Assembly (NCBI GenBank): GCA_028865335.1
Contig: JAGWKK010000003.1
Coordinates: 1-37,321 of the forward strand
DNA length: 37,321 nt
From: Patescibacteria group bacterium
GTDB lineage: Bacteria > Patescibacteriota > Minisyncoccia > UBA6257 > 02-FULL-45-10c
Direction of reading: 5' to 3'
Shown here: in pieces, positions 1 through 37,321 of the stretch
Numbering within the stretch: position 1 is the first letter of the stretch
How the letters are laid out: every line of letters starts with the position of its first letter
Made by a program: the position numbers and the translations under genes
The notes under the pieces: model-generated
What the model was told of the DNA's origin: nothing
Databases searched by the model: none
What the model saw: the letters and a program-made list of their open reading frames with translations, nothing else

Positions 1-139
1 ATATGAACCTACTCTGATCCGAAAATGTATTATAGAGTTTCATATGCATACTCATGGTCAATCATTCACAGTTATCTCACGGGGTTAAGGTTTGCTTCCT
101 GCCCTTCACTCGCTTCGCTCGGAAATGCAGAGCAAGCCC

Positions 140-1345
140 TTAGGTCACCAGCCAGCGCACCCGGCGGTTTGCCAGATGGCTCAGCGTATCTTCCTGCGGC
201 AGCAGCGCCAGCTCCAAAAGAGAGCTCACGCAGATGAGCGGATTATCCATTTCGCCCGCTTTCATATAGTGTATCCCATATCCGAGCTTTTCGGTAATAA
301 ATTGTGTGGATAACGAGAGCAGTTTCACCGGCTTCCGGAACCGGTTCTGGAAACGGGATGAGAACAGGACCGGCGGCATCTCGGCGATGGTGTTCACATA
401 CACCTCCGACGGATCGTCCCCCACCATGGATTCGATGCCGTTCGCGAATGAGGTCAGTTCGGTCACCAGCATCGGCTCGAATTTCCGGGAGAAGCCTCCG
501 GACATGTTTTCGGTCGCATATAAGCGGATCAGCGCGCGGCTGGTGTCGGGATCCAGATGGAAATACCGGCTCACCGATGACGGCAGATGGTCGCCGCCCC
601 AGTCGAACCAATCCTGATGGCCGAAGCGCTGGCGCAGCGACGCGAACACCGCCGTATGTTTCGGAAACAGATTCGCGACATAGAAATCGCCGTCGCCCCG
701 CACATGCGAAAGGATATGCGCGAGCGCAGTCCCCGCCTCCATCATCAGCACGATATTCTCCTTCGGCAGCAGTTCGCGGATGTCGCGCATGAACTCGCGC
801 GGCACGAAGGTCTGGCTGAAGAAGATTTCCACCGACTTCGCCTTGAAGCCGATCGGATTCACGACGCGATGTCCGTCAATCCTGATGTCGCGGATACGCA
901 CATCGGTCAGCAGCACGTCCACTTCGTCGATATTCATCTTCTGGGACACCTTGAAGCGGTGTTTGTCGAAGAACCGCCAGATCGCCTGCGAAATCAGGTT
1001 GTCCAGGTCGGCTTCGTCGATCACCTCTTTCGCGTTCTGCCGCACCAGGGAGACCGACGCGTACATCGTCGTCGCCAGGCGCGAATCCAAAGCCAGGACG
1101 ATCTTGTGCGTCTTCGCGTTCGGGATCCTTCGTAAGATTTTCTTGACTTCTTTGAGTGCCGCGAGCGGCGTATCATCGGCGGCAGTCGCCTGCCAGGTGC
1201 GCGCTACGGTGATTTGTTTATGAGAAAAGTCGGTTCTAAGAACAGTGACCCTGATATCGCGGCCCAGGATTTCAACCACGATATACTTATCACCTTTCAA
1301 AAGCAATTGTGAAAATATGTGTATGACGTTTGTGTGTAATTTCAC
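140..1345 (-). CDS. Hypothetical protein, possibly actin-like ATPase/PilM-FtsA-like fold
   Basis: Long 401-aa ORF; the N-terminal pattern only vaguely resembles PilM/FtsA-type proteins; family not certain. Confidence 0.6.
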   Translation of the reverse strand: MKLHTNVIHIFSQLLLKGDKYIVVEILGRDIRVTVLRTDFSHKQITVARTWQATAADDTPLAALKEVKKILRRIPNAKTHKIVLALDSRLATTMYASVSLVRQNAKEVIDEADLDNLISQAIWRFFDKHRFKVSQKMNIDEVDVLLTDVRIRDIRIDGHRVVNPIGFKAKSVEIFFSQTFVPREFMRDIRELLPKENIVLMMEAGTALAHILSHVRGDGDFYVANLFPKHTAVFASLRQRFGHQDWFDWGGDHLPSSVSRYFHLDPDTSRALIRLYATENMSGGFSRKFEPMLVTELTSFANGIESMVGDDPSEVYVNTIAEMPPVLFSSRFQNRFRKPVKLLSLSTQFITEKLGYGIHYMKAGEMDNPLICVSSLLELALLPQEDTLSHLANRRVRWLVT

Positions 1346-1397
1346 GTATCATTATTATACCATCTTTCGGGCGGCGGGAATAGGCATCAAATGTAGC

Positions 1398-1418
1398 AAA
1401 AACCCCGCTTAGCGGGGC
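1398..1418 (-). terminator. Intrinsic terminator; loop is the stop codon of the upstream gene
   Basis: ccccgc-tta-gcgggg followed by a U-run on the minus strand. Confidence 0.8.
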
Positions 1419-2080
1419 ATTAAGAGTCGGATCTTTTCGGCAAACAGGGCGCGTGAAGCTTCGTCAAAAAGTCTTCCGCCGGAACCCTTAAAATACATAA
1501 CCGTTCCGGGAACTTCGGAGTGTCCGATTCCGAAGAGATGCGCCTGTTCATGAACGCACGCAAGAGCGATCTGCCAGAGATGTGCGCGCCGAAGCGCGTC
1601 GGTATAAGTGACATCCGGCTCCGGCGCAGTACCGACAACCATCACTCCGCTTCCCAAGCCGGCTTTGAAATCAGAGTCTCCCGTTCCGCCATCCCCCCTG
1701 CTCAACAGGCCGGAAACAAATAAGCACGCGCTCCCGGGAATATCCGGCTGCTTCTCGCGGGCCTCGCGGAGCAGACGATTTCTTACGATGGACGGAATCG
1801 GACTGGCCGAAACCGAATGATGCCATTGCATGATCGGAACCAATCCCGTGTAATACCCGAACGGAAGCTGATTATATTCCTGAAAAATGCGATTGGCACA
1901 ATCCAGGATATGAGTCGGGAAAATACCGAACCGCGCAAGATCAGTGCGCGCCGAATCATCGAGATAGATCACTACGCGCTTCTGCCATATATAAGAAGGA
2001 AGGTCCATCACCATCCTCTCTTTCAGAGACCTGCTCAGAGCATACGCAATCAGGAGTCCGAAATCAAGAAAAAGCCCCAC
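1409..2080 (-). CDS. Metzincin-like zinc metalloprotease-family protein
   Basis: HEQAHLFGIGH matches HExxHxxGxxH; start could be the internal MVMDLPSY. Confidence 0.65.
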   Translation of the reverse strand: MGLFLDFGLLIAYALSRSLKERMVMDLPSYIWQKRVVIYLDDSARTDLARFGIFPTHILDCANRIFQEYNQLPFGYYTGLVPIMQWHHSVSASPIPSIVRNRLLREAREKQPDIPGSACLFVSGLLSRGDGGTGDSDFKAGLGSGVMVVGTAPEPDVTYTDALRRAHLWQIALACVHEQAHLFGIGHSEVPGTVMYFKGSGGRLFDEASRALFAEKIRLLMPR

Positions 2081-2089
2081 ACCTACCAG

Positions 2090-2755
2090 TTATGTGCGGG
2101 GCGTAAAAACGTCCAGCTTCTCCTGAAGAATCGTCAGAGATCTTTTGTCGAAATAAGAATTGGCAACCCCCTTCCACCGATACATGAGAGTTCGTGAATC
2201 ATCCTCAATGTGCTCGGTGACTCCGTAGAGATGCGCCTGCTCATGCGCGACAACCCGGGCCATCGCGCGCAACTGCCGAAGTCGAAATGGAGACAGGTCA
2301 TCCGGGATTCCCCAGTCCGCAATCTTTTGCCGAAAACTCTTCCGAGGGCCGGCGACACCGATCAGCATCGGACCGGTTCCGAATCCCGGAATCACGAACT
2401 GATTGGGCACTACGCCGCATCCGAGTTCGACCCGACCCGTAAAAAAGACGGCAATGTCGGGTTGCGCCGACTCCTCTGAGAATTCCTGTTTTATGACCGA
2501 AGCACACCGGTCCAGGAATTCGTCATAACTCTCCAACTCCGGAATATCATAAGCGAAGGAAAGATTGTGAAGCCACAACGATATCGAACACGATTCCAGA
2601 TCATACGGCAGATGCAAATCATTCATGCGGAAAATCCGTACTGCCTCGGCAAGAACCTCGGTCGGCCGGATGCGATAGTACGTCAGCATGTTCATCGCCG
2701 ACAAATCGCAATAGATCCCGATCCGTTTCGTCTTGGCCGTCAGCGCCTTATGCAC
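2090..2755 (-). CDS. HExxH protein, paralog of the neighbouring metzincin-like protein
   Basis: AHEQAHLYGVTEH and shared layout with the 1409-2080 product. Confidence 0.6.
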   Translation of the reverse strand: MHKALTAKTKRIGIYCDLSAMNMLTYYRIRPTEVLAEAVRIFRMNDLHLPYDLESCSISLWLHNLSFAYDIPELESYDEFLDRCASVIKQEFSEESAQPDIAVFFTGRVELGCGVVPNQFVIPGFGTGPMLIGVAGPRKSFRQKIADWGIPDDLSPFRLRQLRAMARVVAHEQAHLYGVTEHIEDDSRTLMYRWKGVANSYFDKRSLTILQEKLDVFTPRT

Positions 2756-2818
2756 GCAACACCTCGGTTAACGATCTATTCAGAGAGTACAGCTTCCGCA
2801 CCGCAAAATCAAATAAAA

Positions 2819-2841
2819 AAACGGCTCCTTACGGAGCCGCG
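2819..2841 (-). terminator. Intrinsic terminator (cggctcc-ttac-ggagccg)
   Basis: 7-bp stem, stop codon in loop, U-run on minus strand. Confidence 0.85.
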
Positions 2842-3611
2842 TCCAGCCAGTGCCGGGAATAGTCACTGTCCAGGGATTTCACGAATTTCTGTTCATACTT
2901 CGAGCCCATCGCCCGGAACTCGTCGAGCATCTTTCGCGCGGTACCTTTCAAAAGATCGGGCGGCACTTGGGCAAAATGAGCTAAGAACGCCGTGTGGATG
3001 TCCCAACCATCCACGACCTCCCTCCGCCAGATTCGCTCCAGCAAACCGACTACGCATTCCTTATCTTCGTTCCGGCGCAGATACATCTCAAGCAGTAAGC
3101 GAAAAGCGTACGGAGCCGTCTCCGGGATATCAAGAAGCTGGAAGCAGACCCAGGATTCACCTGAGGCGCGAAGATACGGCATCGCCGCGCGCATCGCCGA
3201 ACTGCGTAGGCACTTGAGACGGAAAGTCGCCAAGGTGATCCCGAGAAAGATCGATGCGGCTTGGCTGAATTCGGGTATCCCGCCGCACACATCAACCACA
3301 TGGGATGCCTGGAATGCGACATAGCGCGAATCAGGACGCCCCCAGTAATTGCGCACGGGAACCTTCACCAGCGGCTTCCGCAGCAGAAGCGCATACACGC
3401 GCAGGCAGGCCTCGATAGCCGCGGGACGCAATGCGGGATATCCCTTCTTGGTGATGATCTCTATGACCACCTCAGGAGGTGCTTCACCCGCACGCCCATC
3501 GGAGGTCACCTGCGGAAGCGTATCCTTCCAGAGAATGCGTTTCTTGAAAAAAGAAACCTGTTCCTTGAACGTTTTTTGGGAAAGTTCCTCAAAGAATTTC
3601 TTATTCATCAC
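2829..3611 (-). CDS. Hypothetical protein
   Basis: 260-aa ORF ending in a terminator hairpin. Confidence 0.6.
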   Translation of the reverse strand: MMNKKFFEELSQKTFKEQVSFFKKRILWKDTLPQVTSDGRAGEAPPEVVIEIITKKGYPALRPAAIEACLRVYALLLRKPLVKVPVRNYWGRPDSRYVAFQASHVVDVCGGIPEFSQAASIFLGITLATFRLKCLRSSAMRAAMPYLRASGESWVCFQLLDIPETAPYAFRLLLEMYLRRNEDKECVVGLLERIWRREVVDGWDIHTAFLAHFAQVPPDLLKGTARKMLDEFRAMGSKYEQKFVKSLDSDYSRHWLDAAP

Positions 3612-3721
3612 GCCACTCTCCCGGATTTAAGAGGATCTATCCCAAAAGATACTCCGCCGGAAAACAAAAATCAAACCGCGCCGTTCCGAAGCGTTCCGGA
3701 AATGAGAATAAAAAAGACGGC

Positions 3722-4231
3722 TCAACGCTGAGCCGTCTCTGTCTGCAGTTCCTGCACCTTATTCACCAGATCGTCCACCAGAAGCTTGGCCGCATGCTTC
3801 GCCATCCAGGCCTTGCTGTGCCACCGCGACTCGGTGACCGTCTGGCTGAGAGGCACGATCCTGATCTTGTACCGATCCGGAATGTGCACCGCCAGCGCGG
3901 ACTCGAGCTTCGCGGGACTCCCGTCCGCCGACCGGATGTACGCCATCTTCATGGTGAAGAAGTACAGCATCCGCCGACGGGAGAGCTCGTTCCAGGTCGC
4001 CGCGACCAGGCTGTCCGCCAGCATCTTCTGGTCAGGCGAGAGCCGCTTGATCGCGGACGCCTTCTTCGCGGAGTACCGGGCGATCTTGGACTGAGGAGCG
4101 TCGAGCCGGGCATAGACGTCCACGTAGCTCGACACCGCCCCGACGCCGTCCGCGCCGCAGGTGGCGCTGAATGCCGGCTTGCAGCTGAACAGCATGCATC
4201 CGGCCACGGCCGCGAGAGTGAGTCGCTTCAT
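3722..4231 (-). CDS. Small secreted protein (paralog of 5710-6255)
   Basis: Signal peptide MKRLTLAAVAGCMLFSCKPAFSA; GGAGGA Shine-Dalgarno upstream of 4231. Confidence 0.7.
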   Translation of the reverse strand: MKRLTLAAVAGCMLFSCKPAFSATCGADGVGAVSSYVDVYARLDAPQSKIARYSAKKASAIKRLSPDQKMLADSLVAATWNELSRRRMLYFFTMKMAYIRSADGSPAKLESALAVHIPDRYKIRIVPLSQTVTESRWHSKAWMAKHAAKLLVDDLVNKVQELQTETAQR

Positions 4232-4303
4232 GCTTCCTCCTTGGGAATTTAGTTCTGGCACGTACTGAGAACAAATGATACTCCTATTTTTGCAAAAAGT
4301 CAA

Positions 4304-4363
4304 CCCCGCACCTTTCGAGGAGTGTGGGGCTGCAGAAGGTGCTACTCCTCGAAAGGTGCGGGG
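4304..4363. repeat. REP-like inverted repeat (20-nt perfect arms)
   Basis: CCCCGCACCTTTCGAGGAGT / ACTCCTCGAAAGGTGCGGGG, flanked by GTCAACCC. Confidence 0.85.
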
Positions 4364-4377
4364 TCAACCCGGTAAAA

Positions 4378-4406
4378 TTGACATCTCCAACATTACCTGA
4401 TACTAT
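4378..4406 (+). promoter_or_regulatory. Sigma70-type promoter
   Basis: TTGACA, 17-nt spacer, TACTAT upstream of the 4445 ORF. Confidence 0.6.
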
Positions 4407-4444
4407 ATTTCTGGATCGTTAAATACTCAAAAAACGGAGGAAGT

Positions 4445-5029
4445 ATGCAGATCAGGAAAAACTCCTGGCACTACAAGGTCTGGGCTTGGTCCCACCTTGC
4501 AGCATCGGACTGTAAGCATCAGGACGGGGAAACGTCGCTCTGCCGGTATTTCTGGAGAGTAGTGCTCGCTCTGTTCTGGCTTCCGATCACAGCGCTGTAT
4601 CTCTTTGCGGGCAAGATGATCTGGATTTCCATGAACTATCTTTCCCTCTTTGCCATCCCTGAAAGTAATTACTATTGGCACCCTCTTGTACTCGATAGCT
4701 GCTGCGATATGGATTCTTATGGCAAACTTACGTTCTTCTTCAGCACTGGGGGAAATATTGTCTGGGCATCCCTTATCCTGATATCGATCAAGGTGATAGA
4801 GATCATTCGCGTAAACGGCGCACATTGGCTCATCCTCACTTCCTGCTACTGGCTTTCCATGGCAATCGCAGTCATTGCAGGACTCGCCACAGTAATAATG
4901 ATGCCCATGATAGCCAGGCGAGCTTATAAGAAACGGGAGAAGAAAACGGATGACGAACCCTCGCTGATTGCCGCTTATCTCAAGGCGGCGAAAGACAACG
5001 TCTGTCCGGTCATCAACTTTACGGACTGA
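4445..5029 (+). CDS. Hypothetical multi-pass membrane protein
   Basis: GGAGGA upstream of ATG; several hydrophobic segments; terminator downstream. Confidence 0.75.
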   Translation: MQIRKNSWHYKVWAWSHLAASDCKHQDGETSLCRYFWRVVLALFWLPITALYLFAGKMIWISMNYLSLFAIPESNYYWHPLVLDSCCDMDSYGKLTFFFSTGGNIVWASLILISIKVIEIIRVNGAHWLILTSCYWLSMAIAVIAGLATVIMMPMIARRAYKKREKKTDDEPSLIAAYLKAAKDNVCPVINFTD

Positions 5030-5035
5030 TCCAAC

Positions 5036-5072
5036 AGCCCCGCGAACACAGAGATGTTCCGGGGCTTTTTAT
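5036..5072 (+). terminator. Intrinsic terminator
   Basis: agccccg...ccggggct followed by ttttt. Confidence 0.75.
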
Positions 5073-5127
5073 ATATCTCAACAGAAGTTTTGAAACAAAA
5101 AAACGGCTCCTTACGGAGCCGCGGCTA

Positions 5128-5628
5128 TCAATTGACGAAATGATCGCTGGGCTGTTCTTGAACCAGCTCATACAGAGCCGGGTGGGCGTAGATCACCTTC
5201 TTTTTTGCAAAGCCGAGCGTCAGAATCTTCCGCAGAAGACTCGGTTTCTTGTACACCATCAGAATGCTTTGCTTGTCCATGGTGTAGGAAGCGGTATATG
5301 AAACGCCCGAAGTCTTCTCGATCAGCAGCTGCGAGGTCACATCGCTCAGTACGCCCTTCATGCAGAACGGGGTATCCAATCTATACTGATACCTCCTCGG
5401 CGGGTGCATCAACCTGACGCTGTTCAGATCACGGTCGATCCGTGCGACATTCAGGAAATACTCCCGCATCGGCATCGCGGGAATCCAATGCGAGTAACAG
5501 ACAGTCACCTTCTGGTTCTTCGCTTCGCGCAATTTGAGCCAACAGGCAGGAGATCCGCTGATACACTCGGCGGAAGAAGTTGCAGAGCAGATAGCCAGCG
5601 CCACCAGCAAAAGCACGATCTTCTTCAT
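5128..5628 (-). CDS. Small secreted hypothetical protein
   Basis: Signal peptide MKKIVLLLVALAICSATSSA; GGAGGA 7 nt upstream; terminator at 5104-5121. Confidence 0.7.
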   Translation of the reverse strand: MKKIVLLLVALAICSATSSAECISGSPACWLKLREAKNQKVTVCYSHWIPAMPMREYFLNVARIDRDLNSVRLMHPPRRYQYRLDTPFCMKGVLSDVTSQLLIEKTSGVSYTASYTMDKQSILMVYKKPSLLRKILTLGFAKKKVIYAHPALYELVQEQPSDHFVN

Positions 5629-5709
5629 TTCCATTCCTCCATTTTTGTTTTGAAACTACCGCATTTATACTATTAAAAATTCATATTCCTGTCAAACAAA
5701 AACGGCTCC

Positions 5710-6255
5710 TTACGGAGCCGCACGCTGATCCTGCAAAACCTTTTCCAACTTCTTCGCCAGTCGCTCGGACAACTCCGATGCCATCGCCGCGGGATTGGCA
5801 TTCCCGGATTGCCCGCTCACCATGTCCCGAATGACGAAAGTTTTCATCGTCCCGTTCCGAGCGGGAACGTTGATCATCAGAGAAACGTTCAGAAGGCTAT
5901 CCCCATGGTGTTCCTGAGGAAGGTACGACATCTTCATGCTCAGGAGGTAGGGGGCATTCTCCTTCTTGTCCGACATGTCCCAATCGGCCATCTCGTAGCC
6001 ATCCTTCATCAGCCGGGAGCAGGTAGCCCACATCAGACTGACCGCCATCATCTTCTCCGCGACGTAAGGTTCTTCCCCCGAGGGAGTGTCCCAGTCGAGG
6101 CGAAGGAGTTTGGATCCCCGAAGCTCGGGATAGTTCCATCCGAAGGCATAGATGTCGACGTAGCCGCGCAGCAGGACGGGCTTCGCCATCGGCGCCGCCG
6201 AAGCGATGCCTGATACGACCGCCGACAACGCAAACGCCGCCAGCAACTTCTTCAT
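5710..6255 (-). CDS. Small secreted protein (paralog of 3722-4231)
   Basis: Signal peptide; shared YVD[IV]YA and [FL].MKM.Y blocks. Confidence 0.7.
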   Translation of the reverse strand: MKKLLAAFALSAVVSGIASAAPMAKPVLLRGYVDIYAFGWNYPELRGSKLLRLDWDTPSGEEPYVAEKMMAVSLMWATCSRLMKDGYEMADWDMSDKKENAPYLLSMKMSYLPQEHHGDSLLNVSLMINVPARNGTMKTFVIRDMVSGQSGNANPAAMASELSERLAKKLEKVLQDQRAAP

Positions 6256-6322
6256 CTCACCACCTCTCCTGTCCAGATTTGTTTCTCAAACGTCCGGTAG
6301 TATCGTACTAGATTCCGGGAAC

Positions 6323-8128
6323 TTAATCAACCGAAAATCGGATGCGGCGGGCGCCGGCACCGACCGATTCCTGCTTCCCGATCTTGAACTTCCCCACTTC
6401 CAGAGTATGCGTCACGTGCGGACCGCCGCAGAATTCCTTGCTGAACGCCGACGCGAGATCATGCCCCGCAAAATAGACCTTCACGCGGTCTCCGTACTTC
6501 GCCTTGAAGAAATAAAGTGCGCCGGTCTTCTTCGCCTCCTCGATCGGCATTTCCACATACTGCATCGGCAGATCCTGTTGCACCGCGCCGTTGACGAGAT
6601 CTTCCACTTTCTTCACTTCCTCGTCGGTCAGTTTCCGCGGGAACGAGAAATCGAACCGCGCCCGCTGGGCGGTGATATCTGAACCCATCTGATGCACGTC
6701 GTCGCCGAGCACTTTGCGGAGCGCCGCCTGCGCCAAGTGCGTCGCGGTATGCAGCCGCGTCACTTTCTTCAGCTCCTCCTCATCAGCCGCCTTCAGCTCG
6801 CCGGTGTCCAGCAGCAAACCATGACCGCCGAATTTCTTCTCGGCTCCCGCGCGGGAGATTTCCTGATGCTTTTTGAACTCAGCCTCAATATCCTCCGCAC
6901 GCACGCCTTTCACCTTTGCCGGAACCAGCTCCTGCAGCAATTCGAACGGCAAGCCGAAGGTTTCGTAGATCATGAACGCTTCCTGCGCGGAGATCGTGCC
7001 GTATTTCTCGATTTCCTTCACGCCCAGCGCCAGCGCTTTTTCAAACTTCGTCTTCTCCGCGACCCAGACATCGGAAATCTCATTCGTCTTCGTGATTTCC
7101 GGATAGGTATTGCCGAACACCTGCTGGACCGCGGTCAGCACCAGCGGGAACAGATCCGCATGGATATCCCGTATGATTCCGTACACCAGTACGCGTCGCA
7201 GCAGGCGGCGCAGGACATATCCCGCCTCCTTGTTGGACGGACGCACGCCGTCGGCGATCAGAAAGATGGACGAGCGCAAGTGGTCAGCCAATACCCGCAC
7301 CGTCTTATCGTCCAATCCCGGATGCGCGTCGCGGATCGTCGCCACTACCGGCAGGAACAGATCCGTATCAAAAACCGTATCCGCTCCCTGCAGCATCACC
7401 GCCAGCCGCTCCAACCCCATACCCGTATCAATGCCCGGTGACTCCAGTTTCTCCAATGTCTTGTCCGGCTTCGCATAATACTCATTGAATACCACGTTCC
7501 AGATTTCCACGCCGTTACCCGCCAGCGCATCCTCGGCATTCGCGGCGATATAGATCTCCGTCGTCGGTCCGCACGGCCCTTCATTGCCCGTCGGTCCCCA
7601 GAAATTATCCGCTCTACCATGCTTGAATATCCGCTCCTTCGGCAGACCGATCTCTTCATGCCAGATCCTGAACGATTCCTTGTCTTCGGGAACCCCGTGC
7701 TCGCCCGCGAAAATCGTGACATACATCCGCTCGCGGTCGATACCGAGGGTATTCACCACGAAATCATAGGCGTAGTGGATCGCTTCTTTTTTGAAATATC
7801 CGCCCCGCCCGCCATCGCTACACTCCTGCGTTGCGGGCGCGGCAAATGAAAAATTGCCGAGCATTTCAAAGAATGTCAGATGTGTCCGGTCACCCACCTC
7901 TTCAATATCCGATGTCCGGAAACACTTCTGGACTGATGTCGCATTCCGCGAACCGAAATCGCGCATCGGATCCGCCTTGCCGACGTAATACGGCTTGAAC
8001 TGCTGCATCCCGGCGGTAGTCAAAAGAACCGACGGATCGTCGGGCACGAGCGACGAAGACGGCACGACCGCATGGCCGTGCTGTTTGAAATATTCCAAAA
8101 ACTTCTTCCGGATTTCACTCGCTTTCAT
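6323..8128 (-). CDS. alaS: Alanine--tRNA ligase, short form
   Basis: Class II core plus editing motifs HTATH and CGGPHVTHT; ends before the C-Ala domain. Confidence 0.95.
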   Translation of the reverse strand: MKASEIRKKFLEYFKQHGHAVVPSSSLVPDDPSVLLTTAGMQQFKPYYVGKADPMRDFGSRNATSVQKCFRTSDIEEVGDRTHLTFFEMLGNFSFAAPATQECSDGGRGGYFKKEAIHYAYDFVVNTLGIDRERMYVTIFAGEHGVPEDKESFRIWHEEIGLPKERIFKHGRADNFWGPTGNEGPCGPTTEIYIAANAEDALAGNGVEIWNVVFNEYYAKPDKTLEKLESPGIDTGMGLERLAVMLQGADTVFDTDLFLPVVATIRDAHPGLDDKTVRVLADHLRSSIFLIADGVRPSNKEAGYVLRRLLRRVLVYGIIRDIHADLFPLVLTAVQQVFGNTYPEITKTNEISDVWVAEKTKFEKALALGVKEIEKYGTISAQEAFMIYETFGLPFELLQELVPAKVKGVRAEDIEAEFKKHQEISRAGAEKKFGGHGLLLDTGELKAADEEELKKVTRLHTATHLAQAALRKVLGDDVHQMGSDITAQRARFDFSFPRKLTDEEVKKVEDLVNGAVQQDLPMQYVEMPIEEAKKTGALYFFKAKYGDRVKVYFAGHDLASAFSKEFCGGPHVTHTLEVGKFKIGKQESVGAGARRIRFSVD

Positions 8129-8165
8129 AAAAGTTGTCTTTTGATAATATCACGAAAAAATGAAA

Positions 8166-8188
8166 CAAAAAAGCGCCTCCCGGCGCCG
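8166..8188 (-). terminator. Intrinsic terminator
   Basis: ggcgccgggaggcgc followed by a U-run on minus strand. Confidence 0.6.
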
Positions 8189-8228
8189 TATTTGCTATCT
8201 GCTATTAGCTATTGGCTATATGCCATTT

Positions 8229-9713
8229 TTACTGATTGAACGGCAACACGCGGTTGATCAGCGGTTCGGAAGCGAGTTTCGCCGCCGCCGCATCGGTCGC
8301 CTGCTGAATCAATCCCGCAATAGTCACATCCGCCTGCTCCAAAAGCAAGTCAGCATTTCGGAATGCCGGCGTGACCTTATCCGTATTGATCTTGCCGCTC
8401 GCCAGATCAGAAAGCTTCGCGATCGACTGCGCCGCCTGATCCAACTGATCAGCCGTGGTCGACGCTGTGTCCTGATTCAGATTATTGTCAGCCGCGCGCT
8501 GCGCAAGAGCGTCGTACGAAGATTTCAATCCTCCGATTTCGCCGTGCAACGTATCATAATCGGCGCGCGCGTAATACACCAAAGCATCCTGCAACGACGC
8601 CAGCACCAGACTCGCCTGTCCCGCCGCATCGGTATATTGCCCCGCATCAAACGAGACACTGACTTGCGTCGCATTGAACTTCGCGTGGCTGACCAACGAG
8701 GACGCCGTGGCGCTTTTCACGCCCGATCCGGCAGCAGCTGCGCGCTGGATCAGTTGATCCGATTCGTCCATCATGCGCTGCACTTCCGGCTTACTGGCGG
8801 ATTTCGCATCAGCCATTGAATCCAACAGATGCTGACGCACGATCGCCAACGTATTCTTGAGATCGGAATTGTCCAACTGTTCGCGGATCTCATCCAAAAG
8901 AACCAGCGTGCGCACCTGATCGCCAGGAACCTGATCGAACAGATTCGGTACCGAAGACGGGTCCTGTTCCATTTTCGCGATGACGCGCATCATCAGCCGG
9001 TCATGCGCCAAAAGAACCGTCGTACCCGAGGGCGCATCACCGAGTTTATCCTGCAAACGATCCAAAACGCGCGCAGCCATCATATCATCTTCCAGATTCG
9101 TCTGATCGCCGAGAAGCGTATCGAGACGGGCATGCAGCGCTTCCGGAGTATCCAGTTTCGTTATCGCATCCGCCGTCATGCCGGCCAACCGGTCGCTTAA
9201 CGATTCCAAACGGTCGCGCAAACCCGCGTCCGCGGATGCTTCCGATTCATCGAATAGAACCGTATGTTCCAATTCGGCCTTCACAATGCGCGTCATCAGG
9301 TCGCTCACTGCCGGCGTCGCCGTCGTGTCGTTGATCGCCGCCACATCCTGGCTCAAGCGGTCGATGCTCTCACCATACAGATCGGTCGCCGACTTCACAT
9401 TCTCATCGGAACCATCCAGCACCTGCTGCAGCTTGTTCAGTTCGCCTGCTTTCTGATTGAGGATATCTAACTCCAGATTCGCCTGATTGACCGGATCGGT
9501 CGTCATCGCCCGCTGCACGGTGCGGGTAATGTTTTTCAGGAAATAGAACGGATTGGTCGGCAACAAGCCCGGATTCTCAACCGACGGGTCGGCATTGAAA
9601 AAACTGAATCCGAAAGCCGCATGTGCCGCCGGCGCCACGCCAAAAGCCCCTACTATTGCCAGTAAGGCGGCCCGAGCAGCCCAAAAACGTATACCGCCGT
9701 TAGATTTGCCCAT
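8229..9713 (-). CDS. Secreted DUF5667-like protein
   Basis: Signal peptide; LLPTNPFYFLKNITRTVQ motif; helical repeats. Confidence 0.75.
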   Translation of the reverse strand: MGKSNGGIRFWAARAALLAIVGAFGVAPAAHAAFGFSFFNADPSVENPGLLPTNPFYFLKNITRTVQRAMTTDPVNQANLELDILNQKAGELNKLQQVLDGSDENVKSATDLYGESIDRLSQDVAAINDTTATPAVSDLMTRIVKAELEHTVLFDESEASADAGLRDRLESLSDRLAGMTADAITKLDTPEALHARLDTLLGDQTNLEDDMMAARVLDRLQDKLGDAPSGTTVLLAHDRLMMRVIAKMEQDPSSVPNLFDQVPGDQVRTLVLLDEIREQLDNSDLKNTLAIVRQHLLDSMADAKSASKPEVQRMMDESDQLIQRAAAAGSGVKSATASSLVSHAKFNATQVSVSFDAGQYTDAAGQASLVLASLQDALVYYARADYDTLHGEIGGLKSSYDALAQRAADNNLNQDTASTTADQLDQAAQSIAKLSDLASGKINTDKVTPAFRNADLLLEQADVTIAGLIQQATDAAAAKLASEPLINRVLPFNQ

Positions 9714-9854
9714 AAATTGTCCTTCAAATGAAAGGATCTATGGAGAATAGACCCTGTTGTTTGCGTATTGAATTATTACCCACCCTCACTTCCTCACCCC
9801 CTGAGTATAGCATATCGGCCCTGAAATTGCCAGACCCCGGTCAAGTCGGCCTGC

Positions 9855-9886
9855 ATAAAAAAGGCCCCGAACTTTCGCTCGGGGCC
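9855..9886 (-). terminator. Intrinsic terminator ending the candidate RNA
   Basis: ggccccga-actttcgc-tcggggcc followed by TTTTTT on minus strand. Confidence 0.85.
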
Positions 9887-10079
9887 CGGCTGCGACTGCG
9901 GGTTTCTCCTCAGGTCGTATGCATTGGACATGGCCGCTGCATAGCTAGTCGGCGCCTGGGAAATGACGAGGTTGGAGGGCCGTATCCTCGTCACGACTCT
10001 GTCGCTCCGCTATCGCTAAGATCAAGGTGCTGCGTCTCACCGGGGGCTCCCTTTGCAGGGATCCTCCACCGGCTTTGAT
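9857..10079 (-). ncRNA. Candidate structured RNA/riboswitch leader upstream of the DUF5667-like gene; class not established
   Basis: Noncoding-looking ~220 nt between a consensus promoter and an intrinsic terminator; hairpins UCCCU-GCAA-AGGGA and GACGAGG...CCUCGUC. Confidence 0.6.
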
Positions 10080-10085
10080 TTACTT

Positions 10086-10114
10086 AATATAGCATATCCA
10101 AATTATATTGTCAA
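10086..10114 (-). promoter_or_regulatory. Consensus sigma70 promoter
   Basis: TTGACA, 17-nt spacer, TATATT (minus strand). Confidence 0.8.
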
Positions 10115-10154
10115 TAGCCTCAGTAGTCATTAGTGATTAGATATTAGAAATTAA

Positions 10155-10180
10155 AAATCCCGCACTCGCGGGATTTTTTC
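10155..10180 (-). terminator. Bidirectional-looking terminator downstream of rpoD
   Basis: aaaatcccgc-act-cgcgggatttttt. Confidence 0.75.
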
Positions 10181-10325
10181 ATTCTCATCACTCAAGCGAG
10201 GCTATCCTTTTGGAAAGAAACTGCCGGAGCCGGGCATATCATTTTTCCTTATGGCCCGGCGAGGCGTAGGCGGATCCGGCAAAAAGCCGGAAAACGCCGG
10301 TTCTTTCAAAAGCGATAGTCGAGCA

Positions 10326-11693
10326 CTAGTAGCCTTCCAGCATATGCGACTTCCCGTGGGACTTGATCCGGTTCAGCGCTTTCGCCTCAATCTGGCGGAT
10401 GCGTTCGCGGGTGACCGCGAATTCCTTCCCCACTTCTTCCAGGGTGTGCGTGATGCCGTCTTCCAATCCGAAGCGCATCTGCAGGATCTTCTGCTCGCGC
10501 GGGGTCAGGTCAACCATGATGCTCCTGATGCGCTCGCGCAACAGGGTCTGCGATGCGATCTGCGCCGGCGTCAGGCTGTGCTGGTCTTCGATGAATTCAG
10601 CCAGAGACGACTCGCCTTCGTCATCTTCGCCCACCGGCGCCTCCAACGATACGACTTCCTGTGAAATCTTCTGGATGTGATGCACCTTCTCCACCGGAAG
10701 ATTCATTTCAATCGCAATCTCCTCCGGCAGCGGATCGCGGCCGAGTTCCTGGACCAGATGGCGTTTCGCCTGGGTGTATTTCGAAATCGTTTCCACCATG
10801 TGCACCGGAATGCGGATGGTGCGGGACTGGTCGGCGAGCGCGCGGGTGATCGCCTGGCGGATCCACCACGTCGCGTAGGTTGAAAACTTGAAACCGCGGC
10901 GGTAATCGAACTTCGCCACCGCGCGGGACAGACCGATGTTCCCTTCCTGGATCAGATCCAGAATGCTCAGATGCGGACTGCGGTTCACATAGCGCTTCGC
11001 GATGGACACCACGAGACGGAGGTTCGCTTCGATGAATTTCCGGCGCGCCTCCTTATCACCCTTTTCCACGCGTTTGGCGAGGTCTTTCTCTTCCTGTCCG
11101 GTCAGCAGCTTGATCTTGCCGATCTCTTTCAGATAGGTCTGCACGGAATCGGGAATTTCGCCCTCGATGCGGTCGGCGCGCTCCAATTCCTCCTTGGATA
11201 CTTCGTCCTCTTTCGGAAGCTGGATCAGCTGGCTGGTTTCCACCACTTTGATGTTCGCCTCCTCGAGTTTCTGGTAGATGCCTTCCAGCAGCGAGACGTT
11301 GTCCTCGATCTGGGGGAATGCCTGGAGCACTTCGTTGTCCGTCACGAAGCCACGGCTGCGGCCGCGGGCGATCAATTCATCCAGACTGTCCGCCGCCACC
11401 TGTTCCTTCTTGCTCAGCTTGGGTTCCTTGCCGGTCTTCTTCTTTACGGAAAAATCAGGCGGAACTGCCGGACGGGCGGACTCTCCCGTTTTCTTCGCCG
11501 CTTTGGCGGGACGCTTTTTCAGCGCTTTCTTTTTGGTCGTTTTCTTTTTTGCCGTCTTCTTCCTGGCGGCTTTCTTCGCCTTCTTTTTCGGTGCGCGCTT
11601 TTTCGCCGGCTTCCGCTTCGCCGCGGGTTTCTTCTTTTTCTTCAACGGCTTGCGGGCCGCCTTCTTCATCTTTTTGAGTTTCTTTTTCTTCAT
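10326..11693 (-). CDS. rpoD: RNA polymerase primary sigma factor with Lys/Ala-rich N-terminal extension
   Basis: Regions 2-4: [38 protein letters not shown]...[13 protein letters not shown]. Confidence 0.95.
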
Positions 11694-11780
11694 AGTATAT
11701 AAATGGTCGCGAATGCGTGTTCATACGTTACCACACGCTCGCGCCTTATTCAAACTCCCGTCCGTCCGGAGAAGTCACGC

Positions 11781-13550
11781 CTATGCGCCCTGCAATTCCC
11801 GGGACACCGCGGCGAACTCCTGCATCGCCTGCTGCAGCTTCTGGTCGTCACCGCTGCGCTCCAATGTCCGGATGGACTCGCTGAGTTCCTTGCGCCGGTC
11901 TTCGAGATAGGTGATTTTCAGGCGGCGGAGCAGGACGCCGATCTCCTTCTCCAGGGACTCCACGTCCATGTCCTGATTCTCAAAACTGAATTTCATGCTG
12001 ATCGCGCTCATCAGATCCTCGATATCCTTGCGCCGGAGATCGTCGGGCCGGGTGAAGTCGCGATACACATCGGCATACGCCGGCGGGAAATACTGGACAT
12101 AGTCATTGAGCATCTGCAGATCGCTCTTCAGGTGCAGCATGATGCCGAGCAGGCGGCGCAGGATGATATCCCGTCGCGTCGCCTCGCGGTCCGCCGGAAG
12201 CGCGGCCTTCGGTGCGGCCGCCGCGGCAGGCGCGGGAGCGGCCGAAATGGCAGTCATCTCGTCCACCAGCACGTCTTCGTTCATCTTCACGCGGTAGGAC
12301 AGCTCGCGGATCCAGTAACTCCGGTCGATCGGACTGGAAAGTCCGCGGATCTTGGCGAGGATGAGCCGGATCGCCTGTTTCTTCAGCTTCAGATCGTCGG
12401 ACACTTTCTCCATATACTTCTGGAAGTAGTATTCCATCGCGGGCTTCGCACTCTTCACCAGTTCCGCGAGGTGGCCCGGCTGTTTCCGCGCGACATCCGC
12501 GGGATCTTTCAGCTTCGCATCGTCGATCACCAGCAGCTTCACCGTGAAGTCGTGCGCATTCGCCATATCGATCGCCCGTTCCGCAGCCGCCTGTCCCGCC
12601 TCATCGGCGTCAAAACTCAGCACCAGCTCGTCCGCCACGCGGCGCAGCATCGTCAGATGGTCGTTGGTCAGCGCGGTTCCGGATGTCGCCACGATATTCT
12701 TCACGCCGTCCTGCCACGCCATGATCAGGTCCATCTGGCCTTCCACGATCACCGCCACATGCGCATCGCGGATATCGCCTTTCGTCTTATGGAAACCGTA
12801 CAGGATCCGTGATTTCTGGAACACCGGGGACTCCGGGCTGTTCACATACTTCGGCGCCACGAATCCTGAGCTCGTCGAAGGATTGCCCACATGTTCATTT
12901 TCACTGCCGGGCATGATCCGGCCCGTGAACCCGACCACCTTACCCGTGTGGTTGTGGATCGGAAACATGATGCGCGCGCGGAAGCGGTCCCGGTACATTC
13001 CCCGGTCCGTCTTGATCGCGAGCCCCACCTGCTCGATGTCGGCGACCGGAAAGCCCTGTTTGATCAGATGCTTCATCAGCTGATCCGATCCGTCGGGCGC
13101 CACGCCGATTTCAAACTCCTTGACCGTCTCCGGCTTCAGGCCGCGCTCCGCGAGATATTCGTTGACCTTGGACGCCATGCCCAGCTGCGAAACGAAAAAG
13201 TCCTTCGCCGATTCCAGGATGCGGTATGACTTCTGCGACGCCTGGAAATCGCGGTCTCCGCCCGGCCGCATTTCAATCCCCGCCTTGTCCGCCAGAATCT
13301 TCAGCGCGTCGTAAAACTCGATGTTCTCATATTTCATCAGGAACTTGATGATGTCGCCGCCTTCGCCGCAGGTTCCGAAACAATGCCAGGTCTGCCGCTC
13401 CGGCGACACCATGAACGACGGCGTCTTTTCCTTGTGGAACGGGCAGAGGGCTTTGAAATTCTTCCCCGCCGGTTTGAGCTCGATATAATTCCGAAGAAAC
13501 TCGACGATGTCGAGTTTTTCTTTTACCTGCTGGGCGATATCGGAAGACAT
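11781..13550 (-). CDS. dnaG: DNA primase
   Basis: CPFHKEKTPSF zinc motif, TOPRIM domain. Confidence 0.95.
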   Translation of the reverse strand: MSSDIAQQVKEKLDIVEFLRNYIELKPAGKNFKALCPFHKEKTPSFMVSPERQTWHCFGTCGEGGDIIKFLMKYENIEFYDALKILADKAGIEMRPGGDRDFQASQKSYRILESAKDFFVSQLGMASKVNEYLAERGLKPETVKEFEIGVAPDGSDQLMKHLIKQGFPVADIEQVGLAIKTDRGMYRDRFRARIMFPIHNHTGKVVGFTGRIMPGSENEHVGNPSTSSGFVAPKYVNSPESPVFQKSRILYGFHKTKGDIRDAHVAVIVEGQMDLIMAWQDGVKNIVATSGTALTNDHLTMLRRVADELVLSFDADEAGQAAAERAIDMANAHDFTVKLLVIDDAKLKDPADVARKQPGHLAELVKSAKPAMEYYFQKYMEKVSDDLKLKKQAIRLILAKIRGLSSPIDRSYWIRELSYRVKMNEDVLVDEMTAISAAPAPAAAAAPKAALPADREATRRDIILRRLLGIMLHLKSDLQMLNDYVQYFPPAYADVYRDFTRPDDLRRKDIEDLMSAISMKFSFENQDMDVESLEKEIGVLLRRLKITYLEDRRKELSESIRTLERSGDDQKLQQAMQEFAAVSRELQGA

Positions 13551-13606
13551 ATATTAAAAGTATAAAGTGGAAAGGTAAAAGTTAAAAGTCAGGAAACCGA
13601 TAAAAT

Positions 13607-13626
13607 AAAACCCCTTATCGGGGTTT
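13607..13626 (-). terminator. Intrinsic terminator with stop codon in loop
   Basis: cccc-ttatc-gggg, U-rich on minus strand. Confidence 0.65.
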
Positions 13627-13944
13627 GTGTTTTTTAAGAATCTTGATGATTTCCTTTCTTGCTTTCGCTTTCCGCTTCTTGAGGTCCGGAGACTTCGCCA
13701 CCTCAGCCCGATAGATGTCCATCTTGAGCCGATTGATCTGCTCATGCCATGCCTCCTGGTAATGAGGGCACATGAACGAATCATGCAGGCGCTTCGCGCC
13801 GCCCATCGCCATGGCCCAGCTGGTTGGACCCAGCACATTTCTCTTCACTCTCATCGGCGAATTGCACACTCCGCAAACTGCCGATTGCACCGCACCAGGG
13901 TCAGGAAACCAGTAACCGACGTTCCCGTGCCAATCGATCTTCAT
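13615..13944 (-). CDS. Hypothetical Cys-rich (putative Zn-binding) protein
   Basis: VCGVCNSPM...SFMCPHYQEAWH; stop in terminator loop. Confidence 0.6.
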   Translation of the reverse strand: MKIDWHGNVGYWFPDPGAVQSAVCGVCNSPMRVKRNVLGPTSWAMAMGGAKRLHDSFMCPHYQEAWHEQINRLKMDIYRAEVAKSPDLKKRKAKARKEIIKILKKHKPR

Positions 13945-14030
13945 TGCTCTACTCCCATTTCCTGAGCTCCCTATCGGAGCATACAGGGCTTGATTTTTCT
14001 TTTCAAGTGATATATGCTATATTCTATCTT

Positions 14031-14177
14031 ATGTCGGGTAGTAGAACTGCGATGAGTATATAACCCCTCTTCGCCGACGACTATCTTGCATAGGCCGTTT
14101 ACAATTCATTCACGTTCCGACTATAATTAAGACGTGTTATATACTGCGAAGAGTATCGCAGTTTCACTACCCGATAT
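14031..14177. repeat. Inverted-repeat element A
   Basis: ATGTCGGGTAGTAGAACTGCGAT (14031-14053) pairs with 14155-14177 (reverse complement ATATCGGGTAGTGAAACTGCGAT). Confidence 0.85.
14098..14127 (+). promoter_or_regulatory. Sigma70-type promoter inside element A, toward rpmB
   Basis: TTTACA, 18-nt spacer, TATAAT. Confidence 0.6.
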
Positions 14178-14364
14178 GAAACAGTGCGCATTCTGTGGCA
14201 AGGGACACTTTATGGGAGGTACCCGTAAACTGCTCCGCGGCCACTACAACCCGACGAATTGGTCACGAAAGCAGGCAAACCTGCAGTGGTTTTCCGAACC
14301 CGGAAAGCCCGGCAGAGTGAAGGCGTGCGTGAAGTGCATCAAGCTCCGCAAAAAGAAAGCATAA
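14176..14364 (+). CDS. rpmB: 50S ribosomal protein bL28
   Basis: CAFCGKGHFMGGTRK...PNxWSRKQANLQ...VKACVKCIKLRKKKA, bL28-like zinc-binding form. Confidence 0.75.
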   Translation: MKQCAFCGKGHFMGGTRKLLRGHYNPTNWSRKQANLQWFSEPGKPGRVKACVKCIKLRKKKA

Positions 14365-14369
14365 CGAAA

Positions 14370-14392
14370 AACAGCCGCAGGGCTGTTTTTTC
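14370..14392 (+). terminator. Intrinsic terminator after rpmB
   Basis: acagccgcagggctgttttttt. Confidence 0.8.
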
Positions 14393-14422
14393 GCGGCCTT
14401 GCCGGTATGCTATAGTCACAAC

Positions 14423-16111
14423 ATGAAAAGATTTCCCAGACTGCTGTGGGCCATACTCGTCTTCGCATTCATCATCCGGGCGTGGAATCTTGCCGCGCCG
14501 GACATGGCCGGCGACGATGCGACGTACGCATTCCGATCGGTCGGCTACGTGGATTTCATCGCAGCCGCCAATCGCCAGTCGACGCCGGTGACCTGGTTCG
14601 ATGAACCGCAATGGTGGCAGTCGCTTTCGTTCCACGACGCGCCGCCGCTCGTCTTCGCGCTGGAACACGCCTCGTTCGCGTTCTTCGGCGACAATGCCGT
14701 CGCCGCGCGCGTACCGTTCGTTCTCGCCGGGACGCTCTCCGTTTTCGCTATCTATCTGCTCGGCGAATTCATCGGCGGAGAATCACTCGGCCTCGCCGCA
14801 GCCGCGATCATGACGTTGCTGAATTATCCGGTATGGCTTTCCCGTATCGGCTACCTGGATGGCATGCTCATCCCCTCCATCCTGTTCTCGCTCTATTTCT
14901 TTTTCAAGGCACAGAAACAGCCGCGCAATTATTGGTACTGGGGGCTTGCCTGCGGCGCGGGACTGCTGACAAAATATACTTTTCTTTTTCTCGGTCCGGT
15001 ATTTCTCGGCGCGCTGCTGATCCGGCGCCGGCAGGCATTCAAATCCCGGGCGTTCCTCCAGGGATGCGCGATTGCGGTCCTGCTGCTCATGCCGGTGATT
15101 CTGTACAACGTCGGAATGTTCCGGGCCCGAGGACATCTTGATGCGGCGCTTTCAACGCTCATCGGCCAACACCCCGCCGACTTCGCCGGACTGGTGCGCA
15201 CCGGCGGATTCAACGCACTGGGCGTCCTCACTCAGTTCATGTCCGGCGGCGCATTCTCGCCGACTGTTCTCCTCTTCGCCGCAGTAGGCGTCGGAATACT
15301 CTACGCCACCCAATCGCTGGAGGTTTTCACAGTACTGATCGGCGGATTTCTGATGGCTCTCGCAGAGCTGTCCGTCATCGGCGGAATCGAATGGTACGGC
15401 GCGATCCTCGTCCCCTTCGTCGTTCTCTTCACCGCGCTTGGTGCCGTAACTCTGTTCCGCTATCTCAAAAATAAAATCGGCAATATCGCGACAATCGCCA
15501 TCATCGTTCTGCTTGCGGGAATGGAATTGACCGCGACCATCCAGAACCAGCTCTTGGCGCATCCGTTGGTCGCCTCCCCGCTTCTTCCGACTGCGTTCTC
15601 CTCACCGCATAACGGCTATGCCGAACTGGAAAATTACATCGGGCGATTCTATGCCGACCACGCCGCTTCGTCGGCCATCATCACCTATCAGGAAGACGGA
15701 AAACAGCTTGCCGATTATCAGAAATCAGCGATCCTGGCGCGTTTCGGCGGAACCGTCACCGGTCCGACCCAGGATCAGCTTGTCCTCTACGATGAGCGCA
15801 TGAATTGGTTTGCATCGTTATGGACCTTCGAGCGCCGGCGGCTGTATGACGCGGAGCCGATCCAGTCATTGTGGCAATTTCTGGAAAAGACGGACGGCGC
15901 GCATGATTTTTCATTCTACCGGAACTTCGGCATGAAAACCGCGACGATCATTCTCACCGCCGAAAATACGCAGGACAATACTCAAGTGGATCATGCCGCA
16001 GACGTCAGCGCATTCGCACAGAAAGTGGAAAGCGTCCTGACGCCGATCGCCGAAATCCGGAACGCGGACGGCCGGGTGGCATTCCGGGTATATACGCTTT
16101 CGCTACAATAA
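14423..16111 (+). CDS. GT39/ArnT-like multi-pass membrane glycosyltransferase (copy 1)
   Basis: GDDATYAFRSVGYVDF, WWQSLSFHDAPPLVF, multiple TM segments. Confidence 0.85.
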   Translation: MKRFPRLLWAILVFAFIIRAWNLAAPDMAGDDATYAFRSVGYVDFIAAANRQSTPVTWFDEPQWWQSLSFHDAPPLVFALEHASFAFFGDNAVAARVPFVLAGTLSVFAIYLLGEFIGGESLGLAAAAIMTLLNYPVWLSRIGYLDGMLIPSILFSLYFFFKAQKQPRNYWYWGLACGAGLLTKYTFLFLGPVFLGALLIRRRQAFKSRAFLQGCAIAVLLLMPVILYNVGMFRARGHLDAALSTLIGQHPADFAGLVRTGGFNALGVLTQFMSGGAFSPTVLLFAAVGVGILYATQSLEVFTVLIGGFLMALAELSVIGGIEWYGAILVPFVVLFTALGAVTLFRYLKNKIGNIATIAIIVLLAGMELTATIQNQLLAHPLVASPLLPTAFSSPHNGYAELENYIGRFYADHAASSAIITYQEDGKQLADYQKSAILARFGGTVTGPTQDQLVLYDERMNWFASLWTFERRRLYDAEPIQSLWQFLEKTDGAHDFSFYRNFGMKTATIILTAENTQDNTQVDHAADVSAFAQKVESVLTPIAEIRNADGRVAFRVYTLSLQ

Positions 16112-16132
16112 AAATCGGGCTCGATTCCCGGC

Positions 16133-16176
16133 ACAGAAATAAAATATTCCGCACATGCGGAATATTTTATTTCTGT
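16133..16176. terminator. Bidirectional terminator, 21-nt perfect arms
   Basis: ACAGAAATAAAATATTCCGCA-CA-TGCGGAATATTTTATTTCTGT. Confidence 0.85.
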
Positions 16177-16246
16177 CGGGCCGCCGGGAATCGGACCCGG
16201 GCTGCAAGACCCCCAGCCTCGCGTACTACCATTATACTACGGCCCG
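16176..16246 (-). tRNA. tRNA-Pro (GGG)
   Basis: CGGGCCG/CGGCCCG acceptor, loop CTGGGGG, T-arm CCGGG-TCCGATT-CCCGG. Confidence 0.85.
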
Positions 16247-16284
16247 CTTCTCCGCCAGGATACCGCAAATATTTTCTCCGCGCA

Positions 16285-16306
16285 AACAAAAAACCCCGCG
16301 GTGCGG
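16285..16306 (-). terminator. Intrinsic terminator
   Basis: aaccccgc-ggt-gcggggtt with U-run on minus strand. Confidence 0.8.
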
Positions 16307-16308
16307 GG

Positions 16309-17316
16309 TTACTTCATCAGCGGAAGGACTACGTCGAACATCCGTTGGACGTCGGCCTCCTCGCCGGTCATCGTGACCACCTTATGCGGAACATGGGAAG
16401 GCAGGACGAAACGCTTCGCCTCGGCGATCTTCTTCGCCACCTTCTGGGGATCCATTTCTTTGCGGCGCAATAGATTGCGGGCCAGCACCTCGTCCGAAGC
16501 GGGCTTCAGAACGATGAAGGAAATGTCCAGCTCTTCGCGCGCGGCGTAATACGCCATCGCGCCTTCGGGCGTTAACGCGAACATGCCGTTGAACGACTGA
16601 AGCGTCTCCTTCACCGCATCGAGCGATGAGCCATAGGCAACACCGAGATAATCGCTATATTCGAAAAAGGCCTGATGACGAAGTCCGTGATCGAATTGGG
16701 CGCGGCTCACATGATGATAGTAATCTGCGTCTCCCGGATCGCGCATCGGGCGCGTGGTGACATTTCGAATAGGGCGTATCAAAGCGCCGCAATACGACCA
16801 GAGCCTATTCATGCAATAGTTCTTTCCCACCGCGCTCGGACCGACGAAAACAATCAATCGGTGATAGCGCGAGCGGACATCCGCAAACACATCGCCGTAC
16901 TCGGGCAGTAGGCTCAAGCGCGCATATTCAGGATCCCACCTCTCAAAAAAGGCTTTTCCGGAATCATCGTAGCGGAAGATCCGGATGCGGGGATATTTCT
17001 CCCATGTCACCCGATCTCTCACCTCTCCCATGACGCCCTCGGAAATGCCAAGAACTCCGGTACCGCCGGGACACTTCGTTTGAACCCCGAGCCCGAGTTC
17101 CAAGATCACCTCTCTGCCGACATAGCCGTCTTCGATATTCGTCTCCCTGAATTTCCCGTCAGGGCCGCGCTCAAACGCAAACGGATTGATCGGTTCATAA
17201 CCCTTCGATCGTATGAAGTCCTCATAGACGTCGCCAAAACGCTTCATGACGTGAGGATGCGCAACGTACAGGACGCGCGAACCGCCAGTCCGTGGACCGA
17301 GCCAGGAAGGAACCAT
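16309..17316 (-). CDS. Two-part protein: N-terminal nucleotide-metabolism-like domain plus guanylate-kinase-like P-loop domain
   Basis: LYVAHPHVMKRFGDVYEDFIRSKGYEPINPFAF; VGPSAVGKN...TTRPMRDPGDADYYHHVS. Confidence 0.6.
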   Translation of the reverse strand: MVPSWLGPRTGGSRVLYVAHPHVMKRFGDVYEDFIRSKGYEPINPFAFERGPDGKFRETNIEDGYVGREVILELGLGVQTKCPGGTGVLGISEGVMGEVRDRVTWEKYPRIRIFRYDDSGKAFFERWDPEYARLSLLPEYGDVFADVRSRYHRLIVFVGPSAVGKNYCMNRLWSYCGALIRPIRNVTTRPMRDPGDADYYHHVSRAQFDHGLRHQAFFEYSDYLGVAYGSSLDAVKETLQSFNGMFALTPEGAMAYYAAREELDISFIVLKPASDEVLARNLLRRKEMDPQKVAKKIAEAKRFVLPSHVPHKVVTMTGEEADVQRMFDVVLPLMK

Positions 17317-17397
17317 TCTTTGCTCCGCTGTAAGAGAACTATCTCTAACTTAAAGCACCGCGACTCATTTTGCAAGAAAAAACTGTTCTTCGCCAAA

Positions 17398-17417
17398 CCT
17401 GCCTGCCGGCAGGCAGG
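17398..17417. repeat. 20-bp perfect palindrome CCTGCCTGCCGGCAGGCAGG
   Basis: Self-complementary; one-mismatch copy at 22009-22028. Confidence 0.9.
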
Positions 17418-17474
17418 GCTTCGAAAAGTTATTCTCGTACATTGATCTCGTAAATAAAATCGTACACGAGAATA

Positions 17475-17503
17475 AAAACGGCCCCCTCAAACGCGAGGGG
17501 GCC
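17475..17503 (-). terminator. Intrinsic terminator
   Basis: ggccccctc...gagggggcc with U-run on minus strand. Confidence 0.8.
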
Positions 17504-17509
17504 AGGGAC

Positions 17510-17758
17510 CTACCAGCACCGACGGGCCAGGAATTGCTCCATGGGCACCGTTGCGAGGTCGTAGTGCTTTGTCGTATGCAGATTGACGAACTTCTTCGGC
17601 ACGACAACGACAGTCGTCCGCGGCGCGACCAGAGAGATCGGCTGCTTCATCCGGTCCGCGAGATCGCGCTTGGCGCTCATCGGATCCGGAAAGTCCATCA
17701 CTGCGTGAAAGACCTTCCCTCCTTCCGGCTCAACGAATCTGAGGTAGTAGCTGGGCAT
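17510..17758 (-). CDS. Hypothetical small protein
   Basis: MPSYYLRFVEPEGGK...; followed by terminator. Confidence 0.55.
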   Translation of the reverse strand: MPSYYLRFVEPEGGKVFHAVMDFPDPMSAKRDLADRMKQPISLVAPRTTVVVVPKKFVNLHTTKHYDLATVPMEQFLARRCW

Positions 17759-17855
17759 TGCTTGCTCCGTGGTGGGATGCGGGGTGACCTTCGGTTCTGA
17801 AGAACTACAGATAACATAATACACTATTCGTAATCATCTGTCAATATGATCTGGG

Positions 17856-18050
17856 CAAAGAAAAATCCCGCTCAACCGTTTCCTGAGAAATCAGGCGGGT
17901 CAGCTCATCATGGCGCCACGGCGCTATGAAATTCGCCATCCCTAATAAAACGATTTGTAGGAAAATGAGCGGGATCTCTATGATCCCCCACATAAATTGA
18001 ACCCTTCTTACACTTCTGTTTTTTACCGTTCAACTTATGTGGGGGATCAC
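17856..18050 (-). ncRNA. Candidate structured RNA with two closed domains
   Basis: 20-nt hairpin arms 17982-18001/18029-18048 (one mismatch), 10-nt arms 17865-17874/17966-17975 then U-run; extended -10 TGCTATACT upstream. Confidence 0.5.
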
Positions 18051-18100
18051 TTTCAGTATAGCATATCCACTTTTCCGCAGCACGATGATGGTCGAATAAA

Positions 18101-18130
18101 TTGACAACCACTCCTTCAAAACGCTACACT
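18101..18130 (+). promoter_or_regulatory. Sigma70-type promoter
   Basis: TTGACA, 18-nt spacer, TACACT upstream of 18159 ORF. Confidence 0.6.
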
Positions 18131-18158
18131 CTGAGCAGAACTTCATACCGGAGCAATA

Positions 18159-18572
18159 ATGAAAAAGAAGGACGAGGAAAAGAGCAAGAAAGATCCGCGA
18201 GTCGACTGCGAAATGTGCGCATGGATGTACAGCGATGAGGAATCTTCGCCGAAGCCGATTCTGGGATCGAAGAGGGTCCTCGCATTTCCGGGTAGCATGC
18301 ACGGAGGCCGGATGGAAAGTATCCTCCTGGTTCCCAAAAAGCATTTCGAGTCGGCGGAGAAGCTCTCCGGCTCGCCTGAATACGTGCAGGAAATCCACGT
18401 TCTGCGCCTGCGCCTGGCAAGACTTCCCGGCCTGCAGCGGAAAGTCCGCGTGGCACACCTGGTCTGGAACAATCCTTGTCGCTATCCCCGATCCGCACCC
18501 ATGCTGAAGAACCATGCCCACGCCGAACTCATCCTTGAGCGAAAGAGTTCCTATTCCTCCAACCGCAGATAG
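18159..18572 (+). CDS. HIT-like protein (degenerate HxHxH)
   Basis: CEMC, LLVPKKHFESAEKL, NHAHAELIL. Confidence 0.5.
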   Translation: MKKKDEEKSKKDPRVDCEMCAWMYSDEESSPKPILGSKRVLAFPGSMHGGRMESILLVPKKHFESAEKLSGSPEYVQEIHVLRLRLARLPGLQRKVRVAHLVWNNPCRYPRSAPMLKNHAHAELILERKSSYSSNRR

Positions 18573-18576
18573 ACGC

Positions 18577-18603
18577 AAAAGCTCCGACACGATCGGAGCT
18601 TTA
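18577..18603. terminator. Convergent bidirectional terminator
   Basis: aaagctccga-cacga-tcggagcttt. Confidence 0.75.
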
Positions 18604-19212
18604 TGATTTTACCGGAAGGCCGTACAGCTTTTTATATACCTCGTATGCCAGTTTGGCGCCGTTCACCGCCCGGTGCGGATGCTCTTCGCCATGCAGTCCA
18701 AGAAACTCGGCGACCCGGCTCAGGCCGATTTTTTCCAGCGAGTATCCTTTCGCTTCAGCGATCGCCTTGGCGATGCTGAGCAGATCCAACCGGTGATAAT
18801 CAAGCAGCGACTGGATGCCGGTCATCGCGTACGCCGCATCCAGAAACGCGCCGTCAAAAGTCACGTTATGCGCGATAAGCACCGCGCCCGCCGCCTTGTG
18901 ATTGAACAGCGTCAACGCGTCGTACAAACTCTTCGCATCACGCCATTCTTTCTCGTCATAGCCGTTCACTGCAAGCGCTTTCGGATCCGCCAGAGCCATG
19001 CGGTCGGGACGAACCTTGATGTCCAGCGTATCCAGGATGTCCAGCGTATGCGGATCTGCGAGTACCAGGCCGATTTCACAGATCTCATGCCACGGCTGAA
19101 ACGTACCGCTCGCGTAGTGCGTCGGCTGCAGGCCGGTCATTTCCAGGTCGGTAAATGCAAGCGGCCGATCCAGAAATTTCATCGGCTCGCCGGAAGGAAT
19201 CTGCGTATCCAT
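18601..19212 (-). CDS. DEDD/DnaQ-like 3'-5' exonuclease-family protein
   Basis: FTDLEMTGL (Exo I), IAHNVTFDGAFLD (Exo II), HRAVNGA (Exo III-like). Confidence 0.8.
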   Translation of the reverse strand: MDTQIPSGEPMKFLDRPLAFTDLEMTGLQPTHYASGTFQPWHEICEIGLVLADPHTLDILDTLDIKVRPDRMALADPKALAVNGYDEKEWRDAKSLYDALTLFNHKAAGAVLIAHNVTFDGAFLDAAYAMTGIQSLLDYHRLDLLSIAKAIAEAKGYSLEKIGLSRVAEFLGLHGEEHPHRAVNGAKLAYEVYKKLYGLPVKS

Positions 19213-19217
19213 GGTAT

Positions 19218-19739
19218 CTATTCCAGGATGCTGTCCAGGTTTACGTCGTAGAGAATCTGCTCGCGGACGCTCTTGTAGTCCACCAGTTCCTTCTTATCGA
19301 ACCAGATCTTCGTTTCCGCTTCGGCGTCTTCGATGCTGGAAGAGGCGTGCACGAGATTGCGGACCGCGCGGCCGTCCTTGTCGGCCAGGTCGTAGGAATC
19401 CAGCGTGAAATCACCGCGGATCGTCCCCGGTGCGGACTGCAACGGCTCGGTCGAGCCGACCAGCTTGCGCACCACCGGAATCGCCTTGTTCCCCTCCAGC
19501 ACCATCGCCACCACCGGACTCGCCGAAAGGAAAGCGACCAGATGCTGCAGAATTTTTTCCGGCAGATTCGGGTTGGTCTTGTAATGCGTATACGCCTGGT
19601 CCTTCGTCGGAAGCACGAGCTTCATCGCGACGATCTTCAATCCCGCGTTCTCAAACCGGCTGATGATCTCCCCCGCCAGATTCCGCTGCACCGCGTCCGG
19701 CTTCAATAATACTAATGTCCGTTCTTTGGTATTTGCCAT
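19218..19739 (-). CDS. ndk: Nucleoside diphosphate kinase
   Basis: ERTLVLLKPDAVQRNLAGEIISRFE; active-site RNLVHASSS. Confidence 0.93.
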   Translation of the reverse strand: MANTKERTLVLLKPDAVQRNLAGEIISRFENAGLKIVAMKLVLPTKDQAYTHYKTNPNLPEKILQHLVAFLSASPVVAMVLEGNKAIPVVRKLVGSTEPLQSAPGTIRGDFTLDSYDLADKDGRAVRNLVHASSSIEDAEAETKIWFDKKELVDYKSVREQILYDVNLDSILE

Positions 19740-19854
19740 ATGGATAGCGTATAGCTAATAGCAGATAGCTTATAGTGAATAATAATGTGTATTGAGTTAT
19801 TTATACTACACAATCTCAAATAAAAAAAGCCCCCGACCCCGCCGGGGTATTTCT

Positions 19855-21249
19855 TTATTTCTTCTTTTTGAATTCAATGCCCAGTTCTTTCAGCTGATCC
19901 GCGCTCACATCGCTCGGCGCCTCCATCATAAGGTCGCGGCCGTCGCCGGTTTTCGGAAACGCCATGACTTCGCGGATGTTCGGCTCGTTCTGCAGAATCA
20001 TGATCAGCCGATCCACGCCCGGCGCGATGCCGCCATGCGGCGGAGCGCCGCTGCCCAGCGCCTCCAGCATGTGTCCGAAGTTCCGGTAGATGCGTTCTTC
20101 CGCAAAGCCCATGATCTCGAACACCCGCTTCAGCGCCTCCGGCTGATGGTTACGGATGCTGCCGCCGCCAACTTCAAAACCGTTCAGCACGATATCGTAC
20201 TGCGTCGTCAGAATCTCGCCGATATTCTTCTTCTCCATCAGCCACTCGCGATGCTCCGGTTTCGGCGACGAGAAAGGATTGTGCGTGAAGGTCCATCCGG
20301 CGTTGTCCGTCTTTTCAAAAAACGGAAAATCAACCACCCAGCAGAATGCGAGCAGGTCCGGATCGTCTTTGTTTTCGCGGATGTCCGGCCGGTCATTGCC
20401 GTATTTCTCCATCGCATCCTTGTAGGTGATGCGCGGAAACGGGATCTGCTGGATCTTCTTGTGCGGATAGAGCGTCTTCACCATATCGATCAGCATCTCC
20501 TCCACGACGCCCATGACATCATTCTCGTCCACGAAACTCATTTCCATATCGAGCTGGGTGAATTCCGGCTGACGGTCGCCGCGTGTATCTTCATCGCGGA
20601 AACAGCGTGCCACCTGGAAATACCGCTCCATGCCCGCGGCCATCAGCAGCTGCTTGTACTGCTGCGGCGACTGCGGGAGCGCGTAGAACTTGCCCGGATA
20701 CAAACGGGACGGTACGAGATAGTCGCGGGCGCCTTCCGGCGTGGACTTGCTCAGCACCGGCGTCTCCACTTCGATGAATTCCTTGCCGCGCAGGAAATCA
20801 CGCATATGCGCGATGACCTTGTCACGGTTGCGGATATTGTTCTGCATCCGTTCGCGGCGCAGATCGACATAGCGGTACTTCATGCGGATCTCCTCGCCCA
20901 CTTCCTTGCCGTCGGTGCTGAGATCGAACGGGGGCGTCGTCGCTTCATTCAGAATCTCCAGCCCTTCAGCGAGCACTTCAAAAGCGCCGGTCGCGAGGTT
21001 CGGGTTCACCAGCTTTTCCGGACGCGCGTTCACCTGGCCGGTGATTTTCACCACCCATTCGGAGCGCAGTTTGCTCGCCTTTTCGTAGAGTTCTTTGTCC
21101 TTGCCGATAAAGACGACCTGGCAGATGCCGCTCCGGTCGCGGAGGTCGATGAAAATAAGCTTGCCGTGATCGCGGCGGACCGCAACCCAGCCGAACAGCT
21201 CGACTTTCTCGCCTGACTTCTTGGTGATGTCTGCAATAAGCGTCCTCAT
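19855..21249 (-). CDS. aspS: Aspartate--tRNA ligase with reduced insertion domain
   Basis: VFIGKDKELYEKASKLRSEWVVKITGQV; CFRDEDTRGDRQPEFTQLDMEMSF; GVDRLIMIL. Confidence 0.95.
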   Translation of the reverse strand: MRTLIADITKKSGEKVELFGWVAVRRDHGKLIFIDLRDRSGICQVVFIGKDKELYEKASKLRSEWVVKITGQVNARPEKLVNPNLATGAFEVLAEGLEILNEATTPPFDLSTDGKEVGEEIRMKYRYVDLRRERMQNNIRNRDKVIAHMRDFLRGKEFIEVETPVLSKSTPEGARDYLVPSRLYPGKFYALPQSPQQYKQLLMAAGMERYFQVARCFRDEDTRGDRQPEFTQLDMEMSFVDENDVMGVVEEMLIDMVKTLYPHKKIQQIPFPRITYKDAMEKYGNDRPDIRENKDDPDLLAFCWVVDFPFFEKTDNAGWTFTHNPFSSPKPEHREWLMEKKNIGEILTTQYDIVLNGFEVGGGSIRNHQPEALKRVFEIMGFAEERIYRNFGHMLEALGSGAPPHGGIAPGVDRLIMILQNEPNIREVMAFPKTGDGRDLMMEAPSDVSADQLKELGIEFKKKK

Positions 21250-21319
21250 AAAATTACTTCCCTAATATACACTGTTTTCAGGAAAAGAAAAAGCTCCCGT
21301 TTCGAGAGCTGAAAAATCC

Positions 21320-21475
21320 TTACTTTTTGGAAGTGATGACGACGCCGAGAGTCGCAATCAAAGCCATAACCGCAACGCAGCAAACCGCATTGCCATCGCC
21401 GCCAGGATTCGCATACGCAGTCAGCGCCACCGCGCCCCAGATCGCCACTACCGCAATTCCTGATCCGATCGTCAT
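21320..21475 (-). CDS. Small membrane protein
   Basis: 51 aa hydrophobic MTIGSGIAVVAIWGAVALTAYANPGGDG...; start trimmed from longer ORF. Confidence 0.5.
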   Translation of the reverse strand: MTIGSGIAVVAIWGAVALTAYANPGGDGNAVCCVAVMALIATLGVVITSKK

Positions 21476-21544
21476 TGTCGCCTCCGATTCGCCATGTCTT
21501 TGAACCTCTCTCAGGTTAAACAAACAAATACTGTTAGTCAAGAA

Positions 21545-21577
21545 AAAAGCCCCTGCCGGTTTCCCGGCAGGGGCATG
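21545..21577 (-). terminator. Intrinsic terminator
   Basis: gcccctgccgg-tttc-ccggcaggggc. Confidence 0.85.
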
Positions 21578-21584
21578 ATGAAGG

Positions 21585-21887
21585 TCACATCTCGTGGATC
21601 CGCTTCTTGAGCTCGTCGAACCCCTGGTTGCGCTGCTGCACCCGCTCGCAGAGATCAGCCACAACCTCCTCCCGCTCGCGCGCCCATTCCTTCTCGATAT
21701 CCTCCCGGATCTTCTGACGCTGCTTCGCGGTGACCTCGTCCGCTTCCTGGAGCATCTTCTGATACTGACGCGCTTCCCTGATCGTGATGTCGAGAGCTTC
21801 CGCGACATAGAAAGGGCTCTTCCCTTTACTGAGAAGGGTGAACGCGTGGTCCTGCACGTTATGTCTTATCCACGGCCGTTTCCGCAT
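21585..21887 (-). CDS. Hypothetical HTH/coiled-coil protein
   Basis: GGGAGGAATC Shine-Dalgarno before ATG at 21887; YVAEALDITIREARQYQKML. Confidence 0.6.
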   Translation of the reverse strand: MRKRPWIRHNVQDHAFTLLSKGKSPFYVAEALDITIREARQYQKMLQEADEVTAKQRQKIREDIEKEWAREREEVVADLCERVQQRNQGFDELKKRIHEM

Positions 21888-21982
21888 GATTCCTCCCCCG
21901 ATCCGAAATTCCAAGGTACTTGTACTTGGAAATACTATACCACGATATTATATAATTTGCAACACCCACTTAAAAGACCGGA

Positions 21983-23287
21983 TTACACGATCACGCCGCC
22001 GCCAAGCACCTGCCTGCCGGCAGGCGGGTTTGTCCGTTCGGCCGAATAGAATACCGCCGACTGGCCTACCGCCACGAACTTCTGCGGTTTATCAAATACC
22101 AGACGATATGCTACAGATGATCCATCGCTTCGCTTGTTCAATCGCCGCGCTTGTTCCTTTTTATGCTGTCCATCATTTTGAAAAGTGATTAGCGTCGCCT
22201 TGAAAAGCGGTTGCCGATATCTGACCCTCGCAAGCACTGGTATTCGCCTATTCGCGCGAATTAGAGAAGGTAACGGACTGATGAAATTGACATCGGTCAG
22301 CGCGACTTCGGAACGCGCCAATGCCGGATCGCCATCCTCAGCGACCAGCAGCGCATTCTCCTTCACGTCCTTTTCCGCGATATAGTACGGTTTCGGATTT
22401 CCGCCGATACCGAGTCCGCCGCGCTGGCCGATCGTATAGAACGAAACCCCCTGATGTTCCCCGACGATTTTCCCCGCCGTATTCACCACGATTCCCTTCT
22501 TCTCCGGAATATACGCGCTCAGAAAATCCTTCAGCGACACCTGGCCGAGGAAACAGATCCCCTGCGAGTCCTTCTTCTCCGCGTTCGGCAAGCCGAATTT
22601 CTTCGCGAGTTTCCGCACTTCCGGCTTCGGATAGTCGCCGATCGGAAACAGGCAATGCTTCAACTGCTTCTGCGTCAGCGTCCAGAGGAAATAGGATTGG
22701 TCCTTATTCGTATCGCGCGCGATACGAAGTTCAAATGTTGTATCACTTCGCGTGTTCGATCGTTTCGGGCGTTCTAATTGTTCTATCGCTCTGCTTGTTC
22801 CAGTTGTTCTACCGCTCGCCCTCGCTTGCTTGCCTTTAACATCTGGAACGGCTAGAACATCTCCATCATTTAGAACGCTCTCCGTCCGCCGAAGGCGGAC
22901 ATAATGTCCCGTCGCCACATAATCGGCTCCGAGCGCAAGCGCCTTTTCCAGGAACAGCCCGAATTTGATCTCCTTATTGCACATCACGTCCGGATTCGGC
23001 GTGATGCCGTTCCGGTACCCCTCCACCATATACGCGACCACCCGGTCCTTGTATTCCTGTTCCATATCAAAAACGTAGAACGGCACTCCGAGTGTTTCCG
23101 CTGCCCGGCGCGCATCCTCCGCATCCTGCTCGGCACAGCCGTCGACGTTGTAACATTTCAGATGAACGCCGACCACATCAAAACCCCGCTGCTTCAGCAG
23201 CGCCGCCGCGACCGACGAATCAACTCCGCCGGACATGCCCACAAATACTTTTCCGCGTCCTTTTTTCATAACCTCAATACTGTACAA
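21983..23287 (-). CDS. mnmA: tRNA-specific 2-thiouridylase with three unusual in-frame segments
   Basis: GMSGGVDSSVAAALL, NPDVMCNKEIKFG, DSQGICFLG; start may be 23269. Confidence 0.93.
   Translation of the reverse strand: MYSIEVMKKGRGKVFVGMSGGVDSSVAAALLKQRGFDVVGVHLKCYNVDGCAEQDAEDARRAAETLGVPFYVFDMEQEYKDRVVAYMVEGYRNGITPNPDVMCNKEIKFGLFLEKALALGADYVATGHYVRLRRTESVLNDGDVLAVPDVKGKQARASGRTTGTSRAIEQLERPKRSNTRSDTTFELRIARDTNKDQSYFLWTLTQKQLKHCLFPIGDYPKPEVRKLAKKFGLPNAEKKDSQGICFLGQVSLKDFLSAYIPEKKGIVVNTAGKIVGEHQGVSFYTIGQRGGLGIGGNPKPYYIAEKDVKENALLVAEDGDPALARSEVALTDVNFISPLPSLIRANRRIPVLARVRYRQPLFKATLITFQNDGQHKKEQARRLNKRSDGSSVAYRLVFDKPQKFVAVGQSAVFYSAERTNPPAGRQVLGGGVIV
22009..22028. repeat. Near-palindrome CCTGCCTGCCGGCAGGCGGG inside mnmA 3' end
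   Basis: One mismatch from the 17398-17417 palindrome. Confidence 0.85.
22707..22728. repeat. 22-bp perfect palindrome inside mnmA
   Basis: TTCGTATCGCGCGCGATACGAA. Confidence 0.9.
22884..22900. repeat. Hairpin GTCCGCC-GAA-GGCGGAC inside mnmA
   Basis: 7-bp arms, 3-nt loop. Confidence 0.8.
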
Positions 23288-23320
23288 TTTTAATTTTGAA
23301 TTGGCAACTGAAGCAAGTAA

Positions 23321-23341
23321 AAACGGCCTGAGGCCGTTTTA
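23321..23341 (-). terminator. Intrinsic terminator
   Basis: aaaacggcctgaggccgtttt. Confidence 0.8.
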
Positions 23342-23767
23342 AAGATCGTTCTTTCCGCAGTCCCGACAAGAGGTCGTGGAAACCTCTTCCGTCCAGACGG
23401 CATAATTGCAGTCGCTTTTCGAGACAAGCGCTTTCCGCCTTTTCACATTCTTATGACCGCATTTTCTCCGGAGTTCCGCGAGCTCGCTTTGGAGATCCTC
23501 AATCGGGATCAGCCGCTGATTATCGGAGATTTTGCCCGCCAAGATCAGCTCCGCCATCCTGATGTCCAACAGTCGGAATGCTCTGAGAAACTCAACTTGA
23601 TCGGAACCGATCGCGTTGGAATATTTCGAGCGGAGGCGCATCTTTTCCATCTCGATCGCTTCGCGTTTCCGCCGATGCTCTTTCCTCGATTCTTCATCCG
23701 CTTTTCTCAGTTTCGCGACTTCCCTTTCCAGAAACCGGCACCTCCGGACTTCCTTCAGCGTAAGCAT
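23339..23767 (-). CDS. Hypothetical coiled-coil protein with Cys motifs
   Basis: Charged helical N-terminus; CGHKN...SDCNY...SCRDCGKND. Confidence 0.6.
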   Translation of the reverse strand: MLTLKEVRRCRFLEREVAKLRKADEESRKEHRRKREAIEMEKMRLRSKYSNAIGSDQVEFLRAFRLLDIRMAELILAGKISDNQRLIPIEDLQSELAELRRKCGHKNVKRRKALVSKSDCNYAVWTEEVSTTSCRDCGKNDL

Positions 23768-23826
23768 TTCCCGCTCCTCTCAAGAGTTCAAATAACCACT
23801 TCTATGCTATCAGAAACAAAACGGTA

Positions 23827-23854
23827 TTGCAAAACTGGAAAAAATAGGTATACT
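23827..23854 (+). promoter_or_regulatory. Sigma70-type promoter placing +1 at the efp start codon
   Basis: TTGCAA, 16-nt spacer, TATACT, 7 nt, ATG. Confidence 0.65.
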
Positions 23855-23861
23855 AAAGTAC

Positions 23862-24437
23862 ATGTTAAGCTATAACGAATTAAAAATCGGTACGATGTTC
23901 GAGTTCGAGGGAACGCCGTACGAAGTGCTTGAGTACGAATTCCTCCGGATGCAGCAGCGTAAGCCGGTGGCGAAGACCCGTATCAAGAACCTCCTGACCG
24001 GGCAGGTGACGGAACGCAACTTCCACCAGAACGAAGCGCTGACGGAAATCGAAGTGGAGAAAGTCCCCGTCATCTTCCTGTACTCGCACCGCGGCGAGCA
24101 TTGGTTCTGCGAAAAAGGGAAACCTGCGAACCGGTTCAAGGTGGAGGAAAGCAAAATCGGAAACGCGATCAACTTCCTGAAACAGAATACCGAAGTGACC
24201 GCCGTGAAGCTGGAGGATGGACGGATCATCGCGGTTCAGACGCCGATCAAGGCAGATCTGACGGTCAAAGAAACGCCGCCGGGCGAACGCGGGAACACCG
24301 CGCAGGGCGGAACGAAGGCCGCGACGCTGGAAACCGGCGCCGTCGTTCAGGTTCCCCTCTTCGTCAATAACGGCGACATCGTCCGCGTCAACACCGATAC
24401 CGGCATGTACGTGGAACGGATGGAGAAAGCGAAGTAG
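23862..24437 (+). CDS. efp: Elongation factor P
   Basis: KIGTMFEFEGTPYEVLEYEF...ETGAVVQVPLFVNNGDIVRVNTDTGMYVER. Confidence 0.95.
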   Translation: MLSYNELKIGTMFEFEGTPYEVLEYEFLRMQQRKPVAKTRIKNLLTGQVTERNFHQNEALTEIEVEKVPVIFLYSHRGEHWFCEKGKPANRFKVEESKIGNAINFLKQNTEVTAVKLEDGRIIAVQTPIKADLTVKETPPGERGNTAQGGTKAATLETGAVVQVPLFVNNGDIVRVNTDTGMYVERMEKAK

Positions 24438-24463
24438 CCGCTCATCTCCGGATATGTAATGAA

Positions 24464-24492
24464 AACACCCCGCACATCAGCGGGGTGTTTTT
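24464..24492. terminator. Bidirectional terminator
   Basis: aaaacaccccgc-acatca-gcggggtgtttt. Confidence 0.85.
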
Positions 24493-24502
24493 CAGAATCA
24501 TC

Positions 24503-26293
24503 TTATTCCTCATCGGAGCCGTCATCCGGTCCATTCTCTTCAGCCTGCGCACTGAGCGATTTCTCAAGCGCCGCGCGGAGATCGTTGATGTCCACTTTCT
24601 TTTTGACGGGCGGAGCGGGTTTCGCGGGAGCCGGCTTGGGCTCCTCGGGTTTCAATGCACTGCGCAGATCGACTTCTACTGCCGGTCGAGGAGCGCGGAC
24701 TTCCTGCACGCGCGGAGATTCGGTGACGCGGGGAGACGCGGGGCGCGGAGCGGATGGAGCCTGCTGCGGAGGTGTCTGCGGACGCAGCGGCCGGAATCCG
24801 TCGGAAACCGGAGGCTGGTCCTGGCGTTCGCCGTGCCGGTATTCAATTTTCTGCTCGCGTCGCGGCTCACGGCGAAAATCACGGCGCATGTCTTTTACGC
24901 CGTCTCGCGAAGCGGAATCCACTTTCGGCTTCAAGACCGCCGCCAGCGGCTGCTCAGCTCTCCGGGGAGGCCTGTCGTTCGCCGCCGGTTCCGCGCCGGT
25001 GGAAAGCCACTCGGTCGCGATCTTCTCCTCTACCGCCTCTTTCGGAGTCCCGAAAACCCGGCGGCTGTTTTCAATGATCACGTCCGTATACAGATGCTCG
25101 CCGCGCAGATACGGCGGAATGCTCGAAGCCGAAAACGGCCGCGAAGAAATGCCGTCAATCAGCAGCTTGGTATAGAAATTGTACTTCGGGAGATTGACGA
25201 AGTCATTCGCCATGAAATCGGGCTGGAATTCCTTTTCCAGGAATTCGGCGTCTTCCGCGCCGACACGGAACACCACCATCGTGCCGACGTTGCCGAAAAT
25301 GGCATCGCGCACCCGGGTATTGGTGTCGTGCGTGAGCTGGCCGATATACTGATGCGCGACGATCAGGCAGAGGTGGTATTTGCGCGCCTCGGAAAGGATG
25401 TTCGCGAACGAATCGGTGGCGAAGTTCTGGAACTCGTCGACATACAGATAGAAATCGCGCCGGTCCTTTTCGGGCATGTCCACGCGCGACATCGCGGCGA
25501 GCTGCAGCTTGGTGATCATCATCGCGCCGAGCAGCGCCGAATTGTCTTCGCCGATCTTTCCTTTGGACAGGTTCACGATCAGGATCTTCCCCTCATCCAT
25601 AACCTTGCGCGGATCGATGGACGAATGCGCCTGGCCGAGAATGTTGCGGATCAGCGGATTCGTGACGAATTGGCCGACTTTGTTCTGGATGGCGGCCGTC
25701 GCTTCGGTCTGGAATTTCTCGTTCCACTTCCCGAATTCGTTGATCCAGAATCCTTTCACCACCGGATCGTTCAGGTTGGAGACGACGATTTTGCGGTACT
25801 TGGCGTCATTCAGCATGCGCATGATGCCGAGCAGCGTGGAATCCGGGGACTCCAGCAGCGCGAGCAGCGTGTTGTTCAGGATGTATTCCATACGGCCGGA
25901 CCATGCGTCCACCCAGATCTTCTTGAACACGCCCATGATACCCGAAGCGACCAGGTGCCGGAACTCCGGATTGACCTGTTCCAACGGATTGAACGCCACC
26001 GGGAATTTGGTATCGGACGGATTGAAATAGATCACGTCATTGATGCGCTCCTCGGGGACGTAGTCCAGGATTTTTTCGGCGAATTCACCGTGCGGATCGA
26101 TGACCGCAACGCCGTTGCCGGCGCGCACGTCGGCGATCACCATGTTCTCCAGCAGGTTTGATTTACCCATACCCGTCTTTCCGACCACGTACATGTGGCG
26201 GCGGCGGTCATCCACCTTGATGCCGAACTCCTTCCGCTGATTGCGGAAATTGATGATGCCAAACGGCGTAATGTCCTGATTTTCAAGTCCCAT
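24503..26293 (-). CDS. HerA/VirD4-like (DUF87/TraG-type) ATPase with Pro-rich C-terminus
   Basis: VVGKTGMGKSNLLENM, VIDPHGEF, YLYVDEFQNFATDSF. Confidence 0.85.
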   Translation of the reverse strand: MGLENQDITPFGIINFRNQRKEFGIKVDDRRRHMYVVGKTGMGKSNLLENMVIADVRAGNGVAVIDPHGEFAEKILDYVPEERINDVIYFNPSDTKFPVAFNPLEQVNPEFRHLVASGIMGVFKKIWVDAWSGRMEYILNNTLLALLESPDSTLLGIMRMLNDAKYRKIVVSNLNDPVVKGFWINEFGKWNEKFQTEATAAIQNKVGQFVTNPLIRNILGQAHSSIDPRKVMDEGKILIVNLSKGKIGEDNSALLGAMMITKLQLAAMSRVDMPEKDRRDFYLYVDEFQNFATDSFANILSEARKYHLCLIVAHQYIGQLTHDTNTRVRDAIFGNVGTMVVFRVGAEDAEFLEKEFQPDFMANDFVNLPKYNFYTKLLIDGISSRPFSASSIPPYLRGEHLYTDVIIENSRRVFGTPKEAVEEKIATEWLSTGAEPAANDRPPRRAEQPLAAVLKPKVDSASRDGVKDMRRDFRREPRREQKIEYRHGERQDQPPVSDGFRPLRPQTPPQQAPSAPRPASPRVTESPRVQEVRAPRPAVEVDLRSALKPEEPKPAPAKPAPPVKKKVDINDLRAALEKSLSAQAEENGPDDGSDEE

Positions 26294-26344
26294 AGGAAAA
26301 AGCTAGGAAGTTAAAGTTAAAAGGCTAAATCGAAAATATGCCGG

Positions 26345-27634
26345 CTATACCAACGGAATATTGGACGGCGGTTCGCCCTTGCGCGTTTCCAAGCGGCGCA
26401 GCAGCGGAGACTCCACCGTGACCAACGGGAAGTGGAAGATCGTCGCGAGTTCTTCGGTATTCAAAATTGACGCGCTCGGCGGGAACCAGCGCAGCCGGTA
26501 CCGGTCGTAGATCGCGCGCTTGCGGACATGGATCTTCTGCTTGCGGAACCAGCTCTTCGTCGTCAGCTTTTTGGACGTCACCAGCGTCATCGTATCCCCC
26601 AGCGGACGGAAGCTGTTCATGTCCTGCGTGTTGAACTGCTTGAACGCTCCGTTGACCGCGGCGACGTTTGCCGGCGTAAAACTTTCCGCATGATCGATAT
26701 AGACGAACCGGACCGCGGACTCGAAGCCCAGCTTGGAAATCTTGCGTTCCACCGCTTCCAGAATATTCTTTTCGCCCGGCGAAAGATTGACCATCTTGAG
26801 GCCCTCTTCCTTTTTCGGAGCACCGCCCCATGCCGGATATTGGCGCGGCGCGGAAACCAGGTTCAGCACAAACTCCCGCAGGCCGCTGACCAGCGCCTCC
26901 AGTCCTTTTTTCTCGGCGACCTTCTTGCGCTGCATGATCTTGTCGCGGAGCGCTTCGCCCTCGGCCTTCCACTTATCGGAAACCGGCTTGATCAGGTACT
27001 GCAGCCAGATCGCCTCGCCTTCTTTCAGGCGGGACATGACTTCGGTGATCGCCGCGATCGGATCCAGGCGCTGTTCATCCACGTTCGCCTCGAAGAATTC
27101 ATAGGTCTTGATCGGATACGCGTTCGGCTTCGCCAGCACGAAATCGCTCCCCCAGAGATCATAGGATTGGTTCGGCAGGACTTCGGGCATCAGATCCGTA
27201 TAATCCTCGGCTTCGGAGATTTCGGCGTCCGGATATTCGGAATAGATCGCCGATTCGATGAGATTGCGGTGCGGCTTCGCGCAGCGGACGAAAAAATGCA
27301 CTCCGCCGCCGTAACCGATCAGCTCGAAGGTGAACCACAGCAGATCCGATCCCTTGAAATACTTGTCTTCAAAGCCGGGGTCGGACGCGTACACCGCGTG
27401 CAGCGTGGAAAAGATATTCTCCATCGCTTTCGGCGTCTTCAGGATGTTCCGCGGGATCTTGATTTCGAGCAGAACCCACGGAATGCTCAGCTTCCACAGG
27501 CGGTTTTTCCCCCATACCCAAAAATCCCTCCAAATGAAAAAGAGGGCTGCGGGAACGACGATCCACCAGCTCACACTGAACACCCGCGCAATCGATTGCG
27601 CAATGCCCAACGCGACGCTATTCCAGTCCACCAT
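26345..27634 (-). CDS. Membrane-anchored partner of the DUF87-type ATPase
   Basis: N-terminal TM segment; directly upstream of the ATPase gene. Confidence 0.7.
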   Translation of the reverse strand: MVDWNSVALGIAQSIARVFSVSWWIVVPAALFFIWRDFWVWGKNRLWKLSIPWVLLEIKIPRNILKTPKAMENIFSTLHAVYASDPGFEDKYFKGSDLLWFTFELIGYGGGVHFFVRCAKPHRNLIESAIYSEYPDAEISEAEDYTDLMPEVLPNQSYDLWGSDFVLAKPNAYPIKTYEFFEANVDEQRLDPIAAITEVMSRLKEGEAIWLQYLIKPVSDKWKAEGEALRDKIMQRKKVAEKKGLEALVSGLREFVLNLVSAPRQYPAWGGAPKKEEGLKMVNLSPGEKNILEAVERKISKLGFESAVRFVYIDHAESFTPANVAAVNGAFKQFNTQDMNSFRPLGDTMTLVTSKKLTTKSWFRKQKIHVRKRAIYDRYRLRWFPPSASILNTEELATIFHFPLVTVESPLLRRLETRKGEPPSNIPLV

Positions 27635-27771
27635 ATCAGGTAGTAGAAATTCGAGCGCTACGCGTTTCGAATTTGGCGATTAATAGTAGTCATCATGTTC
27701 AGGACATATGTCAGCCGAAGCAACGTTAATGAATACCGGCGGAAACCACTCGAATTTTCACTACCTGACAT
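27633..27771. repeat. Inverted-repeat element B
   Basis: ATATCAGGTAGTAGAAATTCGAG (27633-27655) pairs with 27749-27771 (reverse complement ATGTCAGGTAGTGAAAATTCGAG). Confidence 0.85.
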
Positions 27772-27839
27772 ATATGTTTATTCTAGAACAATTAGTTAAA
27801 AGAACAAAAAAGGACCTACCCGAAAACGCACCCGAGAAA

Positions 27840-28886
27840 CTAGGCAAGATTCACCGTGTAGCGACCGTCATCCATGCGGGTGAAGTGCTTCCGATTGCGG
27901 AGATTGATCAGAACCGTGTTCCGCTTGAGCAGGCGCTCATTGGAAACAAGCTTCAAAAGCTCCTCCGGATTGAGCGGCCCGTGATCTTTCAGGATGCGCG
28001 CCATGACTTCGCGCGCCGTTCCCGGCATCGCGCCGGATTCACGGAGAGAATACAGCCCGCGGCCTACGAGCACGAAGCGCTCGTCTTTGATCAGTTCGTT
28101 GTGCACGGTCTGCATGTGCGCCGCCTTCTTGGAATCCTTGCGGACTTTGTTGATCATATCCGCGATATCCGCGAAATGGATCGGCTGGGTGTTCTTCTTG
28201 AGCACCAGATACGCCCAGTCACGGACGGTCTTCGGATTGACTTCCGGCCAATGCGCAAGGCCGAAATCGCCGAACGTGTTGACGTGGAAATGCTTGGAAG
28301 CGGAAATATAGTTGAGGGCGATGAGATCCTTCAGATTGTGCGGCTTCGCCACTTCGGCGAACACCTCGTCGATGTTCTGATGGGAAACGATCTTGTCGCG
28401 CTTGCCCTCCATCGTCTTCACGAGGCGGGAAAGGAATGCCTGGGCTTTCTTGCGGTCCTCTTCGGCCAGATACCAGATCGCGAACAGATTCGTATCCTCC
28501 GGCAGGAACTTCATCTCGCCCGAAACATCGAGCAGGAAATGGACTTTGTTGCCGAAATTCGCGACATTCGCGTCAGTGACCATCAGCTTCAGATCAGCGA
28601 GAAGCAGGTCTTCCCGGCGAAGTCCGCCCATGTTCTTGAGGTGCGTTTTCACCATGTCCACCAGCTGCGCCGCCTCCCCTTTCTTCATGAGGGGCTTCAG
28701 GGACTGCAAAGCACCCGCCTCAATCTGGCGGATACGCTCACGCGTGACATCCATGGACTCCCCGATTTCGGCGAGGGTCTTCGGACTGCCGTCCTTGATG
28801 CCGTAGCGACCTTCAATAACGGTCCGCTGGCGGGCATCGAGATTAGTGAGTAATTGGCTGACAAGCTTTCCGACGCTGATATTCAT
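27840..28886 (-). CDS. Sigma-region-4 HTH fused to a HARE-HTH-like (RpoE/delta-type) domain
   Basis: LDARQRTVIEGRYGI...[38 protein letters not shown]...VHNELIKDERFVLVGRGLYSL. Confidence 0.75.
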   Translation of the reverse strand: MNISVGKLVSQLLTNLDARQRTVIEGRYGIKDGSPKTLAEIGESMDVTRERIRQIEAGALQSLKPLMKKGEAAQLVDMVKTHLKNMGGLRREDLLLADLKLMVTDANVANFGNKVHFLLDVSGEMKFLPEDTNLFAIWYLAEEDRKKAQAFLSRLVKTMEGKRDKIVSHQNIDEVFAEVAKPHNLKDLIALNYISASKHFHVNTFGDFGLAHWPEVNPKTVRDWAYLVLKKNTQPIHFADIADMINKVRKDSKKAAHMQTVHNELIKDERFVLVGRGLYSLRESGAMPGTAREVMARILKDHGPLNPEELLKLVSNERLLKRNTVLINLRNRKHFTRMDDGRYTVNLA

Positions 28887-28927
28887 AATATTTATTATAG
28901 GGATAGTATATCACTTTCTGTTCTTTG

Positions 28928-29220
28928 GGTCAACCCCCCTCCACTACGGAGGCCGTTTCCTGCGATACACTGCTCTTTTTTAATTGTTTATATAATATCA
29001 CAGTTCGATTTTAAGGTCAACCCCACACATACTGAAGACCATATGGGTTACGAAATCTATAGATTTCGCAGTCTTCGGTATGTGTGGGGGTCAACCCCGC
29101 ACCTTTTGTGGAGTGATTATCTAATCTGAGGAATTTCAAATGGAGGAACTTCCTTCAATGTATGTCAATATAGGCCGCGTAATAGGATTCGGCCCTGCTC
29201 CACAAAAGGTGCGGGGTCAA
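28928..29220. repeat. Cluster of REP/BIME-like hairpins with GGTCAACCCC
   Basis: Arms 29021-29039/29071-29089 (one mismatch), 29095-29113/29198-29216 (perfect), inner palindrome 29051-29068. Confidence 0.85.
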
Positions 29221-29245
29221 CTCCCCCGGGGACTCTGGAGCAAAA

Positions 29246-29284
29246 AAACAGCCCCACACTTACGTATAAGTGTGGGGCTGTTTT
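29246..29284. terminator. Bidirectional terminator
   Basis: aaaacagccccacactta-cgta-taagtgtggggctgtttt. Confidence 0.85.
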
Positions 29285-29287
29285 CCG

Positions 29288-30178
29288 CTATTTGCTCTTG
29301 GATCGGTGGAAGAATGTCAGCATCGGACTCGCTACGAAGATGGACGAGTACGTACCTACGATGGTTCCCACCAGGATCATCAGCGTGAACCAGCTCAGGG
29401 AGGTGGCACCGAAGAGATACATGGCGATCAATACGAGAAAGAGCGTCAAGGAGGTGTTCACCGAGCGGGCGAAGGTCTGCCTCACGCTGGCGTTGATGAT
29501 CGGGCCGAGGTTCTCCTTATTCTTGGAAAGCAGCAGGTTCTCGCGGATGCGGTCGAAGACGACGATCGTATCATGGACCGAGAATCCCATGACCACCAGC
29601 AGCGCGACGATGAAGTTCGTATCGATCTCCACGCCGAATTTCCAGCCCCAGAACGCGAAGGCGCCGGCCGGAATCAAAGCGTCATGGAACAGGGTGATCA
29701 GGGTCGCCACGCCGTATTTCCAGGAACTGACCGGATAGGAAACTTTGCGGAACGCGAACGCCACATATAATGAAATGCCGAGCAGCACCAGCACGAACGC
29801 GATCAATGCGTTATTGCGCAGCTCGGATCCGATCGCCGGACCGATGCTCGCAAAGCTCATTTCCTGGAAGGAGCCGAACTGCTGATTCATCTGCGTCGCG
29901 ATGCTGGTGTGCAGGTCTTCGGTCATTTCCTTCGCGCGGATGGAAACCTCATTCGCTGTCGCGCCGGTGCGGACTGTGACATCCTGGGCGCCCTGGCTGG
30001 CCAGAAAACTCTGCAGGGAGTTCATATCCACCGGTTGCGTAAACTGAACCTGCCAGAGCGTGCCGCCGGCGAAATCGATCCCCTGTTTGTAACCGAAGCC
30101 GATCATGGAAGCGACTGCCGCGACCGTCAGGACCGTGGAGAGGCCGATGAAAACGAATTTGTATTTGATGACGTCCAT
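29288..30178 (-). CDS. secF: Protein translocase subunit SecF
   Basis: GIDFAGGT, VMGFSVHDTIVVFDRIREN. Confidence 0.95.
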   Translation of the reverse strand: MDVIKYKFVFIGLSTVLTVAAVASMIGFGYKQGIDFAGGTLWQVQFTQPVDMNSLQSFLASQGAQDVTVRTGATANEVSIRAKEMTEDLHTSIATQMNQQFGSFQEMSFASIGPAIGSELRNNALIAFVLVLLGISLYVAFAFRKVSYPVSSWKYGVATLITLFHDALIPAGAFAFWGWKFGVEIDTNFIVALLVVMGFSVHDTIVVFDRIRENLLLSKNKENLGPIINASVRQTFARSVNTSLTLFLVLIAMYLFGATSLSWFTLMILVGTIVGTYSSIFVASPMLTFFHRSKSK

Positions 30179-30182
30179 AATG

Positions 30183-31460
30183 TTATTTGTCCTCTTTAGG
30201 TTTCGGATTCCTCATAAAGACCTTCAACAGCGTCCGGGTCACCGTGATGGCGCTGAACATACTGATCACGACACCCATCAACAGGGTCAGAGCGAAACCT
30301 TTGACGAAGCTGGAGGTGAAGTAGAACAGGATGATGGAAGTCAGGATGGTCGTGAAGTTCGAATCGCGGATGGATGTCCAGGCGCGTTCAAAGCCCGCGT
30401 CGATAGCCGCCATCTTCGGCAATCCCCGCTTCAATTCCTCCTTCGTACGCTCAAAGATAAGCACGTTCGCGTCCACAGCCATGCCGATGGAAAGGATGAA
30501 ACCGGCGATACCGGCAAGTGACATCGTCACCGAGAACAGCTTGAACGCCGCCATCGCGAACACGATATACATCGCCAACGCGATCACCGCGAAGATGCCG
30601 AGTACATGATAGTAGAGAACCATGAAAAGCATGACCGCGAGCGTTCCCCAGAGGCCCGCCTGCAGCATCTTATTGAAAGAGTCCTGGCCGAGCGCCGCGC
30701 CGATGGTCTGCTGGTTCACCAGCGTGATCGGAGCCGGCAACGCGCCTGCGTTGAACCGCTGTACGAGCTGCTGCGCTTCCTGCAACGTGAAGTTGCCGGT
30801 GATCTGCGCCTTACCGCTTGTGATCGCCTCCCGGACCGTCGGGGCGGTCAACAGGTTACCGTCCAGAAAGATGGCAAGCGGCTTGCCCACGTTGCGCTGG
30901 GTGATGTCGCTGAAAAGTTTGGCGCCGTCGCCCGTGAATTCAAGCGCGATCTGCGGCGCATTGGTCACGCTGTCGAACGTCAGCTGTGCGTCCTTCACGT
31001 AGCGGCCGTTCAATTCGGTCGGCTTGAAGCGGACTCCTATATCGGTTGTCGTCGCCTGTGCTGACGGCGCGGCGGAATCATCCACTTCGCCGAACATCAG
31101 GAACGGCGTTTCGCCGATCAGCTGGATCGCCTGATGCACATCTTTCACGCCGGCAAGTTCCACCAATAAGCGATAGGAATCGCCCGTGCGCAGCGTCACC
31201 ACATTCGGTTCGCTGACGCCGAAAAGGTTCACGCGTTTTTCAATGACATCGCGCAATCCTGCCATGACCGAATCACGATCCGTGACCGCGACGTTGGTCA
31301 TATCCACCTGATAGATCAGCTGAGTGCCGCCCACCAGATCGAGGCCCAATTTCCACGGCAGATAGGTCTTCGCGAAGTTCCCCTGCGGATAGACAAAAAC
31401 CCCGCACACTACCGCGAGAAGGACTGTTGCCGCCAAAAGCATTGCATATTTCGCACGCAT
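30183..31460 (-). CDS. secD: Protein translocase subunit SecD
   Basis: LGLDLVGGTQLIYQVD, GMAVDANVLIFERTKEEL. Confidence 0.95.
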   Translation of the reverse strand: MRAKYAMLLAATVLLAVVCGVFVYPQGNFAKTYLPWKLGLDLVGGTQLIYQVDMTNVAVTDRDSVMAGLRDVIEKRVNLFGVSEPNVVTLRTGDSYRLLVELAGVKDVHQAIQLIGETPFLMFGEVDDSAAPSAQATTTDIGVRFKPTELNGRYVKDAQLTFDSVTNAPQIALEFTGDGAKLFSDITQRNVGKPLAIFLDGNLLTAPTVREAITSGKAQITGNFTLQEAQQLVQRFNAGALPAPITLVNQQTIGAALGQDSFNKMLQAGLWGTLAVMLFMVLYYHVLGIFAVIALAMYIVFAMAAFKLFSVTMSLAGIAGFILSIGMAVDANVLIFERTKEELKRGLPKMAAIDAGFERAWTSIRDSNFTTILTSIILFYFTSSFVKGFALTLLMGVVISMFSAITVTRTLLKVFMRNPKPKEDK

Positions 31461-31488
31461 GAAATCTATACTACTCTTTCTTTAAAAA

Positions 31489-32127
31489 TTATTCAACCGT
31501 CACGCTCCGGATAACCGCATCCACCGTCGGATGGTCGTTCTGGTTGCGCGGCAAGTTCACGATCTGATCGACGACATCCATGCCGCTCAGCACGTGTCCG
31601 AAGATCGTATAATTGTGCGGCAGCGCCTGATCAGCCTGCATGATGAAGAACTGGCTGCCGTTCGTGTTCGGACCGGCGTTCGCCATCGCGAGCGTCCCGC
31701 GGGTATAGCCCTGCTGATACGACGGCGTCTGCGGATTCAGTTCATCGGCGAATGTATAGCCGGGCCCGCCCATGCCGTCATTGGACCAATCGTTGTCTTT
31801 GCTGTTCGGATCGCCGCCCTGGATCATGAATCCCGGAATCACCCGATGGAACTTGGTACCGTCATAGAATCCTTTCTGCGTCAGCGTCAGGAAATTCTGC
31901 ACCGTCTTCGGCGCATCCTTCGGATAGAGTTCCAACTGAATATTACCGAAGCTGGTCTTCATCAGTATCACCGGATCGCCCGCAATCTGCGGCGTCGCGG
32001 TCGCCACAACTTCCTGCGCCGCCACCGTCGGTGTCGCAGCCGCATGACGCGTCAGATAATACGCTCCGGCGAAAAAGCCGACCAATACCACCGCCACCAC
32101 CAGCCCCCGAATAATGTCTGTAGTCAT
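31489..32127 (-). CDS. Membrane-anchored cyclophilin-type peptidyl-prolyl isomerase
   Basis: FHRVIPGFMIQGGDP, MANAGPNTNGSQFFI; start chosen at MTTDIIRG. Confidence 0.93.
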   Translation of the reverse strand: MTTDIIRGLVVAVVLVGFFAGAYYLTRHAAATPTVAAQEVVATATPQIAGDPVILMKTSFGNIQLELYPKDAPKTVQNFLTLTQKGFYDGTKFHRVIPGFMIQGGDPNSKDNDWSNDGMGGPGYTFADELNPQTPSYQQGYTRGTLAMANAGPNTNGSQFFIMQADQALPHNYTIFGHVLSGMDVVDQIVNLPRNQNDHPTVDAVIRSVTVE

Positions 32128-32276
32128 ACCACGTAGTGAATCTGCGGGGTGTATCCGCAGCATTTAATGTTTATATTTAAATTTCTTAAACTTCTTCGTT
32201 ATAGCCAAACTTGGCATCGCCTGATAGTTTCACTGCGGATACATTAAATGCCAACCGCAGATCTACTACATGGCAT
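32126..32276. repeat. Inverted-repeat element C
   Basis: ATACCACGTAGTGAATCTGCGG (32126-32147) pairs with 32255-32276 (reverse complement ATGCCATGTAGTAGATCTGCGG). Confidence 0.85.
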
Positions 32277-32287
32277 ATAAAAATAAA

Positions 32288-32310
32288 AATAACTCCTCGG
32301 CGGAGTTATT
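32288..32310 (-). terminator. Intrinsic terminator
   Basis: aataactcctcggcggagttatt. Confidence 0.75.
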
Positions 32311-32320
32311 GCAAGTGCGA

Positions 32321-32731
32321 TTATTCTTTGGGCGGCTCTTCTGATCTCTTGCCGATATCATTGATGAGGCTGTTGCCCGATATCTGCGCGAGAAGGTAAC
32401 CCTTGATTGCGACAACAACCCTCCTTTCCACGCCATCCTTGCCGTCCCAGTCAAATGCGGTCCCGATAGTCACATACACCTGATATCTGTCCGATTCAAT
32501 GAACTGGACGCCCTCGACTGCATACAGAATCCGCACAAGATCGAATCCGTTAACGACAAGATCGTGTCGTACCGTCATTTCACCTTCGAAGTCTTCCACG
32601 AAAGGCGTTCCCGTGTAATCGTATTTCACAAACCACTTGGAAACGAGCGTGCGGATGCCGAACTCTCTGGTATCAGAGTTCGTACTTGCGGAAACCACAA
32701 TTCGCAATCGGGGATCTCTTTTCTTCGCCAT
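32321..32731 (-). CDS. Hypothetical protein
   Basis: 136-aa ORF followed by terminator. Confidence 0.6.
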   Translation of the reverse strand: MAKKRDPRLRIVVSASTNSDTREFGIRTLVSKWFVKYDYTGTPFVEDFEGEMTVRHDLVVNGFDLVRILYAVEGVQFIESDRYQVYVTIGTAFDWDGKDGVERRVVVAIKGYLLAQISGNSLINDIGKRSEEPPKE

Positions 32732-32796
32732 GCGGACACCTCATGTGCGATGTTCTATCATCACTATAAGCTTCTCCTCGCCGCAAATGCAATGGC

Positions 32797-33309
32797 CTAT
32801 GCCGCAACTGCGGATTCCATTCCGCGCTCCGCCCGCTGGATATAGCGGTATTCATGCCATACGAGTCCGATCAGAATCACGTCAAAAACGGTCAGCACCA
32901 CCAGGCCGAGCGAGTAGCCGTACGTGAGCCGGTACAACTGATATATAATGAAGCCTGCCAAAAACGCGATGGATGCCGGATACGCCCACATGCGCTTCTG
33001 CAGCAATCCCACCACCAGAAGAATCTTGACCACGCCGTGGGAAAGCAGGTACAGCGACGCGAAGAAATCCAGCTGAGCCGAAGAATGCGCAAGCGCGTCA
33101 TGGATCGCGTTCGCGATCACGTCATGGGGATCCCCCACCAGCTCGTGCTGGGTCAGCACTCCCAGAAGCGTGTTCCCCGACGATCCGAACGACCACAACA
33201 AAACTCCGCCGAGCGTTTCCAAAAAACCGTCGATCCCCTTGATCCATACACCGACATCAAAAACGAGATGGATATATTTCTCCGGAACCCAATCCTCCAG
33301 ATGGCGCAT
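32797..33309 (-). CDS. DUF2127-like membrane protein
   Basis: HLVFDVGVWIKGIDGFLETLGGVLL; multiple TM segments. Confidence 0.7.
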   Translation of the reverse strand: MRHLEDWVPEKYIHLVFDVGVWIKGIDGFLETLGGVLLWSFGSSGNTLLGVLTQHELVGDPHDVIANAIHDALAHSSAQLDFFASLYLLSHGVVKILLVVGLLQKRMWAYPASIAFLAGFIIYQLYRLTYGYSLGLVVLTVFDVILIGLVWHEYRYIQRAERGMESAVAA

Positions 33310-33372
33310 ATGTCTTCATAATATCAGAAAAATCTTGCCAATGTGGTAATGTTATAGTATTATCTCAAGATT

Positions 33373-33443
33373 GCCTCCATAGCTTAATGGTAAAGCAGTT
33401 GCCTTTTAAGCAATTGACCTTGGTTCGATTCCAAGTGGAGGCA
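33373..33443 (+). tRNA. tRNA-Lys (UUU)
   Basis: GCCTCCA/TGGAGGC acceptor, loop CTTTTAA, T-arm CTTGG-TTCGATT-CCAAG; CCA not encoded. Confidence 0.93.
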
Positions 33444-33469
33444 CATAAGGCACCTACTAAATAGGAAGG

Positions 33470-35233
33470 ATGAATCTCTCGGCTCGTAACAAACTCCTGA
33501 TCGGAACGCTGATCATACTGGTATCTGTCGGCGGATTTTTGCGCCTCAAGGACCTCGCCCGCCAGGATATGCAGACCGATGATGCGACCTATTCCTTCCG
33601 GGCCATCGGTTATTTCGATTACATAGCGTCGGAAAACAAGCAGTCCACGCCGGTCACCTGGTTCGCGGAACCGCAATGGTGGCAGTCGCTTTCATTCCAT
33701 GACGCTCCGCCGTTGGTATTCGCAACGCAGTGGGCCTTTTTCCATATCGGCGGCGATTCCGCATTCATGGCGCGCCTCCCCTTCGCTCTCACGGGCATCG
33801 CTTCCATTATAAGCATGTTCCTGCTCGGCCAGGCATTCGGAGATACCGCTGTCGGCCTCGTAGCCGCCGGCGCACTGGCGATCATGAATTACCACGTGTG
33901 GATTTCGCGGATCGGCTATCTGGAATCCTTCCTGGTTCTCTGGATCATCCTCGCGCTCTATTTTTTCCTGCGGGCGCGGGATAAGGAAAACAATTATTTC
34001 GGCTGGGCGGCGATGCTGGCATGCGGCATGCTCACCAAATACTCATTCCTGTTTCTGTTCCCGGTATTCGCAGTGCCGCTTTTCTGGTGGCGGCGGAAGG
34101 CATGGAAGCGGAGTAAATTCGTCGGCGCACTCGCCGTCTTCTTCGTCCTCATTTCTCCGATACTCATCTATAATGTCATGATGTTCCAAACGCGCGGCCA
34201 TTTTGACGCGGCGCTTTCCACGCTCGTCGGCATGCATCCCGCCGACTTCGTCGGACTTACCCGCACCGCCGGCAGCGTGACGAATGCATTCGCGGCGCTT
34301 CCCGCCATCGCGGGTACGATCGCCGAAAATACGAGCCTGGGATTTCTGGCGCTCATCCTGCTGTGTATGATCATTGTGGCTGTCCGGGATTATCGGGACT
34401 ACCGAGAGAAAAAAGATCTGGAACGTCCGTATCTCCTCTGGAGCGGACTGCTCTGGGCCGTGCTTGCGCTTACGGTGATGGGTATGTCGGACAGATTCGG
34501 AACCATCATCATCCCCTTCCTCGCCCTCGTAACGGGTATCGGAGTCATGACGGCGTGGAACGGACTTGCGGGGTGGCGGAGAAAGATATTCATCATCCTG
34601 GTCGCGCTTGCGGCGGCGGGAGAGCTGTTCTACACCGTCCAGACACAACTGATGCTCTATCCGATTGTGACCAACAGCTTCTTCCTTTCGGCAAACCGTC
34701 CGTCATTCCAGGGATATGCCGAACTGGAAAACTACGTGCAGGATTTCTATGCCCGGTTCCCGGATCCGTCGTACGTGGTCTTCACCAAGACACCACAGAT
34801 CTTCGCCTACCAGGCGAAAATCATAAACGACATCTACGACAGCGGCGTTGATAAGCCGCAGCAGACCCACTTGCTGATATTTGATGACCGGATGGATTGG
34901 TTCGCAACACTGTGGACTTTTGAAAAGCGGCGGCTCTACGACGTCGCGACCATCCCGTCCATCGGCCAGTTCATCAGCGGCGTCAGTACCGGCGGCGCAC
35001 AGCAATTCGCACACTACGGCTTCACGGACGTCACCATTATCGCAGGTGAAAATGACGCCTACCCCGCGACCGACTCCTTCCGGCCGATTCACGACTTTGT
35101 GGCAAATCTCGCCGCAACGCAGGCACCGGTAGACAAAATCACAAATCCTTACGGCAAGACCGTCTTCAACGTGTACACCCTCCCCCTCACCGATGCCGCG
35201 CTGAAACCGCTTCTTGCCGAACCGGCAAAATAA
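33470..35233 (+). CDS. GT39/ArnT-like multi-pass membrane glycosyltransferase (copy 2)
   Basis: Paralog of 14423-16111; TDDATYSFRAIGYFDY, WWQSLSFHDAPPLVF. Confidence 0.85.
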   Translation: MNLSARNKLLIGTLIILVSVGGFLRLKDLARQDMQTDDATYSFRAIGYFDYIASENKQSTPVTWFAEPQWWQSLSFHDAPPLVFATQWAFFHIGGDSAFMARLPFALTGIASIISMFLLGQAFGDTAVGLVAAGALAIMNYHVWISRIGYLESFLVLWIILALYFFLRARDKENNYFGWAAMLACGMLTKYSFLFLFPVFAVPLFWWRRKAWKRSKFVGALAVFFVLISPILIYNVMMFQTRGHFDAALSTLVGMHPADFVGLTRTAGSVTNAFAALPAIAGTIAENTSLGFLALILLCMIIVAVRDYRDYREKKDLERPYLLWSGLLWAVLALTVMGMSDRFGTIIIPFLALVTGIGVMTAWNGLAGWRRKIFIILVALAAAGELFYTVQTQLMLYPIVTNSFFLSANRPSFQGYAELENYVQDFYARFPDPSYVVFTKTPQIFAYQAKIINDIYDSGVDKPQQTHLLIFDDRMDWFATLWTFEKRRLYDVATIPSIGQFISGVSTGGAQQFAHYGFTDVTIIAGENDAYPATDSFRPIHDFVANLAATQAPVDKITNPYGKTVFNVYTLPLTDAALKPLLAEPAK

Positions 35234-35280
35234 GGCGGAAAATGAAAGACCCGATCCGGAGCTTGTGGTAAACTGAACAT

Positions 35281-36888
35281 ATGGCTGGCATTTTGGCATC
35301 GGTCGGAGCGCTCTTCGGCGGCGGAAGGATATCCCGCAAGGATTTTTTCGCGCACGCATTCAAGACACTCCGGAAATCGCTCAACGACAGCTCGACCAAC
35401 CAGGACTACCTCGCTGCCGAAAAAGTCATCGCTCAGCCGCTGACCAGCGAATCCGAAACCGAGCAATTGCTGATCCAGCTGTATCTCAAACTGGAAAAAT
35501 ACATCAGCGAGACCCAGGAGGGACGCCGCGTTCCCAAAGAAACGCTCCGCGAAAACATCCGCCGCTCCTGCAATCCCGAACTGGCCGCGGGCGACTTCCC
35601 GCTCCTTTTCCTGCCGCCGACCCACGCCGCCGTCCGTCTTTTTGAAAGCTACACCCAGGAAATCCTTGACCGACTCGGCCACACCTGGCAGCCGGCGGAG
35701 ATGCTCCGCTATTTCGAGCAGCTGAATCCCGCGCTTGCCACGCTGAAGGCGAAAGATCTCGACCACATCGATTGGCTTGATTTTGAACAGCAGGTCGCCC
35801 GCTCCCAGCCAAAACCTGACGAGAATTTCCGTACAATGAAGCAGATCTTCAGCGGAGCGATCGCCCAGCTCCTGGAGCTGAGCAAGAGCAACTTTGAAGC
35901 GCTGCGTGCCGAACGCGTCTTCAGCGACGCCTACGATCTCATGAAACGCCGCTTCGGATTTCTGGACAATGTCGCGGCGATTCTGGACATCATCCCGGCG
36001 TCCATCATGAAGCAGGAACACATGGAAAGCCTGCCGAAAGAAACGCTCATCAATGAATTGCGCAAACGGAACGAGGACCTGGAGTTCGCACTGACCCAGC
36101 TGAAAGAAGAAAAAGGAAATCTGGAAACCGAACATGCGAAGCTCGCCGAGGCGCTGCAGAATCTTCAGGCATTGGACAAGGCGAAGGGAGATTTCATCAA
36201 CGTCATATCGCACCAGTTCCGCACGCCGCTCTCCGCGATCCGCTGGAACAACGACTTGCTGATGGAGACCAGCGCCGATATCAAACCGCCGGAAACCAGC
36301 GAGCAGATGCTTACCGCCGAAAAAGCGATCTTCGTGAAAGCCGTCTTCCTCATCAACATCCTGGACGACATCTATGACGTGCTCGCCATCGAAGGCAAGC
36401 AGGTCGCACTGGAATACCGTCCGTCACTGGTCTGGGAGCTCGTGGATGACGCTGTCGGCTCGATCAAAGACGAAGCGAAGGTCAAGAATATCCAGATCGC
36501 ATTCAATCGTGACCAGTCGCAGATCAAAACCATCCAGCTCGATCCGCAGAAGATCAAGCGCGTCTTCCTCATTCTCCTCCGCAACGCGGTCAACTACTCC
36601 TCTGCGGGAAATACGGTGACCATTTCCATCACGCCGACCACGCTCAATAACGAACCGGCAGTCGCCTGCTCCATCCGGGACACCGGCATCGGCATCTCGC
36701 CGGAAGACCAGGCGAAACTGTTCACCAAATTCTTCCGCGCGAAAAACGCCATCGCCGCCGTTGCGGACGGCGCAGGCCTGGGATTGTATCTCGTCAAGAA
36801 TTTCGTGGAAGCCCACCGCGGCACCGTTACCGTAGCCTCCGAACTCGGCAAAGGCAGCACCTTCACCGTCACCATCCCGGAAAAATAA
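35281..36888 (+). CDS. Sensor histidine kinase
   Basis: FINVISHQFRTPLSAIRW; NAVNYSSAG; DTGIGI; GAGLGLYLVK. Confidence 0.93.
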   Translation: MAGILASVGALFGGGRISRKDFFAHAFKTLRKSLNDSSTNQDYLAAEKVIAQPLTSESETEQLLIQLYLKLEKYISETQEGRRVPKETLRENIRRSCNPELAAGDFPLLFLPPTHAAVRLFESYTQEILDRLGHTWQPAEMLRYFEQLNPALATLKAKDLDHIDWLDFEQQVARSQPKPDENFRTMKQIFSGAIAQLLELSKSNFEALRAERVFSDAYDLMKRRFGFLDNVAAILDIIPASIMKQEHMESLPKETLINELRKRNEDLEFALTQLKEEKGNLETEHAKLAEALQNLQALDKAKGDFINVISHQFRTPLSAIRWNNDLLMETSADIKPPETSEQMLTAEKAIFVKAVFLINILDDIYDVLAIEGKQVALEYRPSLVWELVDDAVGSIKDEAKVKNIQIAFNRDQSQIKTIQLDPQKIKRVFLILLRNAVNYSSAGNTVTISITPTTLNNEPAVACSIRDTGIGISPEDQAKLFTKFFRAKNAIAAVADGAGLGLYLVKNFVEAHRGTVTVASELGKGSTFTVTIPEK

Positions 36889-36889
36889 A

Positions 36890-36912
36890 AATCCCGATAA
36901 GGGATTTTTTGA
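36890..36912. terminator. Bidirectional terminator
   Basis: aaaatccc-gataa-gggatttttt. Confidence 0.65.
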
Positions 36913-36914
36913 AA

Positions 36915-37321
36915 CTACTGCGGCTTGTTGTAGTCCCGGAACTCTTGATACATCCAAAGACTGTCGTCCTTCACCGGAAACCAGTAATCTTTCTCAGTCG
37001 GACTCATGGACACGAAGGTATCGACCAGTCGCTCCCTGTCGCAGCACAGCGCCTTCTGATGACCGAATCGGAATCGTCGACTGCTCCGCCAGATCTTTGC
37101 CATCGCCGTCACCGCCTCTTCCTCGACAGGCCGATCCCAGAAATGGAAACCATGGCGGCACAGGAATTTCACCTCTTTGTCCTCGACGGTCAATTCCCCG
37201 GACCTCAAAAGAAGATGCCGATCTTCACTCATTCCGATAAAATGCAGGATAAGCAACACATAAACTAATCCCCAGAAAATCAGGATTCCTTTTATTCCCC
37301 ATGCCAGAGCGACAAGGCCAA
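36915..37321 (-). CDS. Hypothetical membrane-anchored protein, truncated by window edge
   Basis: Frame stays open upstream of the listed start (GLVALAWGIKGILIFWGLVYVLLILHF), a likely TM helix. Confidence 0.6.
   Translation of the reverse strand, partial: GLVALAWGIKGILIFWGLVYVLLILHFIGMSEDRHLLLRSGELTVEDKEVKFLCRHGFHFWDRPVEEEAVTAMAKIWRSSRRFRFGHQKALCCDRERLVDTFVSMSPTEKDYWFPVKDDSLWMYQEFRDYNKPQ

Follow-up and report, generated by a model that had tools for sequence, protein, structure and literature searches.

An Inverted Repeat That Ends at the rpmB Start Codon

The window analysed here is a stretch of 37,321 nucleotides from a Patescibacteria genome (contig JAGWKK010000003.1), and the question it raises is why one arm of an inverted repeat should end at the start codon of rpmB. 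The distal arm, TATGTCGGGTAGTAGAACTGCGAT (14030–14053), and the gene-proximal arm, ATCGCAGTTTCACTACCCGATATG (14155–14178), differ solely at the outer G/A and at an AG/GA pair, and, as the original prediction stated, the proximal arm runs into the rpmB ATG without a Shine-Dalgarno sequence. The other parts described there were found as well. The distal ATG at 14031 opens the frame MSGSRTAMSI* 7 nt after a TATATT box, TTTACA (14098–14103) and TATAAT (14122–14127) lie between the arms at a spacing of 18 nt, and the hairpin ACTGCGA-agagta-TCGCAGT is present. Two features had been missed: the exact limits of the element, which are a duplicated TATG, and further complementarity between two pairs of inner segments (Table 1). 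RNA folding of the element gives −56.6 kcal/mol (z = −5.0), and 0 of 200 shuffled sequences fold equally well. Rfam covariance models run against the region and 19 related loci returned nothing relevant, only tRNAs. The host gene product matches TIGR00009 at E 0.006 and Pfam L28 at E 0.13, both below the cut-off, and an ortholog scores 1e-4; from these scores, the bL28 identity of the 62-aa protein is plausible but weak.

Table 1. Positions of the element at rpmB, its parts, and the two further copies in the window.
Feature	Position	Strand	Remarks
TATATT, -10 box of the leaderless promoter already in place (extended form TATGCTATATT)	14018–14023	+	7 nt 5' of the distal ATG
Left TATG of the duplicated target, holding the start codon the gene had originally	14030–14033	+	Empty site in a same-genus genome
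Mobile element copy A, 141 bp, non-autonomous	14034–14174	+	12 copies by pattern or homology; model R1 matches 14030–14178
Left arm	14034–14053	+	Helix a 14034–14042, conserved mismatches 14043–14044, helix b 14046–14053
Right arm	14155–14174	+	Helix b' 14155–14162, mismatches 14164–14165, helix a' 14166–14174
Leaderless 10-codon uORF MSGSRTAMSI*	14031–14063	+	Counterpart of the long-copy nuclease N-terminus MPGSRNSTAI...
Inner segment c	14056–14064	+	Pairs with c' 14136–14144 and crosses d/d'; compensatory changes
Inner segment d	14067–14075	+	Pairs with d' 14145–14153; compensatory changes
Inner segments c' (14136–14144) and d' (14145–14153)	14136–14153	+	Partners of c and d
Right TATG copy; ATG 14176–14178 is the present gene start	14175–14178	+	Sequence
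Host gene, bL28-like ribosomal protein (rpmB), 62 aa	14176–14364	+	Weak family scores
Second copy, same subfamily, TATG on both sides	32125–32277	-	Before a 212-aa gene starting at 32127; site empty in a same-genus genome
Third element, ATTCGA arms, 133 bp between CATA/CATA	27632–27772	-	Other subfamily

Dispersed Copies and Empty Sites

The element is not confined to rpmB. At least 14 copies are present in this genome, 3 of them in the window; 12 are of the window type and 2 belong to related subfamilies. A homology search of this genome already gave partial copies. The distal-arm pattern retrieved 11 copies, the reversed control pattern retrieved 0, and the copy at hisS completes the set of 12. 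With small variations, these copies start as TATG-CC.GGTAGTAGA.CTGCGA and end as TCGCAG..CACTACC.GG-TATG; the flanks are exceptional in one copy with CATG on the left and in one (C43) with TTTG on both sides. All 12 except C43 are placed at the ATG of an open frame, and the genes behind them are mutually unrelated and often essential, including, as judged by sequence, ftsZ, hisS, a cysteine desulfurase (iscS) and a D-Ala-D-Ala ligase (ddl). Orientation toward the gene is constant within the window subfamily. A fixed orientation as a universal rule was rejected, as other subfamilies show the reverse. The third element of the window occupies the space separating two divergent genes: the minus-strand gene (27634) takes its start codon from the TATG end of the element, and the plus-strand gene begins at 27774, just past the other flank. 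An additional element of a related subfamily is located on another contig (C14:11744). The hisS copy (L004 1504–1674) contains a palindrome, CCTGCCTGCCGGCAGGCAGG, inside the distal arm that disrupts the uORF frame.

Comparison with a second genome of the same genus (G001) reveals filled and empty states of the same sites. At rpmB, ftsZ, hisS, the cysteine desulfurase gene and others, G001 has the ATG right behind the -10 box and no element, and such empty leaderless orthologous sites number about 10; at rpmB itself, TATACT lies shortly 5' of the ATG. The site of the nuclease-bearing copy of our genome (see below) is also empty in G001. G001 is in turn filled at hrcA and at a clpB-like gene, both behind CIRCE-type operators, and hrcA is empty in the genome studied here. 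In one Portnoybacteria genome, an identical 165-bp copy (flanks included) occurs at two loci. No such element is found upstream of rpmB in the same-genus genome or in other genomes of the family, which is not the distribution of an autoregulatory leader of a ribosomal protein. By these genome comparisons, the inverted repeat is a copy of a dispersed mobile element and no regulator of rpmB. The start-sequestering attenuator proposed originally is not supported as the purpose of the element, given that rpmB of the same genus lacks it and that copies precede unrelated genes; an effect on rpmB expression is possible. As a separate observation, genes with CIRCE-like operators (hrcA, clpB-like; L064, L076, L229, L318) seem to be leaderless and are hit repeatedly by elements.

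A scan of 84,980 species genomes located the end pattern in 58 stretches. Every record among the 58 whose title names a phylum or group is from Patescibacteria, the rest being titled only 'bacterium', and the groups include Portnoy-, Gottesman-, Moran-, Doudna-, Uhr-, Terry-, Nealson-, Levy- and Liptonbacteria, among others. The end pattern was not found in the viral contigs scanned.

Insertion at Leaderless Start Codons with a 4-bp Duplication

We collected 86 distinct insertions across Patescibacteria, many of them located with a pattern containing TATG, and scored an ATG as a start when its frame had 60 codons or more, or 20 or more if it reached the end of the available sequence. The 4-bp flanks are identical in 66 of 86 insertions, where 0.7% would be expected at random positions of the same spacing, and are unequal in about a quarter. 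The element ends at a gene ATG in 69/86, and among the oriented cases the ATG is at +1 of the element end in 68/70. For comparison, such a frame follows 30% of all TATG occurrences in these loci, most of them within genes. Because many insertions came from the TATG-containing pattern, the search was also run with a TATG-free pattern, which detected the arms in 46 of 384 genomes of the class; the reversed control pattern gave almost no matches. In this set, identical 4-mer flanks are seen in 11/17 elements, including CATG, CAAG, TCCA and TCAT, and 13/17 are at a start. Crude gene calling in G001 classes ~46% of non-coding TATG sites as possible starts, and the start bias is therefore above baseline, yet purifying selection against other sites could contribute to it.

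In the 70 oriented insertions, TAnnnT is enriched 6–9 nt 5' of the distal ATG (44 versus ~14.5 in shuffles). With a -10 box at this distance, the target is therefore a leaderless start codon. Within the limits of sequence comparison, these data demonstrate that the elements insert where a leaderless gene has its start codon, at TATG or, rarely, a different 4-mer, and duplicate the 4 bp. The start codon is duplicated, and the gene therefore keeps one. The leaderless uORF of the original prediction is supported accordingly, since its ATG is at leaderless spacing from the -10 box, was the original start of the host gene, and starts the nuclease in the long copies described below.

Conserved Fold of the Ends

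Almost all of 61 distinct arm pairs have positions 1–9 and 12–20 paired, and several pair types occur at positions 3, 13, 14, 16, 19 and 20. Positions 10–11 are A.C and G.T mismatches in 61/61. These compensatory changes, together with the invariant mismatches, indicate that what is conserved is an intrastrand fold of DNA or RNA. In the 11-copy set of this genome, 95% of the cells pair, two-sided changes occur at 12 pairs, and the covariation score is 0.313, compared with 0.144 for shuffled and 0.03–0.10 for slid alignments. The original prediction was to stand or fall with recurrence in related genomes and covariation, and both are present. In the window subfamily, the inner helices c/c' and d/d' cross and show covariation, and a Gottesmanbacteria subfamily has the same helix order in other letters. 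The inner helices were rejected as a universal feature: a swap test places them chiefly in the window subfamily and in Gottesmanbacteria, with a few other elements besides. Gottesmanbacteria copies, among them L181, L203 and L208, also have, around position 60, an internal copy resembling the right end (CTGCCTGGAATG), and AAAGGA is conserved in them ~55 nt upstream of the gene.

Long Copies Encode a GIY-YIG Nuclease

Long relatives of 306–350 bp have the same ends and a single ORF, which encodes a GIY-YIG nuclease of 90–100 aa. At two Portnoybacteria loci with such ends, the units are 319 and 330 bp (flanks included), and the distal ATG opens MPGSRNSTAI-MFYYVYILES..., a GIY-YIG protein of 97–101 aa that matches PF01541 (E 2e-16), retains the conserved Y, Y, R and E residues, and is near UPF0213 BH0048 (1zg2; E 8e-6). 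The frame opens at the distal ATG, and thus the left arm encodes the N-terminus of the nuclease, to which MSGSRTAMSI* at rpmB corresponds. L231 and L232 also have an open frame beginning at the distal ATG (MPGATTS...). In these four long copies, the nuclease frame begins at the former ATG of the host gene, reads through the left arm, and stops inside or just before the right arm. The nuclease stop in long copies is 8 to 21 nt 5' of the host ATG, a spacing that suits coupled re-initiation. Our genome has a nuclease-bearing copy of its own on C28, with an intact frame that begins at an internal ATG and is not fused to the left ATG, and we found no nuclease-bearing copy in this genome with the CTGCGA arms of the window subfamily. 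Further nuclease-bearing copies are present in G006, G009, G011 and more distant genera. No ORFs other than GIY-YIG were found between these arms at the loci examined.

Within the same bacterial family, four other inverted-repeat families, CCCACACATAAC, TCCCGTTAGAG, CCCTCACCCTT and CCCCCTCACC, likewise enclose GIY-YIG genes and terminate at a start codon. In G009, of another genus, a short copy of one such family (TCCCGTTAGAGGC..GCCTCTAACGGG; L035) is positioned on the start codon of rpmB and has ATGAAA at either side, so rpmB has taken up insertions of two families, independently, at the same codon. A second repeat family, CCCACACATAACTTACAC..GTGTAAGTTATGTGTGGG, encloses GIY-YIG genes with the ATG of the next gene immediately after, at L245 (C55:36063–36314 of this genome), L233, L236 and L246. 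Upstream of rpmB in G002 and G004 (L030, L038), inverted repeats ended by CCCACACATAAC/CCCACTCATAAC lie just 5' of a TTGAC -35 box and not at the start codon. These genomes are rich in GIY-YIG genes, and for many of them no flanking repeats are detectable.

Proposed Element and Its Relation to Known Systems

We consider it likely that the inverted repeat at rpmB belongs, as a non-autonomous and MITE-like copy, to a mobile element that targets start codons and is associated with GIY-YIG genes, with the nuclease as the presumed mobiliser. With less assurance, we favor the view that these elements form a separate class in Patescibacteria, which would be defined by hairpin ends, a lone single-domain GIY-YIG nuclease, insertion at and duplication of leaderless start codons, expression of the nuclease through the host promoter and old ATG, essential genes that stay functional, and several unrelated end families on the same plan, whether evolved or diverged. 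In such a mechanism, the nuclease would recognize the hairpin ends in folded form, either a cruciform or a single strand, and would nick or cut there and at the target, and repair of a staggered cut would yield the 4-bp duplication. The old promoter and ATG would then drive the nuclease, or a relic of 10–20 codons, while the duplication would spare the host, whose gene could be restarted at the new ATG by coupled re-initiation or by hairpin processing. Copies of 120–157 bp, such as that at rpmB, may be mobilised in trans.

The rpmB element resembles a MITE in its terminal inverted repeats, target duplication, 141-bp length without a transposase ORF, and 12–14 dispersed copies. It departs from one in that no autonomous partner has a known transposase; the partner with the same end type encodes a GIY-YIG nuclease, so the element is called MITE-like and is placed outside the known transposon families. 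The Correia elements of Neisseria (CREE) and other bacterial MITEs are 100–155 bp long, with terminal inverted repeats, a short target duplication, positions near gene starts, and a long hairpin in the mRNA, all of which are shared here. However, the target here is the start codon itself, within a 4-bp TATG (TA for CREE), and the two fixed end mismatches, the compensatory changes, and the long relatives with a GIY-YIG nuclease set these elements apart from CREE and MITEs. GIY-YIG homing endonuclease genes and UPF0213 share the catalytic domain and the nuclease gene as a selfish element, but here there is no intron or intein, inverted repeats and a target duplication form the bounds, and many different sites are occupied. 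In the open-access literature, we found no earlier description of such elements, the nearest being a remark in a study of rRNA-gene insertions in CPR bacteria, which reports GIY-YIG proteins in non-intron insertions and also ORF-less insertions under 200 bp (PMC11270868). Those insertions are from the same bacteria and are alike in both respects, but they are in rRNA genes, and inverted repeats or start codons are not mentioned.

Should the nuclease turn out to be the mobiliser, these elements would together form a categorically new class, and the proposal, if true, would account for the many GIY-YIG nucleases in minimal CPR genomes. To our knowledge, it would also be the first mobile element that targets and duplicates start codons, a parasite entering a ~90% coding genome through the leaderless ATG, where insertion need not break the gene. 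The observations support widespread leaderless translation in these uncultured bacteria, and they caution that what is annotated there as a start codon or a small GIY-YIG ORF is often mobile DNA.

Alternative Explanations

The strong fold, the compensatory changes in arms and inner helices, the uORF at leaderless spacing, and a position nearly always before a start codon could also be those of an RNA regulatory leader, retained since its leaderless uORF and hairpin control downstream translation as a start-sequestering attenuator. However, the lineage-specific presence with clean empty sites, the unrelated downstream genes, the 4-bp duplications that include non-ATG sites, the copies away from starts, and the nuclease-bearing relatives make such a leader improbable. 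We would give somewhat more room, though still as an unlikely outcome, to an RNA-level element whose structured transcript self-cleaves, splices or is processed, restoring a leaderless message from the downstream ATG. This would be compatible with mobility. Insertions before essential genes require expression for survival, the crossing inner helices covary in two unrelated subfamilies, and G.U and A.C wobble pairs are kept, but the inner helices are missing from other subfamilies, and Rfam gives no match. A switch in which the promoter between the inverted repeats inverts was also part of the original prediction. It has the promoter-like TTTACA-18-TATAAT in its favor, but the -35 (TTTACA) is not conserved among copies, orientation is uniform in the subfamily, and there is no recombinase at the site; we regard it as scarcely credible.

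Among mobile alternatives, terminal inverted repeats and a fixed 4-bp duplication are what transposase chemistry typically leaves, and repeat-free GIY-YIG genes are common. The rpmB repeat might then be mobilised passively, as a MITE, by a DDE or tyrosine-type transposase unrelated to it, with GIY-YIG genes as frequent passengers. We think this doubtful, considering that GIY-YIG ORFs are the only ones between these arms at the loci examined, that such genes are in five unrelated repeat families all ending at start codons, and that the nuclease is fused in frame to the left arm. The REP/BIME-like pair offered originally came nearest of the three readings in it, in that the element is a dispersed, mobile GTAG palindrome; it is no REP, having a 4-bp duplication and, in G001, three copies without a Y1 match. 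Indeed, REP and REPIN–RAYT systems (e.g. PMC3116915, PMC3733652) likewise comprise dispersed GTAG palindromes and a single small nuclease as the presumed mobiliser. They differ in that the elements here have a 4-bp duplication, GIY-YIG in place of Y1/HUH, a start-codon target, 120–157 bp units, and paired ends, and IS200/IS605 elements make no target duplication. Movement of a REP/BIME or REPIN by a Y1 (RAYT, IS200/IS605-like) transposase would fit the GTAG motif, the paired hairpins, and the one Y1 gene of this genome, but G001 is 96% complete and 12/17 related genomes have no Y1 match, which leaves this route very improbable. The sole local Y1 gene (L058 213–452, on C14), cut by the contig edge, is bordered by palindromes of a different kind, AAGGACTTGCGAGGTCCTTA, and probably belongs to a separate REP system.
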